Shown: positions 1 to 64,000 of the stretch, one piece after another
Layout: every line of letters starts with the position of its first letter
Position numbering within the stretch: position 1 is the first letter of the stretch
DNA from: Acidobacteriota bacterium
GTDB lineage: Bacteria; Acidobacteriota; Polarisedimenticolia; J045
DNA length: 64,000 nucleotides
Assembly (NCBI GenBank): GCA_030949985.1
Contig: JAUZRX010000044.1
Span: 62,001 to 126,000 of the forward strand
Reading direction: 5' to 3'
The notes under the pieces: generated by a model
Told to the model about the DNA's origin: nothing
Seen by the model: the letters and a program-made list of their open reading frames with translations, nothing else
The model's database searches: none
Translations under genes and position numbers: made by a program

Positions 1-1
1 A

Positions 2-1846
2 GGCGCCTCGGAGCGGGAAGGCAACGCCGACAACCACTGTTCGGGAGGCCGCGGTCCCACCTCCGATGGTCGGCGCAAACCGGAGATCTTCGCCCCGGGC
101 TGTTCGACGGTCTCGGCGGCTTCGGGCGAGAGTTGCGGCACCCGCAGCCTGACCGGCACATCGATGGCCTCCCCCGCGGTGACCGGGGCGGCGACCCTGG
201 TCCGCGAGTACTTCACCGAAGGCTGGTATCCCAGCGGCGCCCCGGTGGCCGCCGATGCGCTGGTGCCTTCCGGGGCACTGATGAAGGCGGTGCTGATCAG
301 CGGGGCGATGGACATGACCGGCGTGGCCGGCTACCCCAGCGACCAGGAAGGGTGGGGGCGGGTCAACCTGGAGCGCTCCCTGTTCTTCGCCGGCGACAGC
401 CGCGGCCTGGTGGTGCTCGACGACCTGCGGCGCAGCGCGGGGCTGTCCACCGGAGAAGCGGCCACCTACCCCCTCGAGGTGGACGCCTCCGGCCAGCCGC
501 TGCGGATCACCCTGGTCTTCACCGAGCCCCCCGCCGAGCTGATGGCCGCCGAGGCCACGGTGAACAACCTCGACCTGAAGGTCACCGCTCCCGATGGGAC
601 GGTCTACTGGGGCAACCAGACCGACGGTAACGGCAACTCGGTTCCCGGAGGTACCGCCGACCCGATCAACAACCTCGAGCAGGTCCTCTTCGACTCTCCC
701 GCAGCAGGCTCCTGGACGGTGGAGGTGATCGCGGCCGACGTGGCGATCGGCCCGCAGGGCTTCGCCCTGGTGGCCACCGGCGGCGTCTCCCCGACCACGG
801 GCCCCCGGCTGACCTACGACGGCCACCGACTGCTCGATGACCCACCCCTGGGCGGCGGGGACGGCATCCTCGATCCGGGGGAAACCCTCCGCCTGCCCCT
901 GCAACTGGCCAATCGCGGCAACGAGGGAGCCACCCATGTGACCGGCGATTTGCGAGTCGACCGTGACGACTGGGCCCGCATCACCCTGCGCTCCGGACAG
1001 TGGCCGGACCTCGACCCCGGCGCCACGGCGGAAATGACCGCGCCCTACTACGAGTTGACCGTCGCTCCCGACGCCCCTTGCGGCCAGGTGCTGCACTTCA
1101 CCCAAAACACTCGATCGGCCGAGGCCGAGGCCCAGGAAAGCCGCTTTTCCATCGCCATCGGCAACGTGGAGCGGGACTACCCCGACGGCCCGCCCCTCGA
1201 CCTGCCCAGCTCGTTTTTCGGCGGCCTGGAATCGCCCCAGGACGTGATCGATGATGCCCGGGTGGGCGAGATCGACGTCACCGTGGACATCTCCCACGGG
1301 GATGTCGGCGAGTTGCTCGTCATGCTCGTCTCGCCGGCAGGCACCCAGGTCACCCTGCACAACCGGAGCCACGCCGGCGAGCAAGACCTCAAACTGCGCT
1401 ATGACCGGGACCGCCCGGCGGACGGCCCCGGCTCCCTCGACGACTTCAAGGGCGAGGGCGCCCAGGGCACCTGGACCCTGGTGATCAACGACAACCGGGA
1501 GAGCGCGGTGGCTCCGGGGAGGCTCCATGGCTGGACACTGCACCTCCGGGCCGACCGGGCTCTCGAGTGCTCGCCCCTCGACTGCGGCGATCCCGTGCCC
1601 CCTGAAACCTCCGGCCTGATGATCCGCCGGGACGGCGCCGACCTGCTCCACAGCTGGCAGGCCACGGCGGGCGCGTCGGGCTATCACCTACTGGAAAGCG
1701 GCACGGCCTCGATGGCGGAGGCGGTGCTCACCGGACGCACCCAGGGAGCCACCGAGTTCCGGCAGGGCGGCGGTGCAGGCGCCTTTCCCACCCTGCGCTT
1801 CTTCAAGGTCCGGGCGACGAACACCTGCAACTGGGAAGGCCCCTGA
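2..1846 (+). CDS. Secreted subtilisin-like serine protease (S8) with C-terminal P-domain, 5' truncated
   Basis: The reading frame is open from base 2, so the start codon and the catalytic Asp and His lie outside the window. The subtilase serine block GTSMASPAVTG is at visible residues 52-62, with the catalytic Ser codon at 161-163; just upstream 'RRKPEIFAPGCS' is typical of the strand before that block. A proprotein-convertase P-domain (jelly-roll) spans about residues 390-517, including 'VGEIDVTVDISHGDVGELLV' and 'GTWTLVINDN'. A final tail of about 95 residues with several cysteines looks fibronectin-III-like. In this family the enzyme is an exported endopeptidase and the P-domain stabilises or binds. 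The target is unknown. Family is certain; role is not. Confidence 0.9.
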   Translation, partial: GASEREGNADNHCSGGRGPTSDGRRKPEIFAPGCSTVSAASGESCGTRSLTGTSMASPAVTGAATLVREYFTEGWYPSGAPVAADALVPSGALMKAVLISGAMDMTGVAGYPSDQEGWGRVNLERSLFFAGDSRGLVVLDDLRRSAGLSTGEAATYPLEVDASGQPLRITLVFTEPPAELMAAEATVNNLDLKVTAPDGTVYWGNQTDGNGNSVPGGTADPINNLEQVLFDSPAAGSWTVEVIAADVAIGPQGFALVATGGVSPTTGPRLTYDGHRLLDDPPLGGGDGILDPGETLRLPLQLANRGNEGATHVTGDLRVDRDDWARITLRSGQWPDLDPGATAEMTAPYYELTVAPDAPCGQVLHFTQNTRSAEAEAQESRFSIAIGNVERDYPDGPPLDLPSSFFGGLESPQDVIDDARVGEIDVTVDISHGDVGELLVMLVSPAGTQVTLHNRSHAGEQDLKLRYDRDRPADGPGSLDDFKGEGAQGTWTLVINDNRESAVAPGRLHGWTLHLRADRALECSPLDCGDPVPPETSGLMIRRDGADLLHSWQATAGASGYHLLESGTASMAEAVLTGRTQGATEFRQGGGAGAFPTLRFFKVRATNTCNWEGP

Positions 1847-1978
1847 CCCGGCAAAAGGTCAAGCTTGCCTCGGGGCGATGTCTCGGTTAGCTTTGAACCC
1901 TGTCCGTCGGGGAGAGCCGGGCGCCCGGACGTTTCCCCGAAAAGCCTCCAGGCAGGGGCTCTCGGAGGAGGAGGTCAG

Positions 1979-2332
1979 ATGCCGTTTTCTCATCGCACGC
2001 AGGGCTCGGTAGACATCATCACCATCAGCGGCGCCTTTGACGCGGCGGAGGCTCCCGCCATCCGCGACGAACTCAAGCGGGTCATCGACAGTGGATCGGC
2101 CAGATTGGTGGTCAACCTGGCCGACGTGCAGTTCATCGACTCCAGCGGGCTTTCCGTGCTCGTCACGGTCCTCAAGGCGGCGCGGGCCAAGTCGGGCGAT
2201 GTGGCGCTGAGCAACCTCACCGCACCGGTGCGGTCGATCATCGAACTCACCCGCCTGCACCGGATCCTCGAGATCTTCGACGACGAAGAGGCCGCCGTGA
2301 AGAAGCTGGAAGGGCGCCCTACAGGCGCTTGA
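1979..2332 (+). CDS. STAS-domain anti-sigma factor antagonist (RsbV/SpoIIAA-like)
   Basis: A 117-residue single STAS domain. The start is set by a strong ribosome binding site, GGAGGAGGAGG, ending 5 bases before ATG 1979; an in-frame extension further upstream is not needed. The phosphoacceptor signature 'VQFIDSSGLSVL' is present with its serine pair, and 'NLADVQFIDSSGL' matches the antagonist type rather than the transporter type. In partner switching the unphosphorylated form binds an RsbW-like kinase and frees a sigma factor or other target. Its last 14 bases overlap the 3' end of the convergent RsbW-like gene, so all three partners (STAS, kinase, PP2C) sit together. No sigma factor gene is adjacent, so the final output is unknown. 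Confidence 0.9.
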   Translation: MPFSHRTQGSVDIITISGAFDAAEAPAIRDELKRVIDSGSARLVVNLADVQFIDSSGLSVLVTVLKAARAKSGDVALSNLTAPVRSIIELTRLHRILEIFDDEEAAVKKLEGRPTGA

Positions 2333-2765
2333 CCAGGGTCCAGCGGTTCGTCCCGTCCAGCGAATCGTAGTCCGCTTCGTCCATCAATTCGCGAATCAGA
2401 AACAGCCCCCGTCCCCCTTCCCGGGCCTGCTCGGCGGCTTGCTTCTGCGCCCGGTGAGACGCCAGTTCCCACTGCTCGTCAGGAATGGACAGACCCTCGT
2501 CTTCCACGACGATGCGGATCGCGCCTTCCGGGTTGCTGACGACGACCCGCACTTTCTTGCCGGCATCCAGGAGGTGAGCGTGCCGCATGGCGTTGGTCAC
2601 CGCTTCCACCGTGGCCAGCTCGACCGCATAGCGCGCCGCCTCGTCCACCCCGCACCAATCACAGGCAACGATCAACAGCCGGCGAAGCGCGTCGACATTC
2701 TCCAACCGGGATTCGAGCATCAGCTCCAGGGTCCACGGTCCGCTGGGGTGTCGCAGGTCACTCAT
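2319..2765 (-). CDS. RsbW-like serine/threonine kinase anti-sigma factor
   Basis: 148 residues, one HATPase_c_2 domain of the GHKL fold. The ATP-binding boxes are visible: N box 'VEAVTNAMRHAH' (about residues 51-62), G1 'VEDEGLSIPD', and G2 'EGGRGLFLIRELMD' near the C terminus. In partner switching this kinase phosphorylates the STAS antagonist on serine and binds its own client protein. ATG 2765 overlaps the TGA of the upstream PP2C gene (ATGA), so the kinase and the phosphatase that reverses it are translationally coupled. The 3' end runs 14 bases into the convergent STAS gene. The client (sigma factor or otherwise) is not encoded nearby. Confidence 0.88.
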   Translation of the reverse strand: MSDLRHPSGPWTLELMLESRLENVDALRRLLIVACDWCGVDEAARYAVELATVEAVTNAMRHAHLLDAGKKVRVVVSNPEGAIRIVVEDEGLSIPDEQWELASHRAQKQAAEQAREGGRGLFLIRELMDEADYDSLDGTNRWTLVKRL

Positions 2766-3973
2766 GGGGATCCTCCTCGATACTCGAGGGCCAGCAGCGA
2801 GATGTCGTCTCGCGGGGGTCGGCGGCCGCCGAAGACCGTCAGCTCGCGCATCACCCGCCGGCACAACTCCTCGAGGCCTCGATCCGCTCCGTCCCGCAGC
2901 AGGGCCACCAGGCGATCCTCTCCGAAAAGCTCGCCGCCGGTGGAGCAGTGCTCGACGATCCCGTCGGTGTAGAAGTACACGCGATCGCCGGCCGCCAGTC
3001 GCGTGCGGCCCTCGTCGAAGGCCAGGAAAGCGCCCATGCCGATCAGCGGCCCCCCCTCCTCGAGACGCTCGACACTGCCATCGACGCGCAACACGATGGG
3101 TGGCGGATGAGCCGCCGATGAGTAGGCCAACTCGCCGGTACGGGTATCGAGGACCGCGTAGCAGATGGTAAACGGCCGGTCGAAACGCTCGAGGGGATAT
3201 TCCTGGTCCAGGCGGGTGAGCACGGCGGCGGGCGGGGCAATGGGTGAATCACCCCGCCGGGCCTGGCTCGAAACCGTGATCCCCAGGTGAGGCGCCAGGC
3301 TCTGCGCCACCGATACCGTCACCATCGCCGACGGCACTCCGTGACCGGTGACATCCACGATGTACAGCCCCCAACGGTGCTCATCGAGCTGCAACAAGTT
3401 GAAGATGTCGCCGCCCACGCCCTCGCAGGGGAGGAAGGTCCAGGCCGTCTCGACGCCGGGGGGGTGCAGATCTCCGGCAGGCAGCAGGGCCTGCTGAATC
3501 TGCGCGGCGGCCTTGAGGTCTTCTTCGAGACGCTTTTGCTTCTCGAGCAGGTCGTTGTTCAGGCGCAGCAGGTCGTCGTTGACGGCCTGCAGGGAACTGT
3601 TGAGCTGCCCGATCTGCAAGTGGGTACGAATCCGCGCCAGGACTTCCCGGGTGCAGTAGGGCTTGTGGATGAAGTCGGATCCCCCCAGCTCGAGTCCCCT
3701 GGCGATCTCTTCCTTGGCCTCGATGGCCGAGACGAAGATCACAGGAATGTCGGAGGTCTCCAGATGGGTCCTCAACGTCGAGCAGACGTCGTAGCCATCC
3801 CGATCCGGCAGGCAGATGTCGAGCAGGATCAGGTCGGGCTTCCTCGAGGCGGCCGTTTCGAGGGCCTGGCCGCCCGTGGCCGCTTCGAAAACCGGAAAAC
3901 CCTCCCGTTCGAGAATGCCCGCCAGCAGGCGACGGTCGGTGGGATGGTCGTCGACGACCAGGATGCCGTTCAT
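2762..3973 (-). CDS. Response regulator with PP2C-type (SpoIIE/RsbU) phosphatase output
   Basis: 403 residues. An N-terminal receiver domain (1-120) has acidic 'VVDD' at 6-9, phosphoacceptor Asp52 in 'LILLDICLPDRDG' and Lys in 'FIHKPY'. A leucine-rich coiled coil (about 125-165, 'NNDLLEKQKRLEEDLKAAA') leads to a PP2C/SpoIIE domain (about 175-400) with the metal-binding aspartate motifs 'GGDIFN', 'DVTGHGVPSAM', 'YTDGIVEH' and 'RDDISLLAL'. By family it dephosphorylates the phosphorylated STAS antagonist when its receiver is activated. Its ATG overlaps the DUF4301 stop (ATGA) and its stop overlaps the RsbW-like start, so the three genes form one coupled unit. No sensor kinase for the receiver is adjacent. 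Confidence 0.93.
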   Translation of the reverse strand: MNGILVVDDHPTDRRLLAGILEREGFPVFEAATGGQALETAASRKPDLILLDICLPDRDGYDVCSTLRTHLETSDIPVIFVSAIEAKEEIARGLELGGSDFIHKPYCTREVLARIRTHLQIGQLNSSLQAVNDDLLRLNNDLLEKQKRLEEDLKAAAQIQQALLPAGDLHPPGVETAWTFLPCEGVGGDIFNLLQLDEHRWGLYIVDVTGHGVPSAMVTVSVAQSLAPHLGITVSSQARRGDSPIAPPAAVLTRLDQEYPLERFDRPFTICYAVLDTRTGELAYSSAAHPPPIVLRVDGSVERLEEGGPLIGMGAFLAFDEGRTRLAAGDRVYFYTDGIVEHCSTGGELFGEDRLVALLRDGADRGLEELCRRVMRELTVFGGRRPPRDDISLLALEYRGGSP

Positions 3974-5472
3974 CGCCCGCCTCCTTCCTGGTGCTCGTCC
4001 CGCAGCAAGTCGAAGACCGTCTTCACCGGCGCGAAGGTTGCCGCCGGCACCTCGACGAAGACCGTGTTCCAGTAGGCCATGGCTCCGTTCCACAGGCCGG
4101 GTCGCTCGAGGGCCCGCAGGGATCGCCCGCCGAAGGACTTGGTCGACACGAAGGCCGTGGCGGGGTCGACGAACTCTTCGAGACGATAGGGTCGCCGGTG
4201 TCGATCCACGAGCGCGCAAGCCAGATCGACGGGATTGAAGTGGGTCGCCGCGGCCAGGGCCCGGCGGGCCGCCCCGGAGTCGGGATCGATTTGGGAACCC
4301 TCGACGATCTGGCAGCTTTCCCGGCCCAGGCCGTCCAGCACCCAGAAGGGGCCGCCGCCGGGCTGTCCTTCGTTGCGCACCATGCCGCAGACCCGCAGCG
4401 GCCGCCGGAGCAGGCGCAACCAGGATTCGGGTCGATCGGCGTCTTCGCCGGCGGGCGGTCCCGCGCCCAACCACCGGTCGACGAAGGTGCGCGTCGCCCC
4501 GATGGCCGCGGCCCCGGCCGTCTCCAGGCGCTCGGTCAGATCGAAGACCCGGTCCTGGAGTTCGAGCAGCAGGCCGCAGAGCAGACCGCTCCATCGCCTC
4601 GCGATCCCGCGTCGGCCGTCGGGAAGAACATTGTCGATGTTGCGAATCAGCACCACCGGCGTCCCCAGCGCGGCCAGGTTTTCGATCAGCGCCCCGTGTC
4701 CGCCGGGGCGCAGCAGCAGGCTTCCGTCTTCGCGCCGAACGGGCAGTTGATCGTCGTCGATGGCCAGCGTGTCTGTCCGCGGATGCTGGTGGGAGAAGGC
4801 CACCTCCAGCCGCCCCTCGAAGCGCCGCTCGAAAAAGAGACGGCGCCGGTCGAGCAGGGCCGTGAACCGCTCCTCGTGCTCGGGCGAGACCGTGAAATGG
4901 ACCCGGGCCGCGCCCGAGCCGTCGCGAACCTGTTCGAGGGTCGCCACCAGGTGCTCCTCGAAGGCGGTGCGCAGATGATCGGTGTAACGATGAAAAGGAA
5001 CCAATCCCTTGGGCATCCGCCCGTAATCCAGGCCGCCGGGCCCGAGCAGCGCTTCGATCAAGCGCCGCGGGTCGGCCGCCTCACCGCCGTCGAGTCCCGC
5101 GGCCCGACGCAGCTCGGCCGCGAAAGGGAAGCGATCGAGTTCCGCCGCAAGGCGCTCGGCCGCCGCCACCGTCGGGTCGTCCCGAACCCCCGAGCGGTAA
5201 GCCTCGAGCACCTTGAACATCCGGCTCGCCGCCCCGGAGGCCGGGACGAAGCGCAGGATCTGCCCCAGCCGCCGGGCCCGATCGTAGCGCTCGAGCAGGC
5301 GGGGCTCGTCGGCGGCGTCCAGCTGGTGTATGCCGTCACCCACCGTCGCCGGCCGCAGGACCCGGGCGTAGGGCGGAGGCTGGCGCAACAAGGCGAGCTG
5401 CCGCCGGGCTTCGTCGGCACTGATGCCCCTCGCGGCGAGTTGCTCGATGTCCGCCGGGCTCAAAGCATCCAC
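3970..5472 (-). CDS. DUF4301 family protein
   Basis: 500 residues. The sequence matches what I recognise as the DUF4301 family, including the glycine-rich 'FVPASGAASRMFK' at residues 75-87, which resembles the nucleotide-binding loop of sugar nucleotidyltransferases; this likeness is my inference. The start is GTG 5472, supported by GAGAGGAG seven bases upstream; the nearby ATG at 5466-5468 is out of frame. It begins 13 bases after rfbC ends and its stop overlaps the receiver-PP2C start, so it bridges sugar-nucleotide genes and signalling genes. No signal peptide or membrane segment is seen. Function is not established. Confidence 0.8.
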   Translation of the reverse strand: MDALSPADIEQLAARGISADEARRQLALLRQPPPYARVLRPATVGDGIHQLDAADEPRLLERYDRARRLGQILRFVPASGAASRMFKVLEAYRSGVRDDPTVAAAERLAAELDRFPFAAELRRAAGLDGGEAADPRRLIEALLGPGGLDYGRMPKGLVPFHRYTDHLRTAFEEHLVATLEQVRDGSGAARVHFTVSPEHEERFTALLDRRRLFFERRFEGRLEVAFSHQHPRTDTLAIDDDQLPVRREDGSLLLRPGGHGALIENLAALGTPVVLIRNIDNVLPDGRRGIARRWSGLLCGLLLELQDRVFDLTERLETAGAAAIGATRTFVDRWLGAGPPAGEDADRPESWLRLLRRPLRVCGMVRNEGQPGGGPFWVLDGLGRESCQIVEGSQIDPDSGAARRALAAATHFNPVDLACALVDRHRRPYRLEEFVDPATAFVSTKSFGGRSLRALERPGLWNGAMAYWNTVFVEVPAATFAPVKTVFDLLRDEHQEGGGR

Positions 5473-5485
5473 ACCGGGACTCCTC

Positions 5486-6040
5486 TCATGGCCCGCTTTT
5501 CGCGAGCATCTCCACCACTTCGCTCAACAGCCTCCCGTGGCGGTCCTTGTCGGAGAGCCGGGGTTCGTCCACCGGCCAGTCGACGGCGATCTCGGGGTCG
5601 TTCCAGGCGATGGTGATTTCGTCTTCCGGATGGTAGTAGGCGGTGCATTTGTACTGCACCTCCGCCACCTCGCTGAGAGTGCAGAAGCCATGGGCGAAAC
5701 CCGCTGGAATGTAGAGCTGGCGGCAGTTTTCCGCCGAAAGATGAACCCCCACCCAGGCGCGGAAGGTCGGCGAAGAGGGCCTGATGTCCACCGCCACGTC
5801 GAAGATTTCCCCTCGGCTGGCCCGGACCAGCTTGCCCTGGGGGTGGCGCCACTGGGCATGGAGGCCCCTGAGCACGAAGCGCTGGGAACGAGAGTGATTG
5901 TCCTGCACGAAACGAACGTCGATCCCGGCATCACGATAACGCTGCTCGTGATAGGACTCGAAGAAGAACCCGCGCCCATCCCGATGCACCCGTGGCTCGA
6001 TCAGCAGGACACCTTCCAGCTCAGTCGGCGAAACTCTCAT
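5486..6040 (-). CDS. rfbC: dTDP-4-dehydrorhamnose 3,5-epimerase (RmlC)
   Basis: 184 residues, the usual length of the family. It epimerises C3 and C5 of dTDP-4-keto-6-deoxyglucose on the way to dTDP-L-rhamnose. The cupin core is intact: '[15 protein letters not shown]' (21-35), catalytic His61 in 'LRGLHAQ', '[19 protein letters not shown]', 'PAGFAHGF', and the Tyr-containing '[12 protein letters not shown]'. The chosen ATG 6040 gives the standard N terminus; a longer frame upstream lies inside rfbA. It overlaps the end of rfbA by 20 bases. rfbB and rfbD, needed for a full rhamnose pathway, are not in the window. Confidence 0.94.
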
Positions 6041-6917
6041 GGAACTCCGGCTCCTCTTCGAGAATCCGCCGCAGGTAGTCGGCGTACGCCCCGGCACGCA
6101 TACCGTCGGCCAGGCGCTCGAGCTGTCGGGCATCGATGAACTTCATCTTGAACGCCACCTCTTCGAGACAGGCTACTTTCATCCCCTGGCGCTCCTCGAT
6201 CGCCTGAACGAAGTTCGAGGCTTGCAGGAGGGAAGCGTGGGTTCCCGTATCGAGCCAGGCGATGCCCCGACCCAGGCGCTCGACGTGCAGCTCGCCACGT
6301 TCCAGGTAGGCCCGGTTGACGTCGGTGATCTCGAGTTCACCACGCGCCGAAGGCTTCAGGCCCGCCGCGATCTCGAGCACCCGGTTGTCGTAGAAGTAGA
6401 GCCCGGTGACGGCCCAGTTGGATTGGGGCCGCCGGGGCTTTTCCTCGAGACTGCTCGCCCGCCCCCGCTCGTCGAAGCCCACCACACCGTAACGCTGAGG
6501 ATCCCGCACGGAGTAGGCGAAGACCGTCGCCCCGCGTTCCCGCCCCGCCGCCTTGCGGAGGTAACGAGGCAGCCCATGACCGAAGAAGATGTTGTCGCCC
6601 AGGGCGAGGGCCACGCGATCGGAGCCCACGAAGCGCTCGCCGATGATGAAAGCCTGGGCCAGGCCCTCGGGCCGCTCCTGCGCCGCGTAGGAGATCTCCA
6701 CTCCCAGCTCGCGCCCATCGCCCAGCAGACGCCGGAAGAGCTCGAGATCGTGGGGCGTGCTGATCAGGAGAATCTCTCGGATGCCCGCCAGCATCAGCAG
6801 CGAAAGCGGGTGGTAGACCATCGGCTTGTCGTAGACCGGAAGCAGTTGCTTGCTCACCGCCCGGGTCACCGGGTAGAGGCGCGTGCCGGAGCCACCGGCG
6901 AGAATGATGCCTTTCAT
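6021..6917 (-). CDS. rfbA: Glucose-1-phosphate thymidylyltransferase (RmlA)
   Basis: 298 residues, normal for the family. It makes dTDP-glucose from dTTP and glucose-1-phosphate. The N terminus carries the nucleotidyltransferase signature '[19 protein letters not shown]' and '[10 protein letters not shown]', followed by '[13 protein letters not shown]' and '[20 protein letters not shown]'. ATG 6917 places this signature at residue 5 as in homologues. It is the first gene of the minus-strand run rfbA-rfbC-DUF4301-PP2C-rsbW. A 109-base gap upstream contains an inverted repeat (6964-6979) that may be part of its control region. Confidence 0.95.
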
Positions 6918-6963
6918 TGGCACACCACCCTTCAGGGGCCTCCACCGGCGGACATGCCCCGCG

Positions 6964-6979
6964 GGTTCGGACCCGAACC
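6964..6979. promoter_or_regulatory. Inverted repeat upstream of rfbA
   Basis: A perfect dyad, GGTTCGG-AC-CCGAACC, lies 47 bases before the rfbA start in the only sizeable gap between the crotonase gene and rfbA. It could be an operator for a dimeric regulator or a short hairpin. There is no T-tract in the direction of the flanking minus-strand genes, so a simple terminator is unlikely. Confidence 0.35.
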
Positions 6980-7026
6980 TTTGCAAGCAGAAAAATAGGG
7001 CTCCGGACCCTCTCGAAGCAAGGCGA

Positions 7027-7842
7027 TCACTCCTGGAACCTCGACGCGGCGAGATGGACCAGGGCCCGTCCTTCCTCCTCGAGGGCCTCGTCGAAGGGCC
7101 AGGTCAAGCCCCTGCGCACCTGGTCGAGCAGCATCCGCTCCACTCCGGACAGGGGCCCGGCCCGGCCTTCCAGGCGCCGAATCAGCAGGTCCGCCCCTCC
7201 GGGAAGAGCCCACAGCCAGCGGTCGATCAGCGGCCAGCGCGGGCGCCGCGCCGAAACCTCACGGGCCACGGACTCGAGTGCCCCGGGTTCGGCCAGAGAG
7301 TCGGCCAGCCCCCAGCGCAGGGCCAGGCTGGAGGGTACCAGGGCTGCCGATCGCAGCAGCTCCCAGGCCAGGGTCGGACCGAGGCGGCGGGCCAGGCGGA
7401 CGCTTCCTCCCCAGGCCGGGACCATCCAGCCTTCGTGGGGCAGAAAGCCCACGCCGGCGGTGGCCGAGCGGACCATCACCCGCATCGAACAGGCCAGGGC
7501 CAGTTCGAACCCGGCACCAACGGCCGGCGCCTCGATGCAGGCCACCGTGGGGAACGGCAGTTCGGCCAGCCGGCAAAGCGTCCGGCGACCCCGACGGACC
7601 CACTCCCACAGGAGATCGGCATCCTGCACCGGGATGGTGGCGGGCGGGGGGGAGACGAGGAAGGCCGTGGCGGAGTCGGAGCCGAGCAACAGGCGCTCGA
7701 CGGCCCCATCTGCGCCCAGGGCTTCCAGGGCCGCTTCCAACTCGTCCATCAGCTCCGGCGTCGCGGCGGGAGCCCGACCGGGGGACGCGCGAAAAGTGAG
7801 CCGCGCCACCCCCAGGGAAGAATCCACGTCCAGGAGGGTCAC
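7027..7842 (-). CDS. Enoyl-CoA hydratase/isomerase (crotonase) family protein
   Basis: 271 residues, single crotonase fold. The central '[20 protein letters not shown]' and '[20 protein letters not shown]' correspond to the oxyanion-hole and substrate-pocket strands of the family. The second typical glutamate region reads '[15 protein letters not shown]', so hydratase chemistry is not assured. The segment between about residues 50 and 80 is less conserved, including '[20 protein letters not shown]', where the first oxyanion-hole stretch would be expected. The start is GTG 7842. It begins 16 bases after the TPR gene, probably in the same operon. The substrate is unknown; it could be a diverged fatty-acid oxidation enzyme. 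Confidence 0.75.
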
Positions 7843-7858
7843 CGGCCCACCGCCACGA

Positions 7859-8848
7859 TCAACGTTTCTCGGCCTCCGCCGCGTCGATCAGCTTTTTCAC
7901 GCTGGAGACGTCGAGCCCCATTTCCTCGGCGATCTCGGCCTGCCGCCGGGCATCGTCGATGCGTCCCGCCCGAGCCAGTGTCGTGGCGTAGGCGATGTGG
8001 TAGTCCCGGTTGGAAGGTTCGAGACCGGCGGCGCGCCCCATGTGGTGGGCAGCCTTCTCGTACTGGCCCGTCTCGAGGTAGAGCACCCCCATCCTCGCAG
8101 CCAGGACGGCGTCTCCTGCACGCTGTTCGGCCAGGCGCTCGAGAAACTCGAGAGACTTGCCCAACTGCCCCTGGCGCTGGTAGAGATCGGCCAGCCCCTT
8201 GAGCACCTTGGGATCTTGCGGGGCGATGCGGTAAGCCTGCTCGAGAAAGCCCACACCCTCCGCTCGCTTGCCCGAGTTGTAGAGCAGGACGCCCAGGTTG
8301 AAAAACGGGCGGGGATTGGATTTGTCGTATTTGACCGACTTGCGCAGCAACTCTTCGGCCCGGCGCACGTTGCCCTGGCGCCAGCGGGCGAACCCCGCCA
8401 CCGAATATCCCTCCGCCATGGTCTTCCGGGAGGCCAGGGGCGAGACGGCCGCCGCCAGGCCCTGCCGCACGGCCTCGTCGAAAAGCTCGGCGCGCAGAAG
8501 GCCCTTGGCATAGAGCAGCAGCACGTCCGGCTCCTCCGGCGCGGCCACGGCGGCGCGGGTCAGGGCGGCCAGCCCTTCGTCGGAACGCCCCGCCTTGACC
8601 AGGGCGAGGCCGTAGCGGGCCAGGAGCCGGTGGTCATCCGGCGACCGCTGCACCTGGGCCGAAAGTTCGGCGAGCCGCGCCTGGACGGCCTCCGACGCCT
8701 GGGCCGAAACCGTCATGTTGCGCACATGGCCCGCCGGCTGAGTCGGAGGCCCCGCCTGGGCGAGGAGGGCGGCAGGCGGAAAGATCAGCGGCAGGCCCAA
8801 CAGCAACCCCGTCCGGCGAAGCCATCGTGGAGGTCGGTGATTTTCCAT
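7859..8848 (-). CDS. Exported tetratricopeptide-repeat protein
   Basis: 329 residues. ATG 8848 is preferred because GGGAGAG lies nine bases upstream; ATG 8857 and TTG 8866 are alternatives that add only six residues or fewer. A basic N terminus and hydrophobic stretch ('TGLLLGLPLIFPPAALLAQA', about 13-32) form a signal peptide. The rest is repeated TPR helices, for example 'KSNPRPFFNLGVLLYNSGKR' and 'APQDPKVLKGLADLYQRQGQ', ending in 'ARRQAEIAEEMG'. It is probably a periplasmic scaffold. It is 66 bases downstream of the NtrX-like regulator and followed at 16 bases by the crotonase gene. The binding partner is unknown. Confidence 0.82.
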   Translation of the reverse strand: MENHRPPRWLRRTGLLLGLPLIFPPAALLAQAGPPTQPAGHVRNMTVSAQASEAVQARLAELSAQVQRSPDDHRLLARYGLALVKAGRSDEGLAALTRAAVAAPEEPDVLLLYAKGLLRAELFDEAVRQGLAAAVSPLASRKTMAEGYSVAGFARWRQGNVRRAEELLRKSVKYDKSNPRPFFNLGVLLYNSGKRAEGVGFLEQAYRIAPQDPKVLKGLADLYQRQGQLGKSLEFLERLAEQRAGDAVLAARMGVLYLETGQYEKAAHHMGRAAGLEPSNRDYHIAYATTLARAGRIDDARRQAEIAEEMGLDVSSVKKLIDAAEAEKR

Positions 8849-8914
8849 GATGATCATCTCTCCCAAGCCTCCCCTGCCGATCTTACCTGTACTTTCCGGC
8901 TTGTCACGTCCGGT

Positions 8915-10309
8915 CTACTCCGGCTCGCCGCCCCCCCTGCGGGTCAACGCATACTGTTCGAGCTTCTTGTAGAGATTGGAGCGGGGCGTGCCGATGGCCT
9001 GGGCGGTGCGGGTGATGTTCCAGCCGTTCTCCTGCAACTTGCGCTCGAGGTAGGCCTTTTCCGCCATCTCCTTGAACTCGCGCAGGCTCGACACGGAGAA
9101 AAGAGCGTCGGCCGCCGGAGTTTCCAATTCTCCCGACACGGGGAGATCGGCGGCATCGATCTCGCCTGGAGGTCCAAGGATCAGCGCCCGCTCGAGATAG
9201 TTGCGAAGTTCACGCACGTTGCCGGGCCAGGGCCTGGACGCCAGCACCTCCATGGCCGCCGCAGTCATGCGTCGTGGCCGGAAATTGTTCTCCTTGCAGA
9301 TCAGCCCTACCAGGTGCTCGACCAGGAGAGGTATGTCTTCCCGCCTCTCCCGCAACGGGGGTAGATGAATCGGCAGGACGCTCAGGCGGTAGAAAAGATC
9401 TTCACGGAAGCGCCCGGCGGCGATTTCTTCCCGCAGCGACTTGTTCGTCGCGGCAATCACCCGCACGTCGACCATCATCGGCCGCCCCGCCCCCACCGGC
9501 TCGATCTCTCCGTCCTGCAGGGCTCGCAACACCTTGGCCTGAGTCTTGAGAGACATGTCACCGATTTCATCGAGGAAGATCGTCCCGGAGTGAGCCCTGG
9601 CAAAGCGCCCCTTCTGTCGGGCCGTGGCTCCCGTGAAGGCCCCTTTCTCGTGTCCGAAGAGCTCCGATTCGATCAGGTCTTCGGGGATCGCCGCGCAGTT
9701 GACCCGGACGAAGGGCCGATCCCGGCGATCGGAAGCCTGGTGGATCGCCCGCGCGACGAGTTCCTTGCCCGTCCCGGACTCTCCTGTGATCAGGACCGTC
9801 GCCTGCGTCGGCCCGGCCTTGCGGATCATCTCCCGCACCCGGCGCATGGGAGGGCTCTCGCCCACCATGCGCCAGCGCTCTTCTTCGTGTTCACTGCGGG
9901 CGCGTACTTCTTCGCGCAGGCGCGAGCGTTCGAGAACACCCTCGACACGACGCAGCACGACCTCCCGCTCGAGGGGTTTTTCGAGGAAATCCTGCGCCCC
10001 GGCCCGCAGCGCCTCGACGGCGGTGCGGATCGTCGCATGCCCCGAGATCATCAGGATCGGCACGTCCGCACCGGCCTGTCGGATCCGGCGCAGGGCCTCG
10101 AGACCGTCGAGACCCGGCATACGAATGTCGAGCAGGAGAACGTCCGGCGGACGGGTGAGGGTCATCCTCACGGCTTCCTCACCGCCCGCCGCCTCGGATA
10201 CGCGATAACGGTCCTCGTCCTCCAGAACGACCCTCAGGCTCTCGCGAATGGCCTTCTCGTCATCGGCGACGAGAACCAGGGGGGGCTTACCCCCTTCCCG
10301 GGGAGCCAT
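8915..10309 (-). CDS. Sigma-54-dependent response regulator, NtrX-like
   Basis: 464 residues: receiver (Asp61 in 'VLLLDIRMPGLDG'; Lys in 'FLEKPL'), AAA+ domain with Walker A GESGTGKE at 176-183 and the sigma-54 contact loop GAFTGA at 223-228, then a Fis-type helix-turn-helix ('ITRTAQAIGTPRSNLYKKL'). The C-terminal pattern is closer to NtrX than to NtrC. It activates transcription by RpoN holoenzyme when phosphorylated. It begins 3 bases after the htrA-like gene, so an envelope protease and an activator are co-expressed. No histidine kinase is adjacent in this operon; the kinase at 15403 is a possible partner. I found no convincing -24/-12 promoter nearby. Confidence 0.93.
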   Translation of the reverse strand: MAPREGGKPPLVLVADDEKAIRESLRVVLEDEDRYRVSEAAGGEEAVRMTLTRPPDVLLLDIRMPGLDGLEALRRIRQAGADVPILMISGHATIRTAVEALRAGAQDFLEKPLEREVVLRRVEGVLERSRLREEVRARSEHEEERWRMVGESPPMRRVREMIRKAGPTQATVLITGESGTGKELVARAIHQASDRRDRPFVRVNCAAIPEDLIESELFGHEKGAFTGATARQKGRFARAHSGTIFLDEIGDMSLKTQAKVLRALQDGEIEPVGAGRPMMVDVRVIAATNKSLREEIAAGRFREDLFYRLSVLPIHLPPLRERREDIPLLVEHLVGLICKENNFRPRRMTAAAMEVLASRPWPGNVRELRNYLERALILGPPGEIDAADLPVSGELETPAADALFSVSSLREFKEMAEKAYLERKLQENGWNITRTAQAIGTPRSNLYKKLEQYALTRRGGGEPE

Positions 10310-10312
10310 CGG

Positions 10313-11842
10313 TCATTCGTCGCCGGAGGGCGCCCGGAAGAAGACCAGGATCTTGTCCCCTCCGGAAAAGGCGATGCGGGCCTTGACCACCTGCCCCGGC
10401 TTGACCTTCGCCGCGGCCTTTCGGTATTCGTCGAGGGTGCGCACCGGCATGTCGTTGATATCCATCAACACCTGGCCCTCACGCAGGCCCTTTTCGTAGG
10501 CGTTGGAAGCCACGTCCACGTGGGTGATCAGCACGCCGCGGATGCCGGCCTTCTCGAGGCTCTCGCGCATCGAACGCGGCAGCGGGGTGACGGAAATGCC
10601 CAGGTCGGTCACCTGTCCTTCTTCGTCAGGCTCTTCCTCCATCGCGGGCGGGGGCTCGTCGCCGGCGGTGGGACGCACACCGAGTTCGACACTGACCTCG
10701 ACCTCGTGACCGTCACGCCAGATCGTCAGCTTCACCGTTTCACCGGGGGCCTTGGAGGCAATGCGATCGACCAGGTGGGCCGAATCCTTCACCTCGTTGC
10801 CGTCGACAGCGAGGATCACGTCGTCTTCCTGGATTCCCGCTTTGTCCGCCGGCATGCCCTTCTCGACACGGGCCACGTAGGCACCGCGACGCCGATCGAG
10901 GCCGAGATAGTCGGCCCGCTCCTCGTCCACCGGCTGAACGGACACGCCCAGGTAGCCACGCTTGACCGTGCCGGTACGAACCAACTGGTCCAGCACCGGC
11001 TTGACCTTGGAGATCGGCAGGGCGAAACCGATGCCCTGAATCGTGTTGGCCGCGCCGCTCATCAGGGGATTGCCCGCGCCGCGAATGATCGCCGTGTTGA
11101 TGCCCACGACCTCACCGCGCGCATTGAGCAGGGGGCCGCCCGAATTGCCGAAGTTGATCGCGGCGTCGGTCTGGATGTAGGAGCCCAAGTCCCGTGGATC
11201 GAAGTTGATCTGTCGACCCTTGCCGCTGACCACGCCGACGGTCACACTCGAACGAAAGTCGATCGGGTTGCCGATGGCCACGACCCACTCGCCCACCCTC
11301 AGCGCCTCGCTGTCGCCCAGGGGCAGGGCGGGAAAACCCTTGCCTTCGACCTTCAGCAGGGCCAGATCCAGGGCCGGATCGATACCCACCAGCTTGGCCG
11401 GGTAGCTGTTGTCGTCGACATCCCAGACCTCGAGGCGATCCGCGCCATCGACGACGTGCCGGTTGGTCAGCAGGTAGCCGTCCTCGGTGATGAAGAAACC
11501 GGAGCCGCTGGACTCCTGACGCCGCTCAGGCGCGCGCTCCGGCGCCTGCCCATCGCCGAAGGGTTCCCGGAAGAAACGACGAAAGAAGGGCAGCTGGGCG
11601 TGGGGGTCCTCCCGCGTGATGGTGGTGTTACGCACCAGGACCACCGACGGGATCGCCCGCTCCGCCAGGTCGGCGAAAGAAGGGGCCACCACCGCGGAAG
11701 CCGGCGAGGGGGGGGGAGCGAGCTGGAGTTCCTGGGCCGAGACCGCACCCCAGGGCCCGAGCACGGCCACGCCGGCCACCGCACCGGTCAGCACCGCAGC
11801 CGTCAACAAAATGGTCAGAACGACGAATTGTCCGCGACTCAT
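10313..11842 (-). CDS. DegP/HtrA-type periplasmic serine protease with two PDZ domains
   Basis: 509 residues. A signal anchor or signal peptide covers about 6-37 ('VVLTILLTAAVLTGAVAGVA' then AxA-like 'VSA'). The trypsin-like domain has the full triad: His129 in 'TNRHVVDGADR', Asp159 in 'DPALDLALLKV', and Ser234 in 'NFGNSGGPLLN'. Two PDZ domains follow (about 290-385 and 415-505). ATG 11842 was chosen since it begins directly at the signal sequence. By family it degrades or refolds damaged envelope proteins. It is the first gene of the pair with the NtrX-like regulator, 97 bases downstream of the NtrC-like gene. It lacks the long Q-linker of E. coli DegP. Confidence 0.94.
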   Translation of the reverse strand: MSRGQFVVLTILLTAAVLTGAVAGVAVLGPWGAVSAQELQLAPPPSPASAVVAPSFADLAERAIPSVVLVRNTTITREDPHAQLPFFRRFFREPFGDGQAPERAPERRQESSGSGFFITEDGYLLTNRHVVDGADRLEVWDVDDNSYPAKLVGIDPALDLALLKVEGKGFPALPLGDSEALRVGEWVVAIGNPIDFRSSVTVGVVSGKGRQINFDPRDLGSYIQTDAAINFGNSGGPLLNARGEVVGINTAIIRGAGNPLMSGAANTIQGIGFALPISKVKPVLDQLVRTGTVKRGYLGVSVQPVDEERADYLGLDRRRGAYVARVEKGMPADKAGIQEDDVILAVDGNEVKDSAHLVDRIASKAPGETVKLTIWRDGHEVEVSVELGVRPTAGDEPPPAMEEEPDEEGQVTDLGISVTPLPRSMRESLEKAGIRGVLITHVDVASNAYEKGLREGQVLMDINDMPVRTLDEYRKAAAKVKPGQVVKARIAFSGGDKILVFFRAPSGDE

Positions 11843-11939
11843 GAACTCAACCTCCCGGGGCGCCGGTCCTGTGGCCCGGCCCCCTTGCTGGCGATTCCCG
11901 ACTCCAGACTGCCCTCCGGCGGGAAATCGTGCCAACCAC

Positions 11940-16860
<4,921 letters not shown>

Positions 16861-17156
16861 CAGGGCTTCTCCCGGCGTCGCCCCGGGCCTTGGGGGCGAA
16901 CACCCGCGGGGGATTGTGCCGGCTCCCGGGCTCGGCGTCAAATCGGCGTACCCTTTTGGGGACAAACTCCGGGTTTTCCCCCCGCCAGGATCGGAATTTG
17001 ACGGTATCCTCTAGGGGCAGCTCCGATGGAGATCTCGGGGAAGAAGCGGCGAGCTATCCTGGGCGGCGGAGATGCTGCTGATTTGCCGCAAGAAGCGCCC
17101 ATCCCGACGCAACGGGCATGGCGTCCGTGGTACATGTTCCAGCGGAGGTGGGCAAC

Positions 17157-18395
17157 ATGGGTCACGCGGCAGTGAGCAGGCGACTGGACCGCCGCCCCTC
17201 GAAAGGGGCGTCGATGGCGGAGCTCAAAGGCAGCCCCAGGCTCGGAGGCTACCTCCGAAGCTTGAGGGTCGGCTACGGCTACTCCTTGCGCAAAGTCGAG
17301 GAAAAGGCCCGCATGCATGGGGGAGAGATCGACAACTCCCAGCTCTCCCGCTATGAAAAGGGGGTTTGCTACCCCTCCTTCGACAAGCTGCGCACTCTGG
17401 CCCGGATCTTCAACGTCTCGATCCAGACGTTCTCGGACGTGGTCGATCTCGAAGAGCTCGAAAAGCACCTCCCCGAGGGCGACGACGCGATCGAGCTGAT
17501 GAAGGCGGGCCATGCCGAGTTCCATCTTGGCGACTACGGGCGCGCCTACGCCCACTACCAGAAGGCGCGCACCCTGATCGAACAGGGCTGCGACGACGAT
17601 CCCGCCGGAGAACAGGCACGCTTCATCGCCAAGGCACGGTTGGCCTCGGCCATCGTGCTCTACCGCATGGGCAAGGTTTCCCTCAGCGAATACGAAATTC
17701 GCCAGCTCCTCCGGCTGGGCAAGCACCTCGAAGAGGGCACCCTGGTCCGGGCCCTGCTGCAGCTGAGCAATGTCCACAGCAGCTTCGGAGACTTCCTCCT
17801 GGCCGAGATGGAAGCCACCCGCTCGCTGGAAATCGCCCGGCGCGCGGATGACCGGCTCCTGACCGCCCAGTCCCACCACGCCCTGGGCCGGATCTTCCAG
17901 GACCGGAAGGACCTCGACCTGGCCCTCGAGCACCTGCACGAGGCCCTCAAGCTCTACCGGGAGCTGAAGGACGATCACGAGGCCCTCAAGGTCAAGCTGA
18001 ACCTGGGGCCGATCTACGCCGCCCGGGGCCAAGTCCGCGAAGGCGTGCGCCTGCTGATGGACGCCCGCGACGAGGCCCGGCGGCAGGGACACCGCTGGAC
18101 CGTCGCCTCGGCCTGCGCCTGGCTGGCGGAGACTTTCTTCCGCAGCGGCGATTTCGCCAAGGCTCGCCAGTATCTCCGCGAATCCAATGCCATCGCCTCC
18201 AACGGTGAGGTGCAATACGTCGACATCCTCTTCCTCAATGCCTACTACCTGTGGAAGGTGTCGCTGGCCGAAGACAACAGCGCCGAGGCGAAGATCGCCC
18301 TCGGCCGGATGAAATACCTGCGCCCGCACCTCGAGCAGAACCTGCCGGAGGTCCGGGACTTCGATCGCTTCATTGAGAAAGGGGGCAAGAAATGA
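17157..18395 (+). CDS. XRE-family helix-turn-helix regulator with C-terminal TPR domain
   Basis: 412 residues. ATG 17157 is preceded by GGAGGT seven bases upstream; an ATG 39 bases earlier lacks such a site. The N-terminal part (about 25-85) is a Cro/cI-type DNA-binding domain: 'LGGYLRSLRVGYGYSLRKVE', 'NSQLSRYEKGVCYPSFDKLR'. The remaining 300 residues are TPR helices, e.g. 'AHYQKARTLIEQG', 'SHHALGRIFQDRKDLDLAL', 'GQVREGVRLLMDARDEARRQ'. The layout resembles peptide-sensing RRNPP regulators, but that is inference. It is divergent from the sensor kinase across about 290 bases, and its stop overlaps the ATG of the next gene, which encodes a secreted protein. Confidence 0.85.
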   Translation: MGHAAVSRRLDRRPSKGASMAELKGSPRLGGYLRSLRVGYGYSLRKVEEKARMHGGEIDNSQLSRYEKGVCYPSFDKLRTLARIFNVSIQTFSDVVDLEELEKHLPEGDDAIELMKAGHAEFHLGDYGRAYAHYQKARTLIEQGCDDDPAGEQARFIAKARLASAIVLYRMGKVSLSEYEIRQLLRLGKHLEEGTLVRALLQLSNVHSSFGDFLLAEMEATRSLEIARRADDRLLTAQSHHALGRIFQDRKDLDLALEHLHEALKLYRELKDDHEALKVKLNLGPIYAARGQVREGVRLLMDARDEARRQGHRWTVASACAWLAETFFRSGDFAKARQYLRESNAIASNGEVQYVDILFLNAYYLWKVSLAEDNSAEAKIALGRMKYLRPHLEQNLPEVRDFDRFIEKGGKK

Positions 18396-19054
18396 CCCGC
18401 CGGCTGGTTCTCCTCACGATGATGCTCTCCCTGGCCACCCTGCCTGCGCTGGGCGCGTCCGCTCCCGGGGGCATGCTGCCCCACGACAAGGCTCCCTACT
18501 ACCTCGGCCCCACCGACGGCCCCATCTCGATGACCGTCGATCCCACGGGCACCATGTGGGCCGTCTGGGCCTACGACAACGGCGCCGAGACGGACATCGC
18601 CATAACCCGCTCTATCGGTGACACATGGTCGGTTCCGGTGCTGGTCGGCGTGTACAACCGGCGGGACGACCGGGATCCCCGCATCGCCTTCATGGCCGAC
18701 GGCACGCCGGTACTGGGCTGGTGGCAGGCCGGCGCCGACGACGATCCGACCTCCTTCGACCGGGTCCTGCTCTCCTTCTTCCTCGACGGTGAGTGGAGCG
18801 CCCCGGTCCAGCTCAGCCTGCCCGACGCCCACGGACGGCAGCCCAACTTCTTCGATACGGGCGCGGACCTGGAAGTCGGCTTCCTCCAGATCGACCCGGC
18901 GACCGGACGCTCCGAGATCGACATCCGCCCGGTGGAAAAGCCCCGCCCGGGAGGCGGCACCAACGGCCCGGATCCACTCCCCACCTTCACCATCGGTGGT
19001 GACGAGGAGGTTCCGGAAGGCGGCACGGGCGACAACACCCGGTCCAGCGGCTGA
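18392..19054 (+). CDS. Secreted protein of unknown function, coupled to the XRE-TPR gene
   Basis: 220 residues. The N terminus is a clear signal peptide ('RRLVLLTMMLSLATLPALGA', cleavage near ASA at 22-24). The mature part has tandem motifs of BNR/sialidase-propeller style: 'ISMTVDPTGTMWAVWAYDN' and 'DRDPRIAFMADGTPVLGWW'. It contains about two to three blades, too few for a closed propeller. The C terminus is low-complexity, rich in Gly, Pro and Asp. ATG 18392 overlaps the TGA of the regulator gene (ATGA), implying tightly matched expression. I do not recognise a specific family. It may be the target, ligand precursor or co-sensor of the XRE-TPR protein. Confidence 0.7.
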   Translation: MTRRLVLLTMMLSLATLPALGASAPGGMLPHDKAPYYLGPTDGPISMTVDPTGTMWAVWAYDNGAETDIAITRSIGDTWSVPVLVGVYNRRDDRDPRIAFMADGTPVLGWWQAGADDDPTSFDRVLLSFFLDGEWSAPVQLSLPDAHGRQPNFFDTGADLEVGFLQIDPATGRSEIDIRPVEKPRPGGGTNGPDPLPTFTIGGDEEVPEGGTGDNTRSSG

Positions 19055-19074
19055 ACCTCCCCCGACCCCCCTTT

Positions 19075-19118
19075 GTGCCCTTCCTCGGGCACGTGGAACG
19101 GCGGCCCCGGCCGCCGTT
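19075..19118 (+). terminator. Tandem hairpins after the secreted-protein gene
   Basis: Two stem-loops follow the stop at 19054: GTGCCC/GGGCAC (19075-19080 with 19087-19092) and a 9-bp stem AACGGCGGC/GCCGCCGTT with a CCCG loop (19097-19105 with 19110-19118). Neither is followed by a T-run, so if this is a terminator it is not the classical intrinsic type. It separates the XRE-TPR unit from the mraZ promoter. Confidence 0.45.
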
Positions 19119-19164
19119 CGCCGTGTCACGGCCGGAAGGGTCCGCCATGAGCCGGTTTTCCTCG

Positions 19165-19193
19165 TTGACATCGGAATGGCTTTTCCGTAGCAT
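19165..19193 (+). promoter_or_regulatory. mraZ (dcw cluster) sigma-70 promoter
   Basis: TTGACA at 19165-19170 and TAGCAT at 19188-19193 are separated by exactly 17 bases, a near-consensus housekeeping promoter. It is the only sizeable gap before mraZ and is followed immediately by the MraZ boxes. The mraZ leader is about 140 bases long. Confidence 0.85.
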
Positions 19194-19197
19194 CCCC

Positions 19198-19242
19198 GTG
19201 GGAAGAAGTGGGAAAAGGTGGAACCAAGTGGCCCATACTGGG
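19198..19242 (+). promoter_or_regulatory. MraZ operator: five direct repeats with 10-bp period
   Basis: The pentamers GTGGG (19198), GTGGG (19208), GTGGA (19218), GTGGC (19228) and CTGGG (19238) recur every 10 bases, starting 5 bases after the -10 hexamer. MraZ from E. coli and Mycoplasma is known to bind TGGG-type direct repeats at 10-bp spacing at its own promoter, so this is almost certainly the autoregulatory site. Five units is more than the usual three or four; the last three are degenerate. Confidence 0.88.
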
Positions 19243-19339
19243 TGGACCATGCGGTTTCTCCACCGGGACGGTGCCCGGAACGCCCCGCAATCCTTCGCTG
19301 TTTTCCGCTGCTCTCGGAGCGGAGGGCACTGGAGCTTCG

Positions 19340-19780
19340 ATGCTGCGCGGCCACGCCAGGGCGAAAGTTGATAGTAAGGGGCGTCTGAAGATCCCCGCGG
19401 AGTTCCTCGAGACATTCCTGGAACTCAGCGGCGAGAGTCGGCGTGTCTTCGTCACCTCCCGCGACGGCCGGCGAGCCCTGATCTACCCCCTGCCGGTCTG
19501 GGAGCGGCTCGAAGCGAAGATTCTCGAACTCCCCACCACCCGGCCTTCAGTGGACCTCTACCTCCAAACCACCAGCTTCTGGGGCCGGGAAAGCACCGTG
19601 GACGCCAGCGGTCGGGTGCTGGTGCATCCCCTGCTCCGGGAGGCAGCCTCGATCTACGGAGACGTCTCGGTTTTCGGTAAGCAGCAGATTCTCGAAGTCT
19701 GTGATTTCGAACTCTTCCGACACTCGCCCCCGGTCCTGAGCCCCGAGGCTCTGACGGAACTGGCCGAGTTCGGGATCTGA
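19340..19780 (+). CDS. mraZ: Transcriptional regulator MraZ
   Basis: 146 residues with two SpoVT/AbrB-like swapped-hairpin domains: 'LRGHARAKVDSKGRLKIPAE' at the N terminus and 'WGRESTVDASGRVLVHPLLR' around residues 75-95. Each carries the conserved D.kGR-type core (DSKGR and DASGR). MraZ forms a ring that binds the repeats at 19198-19242 and controls the dcw cluster. ATG 19340 was chosen over an upstream in-frame ATG at 19208, which would start inside the operator. It is the first gene of the cluster. Confidence 0.96.
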   Translation: MLRGHARAKVDSKGRLKIPAEFLETFLELSGESRRVFVTSRDGRRALIYPLPVWERLEAKILELPTTRPSVDLYLQTTSFWGRESTVDASGRVLVHPLLREAASIYGDVSVFGKQQILEVCDFELFRHSPPVLSPEALTELAEFGI

Positions 19781-19804
19781 GAAGTGCTCGAAGGGACAGC
19801 ACGG

Positions 19805-20749
19805 ATGGCCCCAGAGGGTTTCGTCCATCGGCCGGTCATGGTCGCCGAGGTCCTGCAGGCCCTGGCCCCGGGCCCGGGTCGACTGCTCGTGGACGGCACG
19901 GTCGGCCTCGGGGGCCACGTGGAAGCCTGGATGGAGGCCTGCGGCGGCGAAGGTCGCGCGGTCGGCATGGATCGGGACGCCTCGGCCCTGGAAGTCGCTC
20001 GATCGAGACTCGGCCACTGGGGAGCGCGGGTTCGGCTCGTCCACGGAGACTACCGCCAGGCGGACCGGCACCTCGACGAGTTGGGCATCGAAAGCGCCGA
20101 TGCCGTCCTGCTCGACCTGGGACTCGGTTCCCACCAGCTCGAGGATCCGGAGCGGGGTTTCTCCTTCCGCCACGAGGGCCCCCTCGACATGCGCTTCGAC
20201 CGGGACTTGCCGGGACGCCGGGCGGCGGAGATCCTGGCCCACTCCAGCCCGCTGGAACTGGAAGCCATCTTTCGGGACTACGGCGAGGAGCGCGCGGCCC
20301 GCAAGCTGACCCGGGTGATCGTCGAACATCGCCAGCGGCGCCCCCTGTCCACCACCACCGAGCTGGCGGACCTGGTCCGCCGGGCCCTCGGGCCCGGGCA
20401 CCGGGGGCGCATCGACCCCGCCACCCGCGTCTTTCAGGCCCTGCGCATCGCCGTCAACGACGAACTCGACGGCCTGGGCCGGGCCATCGAAATGCTGACC
20501 CGCCGGCTGCGCCCCGGCGGCCGCATCGCGGTGATCTCCTTCCACAGCCTCGAGGACCGCATCACCAAGGGCACCCTGCGCCGGCTGGCCACGGCCCGGC
20601 ACCGGCAGCCGGACGATCCGCCCGGAACGGAGGCCGTCGCCCCCCTGCTCGACCTCGAGGTGCGCCGGGTGACCATGGCCTCGGACGACGAGGTCGCGGC
20701 CAATCCCCGCTCCCGGTCGGCCCGGCTGCGGTGGGGGATCCGCCGATGA
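19805..20749 (+). CDS. rsmH: 16S rRNA (cytosine-1402-N4)-methyltransferase RsmH
   Basis: 314 residues. It methylates N4 of C1402 in 16S rRNA using S-adenosylmethionine. The N terminus 'HRPVMVAEVLQAL', SAM loop 'LVDGTVGLGGHVEAWME', 'ADAVLLDLGLGSHQLEDPER', 'FSFRHEGPLDMRFD' and 'RIDPATRVFQALRIAVNDEL' are diagnostic, ending in 'SARLRWG'. ATG 19805 (AAGGGA eight bases upstream) gives the standard start; GTG 19784 in frame would add seven residues. It follows mraZ by 24 bases and its stop overlaps the ftsL ATG. Confidence 0.97.
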   Translation: MAPEGFVHRPVMVAEVLQALAPGPGRLLVDGTVGLGGHVEAWMEACGGEGRAVGMDRDASALEVARSRLGHWGARVRLVHGDYRQADRHLDELGIESADAVLLDLGLGSHQLEDPERGFSFRHEGPLDMRFDRDLPGRRAAEILAHSSPLELEAIFRDYGEERAARKLTRVIVEHRQRRPLSTTTELADLVRRALGPGHRGRIDPATRVFQALRIAVNDELDGLGRAIEMLTRRLRPGGRIAVISFHSLEDRITKGTLRRLATARHRQPDDPPGTEAVAPLLDLEVRRVTMASDDEVAANPRSRSARLRWGIRR

Positions 20750-21090
20750 GCCTGCCGGCAGGCGTGATCAACCGGCCGCCGCTGGCCGCACCGCATCCGG
20801 TCGTACTCGGCCGGCTGGCGCGCATCGCCCTGGTCACTCTCCTGCTGGCCGCCCCCCTGATCACCCAGGTCGCCCTGCAGACCCGCGGCGTCCGCTGCCG
20901 CTACGAGACCATCGACCTCGAGCGGCGCCTCGAGCAACTCCACCTCGAGCGGCGCAGCCTGATCGCCCGCCGCGCAGAACTGCTCGACCCTGCTCGTCTC
21001 CGGCGCGAAGCCCGCCGCCTGGGACTGGTGCCCGGGCACGCCGACCAGAGACCCTTCGTCCTGGCCGCCGGCCGGGAGGCCTCCCCATGA
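20746..21090 (+). CDS. ftsL: Cell division protein FtsL-like
   Basis: 114 residues. A short cytoplasmic tail, one membrane helix ('LARIALVTLLLAAPLITQVA', about 24-43) and a periplasmic leucine-zipper-like coiled coil ('YETIDLERRLEQLHLERRSL') ending in 'ARRLGLVPG', the typical FtsL 'lGm..p' tail. Sequence identity in this family is always low; position between rsmH and ftsI is the strongest argument. FtsL joins FtsB and FtsQ to activate FtsWI. ATG 20746 overlaps the rsmH stop and its own stop overlaps the ftsI ATG. Confidence 0.85.
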   Translation: MSLPAGVINRPPLAAPHPVVLGRLARIALVTLLLAAPLITQVALQTRGVRCRYETIDLERRLEQLHLERRSLIARRAELLDPARLRREARRLGLVPGHADQRPFVLAAGREASP

Positions 21091-22832
21091 ACCCGGCCCC
21101 CCGCGGTCACCGGCGCCAGTGGCTGCTCCTGGGCGTTTTCATGCTCGGGGGCGTTCTGATCTCCGCACGCCTGGTGCAGCTCCAGGTCCTCCTCCAGCCC
21201 TACCTGGAGGCTCGCGCCGAACGCAACGCCACCGGCAAGGTGACGATTCCCGGCCCCCGTGGACGTATTCTCGACCGCCGGGGCCAGGTGCTGGCGATCT
21301 CGGTGCCGACCCACGTGCTGCTCGCCCGGCCGTCTCACCTCTCCCGCAAGGGCATGAGACTGCTCGAGAGGGCCGCCGGCACGCCCGACCGGCTCACCCG
21401 GAGAGCCCATCGGGACAACTGGATCCCCGTCACCCGCACCTGCGACCAGCGTTGCAAGGCGGCGGTGCTCGATGGTGTGGACAAGGGCATCGTCGACCGC
21501 AGGGCGGTCCACCTCGAGCCCAGTTTCCAGCGCCGCTACCCCTACGGCAGCCTGGCGGCCCACGTGCTGGGATTCGTCAACCGGGACGGCGTTCCTGAAG
21601 GCGCCGAGCGGGAATTCGACGACCTGCTGCGCGGGAACAAGAGGGAGCTGCTGCTCGAGCGGGACGCCCGGCTTCAGGTCCTCGGATCCCGCAGCCAGGG
21701 ACAACAGCAGGTTCCGCCCTCCTCGGTGATGCTGACCCTCGACCTGCGTATTCAGCAGCGCCTGGAAGAGGAACTCCGCCGCGGTGTCGAGCGCCATGCG
21801 GCACGGCGAGCCATGGGCGTCGTCCTCGACCCTCGCAACGGCGAGGTCCTGGCCATGGCGAGCTATCCCACCTACGATCCCAATCGTTTCAGCCGGGGCG
21901 TCGAGTACCATCGCAACCTGGTCATCGGCCACGCCTTCGAACCCGGCTCGGTGATCAAACCTCTGACCGCGGCCGCGCTGGTCGAGAACGGGGCCGTCTC
22001 CCCCGAGCAAGCCGTCTACTGCGAGCGAGGACGCTGGTACTGGAAGAACGAAGGTCGCGGCCGCCCGATTCGTGATCACCACCCCCACGAGTGGCTGACT
22101 CTGCCCCAGGTCCTGGAGGTCTCGAGCAACATCGGCATCGCCAAGCTCTCCCTCAGGCTCAGCGAGTCGCAACTGCATCGGGCGCTCCAGCGCTTCGGCC
22201 TCGGACGGCGCACGGGCATCGACCTGCCGGCCGAAGCCCGCGGAACGCTGCGCTCTCCCGATCGCTGGCGAGGGCGGGATCGACTGGCCGTGGCCTTCGG
22301 GCACAACGTCTCGGCCACCGTGCTCCAGCTCGCCACGGCTTACGGCGCCCTCGCGCACGGCGGCCGGCTTCCCGTACCGACGATCGCACGGGCCTGGGCC
22401 GATCCCCAGGGACGGTGGCACGCTCTCGAGCACCGCAGCGGCAGCGTCCAGGCGGTCTCCGGGAACACGGCGCGGCGGATCAGCGCCTGGCTCGAGGCCG
22501 TGGTCGTCGGCGAGCATGGCACGGCCCACCGGGCCGCCGTTCCCGGATACCGGGTGGCGGGCAAGACGGGGACCGCCGAGAAAATCGTCAAGGGCGTCTA
22601 CGACCGGCGCCGCAACATCTCCACCTTCGCGGGCTTCGCGCCCGTCACCGATCCCGCCGTCGTGGTGGTGATCACCATCGACGAACCCAGTCGCGCAGGC
22701 CGGGACGCCGGCACGGTTGCCGCACCCGTTTTTTCCGCCGTGATGGCGGAGACCCTCCGCCTGCTCAGGATTCCCCCCACCGATCCCGCCACGCCCACGA
22801 TGGTGGCGGCCAGATACAGGAAGCGCCCATGA
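21087..22832 (+). CDS. ftsI: Septal peptidoglycan transpeptidase FtsI (PBP3)
   Basis: 581 residues, class B penicillin-binding protein. One membrane anchor ('WLLLGVFMLGGVLISARLV', 12-30), a dimerisation/pedestal domain with 'GPRGRILDRRGQVLA', then the transpeptidase domain with SxxK Ser288-Lys291 ('FEPGSVIKPLT'), SSN at 346-348 and KTG at 493-495 ('VAGKTGTAEK'). No PASTA repeats are present. It cross-links septal wall together with FtsW. It overlaps ftsL and murE by ATGA, so it is strongly coupled. Confidence 0.96.
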   Translation: MNPAPRGHRRQWLLLGVFMLGGVLISARLVQLQVLLQPYLEARAERNATGKVTIPGPRGRILDRRGQVLAISVPTHVLLARPSHLSRKGMRLLERAAGTPDRLTRRAHRDNWIPVTRTCDQRCKAAVLDGVDKGIVDRRAVHLEPSFQRRYPYGSLAAHVLGFVNRDGVPEGAEREFDDLLRGNKRELLLERDARLQVLGSRSQGQQQVPPSSVMLTLDLRIQQRLEEELRRGVERHAARRAMGVVLDPRNGEVLAMASYPTYDPNRFSRGVEYHRNLVIGHAFEPGSVIKPLTAAALVENGAVSPEQAVYCERGRWYWKNEGRGRPIRDHHPHEWLTLPQVLEVSSNIGIAKLSLRLSESQLHRALQRFGLGRRTGIDLPAEARGTLRSPDRWRGRDRLAVAFGHNVSATVLQLATAYGALAHGGRLPVPTIARAWADPQGRWHALEHRSGSVQAVSGNTARRISAWLEAVVVGEHGTAHRAAVPGYRVAGKTGTAEKIVKGVYDRRRNISTFAGFAPVTDPAVVVVITIDEPSRAGRDAGTVAAPVFSAVMAETLRLLRIPPTDPATPTMVAARYRKRP

Positions 22833-24304
22833 TGCTTCTCGGCGACCTGCTCCACGACCTTCCCGGAACTCGACTGCGAGGGCCCCGGCGCTGCTCGATC
22901 CAGCGGATCGTCCTCGATTCCCGCATGGTTCAGCCCGGCGACCTTTTCGCCGCCCTCGAGGGTGAGCGCAGCAACGGCAAACTCTTCGTGGACGAGGCGG
23001 TGCATCGCGGCGCAGTGGCCGTGCTCTCGGCCCCCCCCAAGCCCCCGGGGTGCAACTCGTCGGTGGCATGGATCGAGTGCGAGCATCCCCGCCGCACGCT
23101 GGCCCTGATGGTGCGCAGGCTGCATGGCGCACCCGATGAGAGGCTCTCGGTGATCGGCATCACCGGCACCGACGGCAAGACCACCACCGCCCATCTGCTT
23201 TCTTCCGCCCTCTTCGCCAACGGCATCCCGACCGCCATCTCCGGCACACTGGGCCAGTCTTTCGGACGCATCGGCGAGGGCGCCGTCCTGACCACACCGG
23301 AAGCACCGGAACTCTACGCCTTCCTCTCGGAGGTCGAGCGGGAAGGCGCCCAGGTGGCGGCCATGGAAGTCTCGAGCGCGGGCCTGGTGGCCGACAGGAC
23401 CTACGGGATGCGCTTCGCGGGAGCGGTGCTCACCGGCATCGGCCAGGACCACCTGGACCTTCACGGCAGCCAGGAAGCCTACCTGGCGGTCAAGCGACGG
23501 CTGTTTCAGCAACTCGGCAAGGGGGCCTTCGCCGTACTCCCGCGGGACTGCGCCGAATACGAAAGCTTCGCCCAGGCCGCCGCCTGCCCCAAGGTGAGCT
23601 TCGGCCTGGACGCAAACGCCGATTGGCGCGTGGTCGACCACAAGAGCCACATCGGCGGGGCGACCTTTCGCCTGACGGGCCCCGACTTCGACGAAGAGGT
23701 CCATTTCGACCGCCCCGCCGATTGGGACGCGCTGAACCTGGCCGCCGCGGTGGCGGCGGCGGTGCAACTCGGTGCCGACCCCTCCATGGCGGTCCGCGGC
23801 GCGGCGGCCTGTCCACCGATTCCCGGTCGCTGGGAGGTGATCGACGAGGGTCAGCCGTTCGCGGCCATCGTCGACTACGCTCACACGCCCCAGGCTCTCG
23901 AGCGGGCCCTCGGGCAACTGCGCGCCATGAAGCCCTCCCGAGTGATCCTGGTCTTTGGCTGCGGCGGTGACCGGGACCGGGAGAAGCGGCCCCTGATGGG
24001 GCGCATCGCGGCCGAACTGGCGGACATGGTGATCCTCACCGATGACAATCCGCGCCAGGAGAACCCGGAGCAGATTGCCCGGGAGACGGCCGCCGGCCTC
24101 AAGGACGGCCCCGCCGAATGGCGGCGCATCGCCTCCCGCGAAGAGGCGATCGCCCATGCGGTCGCCCTGGCACGGCCCGGCGAAGCCCTGCTGGTGGCCG
24201 GCAAGGGACACGAAACCTGGCAGGAGATCGGCCATCGCCGGGAGCCCTTCGACGACCGTGAGGTGCTCGCCGAAGCCCTGCGCACCGTGGGAGCCCGTTC
24301 GTGA
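22829..24304 (+). CDS. murE: UDP-MurNAc-L-Ala-D-Glu:meso-DAP ligase MurE
   Basis: 491 residues. It adds the third amino acid of the peptide stem in the cytoplasm. Mur ligase motifs: 'GITGTDGKTTTAHLL' (P-loop), 'EVSSAGL', 'TGIGQDHLDLHGS', 'VDYAHTPQALE' and 'DDNPRQENP'. The DNPR form is the signature for meso-diaminopimelate, rather than lysine, as substrate. Two adjacent ATGs occur; 22829 overlaps the ftsI stop and is preferred. The stop overlaps the GTG of murF. Confidence 0.96.
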   Translation: MMLLGDLLHDLPGTRLRGPRRCSIQRIVLDSRMVQPGDLFAALEGERSNGKLFVDEAVHRGAVAVLSAPPKPPGCNSSVAWIECEHPRRTLALMVRRLHGAPDERLSVIGITGTDGKTTTAHLLSSALFANGIPTAISGTLGQSFGRIGEGAVLTTPEAPELYAFLSEVEREGAQVAAMEVSSAGLVADRTYGMRFAGAVLTGIGQDHLDLHGSQEAYLAVKRRLFQQLGKGAFAVLPRDCAEYESFAQAAACPKVSFGLDANADWRVVDHKSHIGGATFRLTGPDFDEEVHFDRPADWDALNLAAAVAAAVQLGADPSMAVRGAAACPPIPGRWEVIDEGQPFAAIVDYAHTPQALERALGQLRAMKPSRVILVFGCGGDRDREKRPLMGRIAAELADMVILTDDNPRQENPEQIARETAAGLKDGPAEWRRIASREEAIAHAVALARPGEALLVAGKGHETWQEIGHRREPFDDREVLAEALRTVGARS

Positions 24305-25680
24305 TCTCGCGCACCGCGGCGGAAATCGCCGCGGCCACGGGTGGCCGCGTGCTGACCGGGCCCGAAGGGCGCCGGGCGACCGCGGTGTGCATCGATTCCC
24401 GCACGGTCCGACCGGGTGACCTCTTCTTCGCCATCGAAGGCCCGCGGCATGACGGGCATCGTTTTCTCGCGGAGGCCGCCGCGGCCGGCGCCACGGTCGC
24501 CGTGGTCAGCCGAGCGGTGGAAACGCCACCGTCGATGACGCTGGTGCAGTGCGCGGACACCACCGAGGCCCTCGGCCGATTGGCCGCCGACGAGCGGCGG
24601 CGGCGCGAGCTGAAAGTCGTCGCCATCACCGGATCCGCCGGCAAGACCACCACCCGGCGCCTTGCGGCCGCGGCGCTGGCCGCCACCACGCCCACCGGCT
24701 CGTCTCCGGGCAATCTGAACAATCAGTGGGGCCTGCCCCTTTCCCTGCTGGGGCTCGACGCGAAAGTCCGTGTCGCCGTGCTGGAAATCGGCATCAACCA
24801 CCCCGGAGACATGCCGCCCCTGGCCCACATCGCCGCCCCCGACGTGGCCGTGATCACCAACGTGCTCCCGGCCCACATCGGGCACTTCGGCTCGCTCGCG
24901 GCCATCGCCCGGGAAAAGCTGGAATTGCTCTCTGCCCTGGGCGACGGGGGCGTGGCGGTACTGCCCGCCGAACAGCCCCTGCTCCTCGAGCCCGCCCGCA
25001 ACCGCGGACACCGGGTCCTGGGTTTCGGGCTGAGTGCCGAAGCCGAACTGCGTGCGGAAAAGGTGCGCACGCGTCCACTCAGGGGTGTCGCTTTCGTGGT
25101 CGACGGCGTGAACGTCGAACTGGCGCTCTGGGGCCGTCACGCCGTGCACAACGCCCTGGCGGCCCTCGCCGCGGCGCGGGCCCTGGGCGCGCCCCTCGAT
25201 GTCGCCGCCGCCGCCCTCGGGACGGTCGAAGCGGGAGCCGGTCGCGGCCGCGTGCTCGAACTCCCCGGCGGCACCCGCATCGTCGACGAGAGTTACAACG
25301 CCAACCCGGCTTCCACCGTGGCGATGCTCGAAGAGGCCGCCCAGGCCCCCAGGCAGGGCCGGCTGGTGGCGGTGCTCGGAGACATGCTGGAACTGGGCGA
25401 GCTGAGTGAAGAGGCCCACCGCACGGTCGGCCGGGCCGCGCGGGACGTGGGCGTGGACCTCCTCGTCACCGTCGGCGAGATGGCCGAGACGATGGCCGAC
25501 GCCGCCCGGCCCCCGGGCCCGGCCCGCATCGAACAGTGCGCCGACGCCGCCGAAGCGGCGGCTCGCCTGAGCGCGGCCCTCGAGGACGGCGACCTGGTGC
25601 TGATCAAGGGTTCGCGGGGCGTGGGGCTCGAGAGGGTCGTCGAGGCTCTCCAGGCCCTTCCGGGGAGGACTCGATCGTGA
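24301..25680 (+). CDS. murF: UDP-MurNAc-tripeptide:D-Ala-D-Ala ligase MurF
   Basis: 459 residues. It completes the cytoplasmic pentapeptide precursor. Motifs: 'ITGSAGKTTTRRLAAAAL', 'SSPGNLNNQWGLPLSLL', 'EIGINHPGDM', and 'DESYNANPASTVAML', all MurF hallmarks. GTG 24301 overlaps the murE TGA (GTGA). Its own TGA overlaps the GTG start of murD directly, so there is no space for mraY, which normally sits here. Confidence 0.96.
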   Translation: MISRTAAEIAAATGGRVLTGPEGRRATAVCIDSRTVRPGDLFFAIEGPRHDGHRFLAEAAAAGATVAVVSRAVETPPSMTLVQCADTTEALGRLAADERRRRELKVVAITGSAGKTTTRRLAAAALAATTPTGSSPGNLNNQWGLPLSLLGLDAKVRVAVLEIGINHPGDMPPLAHIAAPDVAVITNVLPAHIGHFGSLAAIAREKLELLSALGDGGVAVLPAEQPLLLEPARNRGHRVLGFGLSAEAELRAEKVRTRPLRGVAFVVDGVNVELALWGRHAVHNALAALAAARALGAPLDVAAAALGTVEAGAGRGRVLELPGGTRIVDESYNANPASTVAMLEEAAQAPRQGRLVAVLGDMLELGELSEEAHRTVGRAARDVGVDLLVTVGEMAETMADAARPPGPARIEQCADAAEAAARLSAALEDGDLVLIKGSRGVGLERVVEALQALPGRTRS

Positions 25681-27062
25681 GCGCCCTGGGCGTGGAGAAC
25701 ATGGAACGGAGGCGCTGGCTGGTCCTGGGCCTCGGCCGGACGGGCATGGCGGTCTGCCGGCACCTGCTGGACGCCGGCCACCGGGTCTGGGCCTCCGACA
25801 TCAAGCCGCGGCGGGAATGGGCCGGAGCGCTGCAAGCTCTCGAAGCCCGGGGGCTCGAGTGGCTGGAGTGGCCGCAGGTCGTCTCGCGGCTCGAAGACTT
25901 CGACCAGGTGATCCCCTCCCCCGGGATTCCCCTCGACCGTCCGCCCCTGGCCCAGGCCCTCGAGGCCGGCATCACCGTCACTTCGGAAATCGACCTGGCG
26001 CCGGCCACCATCGCCCGACGCTCGGTGGCCATTACGGGCAGCAACGGCAAGTCGACGGTGACCGCCCTGGCCGCGGCCATGCTCGGCCAGGGTCGCGGCC
26101 GGAACGCGGTGGCCTGCGGAAACTTCGGCACGCCCCTGGTGGAGGCCACGGCGGCGGATGCTCCCGGGCGTCACTACGCCGTCGAGTTGTCGAGCTTCCA
26201 GCTCGAGACCACGACCGCCGCCCGCTTCGGCGCGGTGGTGCTGCTGAACATCCAACCGGACCATCTGGACCGGCACGGCAGCTTCGAGGCCTACGCCGCG
26301 GCCAAGTGGCGCATCGCCTCCCTCCGGCTCGCCGGTGCCCCCCTGGTGGCCTGCGTCGATGATCCCGCGGTGGCCGCGGGACTGGCGGGCGTGGCGCCTC
26401 CCGTGCTCGCGATCCGCTCGGGCGCCCCCGAGGGCCCGGGAGGCGGCGTCGAAAGCGGTCGACTGGTACTCGACCTGGGTGACGGCCGCGAGGAACTGGG
26501 GCCGGTCGCAACCCTGCCCCTGCCGGGCCCCCACAACGTGCTCAACATCCTGGCCGCGGCGACGGCCTGCCGCGCGATGGGGGTTCCGCTGGCCGCGATC
26601 CGGCAAGCCCTCGACGGCTTCTCCGCCCTGCCTCACCGCCTCGAGCCGGTGGCCGTGCGCGATGATGTGCTCTTCGTCGACGACTCCAAGGCGACCAACG
26701 TGGCCGCGGCGCTGGAGGCGGCCCGCGCCTTCCCGGACCGCCGCGTGCTGATCCTGCTCGGCGGCCGCGACAAGGCCGGCGATTTCCGCCCCCTGGCCGA
26801 GGTACTGTCCGAAACCGGTGCCATCGCGCTGACCTTCGGCGAGGCGGGAGAAACCATCGCCCGGACGCTCGGGCAGGGCGGCTGCCGGGTCGAGCGCTGC
26901 GACACCCTCGAAGACGCCACGCGCCGCGCGGCGGCGGCGGCCCGCCCCGGCGACGTGGTTCTGCTCTCTCCCGCCTGCGCTTCCTTCGACGCCTTCAACG
27001 GCTTTGCCCACCGCGGGGAGGTCTTCGCCGACCTGGCGCGACGACTGGGAGGTGGGGCGTGA
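25677..27062 (+). CDS. murD: UDP-MurNAc-L-Ala:D-Glu ligase MurD
   Basis: 461 residues. It adds D-glutamate to UDP-MurNAc-L-alanine. Motifs: N-terminal Rossmann 'VLGLGRTGMAVCRHL', 'SPGIPLDRP', 'ITGSNGKSTVTAL', 'ELSSFQLET', 'NIQPDHLDRHGSF', 'PHRLE' and 'VDDSKATNVAA'. GTG 25677 is preferred as it overlaps the murF stop (GTGA); the ATG 24 bases later is an alternative. Its stop overlaps the ftsW GTG start. In most clusters mraY precedes this gene; here it does not. Confidence 0.95.
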   Translation: MSALGVENMERRRWLVLGLGRTGMAVCRHLLDAGHRVWASDIKPRREWAGALQALEARGLEWLEWPQVVSRLEDFDQVIPSPGIPLDRPPLAQALEAGITVTSEIDLAPATIARRSVAITGSNGKSTVTALAAAMLGQGRGRNAVACGNFGTPLVEATAADAPGRHYAVELSSFQLETTTAARFGAVVLLNIQPDHLDRHGSFEAYAAAKWRIASLRLAGAPLVACVDDPAVAAGLAGVAPPVLAIRSGAPEGPGGGVESGRLVLDLGDGREELGPVATLPLPGPHNVLNILAAATACRAMGVPLAAIRQALDGFSALPHRLEPVAVRDDVLFVDDSKATNVAAALEAARAFPDRRVLILLGGRDKAGDFRPLAEVLSETGAIALTFGEAGETIARTLGQGGCRVERCDTLEDATRRAAAAARPGDVVLLSPACASFDAFNGFAHRGEVFADLARRLGGGA

Positions 27063-28183
27063 AGATACTGGGCAGCGGCGAGGTGCGACGCCGTCCCGAT
27101 CTGTCGGCGGCCATCGTGGCCATCCTGATGGCCGTGGGAGGTGTGGCGATCTCCTCCTCCGCCCGGGTCTTCGAAGACGCCGTGTCGGGCCATGCCGCCT
27201 CCTCCCTGCTGCGCTCATTGCTCTACCTGGTGGTCGGCCTCGGCACGCTCTTCATCGTGGCGCTGCCCGACTACCGCAAGGTGCAACAGCCGGCCTTGCT
27301 CTGGCTGCTGCTGGCGGGGACGGCCGTGACCCTGCTGCTTCCCCTCTTCGGCCCGGAGATCAACAACACGCACCGCTGGCTGCGCCTGGGTCCCCTGAGC
27401 CTGCAACCCTCCGAATTCGCCAAGCCGGTACTGATCGTACTCCTGGCCGCCTCGCTGGCCCGCACCGGTGAGCGCGTGCGCCGGTGGGAAGGACTGGTGC
27501 GGCCGCTGCTGATCACCGGCGTGATCGGCGGGCTGGTCTTGGCGGGAGGCGACCTGGGTACCCCCACCCTGATGTTCGCCACCGCGCTGGCGATGATCTT
27601 CGCCGCCGGGGGCCGGCTGATGCATTTCATCGTCCTTTCTTCGGCGGGCACGGCCGTCTTCACCCTGGCCGTCAACGCCGCGGCCTATCGCCGGGCCCGC
27701 CTGGCGGCCTACGTCGACGGCCTGCTGGTCAGCCCCGAGAACCTCGGCCACCTGTCGGGACAACTGCGGCAGTCGATCATCGCCGTCGGCTCCGGCGGCA
27801 TCTTCGGCAAGGGCTTCGGCGCATCGACCCAGAAGGCCTTCTTCCTGCCCGAGCCCGACAACGATTTCATCTACGCCATCATCGGCGAGGAACTCGGCCT
27901 GGTCGGTGCGATGGCCGTACTGGTGGCCTTCCTGGTGATCGCCTGGAGGGGAACCCAGACCTCGGCCCACGCCTCCGACGAACTGGGACGCCTGATCGCC
28001 ATCGGCGCGACGGTGCTGATCGTCGGCCAGGCCCTGTGCCACATCGGCATCGTGCTGGGCATGCTCCCCACCAAGGGCCTGCCCCTGCCTTTCCTCTCGA
28101 GCGGCGGATCCTCGCTGGTCTCCTCCTTCGCGTTGATCGGCCTGCTGCTGGGAGTCTCCCAGAGGAGGCGGGTCCATGCCTGA
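27059..28183 (+). CDS. ftsW: Septal peptidoglycan glycosyltransferase FtsW (SEDS)
   Basis: 374 residues with about ten membrane helices, SEDS family. It polymerises lipid II at the septum with FtsI. Family blocks are visible: 'NNTHRWLRLGPLSLQPSEFA' after the second helix pair, 'GGDLGTPTLMFATALAM', 'LPEPDNDFIYAIIGEELGL', and 'GLPLPFLSSGGSSLVSSFAL'. GTG 27059 overlaps the murD TGA. The 3' end overlaps murC by 8 bases, so murG, usually next, is absent. FtsW rather than RodA is inferred from location. Confidence 0.95.
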   Translation: MKILGSGEVRRRPDLSAAIVAILMAVGGVAISSSARVFEDAVSGHAASSLLRSLLYLVVGLGTLFIVALPDYRKVQQPALLWLLLAGTAVTLLLPLFGPEINNTHRWLRLGPLSLQPSEFAKPVLIVLLAASLARTGERVRRWEGLVRPLLITGVIGGLVLAGGDLGTPTLMFATALAMIFAAGGRLMHFIVLSSAGTAVFTLAVNAAAYRRARLAAYVDGLLVSPENLGHLSGQLRQSIIAVGSGGIFGKGFGASTQKAFFLPEPDNDFIYAIIGEELGLVGAMAVLVAFLVIAWRGTQTSAHASDELGRLIAIGATVLIVGQALCHIGIVLGMLPTKGLPLPFLSSGGSSLVSSFALIGLLLGVSQRRRVHA

Positions 28184-29609
28184 GCCTCGCCGCGACGCCG
28201 GCGCCCTCCGCGCTCCGATCACCGGACTCGGCCGGGTGCGCCGGGTCTATTTCATCGGCATCGGCGGTTCGGGGATGTGCGGCATCGCCCAGGTCTTGCT
28301 CCACATGGGCTATGCCGTCAGCGGCTCCGACCTGCATCGCGGCGCATCGGTGCGGACCCTCGAGGCCCTCGGGGCCAGGGTCTTCGAAGGCCACGCGCGG
28401 GGGCGGGTCGCCGACTGCGACGTGGTGGTGGTCTCCTCCGCCATACCGGCCGACAACCCCGAGTGGGTGGAAGCCCGCGAGTTGCGCATCCCCGTCATCC
28501 CCCGGGCCGAAATGCTCGGTGAGCTGATGCGCATGAAATACGCGGTGGCGGTGGCCGGCTCCCACGGCAAGACCTCGACCACCTCGATGGTGGCCACGAC
28601 CCTGACCCGCAGTGACTGCGACCCCACCGTCGTGATCGGCGGTCGCCTGGAGATTCTCGGCAGTCACGCTCGATGGGGGGGCGGCCAGGTGCTGGTGGCC
28701 GAGGCGGACGAGAGCGATGGCTCGTTCCTGCGACTCTATCCCACGGTGGCCGTGGTGACGGGAATCGACCGAGAGCATCTGGACCACTACGGAGACTTCG
28801 AAGCGGTCAAGAAGGCCTTCGTCGCGTTTCTACGCAAGGTCCCCTTCTACGGCAAGGTGATCGCCTGTCTCGATGACGAAGGCGTACAGGACATCCTGCC
28901 CCGCCTGGATCGACGCATCGTCACCTACGGCTTCACGCCCCAGGCGGACTACCGGGTGACCAGCCTGGAAATCGACGGGTTCGAAACGCGTTTCGAGTTC
29001 CGCCATGGCCAAGGAGCCGCACAACGGGTCCGACTGGCGACCCCCGGTCGTCACCAGGTCCTCAATGCCCTGGCCGCGCTGGCGGTGGCCGACGAGTTGG
29101 GCGTCCCCATCGAGCAGGCCGCCGAGGCCCTCGACGGCTTCCGCGGCGCCGACCGCAGGATGCAAAGGATCGGAGAAGCCGGCGGCGTGCTGGTGGTGGA
29201 CGACTACGGCCACCATCCCCGGGAGATCGAAGCCACCCTCGGCGCTCTGCGGGAAGCCGTGGGCGACAGGCGTATCGTCGTACTCTTCCAGCCCCACCGT
29301 TACTCCCGACTCGAGGCCCTCTTCGACGCATTCTGCAGGGCCTTCCACCAGGCGGAGGTGGTCCTGCTCACCGACCTCTACGCCGCGGGAGAATCGCCCC
29401 GCGAGGGCATCGACGCCCAGGCCCTGGCCGAGGGCCTGGCCCGCCACGGACACCGGGACGCCACCTGGGTCGGCCCCCTCGACGCGGCCATCGACGCGGC
29501 AGCCGCCCGACTCGAAGCTTCCGACGTCCTGCTGACTCTCGGTGCGGGTTCGGTTTCCCGTGCCGCGCCGGCCATCGTCGAGCGGCTGGCCAAGGAGTCG
29601 ACGCGATGA
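28176..29609 (+). CDS. murC: UDP-MurNAc:L-alanine ligase MurC
   Basis: 477 residues. It adds L-alanine to UDP-MurNAc, the first amino acid of the stem. Motifs: 'VYFIGIGGSGMCGIAQVLL', 'VSGSDLHRG', 'VAGSHGKTSTTSMVATTL', 'EADESDGSFLRL', 'NIDREHLDHY'-type ('GIDREHLDHYGDF') and 'VDDYGHHPREIEATL'. ATG 28176 lies 8 bases inside the ftsW end, and a basic 16-residue tail precedes the Rossmann fold. Its stop overlaps the murB ATG. Confidence 0.96.
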   Translation: MPEPRRDAGALRAPITGLGRVRRVYFIGIGGSGMCGIAQVLLHMGYAVSGSDLHRGASVRTLEALGARVFEGHARGRVADCDVVVVSSAIPADNPEWVEARELRIPVIPRAEMLGELMRMKYAVAVAGSHGKTSTTSMVATTLTRSDCDPTVVIGGRLEILGSHARWGGGQVLVAEADESDGSFLRLYPTVAVVTGIDREHLDHYGDFEAVKKAFVAFLRKVPFYGKVIACLDDEGVQDILPRLDRRIVTYGFTPQADYRVTSLEIDGFETRFEFRHGQGAAQRVRLATPGRHQVLNALAALAVADELGVPIEQAAEALDGFRGADRRMQRIGEAGGVLVVDDYGHHPREIEATLGALREAVGDRRIVVLFQPHRYSRLEALFDAFCRAFHQAEVVLLTDLYAAGESPREGIDAQALAEGLARHGHRDATWVGPLDAAIDAAAARLEASDVLLTLGAGSVSRAAPAIVERLAKESTR

Positions 29610-30523
29610 TGGCCGCCCTCGATTGTCGCCGGTTGGCGGCGGACCTGGGCATCCGCGTGGAGGCCGAGTACCCGCTGGCCCGACTGACCACCCTCAACGT
29701 CGGGGGGCCCGCCGAGTGGGTCTTCTTCCCCCAAACGGCCGAGCAGGCCGCGACCCTCTACGGCACGCTGCGTGGCAGCGGCACGGCACTCCGCTTCATC
29801 GGCGGCGGCAGCAATATCATCGCGCCCGACACCGGTGTGCGCGGCGCGGTGATCTGCACGGCGCAGATGACTCATCCGCCCCAGGACATCGGCGGCGATC
29901 GCTTCCGCTGTTCCGCCGGCCAGGCGATCCCGGGGCTCGCGCGCTGGGCGGCCAAGGCCGGGCGAAGCGGGGTGGAATTCGCCGAAGGTATCCCCGCCCA
30001 GCTCGGCGGCGCCCTGCGGATGAACGCCGGGGCCAACGAATCGTGCTTCGCGGAAATCACCGAGGCGGTATGGCTGGCCGACGGCGAGGGGGGCATGGAA
30101 GAGCACCCGGTGGTCACCGGCGACTTCGCCTACCGACAGAGCTTCATCGCGCGCCGGGGATGTTTCGTGGTCGGCGCCGTGTTGCGCCTGGCAGAGGACG
30201 ATCCGGCGGCGATCCGGGAGCGGATGCTCACCTTCCGCAGGCGCCGCCAGGCCAGTCAACCTCTCAGCGAGCGCTCTGCGGGCTGCGTATTCGCCAACTA
30301 TCCCGACCAGAGCGTGGGAGCCCTGATCGAGGAACTGGGCCTCAAGGGCCTGCGGATCGGTGCCGCCGAGGTTTCGCGGATTCATGGCAACTTCATCGTC
30401 AACCGGGGGGGCGCCCGGGCGGTGGAAGTGCTCGAAACGATCGACCGCCTGCGGGAGGCGCTGACCCGGAAGACAGGGCGGGAACCACGGCTGGAAGTCG
30501 AGATCTGGAGCGAGCAGGCATGA
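29606..30523 (+). CDS. murB: UDP-N-acetylenolpyruvoylglucosamine reductase MurB
   Basis: 305 residues, the shorter (type II) MurB form. The FAD-dependent enzyme reduces UDP-GlcNAc-enolpyruvate to UDP-MurNAc. Motifs: 'LTTLNVGGPAEWVFFPQT', 'IGGGSNIIAPD', 'EGIPAQLGGALRMNAGA', 'RSAGCVFANYP' (catalytic Ser) and 'SRIHGNFIVNRGGARA'. ATG 29606 overlaps the murC TGA, and its own TGA overlaps the ftsQ ATG. Being between murC and ftsQ is common in Gram-negatives, where ddl often follows; ddl is missing here. Confidence 0.95.
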   Translation: MMAALDCRRLAADLGIRVEAEYPLARLTTLNVGGPAEWVFFPQTAEQAATLYGTLRGSGTALRFIGGGSNIIAPDTGVRGAVICTAQMTHPPQDIGGDRFRCSAGQAIPGLARWAAKAGRSGVEFAEGIPAQLGGALRMNAGANESCFAEITEAVWLADGEGGMEEHPVVTGDFAYRQSFIARRGCFVVGAVLRLAEDDPAAIRERMLTFRRRRQASQPLSERSAGCVFANYPDQSVGALIEELGLKGLRIGAAEVSRIHGNFIVNRGGARAVEVLETIDRLREALTRKTGREPRLEVEIWSEQA

Positions 30524-31326
30524 ACGACCCCCTGCGCAAGGTCCGCAAGCAACGCAAGCCCGACGCCCGCCGGCGGCGCCCGCCCAAGGCGCTTCCCTTC
30601 CTGCTGGCCGGCGCCGGCCTGCTGGCCGTGCTGCTGCTGGCCCTGGGCGTGCGCGCGGTCGTTCTGTCGGCCACCCTGCGCTGCCACCGGATCCAGGTGG
30701 CCGGCTGCCAGCGGCTGGATGAAAGCCGCCTGCGCGACGTGGCGAGCGGGCAACTCGGCCGGCCGCTGCTGCTGATCGACCTCGACAGGGTGCGCAGCGA
30801 GATCGAGGCCCTGCCCACGGTGCGCCGGGCGATCGTCGCGCGGCATTTCCCGGACCTGCTGGACCTGCAGATCGAGGAGCGGCAGGCGGTGGCCCGCTGC
30901 CGACCCGGCGGTGGCCCGCCGCGCCTGGTCGACACCGAAGGCTATCTCTTCCCCCCCGGAGCCGGCCAACCCGGCGACCAGGACCTGCCGCGAGTGCGCG
31001 GATTGCGCACCGATGCCGAAGCCGGCCGCCTGGTGGCGGAGGACCGGCCGGCCTTGCGGGCCCTCGACGCGCTGGTCCGGGTCACCGGGAGGCGGATTCC
31101 CTCCGGAACCGTCATCGACCTTTCACCGAAGGACCGCATCGTCCTCAAGCCGGGTGATGGATCCCTGGTGCTGTGGCTCGACCGTCAGCACCCAGAGACC
31201 AACCTGGAAAAACTCTTTACCTGGAAACGGGAAGTGACCCGCATCGCCGCCGGCCGGAGCGTCGATCTCCGCTTCCCTCGCCGTCTGACCCTGATCCCGG
31301 CCGAACAACCTGAGCCGCGGAGGTAA
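30520..31326 (+). CDS. ftsQ: Cell division protein FtsQ/DivIB
   Basis: 268 residues. A strongly basic cytoplasmic tail ('KVRKQRKPDARRRRPPK'), one membrane helix ('FLLAGAGLLAVLLLALGVRA', about 27-46), a POTRA domain ('CHRIQVAGCQRLDESRLRDV' to 'ATVRRA..HFPDLLDLQIEE'-like) and a beta domain. It bridges FtsL/FtsB to the divisome in the periplasm. ATG 30520 overlaps the murB stop. The ribosome binding site of ftsA (GGAGGT) is embedded in its last codons. Confidence 0.9.
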   Translation: MNDPLRKVRKQRKPDARRRRPPKALPFLLAGAGLLAVLLLALGVRAVVLSATLRCHRIQVAGCQRLDESRLRDVASGQLGRPLLLIDLDRVRSEIEALPTVRRAIVARHFPDLLDLQIEERQAVARCRPGGGPPRLVDTEGYLFPPGAGQPGDQDLPRVRGLRTDAEAGRLVAEDRPALRALDALVRVTGRRIPSGTVIDLSPKDRIVLKPGDGSLVLWLDRQHPETNLEKLFTWKREVTRIAAGRSVDLRFPRRLTLIPAEQPEPRR

Positions 31327-31332
31327 GCGCCC

Positions 31333-32586
31333 ATGGCAAAAAACCCGGACACGATCACCTGCATCGATATCGGCACCACGCGTTGCAGTTGCGTGATCGC
31401 CCAGCTCACCCCTCCGGAGGGCCTGGAGGTGGTAGGCATCGGTGCGTCGCGGACCGAGGGCATTCGCAAGGGCGTCATCATCAACCTCGAAGCCCTGGTC
31501 AACACGATCAAGACCGCTGTCGAACAGGCCGAGGCGATGGCGTCTCGCAGCGTGGAGGCCGCCCTGGTCAGTGTGCCGGCAGCCCAGGCACGCTCGTTTT
31601 CGTCACGGGGTGTGGTCACGATCCAGAATCGGGACAAGGTGGTTTCCCGCAAGGATCTCCAGCGCGTACTGGAGACCGTGCGCGCTGTACAGATTCCCGA
31701 CGGCCAGGCGATCCTCCACGCCCTGCCCCAGGAATACACCCTCGACGGCCAGGACGAGATCCAGGATCCGGTGGGCATGACCGGCACTCGGCTGGAAGCC
31801 AGCGCTCACCTGGTGACGATACCGCAGCAGGCCGCCCAGCACGTGGTCAGCGCGCTCAACCACGCGGGCATCGAGGTCGTCTCGCTGGTCTATCCCCAAC
31901 TCGCCTCCGCCGAGGCCGTACTCAGTCCCGAGGAACGGGAGCAGGGTGTCTTCCTCATCGACTGCGGGGGCGGCACGACGGACGTGGCGTTGTTCGAGAA
32001 GGGGGCCCTGTGGTTCACCGCATCCGTACCGGTGGCGGGTGACCTGATCACCAACGACATCTCGATCGGCCTGAGAGCTCCGGTTCCCGATGCGGAAGAC
32101 GTCAAGCGCCGCCACGCGCGAGCCGCTCCCGGCGGAGACGACGACATGGTGTTCGAGGTGGCCACCGTCTGTGACAATCCGCCGCGGCTGGTGACCGTCG
32201 ACCTGCTGACCCGGATCGTCGGGCCCCGGGTGCAAGAGATCTTCGAACTGGTGCGGGAGTGCATCGACAAGGCCGCTCTCCGGGGGAGAGCACCGGCCGG
32301 CGCCGTATTGGTGGGTGGCAGCGCCAACCTGGCGGGACTGCCCGACGTGGCCGAGGAGGTGCTGGGCCTCCCCGTGCGGGTCGGCCTGCCCCGTGAAGTG
32401 GGAGGACTGGTGGAAGAGATTCGCTCGCCGGGGATGGCCGTACCGGTGGGGCTGGCGGTGTGGGAAATCCGTCGGGGAAGGCGGGAACGGGCCCGGGAAC
32501 TGACCCGCAGCACCTCGCCAAGGTTGTTCAAGAGGCCACTGGAATTGATGCAACGCGGTCTGGGTTGGTTCGGAGAGATGTTCTGA
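31333..32586 (+). CDS. ftsA: Cell division protein FtsA
   Basis: 417 residues, actin-like ATPase that tethers FtsZ to the membrane. Visible: phosphate-1 '[15 protein letters not shown]', 1C domain '[20 protein letters not shown]', phosphate-2 '[19 protein letters not shown]', adenosine motif '[19 protein letters not shown]'. The C terminus '[18 protein letters not shown]' is the amphipathic membrane-targeting helix. A strong GGAGGTAA overlapping the ftsQ stop precedes ATG by six bases. ftsZ follows after 49 bases that hold two hairpins. Confidence 0.95.
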
Positions 32587-32587
32587 T

Positions 32588-32619
32588 GGGTCGGACGACC
32601 CGCCGGGGACGGCCCCGGC
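32588..32619 (+). promoter_or_regulatory. Double hairpin in the ftsA-ftsZ spacer
   Basis: GGGTCG/CGACCC (32588-32593 with 32596-32601) is followed at once by a 7-bp stem GCCGGGG/CCCCGGC with an ACGG loop (32602-32608 with 32613-32619), ending 16 bases before the ftsZ ATG. There is no T-run. It may be an mRNA processing or stabilising element that sets ftsZ dose relative to ftsA, or simply a GC-rich coincidence. Confidence 0.45.
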
Positions 32620-32635
32620 AGGAAGCGGGAGCGAA

Positions 32636-33940
32636 ATGATGAGCAACGGTGACGCGGTGGGCCTCCATTTCACGTTGGAAGACCTCGAGGATACTTCGCC
32701 GGCAACCGGGAGCACGGAAACCGCAACGGAGAACGAGAAGATCGATGCGGCTCCGCCGGGAGCGATCATCAAGGTCGTGGGCGTCGGCGGAGGCGGCGGC
32801 AACGCCATCAATCGCATGATGAGCGCCGGCGTCGAGGGCGTGGAGTTCATCGCCGTCAACACCGACTGCCAGGCCCTGGCCGCCAGCCAGGCACCGGTGA
32901 AGATCCAGATCGGCCGGCGGCTGACCCGCGGCCTGGGCTCGGGCGCCCGCCCCGAAGTGGGCCGGGAGGCGGCCCTCGAGGACGACGAGCGGCTGAGGGA
33001 AGTGATGCATGGAGCCGACATGGTGTTCATCACCACGGGGCTCGGCGGCGGTACGGGAACCGGTGCCAGCCCCGTCATCGCTTCGCTGGCGGCGGAACTC
33101 GATGCGCTGGTCGTGGCGGTGGTGACCAAGCCCTTCTCCTTCGAGGGCCGGCGACGGCGCGAGCAGGCCGAGGCGGGTGTGGCCGAACTGCGCAAGAGCG
33201 TCGACACGGTGATCTGTATCCCCAACGACAAGCTGCTGCACACGGTGGACCGCAACACCTCGGTCCCCCAGGCCTTCAACCTGGCCGACGACGTGCTGCG
33301 GCAGGCGGTACAGGGCATTTCCGACCTGATTCTCACCAACGGCGACATCAACCGCGATTTCGCGGACGTGCGCACGGTGATGAAGGGCATGGGCATGGCC
33401 CTGATGGGCACCGGTATCGCCGAAGGCGAAAACCGGGCCGTGGAGGCGGCCCAGCAGGCGGTGTCCTCACCGCTGCTGGAAGACGCCTCGATCCAGGGCG
33501 CCCGCGGTGTGATCTTCAACATCACCGGCGGCGAGGACCTGACCCTGCACGAGGTCAACGACGCCGCATCGATCATCCATGACGCTGCCGATCCCGACGC
33601 GACGATCCTCTTCGGCTACGTCACCCGGCCGGAGATGAACGGCAAGGTCAAGGTCGCGGTCATCGCCACCGGCTTCGAGTCGGCGGCCGCACAGCAGGCC
33701 GCCTCTCGACAGGCCCCGGCGGGCCTGCAGCGGATGCCCGTGGAAATGCTCGAAGATGCCGACGACACCCGTCATCCCTCCGTGGCGGCGGACGCCCCGG
33801 TGCCGGTGACGATGCCGGTCCAGCAGCGTCTCAATCTCGAGGACCTGCCCGGCCTGGACGACGGGATCCTGGCCAACCTCAACGCGACCGGTCCCCGGGA
33901 CCTGGCCATCCCGACCTTTCTGCGCAGGGCGCAGGACTGA
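32636..33940 (+). CDS. ftsZ: Cell division GTPase FtsZ
   Basis: 434 residues, tubulin-like. An acidic N-terminal extension of about 40 residues precedes '[17 protein letters not shown]'. The GTP signature GGGTGTG is at 137-143. The T7 synergy loop reads '[11 protein letters not shown]' with catalytic aspartates in NRDFAD (239-244); Arg stands where E. coli has Val. A variable linker leads to the conserved C-terminal peptide '[10 protein letters not shown]', which binds FtsA/ZipA-type partners. Two tandem ATGs occur; 32636 follows a GGGAGCG site. It is followed after 3 bases by a diguanylate cyclase gene. Confidence 0.97.
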
Positions 33941-33943
33941 GCC

Positions 33944-34990
33944 ATGGCTCCCGGGCGCGGCGCGAAGCGAGTGCTGATCATCGACGATGACCAGGATGCC
34001 CTGGACCTGATGCGCTCGCTCTGCCTCGACGCCGGCGTGGAAATCGACGCGGCGATGGACGGCGCGAGTGCGGTGCAACGGGCCCTTGAGCACCCGCCGG
34101 ACCTGGTGATCCTGGACATGGTCCTGCCCGACACCGGGGGTATCGACATCCTGCATCGGCTGCGCGCCGAGCCCCGGCTGACCGCGGTACCGGTGATGGT
34201 GGTTTCCGCCCGGCGGGACCAGGCCTCCAAGATCGCCGCCTTCGAGGCGGGGGCCGACGACTATGTACACAAACCCTACGACCTGCGGGAAGTCCTCGCC
34301 CGACTGCGTTCCCAGCTCTCCCGGAGAGAGTTGCTGGAGAAACTCGAGCGCACAAACATCGAGCTGCGGCTGGCCAACGAACGGCTCGAAGAACTGGCCA
34401 TCACCGATGAGCTGACCGGCCTGGCCAATGCCCGGCACTTCAGAAACCGGCTCGAGGAGGAGTTCCTCCGTGCCGAGCGCTACGAGACATCGCTGGCCCT
34501 GGTGGTGGTGGACCTCGACGGGTTCAAGGCGGTCAACGACGACTTCGGCCATCACGCCGGGGATCGCCTGCTCTCCCAGGTGGCCGGCCGCCTGGTGGCC
34601 CAGGCCCGCTCGACAGACATCGTCTGCCGGGTCGGGGGCGACGAATTCGCCTTTCTCCTGCCCCACACCGAACTCGACGCCGCCGAACATCTGGCCCACC
34701 GGCTATGCGAGAAAATCGGCTCCGCCCCCCTGCGCCTGGTCGGCGGCAAGCTGGCCGCCGTGGGCTTGAGTTGCGGGGTCGCCGCATGGCCCGAGTGCGC
34801 CGCCATCGGCTCGTCCAGCGACCTGTTCATCGCCGCCGACCAGGCCCTCTACCGCGCCAAGCGGGCGGGCAAGGGTGTGGTCGTCTGCGCCCCATCGGCT
34901 GCCGGGGAGACACCCCGCGCCGAAAACGAGGAGTCCGCGAGGAAACGGCCCGGCTTCCCGACTTCCCCCCGGGAAGCCGAGGCCCGCTAG
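33944..34990 (+). CDS. Receiver-GGDEF response regulator (diguanylate cyclase)
   Basis: 348 residues: one receiver domain (Asp57 region 'LVILDMVLPDTGG', Lys in 'YVHKPYD'), a coiled-coil linker ('ELLEKLERTNIELRLANERL') and a GGDEF domain. The active loop is intact VGGDEF, and a product-inhibition I-site RSTD lies exactly five residues before it, so an active, feedback-controlled cyclase is expected. It makes c-di-GMP in the cytoplasm. It begins 3 bases after the ftsZ stop with no promoter space, so it should be co-transcribed with division genes. The last 25 residues are disordered and basic/acidic. Confidence 0.93.
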   Translation: MAPGRGAKRVLIIDDDQDALDLMRSLCLDAGVEIDAAMDGASAVQRALEHPPDLVILDMVLPDTGGIDILHRLRAEPRLTAVPVMVVSARRDQASKIAAFEAGADDYVHKPYDLREVLARLRSQLSRRELLEKLERTNIELRLANERLEELAITDELTGLANARHFRNRLEEEFLRAERYETSLALVVVDLDGFKAVNDDFGHHAGDRLLSQVAGRLVAQARSTDIVCRVGGDEFAFLLPHTELDAAEHLAHRLCEKIGSAPLRLVGGKLAAVGLSCGVAAWPECAAIGSSSDLFIAADQALYRAKRAGKGVVVCAPSAAGETPRAENEESARKRPGFPTSPREAEAR

Positions 34991-35023
34991 CCGGAGGCAT
35001 TCGTGTTCTCACGAATCGTCCGG
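34991..35023 (+). terminator. Hairpin at the end of the dcw cluster
   Basis: Directly after the TAG of the GGDEF gene: CCGGA-GGC-ATTCGTG, loop TTCT, CACGAAT-CG-TCCGG. The 7-bp inner stem and 5-bp outer stem flank a small internal loop. It is well placed to end the long dcw transcript, but no U-run follows, so intrinsic termination is not certain. Confidence 0.5.
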
Positions 35024-35112
35024 ACTGCACGGCAGGGGGGAAGGAGTTTCCGGTGGAGCCGTGTATCAGGCACTTTCCCGCCACGTCGCAGCGCCCGACG
35101 CGCCGACGTGTG

Positions 35113-36129
35113 TCACTTCCCCTGACACGCCTGTTCCCCACTTCCCCAGGCTCCCATCTCCTTCCCCCCTGTTTTCTCCATCTCCCTGTCCTCCCCCGGC
35201 AGCCCGTGCCACGAACCTCTTCGATCCGAGGAACCGCCGAAAAGGGCCGGATCGAGGAGGGCGCGGGGATCGAAAGGACGATCCCCGATCTTCGCCCCCC
35301 AGTGCAGATGGGGCCCGGTGACACGTCCGGTCGCCCCTGACAGGCCCAGTCGCCGGCCTCGCTCGATCCAATCACCTTCCGTCACGTCGATCCGCGAGAG
35401 ATGGGCATAGAGGGTGAACAGCCCCATGCCGTGGTCGAGGATCACCAGCTTTCCCGAATAGTAGAACTCGCCGGCCACGACGACCGTTCCGGAGGAGGCC
35501 GCCCGGACGGGAGTCCCCACATCGGCCCGCAGATCGAGGCCCGAGTGGGGAGCGCGGGGAACGCCGTTGAACACGCGACGCAAACCGAAGCGGGAGGTGG
35601 GCGCCCCTGCGACGGGCCGCAGGAAGGGCCGGGTCGGCCAGGGCAGCGGCCGGCGGCGCCGATAGATGCGCGCCAGGCGAGCCTTTTCCCGTTTGATGCG
35701 CAACAGGGCTTCGGCCGGGGGATTGACGTGACGGGGCGCCACTTCCAGGCGTTCGAGGGGAAAACCCGCCTCCCCGATGGTCAATCTTCGGCTCGCGTGC
35801 AGGATCCGCTCTCCGCACCGGGCTTCGATTTCCACCTGCGCGACTCCGGCCTCCTCGGTCAGTCCCACCACGGCCCAGGCGGCCCACGCCGAGGCGGCCG
35901 GATAGTCGTCGATGGGGGCGAAGGCCAGATCCCGGCCACGAAACGTCCCCCGCACACGGTCCAGAGCGCTCGCGGCACGCACCACGACACGCAGCACCTC
36001 GCCGGGAACGACGCGACGGGCATGGATTTCGACGCGCAGCCCACCGGTGCCGGCCGATTCGGGAAGGGGGCCGGCACTCGCAGCGAGAAACGACACGAGT
36101 ACGAGTCCGACTGGAAAGACACTGTTCAT
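35113..36129 (-). CDS. Exported M23-family (LytM) peptidase
   Basis: 338 residues. Signal peptide 'SVFPVGLVLVSFLAASAGPL' at the N terminus; a beta-rich middle region (about 30-160); then an M23 domain with the zinc ligands in 'PHSGLDLRADVG' and 'GPHLHWGAKIGDRPFDP', plus 'ILDHGMGLFTLYAHLSRIDV'. The family cleaves peptidoglycan cross-links or acts as an activator; all usual metal ligands seem present (H..D and HLH). The C-terminal 35 residues are low-complexity and charged. It converges with the dcw cluster. Its promoter should lie in 36130-36441. Confidence 0.9.
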   Translation of the reverse strand: MNSVFPVGLVLVSFLAASAGPLPESAGTGGLRVEIHARRVVPGEVLRVVVRAASALDRVRGTFRGRDLAFAPIDDYPAASAWAAWAVVGLTEEAGVAQVEIEARCGERILHASRRLTIGEAGFPLERLEVAPRHVNPPAEALLRIKREKARLARIYRRRRPLPWPTRPFLRPVAGAPTSRFGLRRVFNGVPRAPHSGLDLRADVGTPVRAASSGTVVVAGEFYYSGKLVILDHGMGLFTLYAHLSRIDVTEGDWIERGRRLGLSGATGRVTGPHLHWGAKIGDRPFDPRALLDPALFGGSSDRRGSWHGLPGEDREMEKTGGKEMGAWGSGEQACQGK

Positions 36130-36441
36130 TTTGAGTCCTCACCCGGGGGAACCTATATCTTGCGTCGAAACAGGAGGGCAAGCTCTTCGAAACACTGCGA
36201 AGCCATCGAAGCCCCTCTTGATCGCCGGGAGGACGACTCGTTCCCGTTTCGGGGCACCGAGCTCAGGCCGCAAACCCACTCCAACACACAGCACAGTCGG
36301 CGCACTCCCCCCCCCCTGCCGACCGTGAGCCTGAGCCGGGGCGAGGGGCGGGGCGTTTTCCCGGCACCCTATCGGCGGGGCTGCTTTCCGGCGGCCCCGC
36401 CTTCTATTTTTCCAGGGAGGAGATCCGGGCCCACGCAGGGC
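36130..36441. other. Noncoding gap of about 310 bases
   Basis: No credible gene is seen. It lies upstream of the M23 peptidase gene and downstream of the OmpR-type regulator, both on the minus strand. It contains a run of ten cytosines near 36308 and, at 36374-36411, a terminator-like hairpin pointing along the plus strand, with no plus-strand gene to terminate. Confidence 0.6.
36374..36411 (+). terminator. Intrinsic terminator-like hairpin on the plus strand
   Basis: An 8-bp perfect stem GGCGGGGC/GCCCCGCC (36374-36381 with 36394-36401), 12-base loop, followed by TTCTATTTTT. Read in the minus direction there is no T-run after the stem. Since flanking genes are on the minus strand, it would end an unannotated plus-strand transcript or block antisense reading into the regulator gene. 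Confidence 0.55.
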
Positions 36442-37155
36442 TCACCCGGCGGACACGCCCGGGCCCCCAGCGTCGAGCTTGTAACCGAATCCGCGCACGG
36501 TCACCAGGTGACGGGGCCTGGAGGCGTCTTTCTCGATCTTCTTGCGGATGCGATGAATGATCACGTCGAGACTGTTGGTGTTGAACTCTTCGGCGAAACC
36601 CCAGACGTTCTCGAAGACCTGCTCCCTGGGAAGCGGACGACCGGGATGACGGGCCAGGTAGGCCATGACCTCGAACTCCCGCTGCGTCAGGCCGGCCCGC
36701 TCCCCGTTCACGAGAGCATCCCGCTGGGTGAAGTCGAGCACCACCTCGCCGAGTTCGATGCGATCGGGACGGGTGGAGCGCATGGAGTAATTCCGGGCTC
36801 GCCGGAGTTGGGCCCGCACCCGGGCGAGCAGCTCACCGGATTCGAAAGGCTTGGTCAGGTAGTCGTCGGCGCCGACCTCCAACCCTTCGACCTTCTCCCG
36901 CGCGCCGCTGCGGGCTGTGAGCATGATCACCGGCAGGAACCACTTGGCCCGCAGCTCCCGGCAGAAAGTGATGCCGTCGGTCCCCGGCAGGCCCACGTCG
37001 AGGATCAGCAGATCGAACTCGGACTGCTCGAGATGCTCGATCGCGTCCTCGGCCGTCGGGGCGCCCACCGCCTGGTAGCCCTGCGCCTGCAGCAGCCTCT
37101 CGACCAGGCGCAAAGTCACGCGGTCATCTTCGACGATCAGGATTTTCGCGCTCAC
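36442..37155 (-). CDS. OmpR/PhoB-type response regulator
   Basis: 237 residues: receiver domain ('ILIVEDDRVTLRLVERLL', Asp in 'LLILDVGLPGTDG', Lys in 'YLTKPFE') and winged-helix DNA-binding domain ('LTQREFEVMAYLARHPGRPL', 'NVWGFAEEFNTNSLDVIIHR', 'TVRGFGYKL'). The start is GTG 37155, overlapping the DUF4188 stop (GTGA). No sensor kinase is next to it, so it is an orphan regulator with an unknown stimulus. Coupling with the DUF4188 gene suggests they serve the same response. Confidence 0.92.
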   Translation of the reverse strand: MSAKILIVEDDRVTLRLVERLLQAQGYQAVGAPTAEDAIEHLEQSEFDLLILDVGLPGTDGITFCRELRAKWFLPVIMLTARSGAREKVEGLEVGADDYLTKPFESGELLARVRAQLRRARNYSMRSTRPDRIELGEVVLDFTQRDALVNGERAGLTQREFEVMAYLARHPGRPLPREQVFENVWGFAEEFNTNSLDVIIHRIRKKIEKDASRPRHLVTVRGFGYKLDAGGPGVSAG

Positions 37156-37688
37156 TTTGGGTGCGGTCCTCCACCCGTAGCCCGGCCCAGCATGGCCTCC
37201 GCCGAAGACGACGTCAAGTCCTGTCCACCCAGTGCGATACGGCCCGATGCGCGGCCTGCCCGGCCCCGCGCCGGCACCACGGAAGCGACCGCCCGCCCCA
37301 AACCGAAGAGCGGCATCGCGTTGTAGACGGTTTCGTACTTCCCCGGCTCGATGATATAGGTTTCGTGCCAGACGCCGATGGACCCCGCCGGACGCAGTCG
37401 CTGGGCATAGTCGGTCCACGCTTGCCGGTGCCCGCCCTCCCGCCGGCGGGCCCAGGCCTCGACATGCTCCCAGGACTCCCAGTACTGGACGCTGAGCATG
37501 GGATGGCCCCACCACCACTGGTAGGCCAGCAGCCCCTCGGCGGGGTTCTGTTCGAGTTCGCGGTGCAACCGCCGAAACACCCGCAGGGCCTGCCAGGCAT
37601 GATCGACGCGCCACCACTTGTTGATTCTCAGCCCGACGAGCAGCACGACGAACGGCCGATCGTGAATCGCCGTCACCGCTCCACTCAC
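37152..37688 (-). CDS. DUF4188 domain-containing protein
   Basis: 178 residues. The pattern 'RPFVVLLVGLRINKWWRV', 'LSVQYWESWEHVEAWARR' and 'GVWHETYIIEPGKYETVYNA' with 'MPLFGLGRA' is characteristic of the DUF4188 family, a dimeric ferredoxin-like fold related to small monooxygenases. The start is GTG 37688; a second in-frame GTG follows four codons later. It has no signal peptide. Its stop overlaps the start of the OmpR-type regulator. The reaction, if any, is not established; a haem- or aldoxime-related role has been suggested for relatives but I cannot support it here. Confidence 0.85.
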   Translation of the reverse strand: MSGAVTAIHDRPFVVLLVGLRINKWWRVDHAWQALRVFRRLHRELEQNPAEGLLAYQWWWGHPMLSVQYWESWEHVEAWARRREGGHRQAWTDYAQRLRPAGSIGVWHETYIIEPGKYETVYNAMPLFGLGRAVASVVPARGRAGRASGRIALGGQDLTSSSAEAMLGRATGGGPHPK

Positions 37689-37823
37689 GATTCCCCGCCG
37701 GTTCTTTCGCACCCGGTCACCTCTTCCCGCCGCCTCCCCGCCGCGCACAGCCGGGCCGGAACGGGGAAAGCGGTTCTTCCGAACAGGTCCCAAGGGAAGA
37801 TAGCATGGGCATTGGAGACGACC

Positions 37824-39098
37824 ATGTCCGCAGCCGCCTCGAACTCGACTTCCACACCACCCGCACCCGCCTGTGCGGTGATCACCCCCATCGGCCCGGG
37901 CCACGAAGAGATGGCCGTCTTGGCCCGGGCATCGGTGGAGGCGGCCTTCGCGGAGGACCCGGGCATCTTCGCCTCCTGGCGCTGGATCGGTATCGACGAC
38001 AGTCAAGGCCGGCTGGGACGCTCCCGGGCCCGGAACCGCGGTGTCGCCGAGGCGGCCGCCGGTGGCGCGGAGTGGATCTTTTTCCTCGACGCCGACGATC
38101 TGATGGACCGGCAAGCCTTCGGCCATCACGCGCCCTACGCCGACACCGTCGATGGTCTGTGGGGCCTGATCTCGGCCTTCTCGGCCGAGCAACCCGCCCC
38201 ACGGCTTCGGGAGGGCCAGCTCGGACCCACCGACGACCTGTTGTTGATCGTGGTCAACGACCCCTTCCTGACCTTGCAGATGGGCCACTTCGTGCGCACC
38301 CGGGTAGCCCTCCAGCACCCCTTCGACGAGACTCTCGATGCCGGGGAGGACTTTGACTACTACCTCCGAGTCTGGGCCTCTTCGCGCTGCAGAAAGATCG
38401 ACCGGCCTCTTTTCCACAATCGCCGGGGGACCCACGCCGGCGGCCCGAAAAGCCCCGGTGCGGCCCAGTGGCGCCGTTCCGTGCGCCGCCTGCTGGCTCG
38501 CCACGCCCGCCTTCTCGAAATCACGGCCCGGGTCGAACATCGAGGCCGGCACTTCACCTTCCACATCGACGACCCGGTCGCCGGCTTCCAGCAGGAGCTG
38601 ATCCACGGCCGGCTGCCCCGGGCTTCCGAGCTGGACAAGGTGCTCGCCCTGCTGCCGCCCCGACCGCGCATCCTGCTCGTCGGCGGCGGTGAACTGGGCC
38701 CGGCCGCCGTCTTCTACCAGCATTTCGCGCACCCCCTCGAACCGGGCTGGCTGGTCTGTCCCACCGAGGCCATCGGCGACGCGTTGGGTCCGGCCAAGCC
38801 GCCGTTCGTACGCCGACGGATCGGCGGCCCAGGCCCGGACATCCTGCCCGGGACGAAAGCCTGGAACCTGGTGCACCTGGATCACCCGGGCCACAGCCTC
38901 GCCTGGCTCGAATCCCTGCGACCCGTCGTCGATGCGCAGACACTGCTCTACATGGAAATCGCGGGCAGCGAACTGGCGCCCTTCCTCGACCTCTGCCGGC
39001 AGGGGCTGTGGCGTCCCCTCGAGGTCCTGCGCGAGACCCATCGCCAGGCGATGCTGTTCCGCCCGGGCACGACGTCCGGAGGTCCGGACTCAGGCTGA
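37824..39098 (+). CDS. GT-A glycosyltransferase fused to a Rossmann-like domain
   Basis: 424 residues. The N-terminal half resembles family 2 glycosyltransferases: 'AVITPIGPGHEEMAVLARAS', 'GRSRARNRGVAEAAAG' and the metal/sugar-nucleotide motif 'WIFFLDADDLMD' with DADD at 89-92, then 'FDETLDAGEDFDYYLRVW'. The C-terminal part (about 275-415) starts 'RPRILLVGGGELG' and contains 'WNLVHLDHPGHSLAWLESLR', a layout like SAM-dependent methyltransferases. The fusion is unusual. ATG 37824 has GGAG eight bases upstream. It is divergent from the DUF4188 gene and its 3' end overlaps the convergent lyase gene by 9 bases. Substrates are unknown. Confidence 0.78.
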   Translation: MSAAASNSTSTPPAPACAVITPIGPGHEEMAVLARASVEAAFAEDPGIFASWRWIGIDDSQGRLGRSRARNRGVAEAAAGGAEWIFFLDADDLMDRQAFGHHAPYADTVDGLWGLISAFSAEQPAPRLREGQLGPTDDLLLIVVNDPFLTLQMGHFVRTRVALQHPFDETLDAGEDFDYYLRVWASSRCRKIDRPLFHNRRGTHAGGPKSPGAAQWRRSVRRLLARHARLLEITARVEHRGRHFTFHIDDPVAGFQQELIHGRLPRASELDKVLALLPPRPRILLVGGGELGPAAVFYQHFAHPLEPGWLVCPTEAIGDALGPAKPPFVRRRIGGPGPDILPGTKAWNLVHLDHPGHSLAWLESLRPVVDAQTLLYMEIAGSELAPFLDLCRQGLWRPLEVLRETHRQAMLFRPGTTSGGPDSG

Positions 39099-40031
39099 GT
39101 CCTTGCCGTAGAAGGAGCGGGCCAGGGCATAGCGGTAATAGCGGGAGGAAAGGCTCACCCCGGCAGACTGCTCGAGCCAGCGGGAAGTCTCCACCAGTCG
39201 CCCCACGTCCACCCCGGTGGCGAAACCGAGCCCCTCGAGCAGGTTGACCAGGTCTTCGGTGCCCACGTTGCCCGATGCCCCCGGAGCGTAGGGGCAGCCT
39301 CCTGTTCCACCCACGGAGCTGTCCAGGCGACGCACGCCGGCCTGCACAGCCACCAGGGCGTTGGCCAGAGCCAGGCCCTGGGTGTCATGCAGGTGCAGCA
39401 CCAGCTTCTCGGGCCCCAGCACTTCCAGCGCCCGCTCGCAGCCCTCGCGAATCTGCCCGGGCTGCCCGACGCCGACGGTGTCCCCCAGGGAAACCCCTTC
39501 CACCTCGAGCTCGGCCAGGGTCCGGACCAGGTCCAACACCTGGTCGAAGTCGACCGGGCCTTCGAAGGGGCAGCCAAAGGCGGTGGACACGTAGGTCCGC
39601 AACACCAAGCCCTCGGCCGCCACCCGCCGGGCGATGGCGCGGATTTCTTCCAGGCTCTGCTCCCGGGTGCGATTGATATTCTTGCGATTGTGGGTCTCGC
39701 TGGCCGACATCACCGTGGCCACGTGGGTCAACCCGGCACGGATCGCTCGCTCGAGCCCCCGCATGTTGGGAATCAGCCCCCAGTAGACCACGCCGGGGCG
39801 ACGCCGCACCCGGGCCGCCACCGCCTCGGTATGGCTCATTTGCGGCACCCAGCGCGGATGCACGAACGAGCCGATCTCGATCTCGCGCAGACCGGCGTCC
39901 GCCAGGCGTTCGACCAGCTCGACCCGCTGGTCCACGTCGAGCAGGCGTCGCTCGTTCTGCAGGCCGTCCCGCGGACCGACTTCGGTGATGCGGACCGGTA
40001 GTTTGCCGTCGTCTCGTCGCTGGTCGCTCAT
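39090..40031 (-). CDS. Hydroxymethylglutaryl-CoA lyase family enzyme
   Basis: 313 residues, TIM-barrel HMGL-like. Motifs: 'ITEVGPRDGLQNE' (catalytic Arg), 'EIGSFVHPRWVPQM', 'STAFGCPFEG', metal ligands in 'VLHLHDTQGLALAN', and the catalytic-Cys loop 'VGGTGGCPYAPGASGNVGTE', all as in HMG-CoA lyases (leucine degradation; makes acetyl-CoA and acetoacetate). Isopropylmalate synthases lack this Cys loop. The start ATG 40031 follows the MFS gene by 10 bases, so they may share a transcript. No other leucine catabolism gene is nearby. Confidence 0.9.
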   Translation of the reverse strand: MSDQRRDDGKLPVRITEVGPRDGLQNERRLLDVDQRVELVERLADAGLREIEIGSFVHPRWVPQMSHTEAVAARVRRRPGVVYWGLIPNMRGLERAIRAGLTHVATVMSASETHNRKNINRTREQSLEEIRAIARRVAAEGLVLRTYVSTAFGCPFEGPVDFDQVLDLVRTLAELEVEGVSLGDTVGVGQPGQIREGCERALEVLGPEKLVLHLHDTQGLALANALVAVQAGVRRLDSSVGGTGGCPYAPGASGNVGTEDLVNLLEGLGFATGVDVGRLVETSRWLEQSAGVSLSSRYYRYALARSFYGKDSA

Positions 40032-40041
40032 CCCCGCGAGC

Positions 40042-41256
40042 CTAGCCAGCGCCACCGACAGGCGTCAAACGGCCGGCCCGCCTGAGGCGAACGGCCAGCA
40101 GCAGGGCCAGCGCCGCCCCCACGACCAGCAGCGCGCTACCGCCGAAGCTCGGCAGGCCGATGCTGGAGGCAAAGGCGATCTCGGCGGCGAAGGGGCCGAC
40201 GATCCGACCCAGGCTGGAGAGGGACTGGTATTGCCCCATCACCCGCCCCACCTGCTCGTCCGGGGCGAGCTGGGAGGTCAGGGACGCCAGGCTGGGCGTG
40301 GTCAGGCCGATACCCAGGGCCAGGCCGGCCAGCACGGCCAGCAGCAGGGGAAAGGCCTTCACCAGGGGCAGCAGCCCCAGGGAGATCGCCGCGAGAACCA
40401 CACCGAAAGTGATCAGCCGCGCCTCACCGAAGCGCCTGGAGAGACGTCCGACCAGGCCCCCCTGCACGATGGCGGCCAGCACTCCCGCGTAGACGAAGAG
40501 AAACGCGATCTCGCGTGGCTCAAGCCCGTAGACCGCCAGGAGGAACTGGGCGAAGGTGGTCTCGAAAGCCGAAAAAGCCGTGATGACCAGCAGGATCAGC
40601 ACCAGGCAGATGCCCAGCAGAGGATCACGCAGCACCTGGGTCAGCACAGCCCAGTCCAGGCGGCGGCGCGGGAGAGTCGAGCCGGTCCTCAGGAACCTGG
40701 TTTCAGGCAGCAGCACGAGAACCAGGATGGCCGCGGTCAAGGACGCCAGGCTGGCGGCCACCCCGGGCCAGGCCTCGCCGTAGTGCACCAGCAATCCGCC
40801 GAGAGCCGGCCCGAAGATGAAACCCAGGCCGAAGGCTGCACCGATGATTCCCATCGCCCGGGTGCGCCCCTCCGGCCCCGTCAAATCGGCGATGACGGCC
40901 TGGGCGGTGGCGATATTGGCCCCACAGACCCCGGCCACGATGCGGGAGGCGAAGAGCAGAAGCATGGAATCCGCCATCGCCAGCAAGGCATAGCCGGCTG
41001 CCGCCCCCAGCATGGAAATCACCAGCACGGGACGACGGCCGACGCGATCGGAGAGGGCGCCGAGCAGGGGCGAAAAAATGAACTGCATGGCCGAGAAGGA
41101 GGCCATGAAAAGCCCGAAAAGCCACCCCGGGGGATCGTACTTTTCCGCGTAGAGAGGCAGGATCGGGATCACCATCCCGAACCCCACCAGGTCGATGAAG
41201 ACGATCAGGAAGAGCACACCCACCTGGCGGCTACCAGGCCGCTTCGCGCGCGTCAT
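40042..41256 (-). CDS. Major facilitator superfamily transporter (drug/H+ antiporter type)
   Basis: 404 residues with twelve predicted membrane helices. 'VFIDLVGFGMVIPILPLYAE' in helix 1, motif A 'GALSDRVGRRPVLV' between helices 2 and 3, and motif C-like 'GFIFGPALGGLL' in helix 5 place it among DHA1 (TetA-like) exporters. It is the third gene of a tight minus-strand run; its ATG overlaps the YjbQ stop (ATGA). The substrate cannot be read from sequence. Confidence 0.9.
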   Translation of the reverse strand: MTRAKRPGSRQVGVLFLIVFIDLVGFGMVIPILPLYAEKYDPPGWLFGLFMASFSAMQFIFSPLLGALSDRVGRRPVLVISMLGAAAGYALLAMADSMLLLFASRIVAGVCGANIATAQAVIADLTGPEGRTRAMGIIGAAFGLGFIFGPALGGLLVHYGEAWPGVAASLASLTAAILVLVLLPETRFLRTGSTLPRRRLDWAVLTQVLRDPLLGICLVLILLVITAFSAFETTFAQFLLAVYGLEPREIAFLFVYAGVLAAIVQGGLVGRLSRRFGEARLITFGVVLAAISLGLLPLVKAFPLLLAVLAGLALGIGLTTPSLASLTSQLAPDEQVGRVMGQYQSLSSLGRIVGPFAAEIAFASSIGLPSFGGSALLVVGAALALLLAVRLRRAGRLTPVGGAG

Positions 41257-41666
41257 CGGTCGGCCAGGACTCGCACGTGGACCCGCCGCCGGTGAGGAGC
41301 GCGCCGGTGCTCGAAGAGGTAGAGCCCCTGCCAGGTGCCGAGCAGGAGACGGCCCCCGGCGATGGGAATCACCTCGGATGTGTGGGTCAAAGCCGAGCGC
41401 AAATGAGCCGGCATGTCGTCGTCTCCTTCCGCCGCGTGCTCCCAGGCCGCCGATTCCGGGGCCAGGCGGGAGAAAAAAGTCAGCAGGTCGCGCTGCACCG
41501 ACGGATCGGCGTTTTCCTGGATCAGCAGGCTGGCGCTCGTGTGCAGGACGAAGACCAGTGCCAGCCCCTCGTCGACCCCGCTCTCCTCCACGACCCGGGC
41601 CACGCGCCCCGTAATCTCGTAGAGCCCCGCTCCGCGGGTGGCGATTTCAAGATGGACCGCAGACAT
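41253..41666 (-). CDS. YjbQ/UPF0047 family protein
   Basis: 137 residues, the usual length of this small beta-barrel family. Signature: 'EITGRVARVVEESGVDEGLA', 'VLHTSASLLIQENADPSV', 'DMPAHLRSALTHTSEVIPI' and 'GTWQGLYLFEHR', with the conserved histidines HTSAS and H in 'DMPAHL'. Members have been linked to secondary thiamine phosphate synthase activity; the physiological role is unsettled. ATG 41666 was chosen over a longer frame because it gives the family N terminus. Its stop overlaps the MFS start. Confidence 0.9.
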   Translation of the reverse strand: MSAVHLEIATRGAGLYEITGRVARVVEESGVDEGLALVFVLHTSASLLIQENADPSVQRDLLTFFSRLAPESAAWEHAAEGDDDMPAHLRSALTHTSEVIPIAGGRLLLGTWQGLYLFEHRRAPHRRRVHVRVLADR

Positions 41667-41704
41667 GGCGGGCCATCGTTCCACCAGCGGCGCCGGCCCG
41701 CAAG

Positions 41705-42775
41705 TCAGCGCCCGCTCGATCGGCGGCGCCGATGGTCCAGCGCCGCTCGCAACACCTGCCCGAATCCGGCCCCCCGGTGGCCCCGTCGCCGCTGCCGGGC
41801 GCCGATCCGGGCCGCCAGGCTCCACTGGCGGAAAAACACCCGGTAGGCAGCCAGCAGGGAAAACGACGGGTCGTAGACATGAGCCGCCTCGGATACCAGG
41901 CCGTTGAGTTCGACGACCTTGAAGCGGCCCCGGCGGAAGGCCTGCTCGGAGGGGGCACGCAGGTCGAAACGGCCGAAATGAAAGCCCTCGACGGCCGAGG
42001 CCAGCCGGTCGACGGCATCCTCGAGGGCCGGGGTCCGGAGGTGGTTCCCATCGAGGAAGATCGCTCCCCGGCAGTGGGTGCCCAGTTCCCCGAGCCGCAC
42101 GCGTTCGCCGGCGGCGGGGACCTCCGCCAGGCGGCCTGCCAGGCCCTCGCAGTAGACCCGGGCCAGGGCCACGGCGCGAGGGTCGTCATAGATCAGCTCC
42201 TCGAGGCAACGGCGGCCGTCTCCCACCACCTCGGCCGGGCGCTTGTCCGTGATCGAAAAGATCCGCCCCCGAGCCTCACCGGGCATGCGGGTGTAGAAGA
42301 CGCCGTACTCCCTGCCGGGCACGTACTCCTGCAGCACCAGGGGCCCCGGCTCGGCGGCCAGATGGGCGCGGGCCTCGGCCCCGTCATGCACGATACCCAC
42401 CCCGCGCCCCCGGGCGCCGCTGTCGGGCTTGAGCACCACCGGCCAGTCCAGGCCGAGCCGGGCGGTGGCCTCGAGCAGGCGCTCGGTGCGACGGTCCAGG
42501 TCGGGATCCGGTGCCAACAGCCACGAGCGGGCCACCCGTTCGTCGCAGGAAGACAGCGCGGCGAGGATCCGGATCTTGGATCCCCCGATCACGCCGGCGC
42601 TCCACAACTTCGTATTGACCGAGGTGAATACGGACAGACCGCCGTGGCGGAGAGTCAGCCACAGGATCCAGGCGACGATCGGCGGGTAGAGCGCCCAGGG
42701 GGGCCAGAACTCCCAGCGCTTCCAGCGCAGCCACCACCCGGCCAGGCGGCGGCGCCAACGGTGGGCCGGCCTCAT
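41705..42775 (-). CDS. Membrane-anchored ATP-grasp ligase
   Basis: 356 residues. An arginine/tryptophan-rich N terminus and one hydrophobic segment ('PPWALYPPIVAWILWLTLRH', about 24-43) would anchor it to the membrane. The remainder is ATP-grasp: 'WPVVLKPDSGARGRGVGIVH' (phosphate-binding loop and Lys), 'LVLQEYVPGREYGVFYTRM', 'IFSITDKRP', and C-terminal Mg-site 'FHFGRFDLRA' with 'FKVVELNGLVSEAAH'. Relatives are often labelled D-Ala-D-Ala ligase-like, but it lacks a clear Ddl N domain, so the acceptor is unknown. ATG 42775 overlaps the TANGO2-like stop. Confidence 0.82.
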   Translation of the reverse strand: MRPAHRWRRRLAGWWLRWKRWEFWPPWALYPPIVAWILWLTLRHGGLSVFTSVNTKLWSAGVIGGSKIRILAALSSCDERVARSWLLAPDPDLDRRTERLLEATARLGLDWPVVLKPDSGARGRGVGIVHDGAEARAHLAAEPGPLVLQEYVPGREYGVFYTRMPGEARGRIFSITDKRPAEVVGDGRRCLEELIYDDPRAVALARVYCEGLAGRLAEVPAAGERVRLGELGTHCRGAIFLDGNHLRTPALEDAVDRLASAVEGFHFGRFDLRAPSEQAFRRGRFKVVELNGLVSEAAHVYDPSFSLLAAYRVFFRQWSLAARIGARQRRRGHRGAGFGQVLRAALDHRRRRSSGR

Positions 42776-43485
42776 CCGCCCCGCCCCAGCACCAGTTCGC
42801 GACACAGCGGCACGCCGCCCCGGCAGGGAGGCCCGCCGATGTACTCCATCCGGGCCCGCCGACCGGCGACACGAACACGCGTGTAGCTGACCGTCGCGGC
42901 GTCGGGACGGTGCATGCACACCGAATAGGGCCCCTTTTCCGGCGCATGGCAGCGGTGCAGCGCGGTCAGGCGCGCGCTGGTCGGCTCCCCCACCTCCCGG
43001 AAGACTTCCCGGCGTCGCCGATCCACGCCCCGGGAATCGAAACCTGAGGAAACCAGCGGCAGGTCAGCGGCGATCAGCGCGCGCCCGCTCAGCCGGCGAC
43101 CGTCCCAGGTCCAGCAGAGCCCCCCGGCCGCGGGATGAAAGACGGCCAGGTCGAAGGGTGCATAGCGCTCGAGCCGCTCGCTGCCGAGGGCCTCGCCCAG
43201 ATGCCGGAGATCGCCCAGGGATGCCAGTTCGGCGACCAGCAAACCCCGACTGCGCTCTCCGCTGCGACCTTCCCGGTCGTACCGGTTGAGCAGGGCCAGG
43301 CCGATCCCCGCCGCATTGACCGCGATCCAGGTGCCCCCGGCCTCCCCGTCCACCGGCGCGACGAAGCTGCAATCGCCGCCGCTCACCACCCGGGGGGGCG
43401 CCGCCTCGCGGCGGGCCCGGGATTCGTCCCGATTGAAATGGAGTTCGTAACCACCGCCGAAAAAGAGCCAACTCAGGGTGCACAC
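42772..43485 (-). CDS. TANGO2/NRDE family protein
   Basis: 237 residues. It begins 'VCTLSWLFFGGGYELHFNRD' with the diagnostic NRDE-type motif (here NRDES), then 'APVDGEAGGTWIAVNAAGIG' and 'ALLNRYDREGRSGERSRGLL', all features of the Ntn-hydrolase-like TANGO2 family in which Cys2 is the N-terminal residue after the start. The start is GTG 43485, giving Cys as residue 2. Human TANGO2 affects lipid and haem handling; the bacterial function is unknown. It overlaps DinB upstream by 13 bases and the ATP-grasp gene downstream by 4. Confidence 0.86.
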   Translation of the reverse strand: MCTLSWLFFGGGYELHFNRDESRARREAAPPRVVSGGDCSFVAPVDGEAGGTWIAVNAAGIGLALLNRYDREGRSGERSRGLLVAELASLGDLRHLGEALGSERLERYAPFDLAVFHPAAGGLCWTWDGRRLSGRALIAADLPLVSSGFDSRGVDRRRREVFREVGEPTSARLTALHRCHAPEKGPYSVCMHRPDAATVSYTRVRVAGRRARMEYIGGPPCRGGVPLCRELVLGRGG

Positions 43486-44024
43486 GGGGCCGCATCTCCC
43501 CAGTGCTGGAGGGTCGACGGCGCCACGCCGAAAGCGCGATCCACCTCTACACCCAGTTGACGCAACATCAGCGCGATCAGTGCGAAATGATGCACCGTGT
43601 GGGAGAGCAGGAAGAGCATCTCCCGCTCGAGAGACGAGAGGATCCACTCGCCCCTCAGCTCCGCTCCGTCGCCGTAGCGATCGGCCTTGACCTCGAGCCG
43701 ATGCCGAACCGGCCCGGCGTCGATGGCCGCCAACTCGTCCTCCAGGGCCCGGAGCGCCGCGATCGCCGCGGCCGGCTCGTTCTCGAGGGCCGGATCCCGC
43801 TGCCGCCGATCGTAGTCGATGCGTCCGGAATCCAGGTCCCGCAGCAAGCAGCGGTAGTAGTCGATGCAGTGCCGGAACTGACCGCCCACCGACCCGCTCG
43901 GCCCGCCGAGCAGCGGTCGGCGATAGAGTTCCCCGGACAGTCCCTCGAGCAGCGCCCGGCCCTGACGGAGAAAAAAGATGTTCTGACAGGCCGGACGGAC
44001 GTTCCCAGGGGTGTTTCGGCTCAT
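43473..44024 (-). CDS. DinB-like four-helix protein
   Basis: 183 residues, helical. Candidate metal-binding histidines lie in 'GGQFRHCIDYYRCLLRD' and 'LLSHTVHHFALIALMLRQLG', the pattern of the DinB/YfiT superfamily, often thiol-dependent transferases. ATG 44024 was chosen; a longer frame is rich in Arg and Gly and less plausible. It overlaps the TANGO2-like gene by 13 bases. A 94-base gap separates it from trmJ. Substrate unknown. Confidence 0.8.
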   Translation of the reverse strand: MSRNTPGNVRPACQNIFFLRQGRALLEGLSGELYRRPLLGGPSGSVGGQFRHCIDYYRCLLRDLDSGRIDYDRRQRDPALENEPAAAIAALRALEDELAAIDAGPVRHRLEVKADRYGDGAELRGEWILSSLEREMLFLLSHTVHHFALIALMLRQLGVEVDRAFGVAPSTLQHWGDAAPCAP

Positions 44025-44118
44025 GCTCTCTCCGCACTGTGTTCGCGCACGCTTCTTTCGACAGTTCAAACGCCCCCTCCTGCTTTCTCGGATGCCGCGG
44101 GAGGAACCGACGTTTCGC

Positions 44119-44970
44119 TCACCCTTCCCGGCGTTCGCGCCGACGTTCGCCATGTTTGTCGAACATGCCCTCGGGCGCCTCCTCCGGCCCCCCGGGAGGG
44201 ATGCCCGCCACCTTGGCCACCCATTCGGTCTGATGCAGCAGGGCGCGGATCACCCGCAGGTCCCGCCCGGTCAAACCCGTACGGGCGAAGAGCTTGCGCC
44301 AGGCCCTGAGGATCGCGTCGGGATTCTGATAATGCAGGTAGCCGATCCGCACCCAGACCCGACGAGCATGCTGAAACATCGCCTCCACGCTTTCCCGGTC
44401 GGCGGGCTCGGACTGTTCTTCGTCCACCCGACCGTAGTCACCGGCCCGGGCGGCCGTCGCCAGGGCATAGCCCACGACCGCCACCGAATGGGCCAGGTTC
44501 ATCGACGGGTGGGCCGGATCGGTGGGAATCCAGATCACCCGCTGGCAGAGGTCGAGTTCGGCGGTGGAAAGACCGTGAGCTTCGCGACCGAAGACGATGG
44601 CGGTCTCCCAGGGGGCCCGCCAGGGCGCCAGCTCCTCGAACAGTTCGCCCGGTGTCTGCACCGGCCCCCGGCGACGGCCCAGGCGCCGGGAGGTGGCGAT
44701 CACCATCCGACAATCGGCCACCGCCTCGAGCAGGCTTCCGTGCCGGCGGACGCCCTCGAGTACCTTCAGGGCCTCGTCGCGGGCATACCACCGCGCCTCG
44801 TCGGAGTCCGGATCGGCGCTGCCTCCCACCAGGTGCAGACGGGTCAGGCCGAAGTTGCTCATCGCCCGGGCGAGCTGGCCCAGGTTCCCGTCATAGGCGG
44901 GCTCGACCACCACGACACGCACGCGGGAGAGCCCGGCTACCAACGATTCCATTCGATCGCTCCCGCTCAT
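44119..44970 (-). CDS. tRNA (cytidine/uridine-32-2'-O)-methyltransferase TrmJ-like
   Basis: 283 residues, SpoU/SPOUT family. The knot motifs are clear: motif 1 'GNLGQLARAMSNFGLTRLHL', motif 2 'AIVFGREAHGLSTAELDLCQ', motif 3 'HPSMNLAHSVAVVGYALAT'. A C-terminal helical extension ('ARRVWVRIGYLHYQNPDAIL') fits TrmJ. It methylates ribose at position 32 of the tRNA anticodon loop. ATG 44970 overlaps the GH57 stop (ATGA). The last residues are highly charged. Confidence 0.88.
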   Translation of the reverse strand: MSGSDRMESLVAGLSRVRVVVVEPAYDGNLGQLARAMSNFGLTRLHLVGGSADPDSDEARWYARDEALKVLEGVRRHGSLLEAVADCRMVIATSRRLGRRRGPVQTPGELFEELAPWRAPWETAIVFGREAHGLSTAELDLCQRVIWIPTDPAHPSMNLAHSVAVVGYALATAARAGDYGRVDEEQSEPADRESVEAMFQHARRVWVRIGYLHYQNPDAILRAWRKLFARTGLTGRDLRVIRALLHQTEWVAKVAGIPPGGPEEAPEGMFDKHGERRRERREG

Positions 44971-46553
44971 GCGAAGTCGGCCAGGTCGAGGGAAGGAAAC
45001 AGACCGTCGCGTTGCTCGCACAGAGCGAGAAACTCTTCGTCGATATTTCCCGATTCCAGCATGGCATCGAGGCGATTGAAACGCTGCACGTGCTCGACAA
45101 AACGCCGACGTGCATAGTCCACGGCCGTCCCGGTGCTCATCAGGAAGGGCCAGTCGCTGGACTGGGCCAGCATCATTTCCCGGGCCATCTGGGCCAGGAC
45201 CCGGTCGGTGGACGCATCCCGGCCCTCATGGCGACGCAGTTGGGCGATGAAACGCTCCCCCACGCCCACCAGATGAGGCATGCACCACTCGTTGGCGGCT
45301 CCGAGCCAGACGTCGAAGTAACCTCCGGCGCCCCACGTGCTGGCCTCCAGGGCGACCACCTGTTGCTCGGGCCAGCGCTCGAGAACATCCATCGGGCTGA
45401 GAGCATCGAGCCGGTCGGTGTCGTAGGCCACCTTGCGCAGCAGCGATTCGAGGAACCAGGGGCCCTCGAACCACCAGTGCCCGAAGAGTTCCGCGTCGTA
45501 GGGGCTGGTGATCACCGGCGGCGCGCCGAAGCGACCGGCGAGTTCCCGCGCGTCGGCCACCCGGCAATCGAAGAAATGCCCCGCGTGGTCGTGGGCTCGT
45601 TGTCGGGCCCAACCGGGGTGATACGGTTCGCGATGATCGTCGCCGCGACCGGTGATGCGATAGTACTTGAGCCCGGTGAACATCCGGGTGCCGTCCGGAT
45701 CGATGTGATCGCGCACGTGCTCGAGGGGCAGGTCCCAGCCCACGTCCCGGTAGAACTCCCGGTACAGGGGATCCCCGGGATAGCCGGCTTCGGCCGACCA
45801 GACCTGCCGGGCGGGTTCGAGGTCGCGGGCGAAGGCCGCCACACCGTACTCGGTGTAGACGGGGGCATGGACTCCCCGGTGCGGCGCAGGATCCGCGGTG
45901 AGCACGCCGTGGGCATCGACGATGAACCAGCGCAGATCGGCCTCGGCCAGGTAGCGATCGAGACCCGGGGCATAGGCGCACTCCGGCAGCCAGATCCCCC
46001 GCGGCGAGCGTCCGAAAAGACGGCGATGCTCACGCACGGCCGTGCGCACGTGACCCCGCACCAGTCCGGGGCGCTCCATGAGCATCGGCAGCAGGGGGTG
46101 GGTTCCCGCGCAGGTGGCCAACTCGAGCATGCCGGCCTGTTCGAGACGGGCCAGTTCGGCCGGAATATTCCGCTCGAGCTGCAGGTAGAGCGAGCGCAGC
46201 CCCTCGAGCCGCTCCTCGTAGAACAGCACCACCGGGTGGAGGCCCTCGTCGCCCGCGGTACGGCGCTTTTCCTTGGCCACCAGGGCCAACAGGTTGTCGA
46301 AGTAGCCGAGCGTACGCTCCTGCAGCAGGGCATCGTCGAGCATCGCGCCGACGGTGGGCGAAACGTCCACCGTCAACCGCGCCGGCACGCCGTCCGCCTC
46401 GAGAGCCCGCAGGGCCTGGATCAGCGGCAGATAAGTTTCGGCGACGGCCTCGTAGAGCCAGTGCTCTTCCATGTAGAAGGGAAGCTCGGGATGACGCACC
46501 CAGGGGAGGTGGGCGTGCAGCACCAGGACCAGGGCGCCGGCGCTGCGCATCAT
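44967..46553 (-). CDS. Glycoside hydrolase family 57 enzyme (probable 1,4-alpha-glucan branching enzyme)
   Basis: 528 residues. 'ALVLVLHAHLPWVRHPELPF' at the N terminus is the GH57 first conserved region; the nucleophile Glu is in 'GIWLPECAYAPGLDRYL' and the acid/base Asp in 'VITSPYDAELFGHWWFEGPW'. A C-terminal helical DUF1957-type domain has 'SSDWPFLMSTGTAVDYARRR'. This combination is typical of GH57 branching enzymes that form alpha-1,6 links in glycogen. The start ATG 46553 overlaps the DUF4912 stop. DUF4912 genes are often partners of GH57 genes. No glycogen synthase is in the window. Confidence 0.9.
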   Translation of the reverse strand: MMRSAGALVLVLHAHLPWVRHPELPFYMEEHWLYEAVAETYLPLIQALRALEADGVPARLTVDVSPTVGAMLDDALLQERTLGYFDNLLALVAKEKRRTAGDEGLHPVVLFYEERLEGLRSLYLQLERNIPAELARLEQAGMLELATCAGTHPLLPMLMERPGLVRGHVRTAVREHRRLFGRSPRGIWLPECAYAPGLDRYLAEADLRWFIVDAHGVLTADPAPHRGVHAPVYTEYGVAAFARDLEPARQVWSAEAGYPGDPLYREFYRDVGWDLPLEHVRDHIDPDGTRMFTGLKYYRITGRGDDHREPYHPGWARQRAHDHAGHFFDCRVADARELAGRFGAPPVITSPYDAELFGHWWFEGPWFLESLLRKVAYDTDRLDALSPMDVLERWPEQQVVALEASTWGAGGYFDVWLGAANEWCMPHLVGVGERFIAQLRRHEGRDASTDRVLAQMAREMMLAQSSDWPFLMSTGTAVDYARRRFVEHVQRFNRLDAMLESGNIDEEFLALCEQRDGLFPSLDLADFA

Positions 46554-47470
46554 CCCCCGCTTCCCGGCCCCGAAAAAGGTCCCGCGGGAGAGGTGGGGCC
46601 CCACTTGCGAGGCGAACTCGGAGCCGGCTCCCCGGGATCGAGAAGGTCATGACGGCTGGCCGCCGACCCACGATGCGCGCCCTCGTCCCCGGCTCCGCCG
46701 GACGCCGGCTCTCCCGCGCCCCCTGCCGGGGAACCGTCACGGCCCGGCTGCGGGGTCGAGGCCCGAGCCAGGGCCGCCTGCGCGCGACGCCGGTCCTCCT
46801 CGCCGGTGGCGGCCCGGGCGGCGACGCCGAGGCGCCCGGCGAGCCGCGCACCGGGACCCAGGCGGTTGTCGCCGGGAGCGTGCCCGGGACGGGGCGGCGG
46901 TTCCGCAGCCAGCAGCGCCCGCCGATCCAGGTCGGGATCGAGGGCGGCCAGCTGCGCGGGGCCCTCTCGCCGGGACTCCGGCGGCGGCGGCATGCGCACC
47001 CATCCCGAACGGGCGAGGGTCTGAAAGAAACCGTCCTCCCGCTCGATGCCGATCACGAGGCGAATGGCCTGGGGGCGGGCTTCGAGACTGATGTGGTAGG
47101 TCCCGGAGCGCCGGGCCGGTCCATGTTCCGCCAGCAGACGATCGTCGGCGTCCAGGACCCGCAGCCGGAAACGGTCCCAGCCGGCCGCTTCCACCTGGGC
47201 CAGAGCCTTGGCGTCGTTGATGTCCCAGACAGCCACCACGGTCCCCGGAGAGCGGATCCATCCGCGCACGATCGTCAGGTGGTAACCCGGCGGGGGGGGA
47301 CCCAGGGCCTCGGACAGCACCTTCTCCTGGGCGCCGAGATCGAAACGCGAGACCTGGACCGCCAGTTCACCTCCGGCGGGCAGTTCCGGCCCGGACGCCG
47401 CCGGAGGCCCGGCCGGAGCCGATTGCTTCCGGGCTCGCGCCTTTTGCTTTTTCGAAGGCTTTCCGGCCAT
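46550..47470 (-). CDS. DUF4912 domain-containing protein
   Basis: 306 residues. A lysine-rich N terminus ('KPSKKQKARARKQ') precedes a DUF4912 domain (about 60-165: 'HLTIVRGWIRSPGTVVAVWD', 'GTYHISLEARPQAIRLVIGI', 'FQTLARSGWVRMPPPPES'). The last 130 residues are disordered, rich in Pro, Ala, Gly, and run to the overlap with the GH57 start. ATG 47470 is supported by GGAGGA seven bases upstream. The domain looks like a carbohydrate-binding beta-sandwich, an inference fitting its pairing with the GH57 enzyme. Confidence 0.82.
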   Translation of the reverse strand: MAGKPSKKQKARARKQSAPAGPPAASGPELPAGGELAVQVSRFDLGAQEKVLSEALGPPPPGYHLTIVRGWIRSPGTVVAVWDINDAKALAQVEAAGWDRFRLRVLDADDRLLAEHGPARRSGTYHISLEARPQAIRLVIGIEREDGFFQTLARSGWVRMPPPPESRREGPAQLAALDPDLDRRALLAAEPPPRPGHAPGDNRLGPGARLAGRLGVAARAATGEEDRRRAQAALARASTPQPGRDGSPAGGAGEPASGGAGDEGAHRGSAASRHDLLDPGEPAPSSPRKWGPTSPAGPFSGPGSGG

Positions 47471-47584
47471 GGTCGTTCCTCCAGCGCGGGTCGCAGGCTT
47501 CACGCCCCGCCGAGATTGTCCTGCACCCGGGCAGCGGACGCCACGGGGCCGGGGCCCGGCAGAAGATCGGGGGAGAGGGGTGGA

Positions 47585-48604
47585 TCAGTCGCTGCCGAGC
47601 CACCGCCCCCAGTCGACGTTTTCGCCGATCTTGATGCCCAGCACCTCGCCATCGGCCGAAAGCAGGTAGCTCGATGGAGTCTCCCGGGCCATCAGAGCCT
47701 TGGAGATCGACCGGTCCTTGTCCAGCAGGTGCGGCCAGGGGTACTGGCCGATCATGCCGGGGACTTCCCGCGCCAGATAGGGGGAGTCCGCCCGGGCGAT
47801 GTCGATGATCAGCAGGTCGTCCGGTCGGGCCCGGGTGTACCAGTCCCGGAGCTTGGGCAGGGCCCGCTTGCAATGGGGACAGGTGGGCGACCAGTAGAAG
47901 AGAAGCGTCTTCTTGCCTTCCTGGCGCAGATCGGAAATCTTGCGCCAGGTGGTGCCATCGAGGAGGGTCCCCGCAAGGTCGGGCAACTTGCGGCCCAGCA
48001 GACGGTAGACCGGCCGCGAAGGAAGCGTGCCCAGGTTGGGCACCGGCTTGCCCGAGGCGGCCAACTCGAGCGCCCGGGCGATGGTCATACCGGCAGGACT
48101 GTTCTGCTGGACGTCACCACCACCCACCAGGCGCAGGACACCACCAGCGTCGATCAGGGCGAAGGCAGGGGTCTTGCGGATACCGAGGATGCGAGCGAGC
48201 TGTCCCCCGTCCTGGCGCGCCGGCAGGTCCGGCAGGCCCAGGGCGTCGAGGCGGGTGCGGATGCTCTCAGGGGCCTGGGAAGCAGCCAGGACCGCCACGG
48301 GAAAGACCACGGCCCCGGTGGCACGGGTCTTCTGCAGGTCCACCGCGCCGGTCAGGGCCGCCTCGGACAGGCCGTCCCCCGGGCGCCAGTAGGTCACCAG
48401 GACCGGACGCTTGCCCACCAGGGGAGCCAGATCCCGGCCCGCAGGCCCGCCCTGGCTGACGATCAGGCCCGCGGGCAGCGCATCGCCGGGGGCCACCATG
48501 GCCCGCTCTCCGTACTGGGCGAGACCGGGCAGGAAAAAAGCCGCGACCGCCAGGGCCGACAGCAGCCGGGTGGAAAACCTGGGGTTGGGGTGGGTTCGCT
48601 TCAT
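47585..48604 (-). CDS. Exported protein with two thioredoxin-fold domains (TlpA-like)
   Basis: 339 residues. A signal peptide ('LLSALAVAAFFLPGLAQY', about 14-31) is followed by two thioredoxin-like domains. The first (about 40-185) has lost its cysteines ('TYWRPGDGLSE' at 71-81 stands where CxxC should be) but keeps the cis-Pro loop 'KTPAFALIDAGG'. The second (about 200-335) has an active CPHC at 242-245 ('FYWSPTCPHCKRALPKL') and 'ETPSSYLLSADGEVLG'. It likely acts as a periplasmic thiol reductant. It is divergent from the RluA gene across 57 bases. Confidence 0.88.
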   Translation of the reverse strand: MKRTHPNPRFSTRLLSALAVAAFFLPGLAQYGERAMVAPGDALPAGLIVSQGGPAGRDLAPLVGKRPVLVTYWRPGDGLSEAALTGAVDLQKTRATGAVVFPVAVLAASQAPESIRTRLDALGLPDLPARQDGGQLARILGIRKTPAFALIDAGGVLRLVGGGDVQQNSPAGMTIARALELAASGKPVPNLGTLPSRPVYRLLGRKLPDLAGTLLDGTTWRKISDLRQEGKKTLLFYWSPTCPHCKRALPKLRDWYTRARPDDLLIIDIARADSPYLAREVPGMIGQYPWPHLLDKDRSISKALMARETPSSYLLSADGEVLGIKIGENVDWGRWLGSD

Positions 48605-48661
48605 GATCGGAGCATTATCCAGCATTCCCACGTCGCTCGCGAATCCGGTAACCTCTCCGGC

Positions 48662-49636
48662 GTGAAAGACAGCGAAGCCATCACGCGAACCCGTTTCCGG
48701 GTGCATCCGGCCATGGCGGGCTACCGCCTGGATCAATTCCTGATGCGGATGATCCCGCGGCTCTCCCGCAATCGCATCCAGAAAGCCATCGCCCGGCGGG
48801 TGCGCTTGAGCTGGGATGCCCCGGTCAAGCCTTCCACCCCCGTACGGGAGGGGGGCGAGGTGATCATCGAAAGCCCACACCCCGAGGAGGCTTCCATCGA
48901 CTTCGACCCGGTGGTGCTCTACGAAGACGAGGACCTGCTGGCGATCGACAAGCCTCCCGGGCTCGTGGTCCACCCGACCCACAACCACCTGCGCAACACG
49001 GTCATCTCGCTGCTGCGCCGCCGGCGCGGCGAGGACGACCTGACCCTGGCCCACCGTCTCGATGCCGAGACCTCGGGCGTGCTGCTGCTCAGTCGCCATC
49101 GCTGGGCGGCGCGAAAGCTCCAGACCGCCTTCGAGCGGGGAAAAGTGCGCAAGCACTACCTCGCCCTGGTTTTCGGGCACCCCGTCGAGGACGCTTTTGT
49201 CTGCCGCCAGCCCCTGGGCTATCACTCCGCCGACACGGTGGTCTACCGCCAGTCGCCCCTGGCGGCGCAGACGCGGGAGTGCGAGACCCGTTTCCGGGTG
49301 TTGCGCCGGGTCGGTCGCCTGAGCCTGGTGGAGGCCGAGTTGCTCACCGGCCGGCGGCACCAGATTCGGGCCCATCTGGCCCTCGAGGGCCATCCCGTGG
49401 TGGGCGACAAGCTCTATGGGCTGGAGGACAGGCAGGTCCGGCAGTACCTGAAAGCGGGCGAACTGGACGACGCCCTGCGTGAGCGCCTCGGTGCGGATCG
49501 CTGCCAGCTCCACTGCCACTCGATGGTCTTCCCCCACCCCCGGCGCGAGTCGGGCGAGATCGCGGTTCGAGCCGAGATGCCGGCGGACATGGCCCGCCTG
49601 CTCGAGCAAGCCTCCTCCATGGAGCGCGAAGCGTGA
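48662..49636 (+). CDS. RluA-family pseudouridine synthase
   Basis: 324 residues. An N-terminal S4-like domain ('YRLDQFLMRMIPRLSRNRIQ') precedes the catalytic domain with 'LLAIDKPPGLVVHPT', the catalytic Asp in 'LAHRLDAETSGVLLLSR', 'KHYLALVFG', 'TGRRHQIRAHLALEGHPVVG'. It converts uridines to pseudouridine in rRNA or tRNA; RluD-like by S4 presence but the exact site cannot be read. The start is GTG 48662. A C-terminal insertion 'LEDRQVRQYLKAGELDD' is longer than in E. coli. Its stop overlaps the next GTG start. Confidence 0.92.
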   Translation: MKDSEAITRTRFRVHPAMAGYRLDQFLMRMIPRLSRNRIQKAIARRVRLSWDAPVKPSTPVREGGEVIIESPHPEEASIDFDPVVLYEDEDLLAIDKPPGLVVHPTHNHLRNTVISLLRRRRGEDDLTLAHRLDAETSGVLLLSRHRWAARKLQTAFERGKVRKHYLALVFGHPVEDAFVCRQPLGYHSADTVVYRQSPLAAQTRECETRFRVLRRVGRLSLVEAELLTGRRHQIRAHLALEGHPVVGDKLYGLEDRQVRQYLKAGELDDALRERLGADRCQLHCHSMVFPHPRRESGEIAVRAEMPADMARLLEQASSMEREA

Positions 49637-50325
49637 GGCCCGCGCTGATCGCGTGGACCCTGGCCGCGGGCCTCGTCGCCACCGGCTGCGGCACTCACCG
49701 CATGGCGGCCCGGGCCCCGGTCGTGGAAGCGCCCACGCCACGGGGCGTGATCCACGTGGTGCGCCGGGGACAGACTCTCTGGCGCATCGCCCGCACCTAT
49801 GGCGTGCCCCTCGAAGACATCGCGCGGGCCAACCACCTGGACGATCCCCGCAGGCTGGCCGCCGGGCAGAAGCTGCTGATTCCGGGAGCCACCCGGGTGC
49901 TGGAGGTCCCTCCCGCCCAACCCGCGTCACCCGCCGAACCCGGGCCCCTGGTGAAGGACGGCTGGTCCTGGCCGCTGGACGGGCCGCTCTCCTCCCGCTT
50001 CGGAGTCCGGCGGGCCCACGGTCGCCACCAGGGCATCGACATCACCGCCCCGGCAGGCACGGCGGTCCGCGCGGCCAGGAGCGGCCGGGTCACCTTCGCC
50101 GGCCGCCGGGGTCGCTATGGTCGACTGGTGGTGATCGAGCATGCCGGGGGGTTTTCGTCCTGGTACGCCCACAACCAGTCACTGGCCGTCCACCGCGGCC
50201 AGGAGGTCGAGCGAGGGCAGGTCATTGCGCGCTCGGGACAGTCCGGCAACGCCACCGGGCCCCATCTGCACTTCGAAATCCGCCGCCGGGGCAGGCCGAT
50301 CGACCCCAGCCTCCTGCTCCCCTGA
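49633..50325 (+). CDS. NlpD-like lipoprotein: LysM plus M23 peptidase
   Basis: 230 residues. Lipoprotein signal with lipobox LVATGC (Cys19). LysM domain at about 40-85 ('HVVRRGQTLWRIARTYGVPL', 'LAAGQKLLIPG'). M23 domain at about 115-225: 'SSRFGVRRAHGRHQGIDITA', 'VIEHAGGFSSWYAHNQSL' and 'SGNATGPHLHFEIRRRGRPI'. The zinc ligands H/D and HLH are present, so it could be active, unlike E. coli NlpD. It would act on or regulate septal wall turnover. GTG 49633 overlaps the RluA stop (GTGA). Confidence 0.92.
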   Translation: MRPALIAWTLAAGLVATGCGTHRMAARAPVVEAPTPRGVIHVVRRGQTLWRIARTYGVPLEDIARANHLDDPRRLAAGQKLLIPGATRVLEVPPAQPASPAEPGPLVKDGWSWPLDGPLSSRFGVRRAHGRHQGIDITAPAGTAVRAARSGRVTFAGRRGRYGRLVVIEHAGGFSSWYAHNQSLAVHRGQEVERGQVIARSGQSGNATGPHLHFEIRRRGRPIDPSLLLP

Positions 50326-50421
50326 CGGGAATCTCTCGGCGTGCCCGCTGGCATCCGGCCGACGCGGGACCCAACTTGGTCCTTGACCCCCCGGTTCCAG
50401 ACCGGGAGGCGGAGGTCCGGG

Positions 50422-51114
50422 ATGTCCCATCAGGAAGTCGAATTCCCCTGTCCGGCCTGTGGTACGGTCAACAGCATCGCCGAGGCGAAAGTTCCCGAAA
50501 GTGGCGAGATTCGCTGCGGACAGTGTGGCGAGACCGTGGCCCTGCACCCGGGGCCCGCGAAGACCCTCAGCGGCGGTCACCCGGTCCGGGGAAGTTCCCT
50601 GCCCCCGGCTCCCTCGAGCCTCACCGACACGCTGATTCGGGTCGAGGAGTACGCCGACGAAACCGTTTCCGGGGCCGCCGAGGATGTCTGCTGCCCCCAG
50701 TGCGGCCACCGTTTTCCGGTGGAGGAAGGCCGTGGCGGCGGCTCGACGGTGCTGGTGGTGGAAGACACCGATTTCTTCCTGCACCTGGCCACGGAGGTTC
50801 TCGGCCGGCGCTACCGCACCATCGGCGTGCGCACCGTCGCCGAAGCGCGGCAGGTGCTGGCCACCTCCCCCGTACACCTGGTCGTCCTGGACCTGACGCT
50901 CCCCGACGCCGAGGGCACGGAAGTGCTCCGGGCCCTGCCCCGGCCCGACATTCCCGTCCTGATCTACACCAGCCGAGACGAAACCTCGCTGCTGGGCCCG
51001 GAATGGCAGGCCCTTTCCTCCCTTGGCGCCAGTGACGTGATCCACAAGGGGATCAACATCGAAGACGCCCTGCTGCGCAAGGCGGAAGAGCTGCTCGCCC
51101 ACCAGCCGGTCTGA
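50422..51114 (+). CDS. Zinc-ribbon plus receiver-domain protein
   Basis: 230 residues. The N-terminal zinc ribbon has Cys10, Cys13, Cys32, Cys35 ('FPCPACGTVN', 'IRCGQCGETV'), as in MJ0042-type fingers. A linker with 'DVCCPQCGHRFP' supplies another Cys pair, then a receiver domain with 'LVVEDTDFFLHLA', phosphoacceptor Asp in 'LVVLDLTLPDAEG', 'LIYTSRDE' and 'VIHKGINIED'. No output domain follows. ATG 50422 is chosen for GGAGGT five bases upstream. It may be a single-domain regulator acting through protein contact. Converges with the Cys-rich peptide gene. Confidence 0.85.
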   Translation: MSHQEVEFPCPACGTVNSIAEAKVPESGEIRCGQCGETVALHPGPAKTLSGGHPVRGSSLPPAPSSLTDTLIRVEEYADETVSGAAEDVCCPQCGHRFPVEEGRGGGSTVLVVEDTDFFLHLATEVLGRRYRTIGVRTVAEARQVLATSPVHLVVLDLTLPDAEGTEVLRALPRPDIPVLIYTSRDETSLLGPEWQALSSLGASDVIHKGINIEDALLRKAEELLAHQPV

Positions 51115-51129
51115 CCCGGCCGACCGGGA

Positions 51130-51480
51130 TCAGGGCGCCGCGGGAGACTGGCTGCAATCGACCAGGCACTGGGCAAGAGCCGATTCGGCCTGATGCTCGC
51201 AGCGCGTGCGCGCGAGGTCCGCCCGGGAACGAGCCGACTGGTACGCCGTCTGGCAGCGCAACTGGTCGAGGAAAGACTGGGCCTGCTCGAGGCAGGCTTC
51301 CCGGTCGGCGGCCGCCTGGGCCAGGGCCTGTTGGTGAGCGTCCACGCACTGGGCCAGATCTTCGGCGTACTGCTGCTGGCAGAGTTGCTCGCACTCCCCG
51401 GCCGCCACCGCCAGGCCCACGAGCGACCATGCCAGGCTCGCGGTCAGAAGCAGGAATCCCGCATATTTTCGTAGTTTCAT
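51130..51480 (-). CDS. Small exported protein with symmetric eight-cysteine pattern
   Basis: 116 residues. Signal peptide 'YAGFLLLTASLAWSLVGLAV', cleavage near Ala27. The mature 89-residue chain is almost all helix-forming (Ala, Gln, Glu, Leu, Arg; no Gly or Pro between residues 29 and 109). Eight cysteines at 30, 34, 45, 63, 76, 94, 105 and 109 have spacings 4-11-18-13-18-11-4, a perfect palindrome. Each arm puts its cysteines on one helix face, so an antiparallel helical hairpin held by four disulfides (30-109, 34-105, 45-94, 63-76) is predicted. ATG 51480 has GGGGAGA close upstream. No family recognised. Confidence 0.75.
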   Translation of the reverse strand: MKLRKYAGFLLLTASLAWSLVGLAVAAGECEQLCQQQYAEDLAQCVDAHQQALAQAAADREACLEQAQSFLDQLRCQTAYQSARSRADLARTRCEHQAESALAQCLVDCSQSPAAP

Positions 51481-51815
51481 CGCTCTCCCCAGTGGAAACG
51501 GCCCACTAGCGCACCGCCCCGTTCTCCGCGTTCCGGTCTCCCCGCCGGCCGACATGCCGGCGACACCGCGCCAAGGTTTACGATGATCGAGCAGGAAAAC
51601 CAGCGAACAAGAGGGAAATGCCACGGTTTTTTTGCAGCACCGAGAGCCTCACCCTCCGCCGCAGTCCGCAACCGTTCGTTTTGTGGGGCCGCCGCCCGAC
51701 ACCGGGCCCGGACCTTTTCCATCGAGCGCGACGCCACCCGCGAAGAAAGATTTCAAGGGAAGATTTCACGGACGAAGGCTTCCGGGAGGGGCGGCCCACT
51801 GATGCGTGTTGCAAC
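51481..51815. other. Noncoding gap of about 335 bases
   Basis: It lies between the zincin gene end and the start of the Cys-rich peptide gene (both minus strand), so it should hold the latter's promoter. It contains a perfect 7-bp stem-loop CGCCGGC/GCCGGCG with a 6-base loop at 51543-51562, about 63 bases upstream of that start, and less GC-rich sequence near 51570-51640. Short open frames here lack ribosome binding sites and were not accepted. Confidence 0.55.
51543..51562. promoter_or_regulatory. Perfect stem-loop in the Cys-rich gene leader
   Basis: CGCCGGC (51543-51549) pairs with GCCGGCG (51556-51562) around a 6-base loop. No T-run follows on either strand. It may be a dyad operator or leader RNA hairpin for the gene beginning at 51480. 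Confidence 0.3.
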
Positions 51816-52631
51816 CTAGGCCAGACCGCGGTCGGCGAGTTCTTCCTCGTCGAAGCCCAGGAAGTGCCCGATTTCGTGGAGCAGGGTCAGTCGGATCTCC
51901 TGCAGCAGAGTCTCGCGATCGCCGCAGAAGCGTTCGAGGTTGCGCTGATAGATGAAAATCGTCGCGGGCACATCGGGCAGGTCCCCCTGGCTGCGCTCGG
52001 CCAGGGGCACCCCGACGAAAAGACCGTAGAGGCAGGGATCGAGAGGAGGATCGTAGGCCCGCAGATCGTCTTCTCGAGGCAAATCTTCCACCAGAATGGA
52101 GATATTGACCATTTGCGAGCGCAGTTCGTCGGGCAACTCTTCGAGGGCCGCGGCGACAGCGTTGGCGAATTCTTCGCGGCTGATCCTCACCGGCCGGGGA
52201 TAGGCGTCGGGGTCGATCTCGTGAGCCACGCGGAAGTAGCGCTCGGCGAGTTCGAACTGGCTCCTGCGCTCGAGACACAGGGCCATCCAGTAGGAGGCCT
52301 GGGGGTCGTGAGGCTCGATTTCCAGTGCCTTGGAGAGGGCCGCCTCGGCCGCCGAGAACTCGCAGAGTTCGAACAGGCACAGCCCCAGATCAGCCAGTGC
52401 CGCCAGGTCCTCCGGCTCCTCGGCGAGCATTTGGCCCAGGTAGTCGGCGGCCTCGTCGTACCGTGCCTGTTCGATCAGGGCCGAGGAGAGGGCCCCCCGC
52501 GCCTGCTGGGAGCCGGGACGCAGCATCAGCGCCCGGCGAGCCTGGGCCTCGGCTTCCCCGAAGTCCTGCTGCTCGAGGGCTCCGTGGGCCCGCCGGAGGA
52601 GCTCATCGTGATGGCGTCGCGGTCGATGCAT
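51816..52631 (-). CDS. TPR protein with C-terminal minimal zincin metalloprotease
   Basis: 271 residues. The first 130 residues are TPR helices ('ALEQQDFGEAEAQARRALML', 'ALADLGLCLFELCEFSAAEA', 'ASYWMALCLERRSQFELAER'). The C-terminal half is the small zincin_1 (PF06262) type: 'EEFANAVAAALEELPDELRS', 'ISILVEDLP', 'IFIYQRNLERF', and the metal site HEIGHFLGFD with HEIGH at 252-256 and Asp261. The family's activity is unproven; the TPR fusion could recruit a substrate. Cytoplasmic, as no signal is present. ATG 52631 was chosen because the TPR begins right after it. Divergent from an exported protein gene. Confidence 0.85.
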   Translation of the reverse strand: MHRPRRHHDELLRRAHGALEQQDFGEAEAQARRALMLRPGSQQARGALSSALIEQARYDEAADYLGQMLAEEPEDLAALADLGLCLFELCEFSAAEAALSKALEIEPHDPQASYWMALCLERRSQFELAERYFRVAHEIDPDAYPRPVRISREEFANAVAAALEELPDELRSQMVNISILVEDLPREDDLRAYDPPLDPCLYGLFVGVPLAERSQGDLPDVPATIFIYQRNLERFCGDRETLLQEIRLTLLHEIGHFLGFDEEELADRGLA

Positions 52632-52754
52632 GAAGAGGGCACCCAGAACTGAGGAGGCAGAAGAACCTCGGTTGGAGAATAGCAAAGGCCGGGCCGACCT
52701 TCCATGAAACCGCCCCTTGGGGCAGTGCCGACGCGGGAGCAGTAGAATGCAGCC

Positions 52755-53738
52755 ATGACAAGAATCCTGACTTCGACCTGCCTGCTCGCGCTGATCCTGG
52801 CCCCCTCGGCGGCCTCGCCCCCGGAGGAGGATGCCGCCGGTGCACTCATCGCCCCGGCCTTCCGCTCCCAACGGCACTTCGAACGGGGCGCCGAGTTTCT
52901 GCGCGGGCTTCCCGACGGCACGACCATCCGCGTCGAGCGCAACGACGGTTCCCGCTTCGAACTGCGACTGGACGAGGGCCGGCTCCGCACCGAACTGCCG
53001 GCCTGCCGCCTCGAAGAGGACGGGGCCGTGCTGGTCTCCCCCTTCGGCTATCGCATCGGTCTCGACGCCACCGATCGCAAAGGGACCGTGGTGGTCCAGG
53101 CGCCGAGCGGCGCCGAGACCTACTTCTTCCCCACCAGCAAACGGTTGCGGGCGCAGGAGAGCGATGCCGGAAGCTGGGCCACGCGCCGGCCGGAGCCGGT
53201 GCTGCGTCTTCCGGACGGCACACGCATCGATGTGCTCGACTCCCGTACGGCCTGGGAGGTCTACACCCTGGCGGGCGAGCGCTTTCGCCTCGAGTTGCGC
53301 GGCGGCCGGTGGCGACCCCTGCCGAGTGTCCCCGCCCCGCCCCTGGTGCCGGAAATCTTCACCACCTACGCGGCGGGCGACGGCAACGACTGGCGCCGCC
53401 CCCTCGGAGAAGACCACTCCGTTTTCGCGTGGAACTGGTATCCTTACGGGCTGCCCATCGAGCGCCTGATCGAAGATGTCGAGACGGGGGCGCGCCGGCG
53501 CGATCTCGACCTCTACTTCAACGAGATCGATCGCCTGCAGCGCCCTGTCGATACGGGAGCCTACCTGCTGGCCCGTCGGCTCTGCCTGGCCGGGGGTGAC
53601 CGGCTGACCTTCCAGATCCCGGGGCAGGAAGCCCAGACCATCTTCCTCCTCCCTGGACATTTCGAAGCCGATTTTGCTCCGCCTCCCGAGAGCCGGCTCA
53701 TCAGCGCACCCCAAATTCCCTTGCGCATGAAGAACTGA
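52755..53738 (+). CDS. Exported protein of unknown function with internal repeat
   Basis: 327 residues. Signal peptide 'ILTSTCLLALILAPSAASPP' at 4-23. Two related segments occur: 'LPDGTTIRVERNDGSRFELR' followed by 'LDEGRLR' (about 52-78) and 'LPDGTRIDVLDSRTAWEVYT' followed by 'ERFRLELRGGRW' (about 153-185), consistent with duplicated beta-rich modules. The C-terminal third has 'FAWNWYPYGLPIERLIEDVE'. I do not recognise the family. It is divergent from the TPR-zincin gene and followed after 29 bases by the S9 peptidase, so it may share the promoter with it. Confidence 0.7.
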   Translation: MTRILTSTCLLALILAPSAASPPEEDAAGALIAPAFRSQRHFERGAEFLRGLPDGTTIRVERNDGSRFELRLDEGRLRTELPACRLEEDGAVLVSPFGYRIGLDATDRKGTVVVQAPSGAETYFFPTSKRLRAQESDAGSWATRRPEPVLRLPDGTRIDVLDSRTAWEVYTLAGERFRLELRGGRWRPLPSVPAPPLVPEIFTTYAAGDGNDWRRPLGEDHSVFAWNWYPYGLPIERLIEDVETGARRRDLDLYFNEIDRLQRPVDTGAYLLARRLCLAGGDRLTFQIPGQEAQTIFLLPGHFEADFAPPPESRLISAPQIPLRMKN

Positions 53739-53767
53739 TCGGCAGATACCGCACAGGAGACCTCCCC

Positions 53768-55843
53768 ATGGCCCAACAGCGTGTTGGCCGCGCCCTCGTC
53801 GTTCTCGCGGCCGCGGCCCTGGCTTTCCCCCACGGATCGGCGGCCGATCCGCGGCCGATGACCCCCGAAGACGTGGCCCGCCTGCAATCGGTCACGGCGG
53901 CCAGGATCAGCCCCCGCGGGACGGAAATTGCAGTGGTCACCTCCGTCCCGCGTCTCCCCGGCCGCGACGAAGACGGCCGTCCCTACCAGCGGGTGAACCT
54001 GATCTCCTTCGAGGGCTCGACATCACGCGCCTTCATCACCGGCAAGCAGGCCGTCTCTTCCCTGGAATGGTGCACCGAGCGCGTCCTCTGCTTTCTGGCC
54101 AAGCGGGGCGACGACGAGCACCAGGCGCTGTACGCCCTGCCCGCCGATGGTGGTGAAGCGCGGCGCGTCGTCGGCCTCGACTCCGACATCGACGCCTTCG
54201 CCCTGGCCCCGGATGGCAAGAGCCTGGCCCTCGTCGCCGTCGAGGCCGAAAGCGAAGAACGTCGCGAGCTGAAAGAAAAGGGCTTCAAGGTCGAGGTCTT
54301 CGAAGAAGACACGCCGGCCCGCAAGCTCTACCTGGCGGCACTCCCCCACGGCTTCGACCAGGCCGCCGAGCCGGCCCGGGTCGTCGAAGCGCTCGACGGC
54401 CACCCCTGGTCCGTTTCCTGGTCGCCCGACAGCCGCTGGATGGTGGTCGATGTCTCTCCCACTCCCCTGACCGACGATCGCTACATGTACCGGCGCTTGC
54501 GGGTCATCGACGCCAAAGAAAAGAAAGTCGTCGCCCGCATCGACAATCCCGGCAAGCTCGGCGCGTTTCGCGTCTCCCCCGACTCCCGCTTCGTGGTGCT
54601 GATCTCCGGCGCCGATCTGCACGACCCCGGCGCGGGACGACTGCTCTTCGCCCCCCTGACCGGGGGCACGCCCGAGGATCTGCTGCCCGGCCTGGCGGAA
54701 GGCGACGTGGTGGACTTCCGTTTCGTGCCGGAATCCGGCGAAGTCGTCTACCTGGCCCACTTCGGCACCACGTCCAAGGTGGCCACCATCCCCCTCGACG
54801 GGGGCCCCGGCCGGACGCTCTTCGAAGCGCAGACCCCCGTCTTCCGCAGCCTCGACACCAACCGTTCGGGCACGCGCCTGGCCCTGGTGGGCGAGTCTCC
54901 CCACCACCCCGCCGAAGCCTTCTCGTGGACTCCGGGCAGCCCGCCCCGGCGCATCACCGACAGCAATCCCTGGCTCGCGCAAATCGCCTTGGGCCGCCAG
55001 GAGATCTTCCGCTGGAAAGCGGAGGACGGCATGCCGATCGAGGGACTGCTGATCCATCCCCTCGAGCGGCGGGACGGCGGCCGTGTTCCGCTGATCGTCG
55101 TCGCTCACGGAGGCCCGGAATCCCACTGGGTCCACGGCTGGCTGACGCGCTACTCGAGCCCCGGGCAGGTGGCCGCGGGGCGGGGCTATGCGGTGTTCTA
55201 TCCCAACTACCGGGGCTCGACGGGACGCGGTGTCGCCTTCACCAAGGCCGACCAGGGCGACGGAGGTGGCAAGGAGTTCGACGACATCCTCGCCGGCATC
55301 GACTCCCTGGTCGCGCGGGGCCTGGTGGACGCCGAACGAGTCGGCATCACGGGAGGCTCCTACGGCGGATTCTTCACGGCATGGGCCTGCACCCGTCACA
55401 GCGCGCGCTTCCGTGCCGGCGTGATGTTCGTGGGAATCTCCAACCAGCTTTCCAAGGCCGGCACTACCGACATTCCCAAGGAAATGGAGCTGGTGCACTG
55501 GCGCACCACCCCTTACGAAAACCTCGACCTCCTGCTCGACCGCTCGCCGCTGCTGCACGTGAATCGGGCCGAGACGCCCCTGCTGATCCTGGCCGGCAAG
55601 AAAGATCGGCGGGTGGATCCGGGGCAGTCCAAGGAACTCTATCGGGCCCTGCGGCACAAGGGCGGCGTTCCCGTGCGCCTGGTGTTCTACGAAGAGGAAG
55701 GCCACGGCAATGCCCGCGCGGCGGCCCGCTACGATTACTCCCTGCGCATGATGCGCTGGCTCGATCGTTTTCTGCTGGAAGAGGGCGGGGGCAAACCGCC
55801 TTACGCTCTCGACTACCCTTTGCTGGAAGAAGAGACAGAGTGA
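53768..55843 (+). CDS. Exported S9-family (prolyl oligopeptidase) peptidase
   Basis: 691 residues. Signal peptide to about residue 26 ('ALVVLAAAALAFPHGSA'). A WD40-like beta-propeller (about 40-380: 'PWSVSWSPDSRWMVVDVSPT', 'FRVSPDSRFVVLISGADL') shields a C-terminal alpha/beta-hydrolase with the nucleophile Ser in 'GITGGSYGGFFTAWAC', Asp in 'KKDRRVDPGQSKEL' and His in 'EEEGHGNARA', the full triad. The family cuts oligopeptides, often of the acylaminoacyl or dipeptidyl type. AGGAG lies eight bases before ATG 53768. Its 3' end overlaps the convergent glk-like gene by 31 bases. Confidence 0.93.
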   Translation: MAQQRVGRALVVLAAAALAFPHGSAADPRPMTPEDVARLQSVTAARISPRGTEIAVVTSVPRLPGRDEDGRPYQRVNLISFEGSTSRAFITGKQAVSSLEWCTERVLCFLAKRGDDEHQALYALPADGGEARRVVGLDSDIDAFALAPDGKSLALVAVEAESEERRELKEKGFKVEVFEEDTPARKLYLAALPHGFDQAAEPARVVEALDGHPWSVSWSPDSRWMVVDVSPTPLTDDRYMYRRLRVIDAKEKKVVARIDNPGKLGAFRVSPDSRFVVLISGADLHDPGAGRLLFAPLTGGTPEDLLPGLAEGDVVDFRFVPESGEVVYLAHFGTTSKVATIPLDGGPGRTLFEAQTPVFRSLDTNRSGTRLALVGESPHHPAEAFSWTPGSPPRRITDSNPWLAQIALGRQEIFRWKAEDGMPIEGLLIHPLERRDGGRVPLIVVAHGGPESHWVHGWLTRYSSPGQVAAGRGYAVFYPNYRGSTGRGVAFTKADQGDGGGKEFDDILAGIDSLVARGLVDAERVGITGGSYGGFFTAWACTRHSARFRAGVMFVGISNQLSKAGTTDIPKEMELVHWRTTPYENLDLLLDRSPLLHVNRAETPLLILAGKKDRRVDPGQSKELYRALRHKGGVPVRLVFYEEEGHGNARAAARYDYSLRMMRWLDRFLLEEGGGKPPYALDYPLLEEETE

Positions 55844-56814
55844 TCCAGCCGGCTGCGCGGCACCAGGGCGGCGCCGCGCAGCCCCAGCAGATCGTCTGGA
55901 ACCAGGCGCAGGGGAACCTCCGCCAGCAAGTCCCGGTAGCGTCCCTTGGCGCGGAAAGCCTCGACCAGCGCCGTGGTGTCCAAGGCCCGGCCCAGACGCT
56001 TGAGCAGGCCTCCTGCGAGATAGACCCCTCCCAGCGCACAGGCGGCGAGGGCCAGGTTACCGGCCTGGGCGCCGAGCAGACGGCTGAGCCAGCCCACGGC
56101 CCGGCGGCTGAGTTCGCAGTCCCCGTCCCGCGCCCGCTGGACGATGGCCGCGACGGGGGAAGGCCCGTCGAGCCCGGCAGGGGTGGGCACTCTCTGCTCG
56201 GCGGCGAGAAAGCGCACCAGGCGCACCAGGCCGGGCCCTGAAACAAAGCGCTCCCAGCTCACGTGCCCCCACTCGTTCCGGGCCTCGCGCCACAGGGCCG
56301 CATCGCGGTCGTCCGCCGGCCCGAAGTCGACGTGGGAACCTTCGGAAGCCAGCGGCCACCAGCCCTCCGGAGTGCGAGCGATGACGGCCTGGCCGAGTCC
56401 CGTGCCCAGGGTGAGCAGCACGCGGGCGGCCCCCGCCTCCGGCCGACCGGCCTGCAGGGTGTCGCACAGGCCTCGCGCTTCGGCCGCGGCCACGCCCCAC
56501 GCGGCGACCTCCACGTCGTTGAGCAGCGTGACGGGGCAGCCGAGCCGCTCCGCCAGGCGATCTTGCTCGACACGCCAGGGCAGGTTGGTCGTCTGCACGG
56601 CTCCCCGGCGCACAGGCCCCGGCACTCCCAGCACCGCCTCGGTGAAGTCTTCAACGCGATCGCGTGTGTAGCGGACCAGCAGGGGCTCGAGGGAAGGCGC
56701 CTCGGCGGACGCGAAGACTTCCACCGCTTCGACCCCGGACGCGGCTTCCGCGGTCGCCGCCCGGGCCGTTCCGAGGCGCGTGTGAGTCGCTCCGATGTCT
56801 CCCACCAGGCGCAT
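55813..56814 (-). CDS. glk: Glucokinase (Glk family)
   Basis: 333 residues, PF02685-type hexokinase. 'LVGDIGATHTRLGTARA' is the phosphate-1 loop, 'LLNDVEVAAWG' the catalytic Asp region, 'LTLGTGLGQAVIA' the phosphate-2 loop, and 'ASEGSHVDFGPADD' the sugar-binding stretch of Glk. ROK-type zinc motif (CxCG) is absent, so it is not a ROK kinase. It phosphorylates glucose to glucose-6-phosphate. ATG 56814 shares a base with the stop of the clc gene (TGATG). It is the last gene of the pabB-pabC-clc-glk run. Confidence 0.9.
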   Translation of the reverse strand: MRLVGDIGATHTRLGTARAATAEAASGVEAVEVFASAEAPSLEPLLVRYTRDRVEDFTEAVLGVPGPVRRGAVQTTNLPWRVEQDRLAERLGCPVTLLNDVEVAAWGVAAAEARGLCDTLQAGRPEAGAARVLLTLGTGLGQAVIARTPEGWWPLASEGSHVDFGPADDRDAALWREARNEWGHVSWERFVSGPGLVRLVRFLAAEQRVPTPAGLDGPSPVAAIVQRARDGDCELSRRAVGWLSRLLGAQAGNLALAACALGGVYLAGGLLKRLGRALDTTALVEAFRAKGRYRDLLAEVPLRLVPDDLLGLRGAALVPRSRLDHSVSSSSKG

Positions 56815-58637
56815 CAGAGAGCCTCTTCCTCGTGGGCCCTGAGGATCTCCCGGTCATAGGCGGCGACGACGGTCTGCCGGCTGATCACGCCGACGGGAAG
56901 GTCCGGATCGCGGGGATCGGTCACGACCAGTTCGCCGACTCCGGCGCGAATCAGCCGGCGCACGGCCACGTCGAGGCTGGCTTCCAGCGAAACCGTTTCA
57001 GGGGTGACGGCAAGATCCTGGGCCACGAGCAACGGGGCCAGTTCCTGCTGGGCCAGGGCCGCGCGCAGCTGGGCGTCGGTGACCCACCCCACCATGCGTC
57101 CGTCTCCACCGAGTACCGGGAAGGAGACGCCCCCGGTGCGGGAGAAACGGCGCACGATCTCCGGGTAAGGCGTTCCCGGCTCCAGCAGGCGATCACGCAT
57201 CTGGTCGAGGGGTACCATGAACTCGCGGATCTTCAGCCGCCGCAACACCTCGAGGGCCATCTGTCCACTGTGGTGGGGAGAATCCGCCCGGGAGTCCACC
57301 TGCTGCTCGTAGAGGCTCGTTCGCTTGGCCAGGGCGAAGGCCAGGGCGCAAGTCCAGAAGGTGGGGACCAGAAGATGGTAATTCCCGGTCATTTCCGAGA
57401 CGATGATCACCGAAGAAAGGGGGGTGTTGGCCGCCGCCGAGAAAAAGGCCGCCATGCCCACCAAAGCGTAGCTCTCGGGATGGGGCGCCAGCCAGGGCGC
57501 CACCTGGTGGATACCCAGGCCCACCGCACCGCCGAGGGCGCCACCGATCACCACCGAGGGGCCGAAGACACCCCCTGAACCTCCCGACGCGATGGAGGTG
57601 GAGGTGGTCACCATCCTCGTCAAAGCGGCGGCGAGCAGAAAGCCCCATCCCACCTTGCCGTCCAGGGCACCCTGAACGATACCGTAGCCGGTGGCCAGGG
57701 CGTCGGGGAAGACCAGTCCCACGGCGCCGGTGAGCAGCCCTCCGATAGCGGGGGTGATCCACAGCGGCAGCCGTGTCGCGCGAAAAAGGTCGCGGGCGCC
57801 GTAGAAGATCCGCGGGAAGAGGCCTCCGGACACGGCCATCGCCAGCGCCAGGATCAGGTAGCCCCCCAGTTCCACGGGGTTGCGGAATTGCAGGTTTCCC
57901 GTGTGAAACAGGGGTTCCCAGCCGAAATGCAACGCCGCCGTGGAGTAGGCGATGATGGAGGCCACGGTGGCGGGGACGATCACCTCGAACTCGAAATCGA
58001 TCTCCCGGTAGAGCACCTCGGCGGCGAAGAGAGCGCCCGCGAGGGGAGCGTGGAAGATCGCGCCGATGCCGGCCCCCATGCCCGCGGCCACCAGCAGGGT
58101 GCGGTCCTTCTGGGACAGCTTGAACCCCAGCGACAGGGTGGATGCGATGCCGGCGCCGATCTGGGCGATGGGGCCTTCGCGCCCGCCCGACCCACCCGAC
58201 CCGATGGTGATCGCCGAGGCGACGGCCTTGACGAAAGGCACGCGAGCGCGAATCCGTCCGCCCTTACGATGATAGGCCTCGATCACCGAGTCGGTTCCGT
58301 GGCCCTCGGCCTCGGGGGCGAACAGGTAGACGATGGCTCCCGAAACGATGCCGCCGAGAGCGGGCAGGAAGAAGAGCAACCAGGGGCGGAAGGCGCCGGT
58401 GCCGGGAGGCAGAACCTTGACCTCGCCGGCCGCCTCCTGCGGGCGGTAGCCGGCGAGGCGATCGAGCAGGCCCCAGGAAACCACCTCCAGCATCCAGTGG
58501 AACGCGATGGCACCGACCCCCGCCACGACACCCACCAGGCCCGCCAGGAACAGCAGGCGACCGAAGCGCCGGGTGCGCTCACCGGGAATCAGGGGCTCAA
58601 GAATGCGCCGCCGCATAAAGGGTGCCAGGTCGTTCAT
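56814..58637 (-). CDS. CLC-family chloride channel/antiporter with CBS domains
   Basis: 607 residues. CLC membrane core (about 25-440) with selectivity motifs 'GSGGSGGREGPIAQIGAG' (GREGP form), 'GGSGGVFGPSVVIGGALGG' (GxFxP) and 'NTPLSSVIIVSEMTG'. The last 130 residues form a CBS pair ('IREFMVPLDQM', 'GGVSFPVLGGDGRMVGWVTD', 'GELVVTDPRDPDLPVGVISR'). It conducts or exchanges chloride, likely proton-coupled. ATG 58637 is chosen with GAGGTGAGGA about eight bases upstream; TTG 58643 is possible. It is 10 bases after pabC. Confidence 0.92.
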   Translation of the reverse strand: MNDLAPFMRRRILEPLIPGERTRRFGRLLFLAGLVGVVAGVGAIAFHWMLEVVSWGLLDRLAGYRPQEAAGEVKVLPPGTGAFRPWLLFFLPALGGIVSGAIVYLFAPEAEGHGTDSVIEAYHRKGGRIRARVPFVKAVASAITIGSGGSGGREGPIAQIGAGIASTLSLGFKLSQKDRTLLVAAGMGAGIGAIFHAPLAGALFAAEVLYREIDFEFEVIVPATVASIIAYSTAALHFGWEPLFHTGNLQFRNPVELGGYLILALAMAVSGGLFPRIFYGARDLFRATRLPLWITPAIGGLLTGAVGLVFPDALATGYGIVQGALDGKVGWGFLLAAALTRMVTTSTSIASGGSGGVFGPSVVIGGALGGAVGLGIHQVAPWLAPHPESYALVGMAAFFSAAANTPLSSVIIVSEMTGNYHLLVPTFWTCALAFALAKRTSLYEQQVDSRADSPHHSGQMALEVLRRLKIREFMVPLDQMRDRLLEPGTPYPEIVRRFSRTGGVSFPVLGGDGRMVGWVTDAQLRAALAQQELAPLLVAQDLAVTPETVSLEASLDVAVRRLIRAGVGELVVTDPRDPDLPVGVISRQTVVAAYDREILRAHEEEAL

Positions 58638-58647
58638 GGGCAAATCC

Positions 58648-59463
58648 TCACCTCGTGCCGCATTCCTCTCTCACTTTCTCGTGGTAGGCGGCGAGCAGGG
58701 AACGGGCGACCGGACCGGGACCGGGCAGGTCGTGCTCGCCGATGCGTACGATGGGAACGATCTCCATCATGGTACTGGTGACGAAAACCTCTTGCGCGGC
58801 GCACAGCCGGGAAAGGCGCAGCCGACGCTCGGCCACGGGCCATCCTTGCCGCCGAGCCAGGTCGAGGACGACCTTCCGGGTCACACCCGGCAGGATGCCC
58901 TGCGCGAGGGGCGGAGTGAGCAGGCGGCCTTTTTCCACCATGAAGACGTTGCATCGGGTGCCCTCGAGGACATCCCCCCGCAGGCCCAGGACGAGGGCAT
59001 CGAGAACCCCCTCCTCTTCCGCCTCCCAGCGCGTCTTCATGTTCTCCAGGTAGTTGAGGGTCTTGTGACCGGCCAGGGGCGCGGCGGGATCCCTGCGGAA
59101 GGGAGCGATCGCCAGGGCCGCCCCCTGCCGGTAGACCTTGCGGGGCAGAGCCTTCCATCGTTGGGTGACCACGACCAGGTGCCCGCCACCGGTCAGGGTG
59201 ATTCGGGTGTAGCCCCCCGAAAGCCCGTTGCGCACGAAGAGGCGATGCACCACCCCATCGAGGGGAGGCAGCCGGGCCCGAATGCCGAAGTGCTCGGCGG
59301 AACGCCGGAGCCGATCGAGGTGCGCATCGAGCTGAAACGCCCGTTGGTTGTAGCCCCGAGCCACCTCGAAAACGCCGACACCCCACGCCAGAGCGGGATC
59401 CGTAGCCGGGATCCTGGCTCGTTTTTCGTCCATGATGCGGCCGTCGAGATAGAGCCAGGCCAT
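58648..59463 (-). CDS. pabC: Class IV aminotransferase, probable 4-amino-4-deoxychorismate lyase (PabC)
   Basis: 271 residues, fold-type IV PLP enzyme. The PLP lysine is in 'GHKTLNYLENMKTRWEA', and 'TDPALAWGVGVFEVAR', 'VLEGTRCNVFMVEKG' and 'QGILPGVTRKVVLDLA' follow the family. Branched-chain and D-amino-acid aminotransferases share this fold; the assignment to PabC (p-aminobenzoate for folate) rests mainly on pabB ending 2 bases before it starts. ATG 59463 gives the usual N terminus. Confidence 0.82.
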   Translation of the reverse strand: MAWLYLDGRIMDEKRARIPATDPALAWGVGVFEVARGYNQRAFQLDAHLDRLRRSAEHFGIRARLPPLDGVVHRLFVRNGLSGGYTRITLTGGGHLVVVTQRWKALPRKVYRQGAALAIAPFRRDPAAPLAGHKTLNYLENMKTRWEAEEEGVLDALVLGLRGDVLEGTRCNVFMVEKGRLLTPPLAQGILPGVTRKVVLDLARRQGWPVAERRLRLSRLCAAQEVFVTSTMMEIVPIVRIGEHDLPGPGPVARSLLAAYHEKVREECGTR

Positions 59464-59465
59464 TG

Positions 59466-60800
59466 TCAGACCTCCAGGTCCAGCCCCAGGGCACCGCCCA
59501 GGGCGCGAGCCTTGACCAGGGTTTCCCGGTACTCCCCTTCGGGGTCGGAATCCCAGACTACGGCCCCGCCGACCTGGAAGGTAACCCAACCCTCATCGAA
59601 GTGCATGGTGCGGATGGCGACACTCAGCCGGAGTCGGTCGTTTTCCGGCCGCGACGCAGGCTCGATCATCCCGATCGCCCCGGTGAACACTCCCCGCCGG
59701 GTGGGCTCCAGCTCGTCGATGATTTCCATCGCCCGGATCTTCGGCGCCCCCGTCACCGAACCACCCGGGAAGGTCGCCCGCAGCAGGTCGACAAAATCGC
59801 GGTCCGCCTCCAGCCGACCCTCCACCACCGAGGCCAGGTGCCAGACCGTCGGATGCGCCTCGAGGCGGCAGCGCTCGCGAACGACCACGCTCCCCGGCGC
59901 GCAGACCCGACCCAGGTCGTTGCGCTCCAGGTCGACGATCATCGTCAGCTCGGCGGCATCCTTGGCGCTGGCCAGCAGCGCCTCCTTCAGCCGCCGGTCT
60001 TCCGCCTCGTCGCGCCCCCTGGGCCGGGTGCCCTTGATCGGCGTGGTGCGCACCACTCTCCCCTCGAGACGGAGGAACTCCTCGGGCGACGCGGAAATCA
60101 CCGCCCGCCGGCCGAAGCCCAGCAGGGCGGAGTAAGGCGCGGGAGACAGCCGCCGAAGACGAGAGTAGAGCTCATGGGGGTCGGCCGGCCCCCTTGCCGC
60201 CATGCGCTGGGAGAGGTTGACCTGGTAGATGTCCCCCCGGGCGATGGCGGCGCGAACCTGCTCGACAGCCTGCAGGTACCCCTCGCGGGTGAAATTGGCC
60301 GCCGGCCGAGAAGGCGGCCGGGACGGGTCGAGCGCCGTGGCCTCGACCCGCCGGCCCCCGGCACCATCCCCGCGGCGGCGCAGGCCTCCCCCGTGGTGAT
60401 CCCATTCGATCCAACGATCGTAGAAGGCGAAGACCAGCTCCGGGAAGCCCTGGTCGTCCACCGCTCGCCGGGGCAGCCTCTCGATGCGACCGCCCAAGTC
60501 GTATCCCAGGTAGCCGACGGCCATGACATCCCGACCCCGAACTTCGTCACAGAGCCTTCGCAACAGCCCGAAACCCTCGGGAGCCGCTTCTTCGATCTCA
60601 CCACCGCGGATGATGCGGGCGCGATCCGTCGTCACCTCCAGCAGCAGAAAAGGATCGGCCCCGGCCAGGGAACGCGTCGAGGCCGGGTGAGTCGCCAGGG
60701 CACTGTCGAGCAGAAAGGGAAAGGCGCCCCGGCGCAAACGCCGCCAGCAGAGCCGGAACTCCCCGTCGACGGGACGGGACTCATGCTCGACCAGGCTCAT
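59466..60800 (-). CDS. pabB: Aminodeoxychorismate synthase component I (PabB)
   Basis: 444 residues, chorismate-binding fold. It converts chorismate and ammonia to aminodeoxychorismate. The Lys of 'TTPIKGTRPRGRDEAEDRRL' (PIKGT) is specific to PabB; anthranilate synthase has PIAGT. Other blocks: 'DIYQVNLSQRM', 'IVDLERNDLGRVCAPGSV', 'TFPGGSVTGAPKIRAMEIID', 'VFTGAIGMI'. It pairs with pabC downstream. A glutamine amidotransferase (PabA) partner is not in the window. A 69-base gap separates it from the TonB-receptor gene upstream. Confidence 0.94.
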   Translation of the reverse strand: MSLVEHESRPVDGEFRLCWRRLRRGAFPFLLDSALATHPASTRSLAGADPFLLLEVTTDRARIIRGGEIEEAAPEGFGLLRRLCDEVRGRDVMAVGYLGYDLGGRIERLPRRAVDDQGFPELVFAFYDRWIEWDHHGGGLRRRGDGAGGRRVEATALDPSRPPSRPAANFTREGYLQAVEQVRAAIARGDIYQVNLSQRMAARGPADPHELYSRLRRLSPAPYSALLGFGRRAVISASPEEFLRLEGRVVRTTPIKGTRPRGRDEAEDRRLKEALLASAKDAAELTMIVDLERNDLGRVCAPGSVVVRERCRLEAHPTVWHLASVVEGRLEADRDFVDLLRATFPGGSVTGAPKIRAMEIIDELEPTRRGVFTGAIGMIEPASRPENDRLRLSVAIRTMHFDEGWVTFQVGGAVVWDSDPEGEYRETLVKARALGGALGLDLEV

Positions 60801-60869
60801 GGTTCACCCCGCCCGCCGCCGACTACCCAAAGCGCAGCGGCCACGGGCGGAGAATCTATCATGCCGCTC

Positions 60870-62933
60870 CTAGTCGAGCCGCCAGCGGAGGCTGGCCCGC
60901 CAGGAGCGCCCGGTGAGCGGGCCCCAGTTGTAGTCGGTGGTGGGGTCGCCCAGGTCGTTTTGAATCCGGTTGCCCAGGTTGTCGCCGGCGGCATTGAGAC
61001 TGAGCCCACGACCCAGGGGGATGTCGACGGCCAGGCCGACGATCCAGAAACCGGGAGTGGGCCGCAATTCGGGCAGGAGAATGTTGGACCCCGTCAGGGG
61101 ATCGTCCGCGAACTGCTGAATCAGCATCCCGCCGGTGTAGTTGGCCTGCCCCGAGAGCGCCAGCCCCTTCGGAAAGGAGTAGGAAATGGAGAACGAACCG
61201 GTGCGGGTGGGCCGGTAGGGCACCCGATCCATGGGAATCGGCACCTCGGCCAGCAGCACGAGGGTCTCGCGGACCAGGGCCACGGGATCTCTCCCGCTGG
61301 TGTTGTGGAACGAGAGCCAGCCCACGGAACCATCGAGGCTGAGGCCCCTCAGCGGCTTCCATGTCAGGGCCAGCTCGGCGGTCTTGGAGGTGGCCTCCGG
61401 CACGTTGATGTTGGCGTAGGTCTGGATCCAGGACTGGCTGCGCCCCACCGCCCGGAGGATATGGTTGTCGAAGTCGGTGCGGGCCAGGTAGACGCTGGCC
61501 TTGAACTCCGGCGAGGGCTGATAGGTGGTCTCCAGCGCCCAGGTCATGGCGTCCTCGGCCTGCACCAGGATTCTCCCGTCCTCCAGAACGTTGCGCTGCA
61601 GCTGCTGGCCGCAGCAAACCTCGGAAAAGATCGAACGGGGCACCCGGAAAGTCCTGCCGGCCAGGGCCCGGAGGGTCCAGCCTCGGGCGGGAAAGAAGCG
61701 CACCGTCACTCGGGGCGAGGTCTGGGCGCCAAAGATCTCGTCGTCGTCGCGGCGCAGACCCGCTTCCAGGTCCCAGCGGGAGGACAGGCTCCAGTAGGCA
61801 CTGACGAAGCCGGACCAGGTCTTGAGGTACTCGGCTTCCACCGGCGTGATCGAGTCCTTGACCTGGGCCACCGCCTTGTCGTGGACCGCCTCGACGCCCG
61901 CCGACACCCGCATGGAAAGACCGATCGGCTGATCGAACTGCAGCCGTCCCCAACGCTGCCGCTGGAAGACACCCAGTCGCCGTTCCATCTCGTTCGAGAA
62001 GCCGGGCACCGAGACGGCTGTGAACTGGCTGAGCACATCCTGGTGACGCGTCGCCTCGAGAAGCTTGAGGGAGAGGGTGCCCCCCTCTTTCATCTGCCAG
62101 CGCCATCCGAGACGATATTCCCGCCGGCCGATCAGGGCATCTTCCCGGGTCCAGGCCGCATGGCGCTCGGGGTCGAAGACATAAGAAACGATATCGAAGG
62201 CGCCCCGCCCCTCGAGACTATCTTCGGAGATCCACGATGCTCCCGCCTGCACCTCGTGGTCGCGCCCGAGCTGCAGGCGCAACTCCCCTTCCGCGTACTC
62301 GCGTTCGAGGGCGCTGACATCGTGCCAGCCGTCGCCGTCGTCATCGACGGGGTCCACGCGGGTCTTGCCCAGGGTCACCCGACCGGCGAGCCAGCGGGTG
62401 AGATTTCCCGAAGCGCGGGCGACCCCGGTCTGCAGCCCGTAGGATCCCGTCGTGCCGGTCAGCTCGAAGCGAGGCAGCTCCGCGGGTCGGCTGCCTTCGA
62501 GTTGCACCACCCCCCCCGCCGCGGGGGAAGGCGCCCGGGCCTCACCGGGCCCCTTGGTGACCTGGGCCTCGGCCACCGTATCCGGGGGCAGGATGCTCAG
62601 CACGAAGGAGGTCGCCATGCCGCCGAAAAGGGGATAACCGTCCCAGAGTATCGGCGCCAGCTCCTGGTTGAGGCCCCCGACCTGGATGTTGGCCGAGTTG
62701 CAATGGACGCACATGGTCTGGATCCGCATACCCTCCTTGCCCTGGAGCGCATCGGTCACGCTCCCCTCGGCACCGTCCACCTGCACCCGGCCGTCGGCGG
62801 GTGGCGCCGGGGCATCCTCCCCGGCCCAAGAAGAAGCGCCGGGCCACAGCAGGACGATCGAGGCGAGGACACAGGAGAAGAGCGGCGCTGAACGCCGCTC
62901 TCGGTGAAAAAGGCCGGAAAAAATGCTGATCAC
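60870..62933 (-). CDS. TonB-dependent outer-membrane receptor with CxxC in the plug
   Basis: 687 residues. Signal peptide 'APLFSCVLASIVLLWPGASS', cleavage near SWA-GED (37-38). The plug is recognisable from 'VGGLNQELAPILWDGYPLFG', 'FVLSILPPDTVAEAQVTKGP' and 'AGGVVQLE', and the rest is a 22-strand type barrel ending 'GRSWRASLRWRLD' with terminal hydrophobic pattern. Two cysteines form CxxC at 75 and 78 ('IQTMCVHCNSANIQ') at the plug's exposed loop; a further pair 'EVCCGQQ' occurs in an extracellular region. GTG 62933 overlaps the stop of the upstream thioredoxin-fold gene. The substrate is unknown; thiol chemistry or metal binding is suggested. Confidence 0.9.
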   Translation of the reverse strand: MISIFSGLFHRERRSAPLFSCVLASIVLLWPGASSWAGEDAPAPPADGRVQVDGAEGSVTDALQGKEGMRIQTMCVHCNSANIQVGGLNQELAPILWDGYPLFGGMATSFVLSILPPDTVAEAQVTKGPGEARAPSPAAGGVVQLEGSRPAELPRFELTGTTGSYGLQTGVARASGNLTRWLAGRVTLGKTRVDPVDDDGDGWHDVSALEREYAEGELRLQLGRDHEVQAGASWISEDSLEGRGAFDIVSYVFDPERHAAWTREDALIGRREYRLGWRWQMKEGGTLSLKLLEATRHQDVLSQFTAVSVPGFSNEMERRLGVFQRQRWGRLQFDQPIGLSMRVSAGVEAVHDKAVAQVKDSITPVEAEYLKTWSGFVSAYWSLSSRWDLEAGLRRDDDEIFGAQTSPRVTVRFFPARGWTLRALAGRTFRVPRSIFSEVCCGQQLQRNVLEDGRILVQAEDAMTWALETTYQPSPEFKASVYLARTDFDNHILRAVGRSQSWIQTYANINVPEATSKTAELALTWKPLRGLSLDGSVGWLSFHNTSGRDPVALVRETLVLLAEVPIPMDRVPYRPTRTGSFSISYSFPKGLALSGQANYTGGMLIQQFADDPLTGSNILLPELRPTPGFWIVGLAVDIPLGRGLSLNAAGDNLGNRIQNDLGDPTTDYNWGPLTGRSWRASLRWRLD

Positions 62934-64000
62934 TCGCAGGTCTCCGGATTGATCTCGGGAAGAATCGTGGCTTCCACGTCTGAAGCGAACTGGGCGCCAC
63001 TGGCGTACCTGTAGACCACATTGCCCTGATCGACGTAGAAATTCTGGGGGGCTCCGCCGGAGATGTTCCACTGTACGGTGGCATCGCCCTTGCCGTCGCC
63101 GTCGTGGTCCTCGTCACAGAGGATCGGCGTGGTGGAATTGTAGTTGTTCGCCCAGGTCTCGATGCGGCTGGCGCACTCCCCCGGCGGAACCACCGTCCAG
63201 TAGCTGTAAGCCAGGGTGAAGATCGAAACGAAGGTAAAGTCCCGGTGCCCGTACTTTTCGTCGTTGATCGCCTCGTCCTGGGCTTCCACCGTGCACCAGA
63301 AGCAGTTCTCCGCCGTCAGGGCCAGCTTGTAGACGATGCCCCGGAAGTCTTCGAGGGAAAGTTCCTGCATGTAGGTCGGCGAGTGGGGGTTGTAGTCCGT
63401 CAGCTTGAGCACGTCGTTGGTGCCGGGGATCTTGAAGTCGAAGGCACACTGGCCTTCCAGGTTGCCCCAACCGATGACATCGCAGTAATCCGTTGGCCCC
63501 GGGCGGGCGGCGCCATCGCTGGCGAGCCCGGTGCTGCCCTCGAGGTTGTCGCCCTGGGCCGATACCAGGAAATAGCGATTGCCCGCGTCGGGGGTGATGG
63601 TCGCATTCAGGCGGGCGGGTCCCGCGGGATTGCCGTCGGTGGTCAACTTGGAGGTGTGATCGTAGCTGCCGCCGATGGGCAGGCTGCCCTCCCAGACCTG
63701 GTAGGCCGCGCTGTGCTGCCCGCCGTTGCGCTTGGCCCGACCGGCGTCGAGATCTCCCAGGTTCTCCCAGCCCAGGGTCAAGTCGGAACCGGATTTTTCC
63801 ACCGTCAACTGGAAGGGGGATCCGGGAGCGGAAACCTCCCGGGGACCGGGAGTATCGCGCCAGATCCGCCAGATGCCCGGATTCGCACCCTCTGCGGCGG
63901 CGTAGAGCTGGCCATCGTCACCCAGGGCCAGCGCGCTGACGTTCTGCGGGCAGAGGGTATCGGGCACACCGTCCCGATCGCCGTCGGGATCGTAGAAAGC
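62930..64000 (-). CDS. Secreted protein with C-terminal thioredoxin-fold domain (CFWC), 5' truncated
   Basis: The frame is open to base 64000, so the start is beyond the window. The visible part begins with a Ca-binding-like 'DPDGDRDGVPD' repeat and 'ALALGDDGQLYAAAEG' (propeller-like), continues with a fibronectin-like domain ('SGSDLTLGWENLGD', 'RYFLVSAQGDNLEGSTGLAS'), and ends in a thioredoxin fold: 'VLKLTDYN', CFWC at codons 63293-63304 ('TAENCFWCTVEAQDEA'), 'TFVSIFTLAYSYW', and the final 'GGAPQNFYVDQGNVVYRYAS'. It is likely an extracellular or periplasmic redox protein. Its stop overlaps the GTG of the CxxC receptor, so both are made together. Confidence 0.82.
   Translation of the reverse strand, partial: AFYDPDGDRDGVPDTLCPQNVSALALGDDGQLYAAAEGANPGIWRIWRDTPGPREVSAPGSPFQLTVEKSGSDLTLGWENLGDLDAGRAKRNGGQHSAAYQVWEGSLPIGGSYDHTSKLTTDGNPAGPARLNATITPDAGNRYFLVSAQGDNLEGSTGLASDGAARPGPTDYCDVIGWGNLEGQCAFDFKIPGTNDVLKLTDYNPHSPTYMQELSLEDFRGIVYKLALTAENCFWCTVEAQDEAINDEKYGHRDFTFVSIFTLAYSYWTVVPPGECASRIETWANNYNSTTPILCDEDHDGDGKGDATVQWNISGGAPQNFYVDQGNVVYRYASGAQFASDVEATILPEINPETCE

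Follow-up and report, generated by a model that had tools for sequence, protein, structure and literature searches.

Most known helical hairpins stapled by disulfide bonds are mitochondrial proteins or small peptides of eukaryotes, with two bonds, one nested within the other. The plant alpha-hairpinins (C1X3C2-Xn-C3X3C4) are antiparallel two-helix hairpins with nested Cys1-Cys4 and Cys2-Cys3 bonds, and their CX3C...CX3C scaffold serves antimicrobials and protease inhibitors (PMC7191063). Mitochondrial small Tim proteins, which occur in an oxidising compartment, have a helix-loop-helix fold with twin CX3C disulfides (PMC3759932), and FAM136A is a three-helix bundle whose two twin-CX3C motifs together contain four disulfides (PMC12557607). 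Cysteine-lined helices are also found in the Csp copper storage proteins, some of them periplasmic after TAT export, in which the reduced cysteines bind Cu(I) (PMC12510493).

Here we describe a protein encoded in a stretch of 64,000 nucleotides (the window) from an uncultured Acidobacteriota bacterium. It represents a previously undescribed family: exported helical hairpins with putative nested disulfides. Like the plant alpha-hairpinins, the window protein is an antiparallel helix-loop-helix according to AlphaFold2, with a CX3C in each helix. However, alpha-hairpinins are eukaryotic and have four cysteines in about 40 residues, whereas the window protein has eight in about 90 residues and a bacterial export signal. 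With its eight cysteines it fails the alpha-hairpinin motif XnC1X3C2XnC3X3C4Xn, where X is never Cys, and no sequence relation to the plant proteins was found. The twin CX3C (C30-x3-C34 and C105-x3-C109) is shared with the small Tims, but these have four conserved cysteines and two disulfides, while the family described here is bacterial and Sec-exported and has eight invariant cysteines. The small-Tim profile was absent from the Pfam hits of all 15 family members. FAM136A is similar in being helical, with CX3C motifs and four disulfides (predicted ones in the window protein), but its two twin-CX3C units in a three-helix bundle differ from a single mirror-symmetric ladder. Helices carrying cysteines are shared with Csp, which is a four-helix bundle and not a predicted two-helix hairpin with mirror-paired cysteines. 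The CHCH (twin CX9C) motif is absent, the window spacings being only CX3C, CX10C and CX17C. Searches of Pfam, NCBIfam, PADLOC and the PDB returned no named family above cut-off, and the statement of a preliminary description that no named family has this pattern thus holds for Pfam, NCBIfam and the PDB. In construction the family resembles an alpha-hairpinin or twin-CX3C protein that has been lengthened, yet it belongs to neither group.

The hairpin gene and its product

The reading frame extends from an ATG at 51480 to a stop codon at 51132-51130, and GGGGAGAG upstream of the ATG is a possible ribosome site (Table 1). The cysteines are at positions 30, 34, 45, 63, 76, 94, 105 and 109, with the mirror-symmetric spacing 4-11-18-13-18-11-4. 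Coordinates, length and cysteine positions had been given exactly in the preliminary description, and Gly and Pro are indeed missing from residues 29-109 of the sequence.

Reading of the sequence places signal peptide cleavage near AVA-A, without a lipobox or a twin-arginine motif. In the homologues, too, a hydrophobic leader precedes the first cysteine and mostly ends in A-x-A. The residue just before Cys30 is a Glu, and the window protein is therefore not a lipoprotein. The "peptide" of the earlier label is a loose term for a mature protein of about 90 residues.

Table 1. Features of the hairpin locus, in window positions.
Feature	Position	Strand	Basis
Protein with N-terminal zinc ribbon, second CxxC pair and response-regulator receiver domain	50341-51114	+	
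Group A eight-cysteine hairpin gene, 116 residues	51130-51480	-	Open frame, ATG, 14 further full-length homologues
Predicted Sec signal peptide, residues 1-26, MKLRKYAGFLLLTASLAWSLVGLAVA	51403-51480	-	Reading of the sequence
First helix, mature residues 2/3-40, with C30, C34, C45, C63	51283-51402	-	AlphaFold2
Turn, mature residues 41-43	51274-51282	-	AlphaFold2
Second helix, mature residues 44-85, with C76, C94, C105, C109	51148-51273	-	AlphaFold2
C-terminal tail	51133-51147	-	Alignment: S112 and P116 invariant in 15/15 members

The eight-cysteine family

Profile searches identified 15 full members, some of them from metagenome-assembled genomes, in 8 of the 12 genomes of one Acidobacteriota family. 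The same searches found no full member elsewhere in the class, nor in a phylum-wide sample of 396 genomes. The members are 24-49% identical to the window protein; a paralogue in the same genome (L002) is 28% identical and has the same ladder. Every member keeps the eight cysteines, with arms of exactly 4-11-18, and the spacing differs only between C63 and C76, where it is 12, 13 or 14. The symmetric spacing, proposed earlier as the property to check in homologues, is thus kept. Invariant residues other than cysteine include Asp41, Ala98, Ser112 and Pro116, and the tail usually has SPxxP at the extreme C-terminus. A definition of the family as 4-11-18-(12..14)-18-11-4 with a signal peptide and a C-terminal S-x3-P describes all 15 proteins. 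They are mostly acidic (net charge -1 to -20 in 14 of 15), and one (L011) has two cysteines beyond the eight.

The chance that the six inner cysteines are mirror-symmetric with the outer two fixed is 3.6e-5. This figure is post hoc, yet the reality of the pattern is settled because the homologues keep the ladder. Since the relatives retain the exact mirror-image cysteine pattern, we conclude that this is a real protein family.

For the window protein and its paralogues, no relatives were found in plasmids, phages or viral contigs. A six-cysteine relative (see below) had weak partial matches in Sinorhizobium; the query of the genome-contig scan was the sub-alignment of group B (defined below), and the range outside Acidobacteriota is poorly sampled. 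A homology-free scan of viral contigs for an eight-cysteine codon ladder gave at least 120 stretches. Those examined were low-complexity cysteine repeats or frames with stops, and none was a true eight-cysteine ladder.

Mirror-symmetric variants in the phylum

Variants were first listed with a filter on symmetry, and the same matches were then relisted without it. In the unfiltered listing, each exported match with at least six cysteines in the mature part was symmetric. A diverged paralogue in genome G006 (L054) has the spacing 4-29-14-29-4 and thus lacks C3 and C6, which are mirror partners. Exported six-cysteine proteins from other families of the phylum have the spacing 4-11-n-11-4 (n = 10, 11, 12, 14 or 16) or 4-7-11-7-4. 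L087 and L088 have additional cysteines flanking the ladder. The mature part of the exported L088 protein (G123:C117:2239-2580) contains 16 cysteines. Fourteen form a perfect mirror ladder, 4-7-4-7-11-4-11-4-11-7-4-7-4, with mirror sums that are all 97 (chance 4.6e-8), predicting seven nested disulfide pairs from the sequence. L235 and L242 also fit the mirror-ladder pattern. The latter (L242:1501-1704, G356) is exported and has four cysteines spaced 11-12-11, perhaps the smallest ladder of the kind.

A profile of the six-cysteine proteins recovers the eight-cysteine proteins with E-values down to 2e-6 per genome, which suggests that the two share descent; the common signal peptide and cysteine spacing add to the score.

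Predicted structure

AlphaFold2 predicted the mature window protein as one antiparallel hairpin, with a pLDDT of 95.3 from an alignment of eight sequences and 93.5 when given the single sequence. The first helix spans residues 3-40 with the alignment and 2-40 without, and the second 44-85; the turn is centred at 42, very near the axis about which the ladder is symmetric, 43.5. The high pLDDT is modest evidence, because AlphaFold2 predicts helical hairpins easily. Still, the structure that had been anticipated was obtained, and the fit of the nested cysteine pairs comes from the ideal-helix calculation below, not from distances in the model. Foldseek searches against the PDB and viral models returned generic long hairpins only, none at E <= 0.001. 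We also considered that one end of the rod might be conserved as an active end, but clustering at either end was not significant (p = 0.24).

An eleven-residue lattice

The cysteines of each arm are at offsets 0, 4, 15 and 33, which are 0, 4, 4 and 0 modulo 11. The preliminary description had placed these offsets on one face of an alpha helix; they are better described as hendecad positions. The cysteines of each CX3C-type variant likewise follow an 11-residue (hendecad) repeat, of which they occupy positions 0 and 4. The arm offsets are 0, 4, 15 and 33 in the eight-cysteine proteins, 0, 4 and 15 in the six-cysteine proteins, 0, 4 and 11 in L086, 0, 4, 11, 15, 22, 33 and 37 in L088, 0, 4 and 33 in L054, and 0 and 11 in L242. 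Only 0.4% of random arms of the eight-cysteine type have all offsets at 0 or 4 modulo 11.

In an ideal two-helix model with hendecad twist, all four nested pairs are together at disulfide distance; the heptad twist fails (rms 2.2 A). Among the 24 inter-arm pairings on ideal helices, the nested one has an rms of 0.0 A, the next best 1.8 A, and the others exceed 11 A. Within 0.4 A, however, the model also accommodates about 7% of random mirror-symmetric arms, and nested-pair geometry alone is therefore not unique to the observed spacings.

Lattice sites without cysteine are also constrained. At offset 11, unused in the eight-cysteine family, an invariant Asp in arm 1 is opposite an invariant Ala in arm 2, and the same offset carries a cysteine pair in L086 and L088. 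At offset 22 of arm 2, all 15 eight-cysteine members have Ala, Ser or Thr.

On balance, we favour a common design rule for exported hairpins, with cysteines only at hendecad positions 0 and 4, mirrored arms, and two to seven nested disulfides. Several Acidobacteriota protein families appear to be built on this lattice, with rungs gained, lost or shifted in pairs. A literature search for bacterial disulfide hairpins of hendecad or ladder type found none among the results listed, which is weak evidence given its partial journal coverage.

Genomic context

The window gene and four others form group A, which lies between the zinc-ribbon/response-regulator gene and a TPR-Zincin gene. The zinc-ribbon protein is kept beside the hairpin gene in five genomes. 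Most group B genes have an HDOD gene on one side and a divergent BNR/thrombospondin-type-3 gene on the other. Neither group is in an obvious operon, and no conserved operon partner was found. The suggestion that adjoining envelope and redox genes are informative is weak, as the neighbours are syntenic but not obviously co-functional. The redox gene intended there is likely the one at window positions 47585-48640 (-), about 2.5 kb from the hairpin gene; its Redoxin/thioredoxin-like product carries CPHC and, apparently, a signal peptide.

The divergent neighbour of group B at L075:8196-11291 (+) encodes about 1030 residues that include BNR repeats and calcium-binding repeats of thrombospondin type 3, and has homologues near group B genes in five other genomes. 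Two group B hairpin genes, L034 and L058, are in tandem (G003 contig 1, about 1547187-1548159), which is a local duplication.

Group B paralogues are preceded by a conserved leader of about 300 nt (L002:1861-2160 (-), L009, L035, L036, L037 and L039). Its elements are TATTTC-GGCCGTCAGG, GAGCTGCCCGGG and GGCCCC..GGGG..GGCGCAGGGG, and about 110-140 nt after GGCGCAGGGG it has CCCCTGCGCC, directly ahead of AGGAAAGGAGCCC-ATG. Because GGCGCAGGGG and CCCCTGCGCC are perfect reverse complements, the leader may be a structured regulatory RNA, or else contain paired binding sites for protein; the stem shows conservation but no covariation. An Rfam search of the leader gave nothing convincing. The leader is absent at the window gene.

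Probable disulfide formation and possible function

The genome of the window encodes an exported protein (L076:1480-2568 (-)) in which a SurA-like segment is fused to a DsbA-type thioredoxin with CPYC, as well as a second DsbA-family protein. Neither DsbB nor VKOR was detected by Pfam search of this genome. As judged from the sequence, disulfide formation in the window protein is likely, because of Sec export and the cysteine pairing signal. Nested pairing is favoured both by geometry and by the paired loss in L054.

In our opinion, the window protein is probably a soluble envelope hairpin that is exported by Sec and held as a hyperstable rod by four nested disulfides. Removal of the signal peptide after Sec export would leave a soluble envelope protein, folding as a single antiparallel helical hairpin of about 55 A. 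A DsbA-like enzyme would then probably oxidise the cysteines to C30-C109, C34-C105, C45-C94 and C63-C76. Because the arm cysteines are only at hendecad positions 0 and 4, these rungs would align on two helices that run almost straight and pack closely together. The unused rung sites nearest the base are occupied by mostly small residues, among them Ala and Asp. The oxidised product should be a hyperstable, protease-resistant rod. As to its role, we tentatively propose a rigid protein-binding or spacer element in the periplasm or at the cell surface, with the acidic surface and the SPxxP tail holding a partner.

A periplasmic chaperone or assembly factor, comparable to the mitochondrial small Tim proteins or FAM136A, appears unlikely. 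The twin CX3C motif of the outer cysteines does recall the small Tims (PMC3759932), but these have only two disulfides and assemble into hexameric rings. FAM136A has four disulfides (PMC12557607). One group B protein resembles the Pfam family DUF842, which we take to be the FAM136A family, but the match (E 0.007, 16.5 bits) is below the cut-off of 25.1, and such matches are confined to the two members of one genome.

Storage or transport of Cu(I) or another soft metal is quite unlikely. Reduced cysteines would bind the metal as in Csp, possibly in paired hairpins that form a four-helix bundle. Cysteine-lined helices and periplasmic Csp proteins exist (PMC12510493), the failure to find DsbB or VKOR would be in keeping with reduced cysteines, and a linear S-metal-S bridge would likewise favour mirror pairs. 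However, metal binding needs neither exact mirror symmetry nor strict 0/4 hendecad sites, and, the twin CX3C end aside, rungs spaced by 11 and 18 residues are too distant to form clusters. Moreover, the signal peptide has no twin-arginine motif, as opposed to TAT-exported Csp (PMC12510493), and no metal-binding family was matched in Pfam.

We consider it very unlikely that the protein is a secreted antimicrobial or enzyme inhibitor, the uses to which plants put the nested CX3C hairpin (PMC7191063). Some six-cysteine relatives are very basic, as might be expected in that case, but the eight-cysteine members are mostly acidic and encoded at two syntenic chromosomal sites. Furthermore, the neighbouring genes examined included none recognisable as an immunity, transporter or processing gene, and the phage and plasmid collections contained no relative. 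A chance origin of the symmetry in this one sequence has virtually no probability: the pattern was singled out after the fact, but its invariance in 15 homologues and the symmetry of several other architectures refute this idea.

The hyperstable, disulfide-stapled rod that we favour raises the specific question of how such bonds are made in an Acidobacteriota genome in which neither DsbB nor VKOR was detected. Bacterial ladders of four and seven pairs on an 11-residue lattice provide a simple, testable rule for very stable helical rods. This rule would be useful for protein design and for the annotation of small exported bacterial proteins that are unnamed in the databases searched.

Follow-up and report, generated by a model that had tools for sequence, protein, structure and literature searches.

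Receptors carrying a CQNC motif in their plug were reported in 2026 to be syntenic with a periplasmic CAPC thioredoxin in Stenotrophomonas maltophilia (TBDR-pTFP; PMC13217887). According to the accessible part of that report, the CAPC thioredoxin is a separate protein encoded downstream of the receptor, the pair is linked to MntR and controlled by it, and the authors consider that the thioredoxin may reduce the plug CQNC motif (PMC13217887). In the copper receptor OprC, plug and barrel residues, including a plug cysteine, form the metal site; its motifs are a plug CxxxM and a barrel HxM, as against CxxC and CC in the receptors described here, and, unlike these, it has no thioredoxin partner mentioned in the accessible part of its description (PMC8610252). 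TonB receptors that are selenoproteins (NCBIfam models NF049944 to NF049947) are likewise outer-membrane proteins with Cys/Sec motifs, but the available excerpts place Sec in the receptor, whereas in our relatives a putative Sec is found in the partner (PMC12013277, PMC13188914). Regarding the partner, ResA, TlpA and CcmG reductases share with the thioredoxin described here the fold, the CxxC and a Glu three residues after the second Cys; ours differs from them by its fusion to a propeller, its weak sequence match and its surroundings, where no cytochrome c context was seen. ResA itself has a CxxC as its known client.

The locus analysed here lies on a 64,000-nucleotide stretch of an Acidobacteriota genome, hereafter the window. 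It has in common with TBDR-pTFP a plug-CxxC receptor adjoining a periplasmic CxxC thioredoxin, and is a variant of the receptor-thioredoxin pairing already known, from the accessible part of the report, in Stenotrophomonas (PMC13217887). The original prediction, which recognised no described system of this design, is superseded in this respect, a simpler pair having been published in 2026 (PMC13217887, as far as accessible). The window pair nevertheless differs from TBDR-pTFP in carrying a plug CVHC together with a barrel CC, and in a thioredoxin that is encoded upstream, has CFWC as active site and is borne by a GSDH (glucose/sorbosone-dehydrogenase) propeller, with no separate small CAPC protein; moreover, its type includes putative Sec forms among the relatives and has no adjoining metal regulator. 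The Sec (TGA) forms of the partner, the propeller without dehydrogenase histidine and a distant receptor-thioredoxin fusion are new here. The arrangement suggests an importer whose cysteines must be kept chemically reduced.

A receptor with conserved plug and barrel cysteines

The features of the locus, all on the minus strand, are the following (window numbering):

60870 to 62933, minus: TonB-dependent receptor gene, 687 amino acids, GTG start (open reading frame, Pfam, AlphaFold2 model)
61611 to 61616, minus: barrel CC of EVCCG, first Cys in 19/19 and second in 18/19 homologues
62508 to 62768, minus: plug domain, receptor residues 56-142 (Pfam match)
62700 to 62711, minus: plug CVHC (MCVHC 62700-62714), both Cys invariant in 19/19 homologues
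62930 to 62933, minus: GTGA in which the upstream stop codon and the receptor start codon overlap (sequence; similar overlaps recur in the window's branch)
62930 to 64000, minus: part of the upstream gene within the window, residues 325-680 of 680 (GSDH PF07995, 110.8 bits)
63014 to 63376, minus: ResA-like thioredoxin-fold domain, residues 533-653 (Pfam AhpC-TSA match)
63293 to 63304, minus: CFWC active site, conserved in 18/18 homologues as two Cys or as a Sec codon followed by the second Cys

Both the plug (32.2 bits, cut-off 23.9) and the 22-strand barrel (95.5 bits, also above its cut-off) were recognised by Pfam in the window receptor, and the AlphaFold2 model (pLDDT 83.6) has FepA and PfeA as nearest structures, with low confidence at both cysteine sites, the plug CVHC and the barrel CC. 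The plug MCVHC and the second cysteine pair in the barrel that had been predicted were both confirmed at the positions listed. C52 and C55 of the plug and C417 of the barrel are invariant among the 19 aligned receptors, C418 being replaced in a single one (L047). Since the motif cysteines of both the receptor and the thioredoxin are conserved throughout the aligned homologues, they are not due to chance. Window-type relatives have CTHC or CTNC as plug variants, and the exact CQNC was found in none of the 19. L029 carries, in addition to CVHC in its plug, an extra CxxC (CFRCG) further upstream in a read-through N-terminus. Selenocysteine in the window-type receptors themselves was considered and rejected, the reading frames of the 19-row alignment being open without TGA. 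With the usual plug topology, a position of the plug loop towards the ligand is more likely than one towards the periplasm; the thiols had been proposed to face either the periplasm or the substrate.

The thioredoxin is carried by a modified propeller

The GTG of the receptor (62931-62933) and the upstream stop codon TGA (62930-62932) overlap, as had been proposed from the GTGA. The complete upstream gene crosses the window edge and encodes 680 amino acids (62930-64972 in window numbering; L008:6930-8972), arranged as a signal sequence, a GSDH propeller and a C-terminal ResA-like thioredoxin with CFWC. The large secreted protein with a CFWC thioredoxin fold was correctly foreseen, except that this fold belongs to a fusion protein with a GSDH propeller. 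The AhpC-TSA Pfam match of the thioredoxin domain (19.7 bits) falls below the cut-off of 26; the best Foldseek matches of the thioredoxin half are to ResA (E 1e-8, TM to target up to 0.90). Both active-site cysteines are conserved in 18/18 homologues, four in-frame TGA codons being counted as Sec, and the third residue after the second Cys is Glu in 13 and Gln in 5 of these.

The propeller fold is shared with soluble PQQ sugar dehydrogenases, from which the upstream protein differs by the fused thioredoxin and by the replacement of their dehydrogenase histidine. This residue is missing from all 16 propellers in which the stretch is present, where R, N or D takes its place (R in the window), and is kept in 5/5 ordinary GSDH proteins. 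Judging from these sequences, the propeller probably serves as a binding scaffold, and the gene should not be annotated as a glucose or sorbosone dehydrogenase, its propeller being homologous but devoid of the histidine.

In four homologues, the first active-site Cys is replaced by an in-frame TGA that aligns with it, and homology resumes after the TGA. tRNA-Sec was detected in 16/16 genomes and SelB in 6/6. The four sites have in common a 4-bp hairpin whose loop contains GU, its energy being not distinctive and double-sided covariation being absent; folding energy was accordingly discarded as proof of a SECIS. The TGA appears to be read as Sec, so that the thioredoxin would use selenium in some relatives. 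Such an exchange of Cys and TGA at the active site argues for catalysis and against a structural disulfide, and makes the idea of a redox partner testable.

Thioredoxins accompany plug-CxxC receptors

Within the class of the host, the receptor was found in 16 of 41 genomes and the propeller-thioredoxin in the same 16; the plug CxxC and the partner CxxC or UxxC, whose co-conservation we examined, occurred together in every class genome having either protein (16/16). In the genome G003, no receptor lies beside the propeller gene. Across the phylum, a thioredoxin was present within ~300 bp of 29 of the 36 CxxC receptors versus none of 21 receptors without CxxC, the latter being hand-picked (weak matches and the window genome) rather than random and the thioredoxin profiles having been built from the partners of the first two receptor groups, which they may favour. 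These 21 receptors came from 18 of 21 control regions (L190, L191 and L205 were dropped, having no receptor at threshold) and from second receptors in L046, L091 and L108. Coupling is however not obligatory family-wide, since no adjoining thioredoxin was found for 7 of these 36 CxxC receptors or for any of six examined in Bacteroidota. Three partner architectures could be distinguished among divergent receptors: thioredoxin on a propeller, thioredoxin separate and downstream, and thioredoxin fused to the receptor, as in the distant L102, where it shares one reading frame with a CQNC receptor. In a receptor tree bearing on common descent with the CQNC receptors, from which the motif columns were removed and which did not include the Stenotrophomonas sequence, 42/42 CxxC receptors were placed on one side of a branch versus 23 without CxxC, with an SH-aLRT of only 78.

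Window-type loci are all confined to one class of one phylum, except L047. A contig scan gave 14 loci; one was titled just "bacterium", and all the others bore titles of Acidobacteria/Acidobacteriota or of candidate taxa presumed to fall within that phylum. Among plasmid records, the window receptor had no match and a CQNC receptor matched 23, eight of which were examined: six were Bacteroidota loci with a CxxC plug, and those of Cupriavidus (L110) and Leptospira (L111) had none. Plug-CxxC receptors occur in Acidobacteriota and Bacteroidota and are reported in Stenotrophomonas (PMC13217887, accessible part); the pairing would offer a way towards the ligand of this broad, uncharacterised group. 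It would also bring a redox partner into TonB-dependent import, for which TonB is usually the sole driver described.

A proposed reductase for the receptor thiols and its alternatives

The reading that we favour, and to which we give about an even chance, is that an importer with working thiols is co-produced with a dedicated periplasmic reductase, which would keep the receptor cysteines reduced. The plug-loop CxxC, with the barrel-loop CC in the window's subfamily, would provide the working thiols, which would most likely bind a metal, either as an ion or in a complex. The partner would be a thioredoxin of the ResA/TlpA type borne by a GSDH-type propeller without the dehydrogenase histidine, keeping or resetting the receptor cysteines in the reduced state in the oxidising envelope, either before barrel insertion or once the plug has been drawn into the periplasm. 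Both the client role of the receptor and this timing are what we infer. A dedicated reductase is supported by the presence of both proteins in the same class genomes, by the adjacency counts, by the L102 fusion, by the ResA match together with the Glu or Gln following the second Cys, by the TGA codons together with tRNA-Sec and SelB, and by the loss of the propeller histidine. Against it stand the plug loop, which should face outside and be hard to reach for a periplasmic thioredoxin, the CxxC receptors without a neighbouring thioredoxin, the G003 propeller protein away from any receptor, and the low model confidence at both receptor cysteine sites. The predicted redox link between receptor and thioredoxin is, given the co-occurring motifs and the absence of adjacency in the 21 controls, the best-supported reading, even though it is not obligatory.

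The thioredoxin could instead act on the imported ligand, reducing a cargo disulfide or an oxidised metal, or serving as a chaperone that takes over a metal from the receptor, while the propeller binds the organic part. This would account for the periplasmic location and for the propeller-thioredoxin fusion, as the first step after import would take place there, and fits the co-conservation of both motifs equally well; we consider it somewhat unlikely, as the L102 fusion and the CQNC type, whose thioredoxin comes without any propeller, suggest that the receptor is what these cases share, although a shared ligand would fit these too. Quite unlikely, in our estimate, is a structural disulfide in the plug, installed by the thioredoxin as an oxidase or isomerase during receptor assembly: CxxC motifs of secreted proteins are usually oxidised and the partner is translated just ahead of the receptor, but the nearest fold, ResA, is a reductase, reductases are the more usual enzymes to have Sec as their first active-site residue, and receptors without CxxC fold without such a helper.

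Import of PQQ for the GSDH-type protein, with the thioredoxin tail as an accessory, was suggested by PqqU/YncD, which scored highest when the receptors were compared with PDB profiles (101 bits), and by the binding of PQQ by GSDH relatives. We rejected it as very improbable, because that match covers the barrel and hardly exceeds CirA (95 bits) and PfeA (90 bits), the window receptor is unmatched by the PqqU model NF041535 (E up to 1), the dehydrogenase histidine is absent from 16/16 propellers, and CQNC relatives have a thioredoxin with no adjoining GSDH protein; pqqC was found in 0/16 genomes, the control genomes being equally silent. There is likewise only a slight chance that two cysteine-bearing envelope proteins came to lie side by side incidentally in one lineage: the restriction of window-type loci to one class, L047 excepted, would agree with this, but it is largely refuted by the absence of a thioredoxin beside 21/21 receptors without CxxC, and the three partner architectures among divergent receptors also speak against it.

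Returning to a reductase serving the receptor, we infer that a metal is the most likely ligand. FeoB or a DtxR-type regulator lies near 4 of 17 CQNC-type relatives (L090, L101, L105 and L109), which, together with the MntR-linked pair described in the accessible part of the Stenotrophomonas report (PMC13217887), supports this reading. By eye, no metal gene adjoins the window locus, which counts against it, and FeoB/DtxR was set aside as a clue for the window, being present near CQNC-type relatives only. By profile comparison, the receptors resemble OprC weakly (32 bits). A tentative and rather unlikely extension is a redox-gated importer, in which cargo would bind a thiolate site formed by plug and barrel. 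Each transport cycle would leave this site oxidised or occupied, and a dedicated (seleno)thioredoxin of the periplasm, kept close to the receptor by a propeller no longer active as a dehydrogenase, would reset or unload it via the displaced plug. Outer-membrane transport would in that case depend on a flow of thiol electrons in addition to TonB.

The window receptor had no match to the NCBIfam selenoprotein receptor models NF049944 to NF049947 (E up to 1) and relatives gave weak matches only, and this identity was rejected. In L185 (G118), a selenoprotein receptor from the same phylum, GCU follows soon after a conserved segment which, by eye, resembles that preceding EVCCG.

A conserved receptor-thioredoxin gene pair

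The window (G000:C44:62001-126000) derives from a 3.7-Mb draft genome whose closest named relatives are Acidobacteriota metagenome assemblies. The gene upstream of the TonB-dependent receptor crosses the window edge, and its whole product of 680 aa carries a signal sequence at its N-terminus (recognized by eye), a glucose/sorbosone-dehydrogenase (GSDH) propeller (110.8 bits, Pfam) and a C-terminal thioredoxin fold matched weakly by Pfam (19.7 bits, below the cut-off of 26). All three cysteine motifs of the original prediction were present:

60870-62933, minus strand, receptor gene, its GTG start overlapping the TGA of the preceding gene
62700-62711, plug CVHC
61611-61616, barrel CC
63293-63304, thioredoxin CFWC

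When 19 window-type receptors (close homologues of the window receptor) from 17 genomes were aligned, plug C52, C55 and N56 and barrel C417 were invariant in all of them, and barrel C418 was absent only from the most distant row, L047. Both thioredoxin active-site positions were invariant across 18 GSDH-thioredoxin proteins, which display CFWC, CYYC, CYWC, CGPC, CAPC or, in four, a motif with a TGA codon at the first position. In the window's own branch the two genes repeatedly overlap where they meet, by GTGA, TAATG or TGATG; in other branches a short gap separates them.

Among the 41 genomes of the class Polarisedimenticolia in our collection, window-type receptors scored above 100 bits per piece and all other receptors of the class below 50. 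Window-type receptors were found in 16 of these genomes, and the GSDH-thioredoxin, full-length or cut by a contig end, in the identical 16. The two genes are neighbours in 14 genomes, separated in G003, and each at the end of a contig in G025. Adjacency was tested by profile searches over the fetched loci. A same-strand thioredoxin domain was located within ~300 bp of 18/19 window-type receptors (in L037 only as a fragment that lacks the CxxC, where the contig stops). For the CQNC-type receptors of the phylum, the more distant plug-CxxC relatives, such a domain was located in 11/17 cases, either fused to the receptor or no more than ~100 bp away. None was detected within 500 bp of the 21 receptors without CxxC, the closest lying 1.9 kb off on the opposite strand, nor beside six Bacteroidota CxxC receptors or two CxxC-lacking receptors taken from plasmid records. 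In Parabacteroides and Bacteroides (L112:6317-6670 and L113:6392-6772), a protein of 117-126 aa that matches no Pfam family lies ahead of the CQNC receptor, with no adjoining thioredoxin at either locus.

In a quick receptor tree computed with the motif columns removed, one branch parts the 42 CxxC receptors from the 23 without CxxC, which suggests a single origin of the plug-CxxC receptors, graded no more firmly because the SH-aLRT support is only 78. Eighteen window-type receptors form one branch (support 100), outside which L047 joins L091. A single 815-aa open frame (L102:8375-10822, from G020, the genome that also holds L035) encodes thioredoxin (PF00085, 30.6 bits), plug (82.8 bits) and barrel (128.4 bits) in that order, with CQNC as its plug motif. 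A second, DsbD-gamma-like thioredoxin lies nearby in 8/19 window-type loci (Pfam was run on seven of the eight); no such protein showed up among the genes called near the window locus.

Putative selenocysteine forms of the partner

TGA replaces the first active-site Cys codon in L039 (UGGC), L040 (UAPC), L042 (UGSC) and L138 (UWAC). Three of these loci group with L044 in one branch of the receptor tree; the L138 contig has no receptor, and its GSDH-thioredoxin (L138:4389-6524, G010:C106), the third of G010, lies at the contig end, where a neighbouring receptor would be out of view. Because identity among the four forms is 39-61% past the TGA as compared to 40-47% before it (120 columns), the downstream stretch is under protein-level constraint. 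tRNA-Sec scored above cut-off in 16/16 genomes, including that of the window (70.9 bits), ARAGORN reported a tca anticodon in 4/4 loci scanned, and SelB exceeded its cut-off in 6/6 genomes searched. All four forms share a GGCC hairpin, short and with GU in its loop, that begins 17 bases past the TGA and was not seen in 13 Cys forms examined; with an energy that does not stand out and no double-sided covariation, it is only suggestive of a Sec-related signal.

An Acidobacteriota TonB receptor at L185 (G118:C5, frame ending at 3456) carries an in-frame TGA within a barrel GCU motif; it is related to NCBIfam NF049945 (247 bits, under the cut-off of 825) and adjoined, by eye, by a selD-like gene and an ABC-transporter binding protein.

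The partner propeller

In an alignment with two solved relatives, the column holding the dehydrogenase histidine was R, N or D in 16/16 partner propellers covering it, and H in 5/5 ordinary GSDH proteins from genomes of the class. With this histidine replaced throughout, the partner propeller is probably not a PQQ sugar dehydrogenase, and we infer a role in binding. pqqC was detected in 0/16 genomes, a weak observation as control genomes were equally silent.

Possible mechanism and cargo

The receptor model (15 sequences, pLDDT 83.6, pTM 0.86) is a TonB receptor closest to FepA and PfeA, with both cysteine sites in low-confidence loops (53-55, 416-419). For the thioredoxin half, 356 aa were modelled with an overall pLDDT of 73 (about 80-93 across most of the thioredoxin domain), and this model matched ResA with a TM up to 0.90 (to target). 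In the oxidising envelope, ResA holds the CxxC of a client protein in the reduced state. Because the partner domain resembles ResA, the simplest reading is that it would keep the receptor thiols reduced and that these would bind cargo. Access is the chief difficulty for a periplasmic reductase, as the plug loop should face outward; reduction before receptor insertion, or during plug displacement, would solve it.

FeoB or DtxR-type regulators lie near 4/17 CQNC-type loci (FeoB near L090, L105 and L109; DtxR-type regulators near L090 and L101), and a Stenotrophomonas receptor-thioredoxin pair is linked to MntR (PMC13217887). These associations point to Fe or Mn as the possible cargo; the four receptor cysteines point to a softer metal. 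FeoB is split over two frames in L105 and L109.

A 2026 paper (PMC13217887) has already described CQNC receptors whose CAPC thioredoxin is a protein of its own, and its authors suggest the same reductase idea; their Stenotrophomonas pair differs from the window type, in which the thioredoxin is fused to a propeller. Published lists already contain stand-alone redoxin and TlpA-type proteins, as well as TonB receptors, in Sec form (PMC13188914, PMC12013277); a Sec redoxin fused to a GSDH propeller was not met in the portions of these sources consulted, and the words glucose and sorbosone are absent from the main text of the review (PMC13188914). New here, relative to the open-access literature searched, are the fusion to a propeller, the CC of the barrel, the Cys/Sec exchange, the receptor fused to a thioredoxin, and an adjacency test with controls.

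On the side of the receptor away from its partner (53768-60800), a prolyl-oligopeptidase-like enzyme, a glucokinase-like protein, a ClC-type channel and a pabB/pabC-like pair were recognized by eye, with no hint of metal handling among them. Beyond the window, L008:14538-16328 (the window locus extended past its edge) encodes a 596-aa protein in which thrombospondin type 3 repeats (PF02412) match seven stretches with 209 bits.
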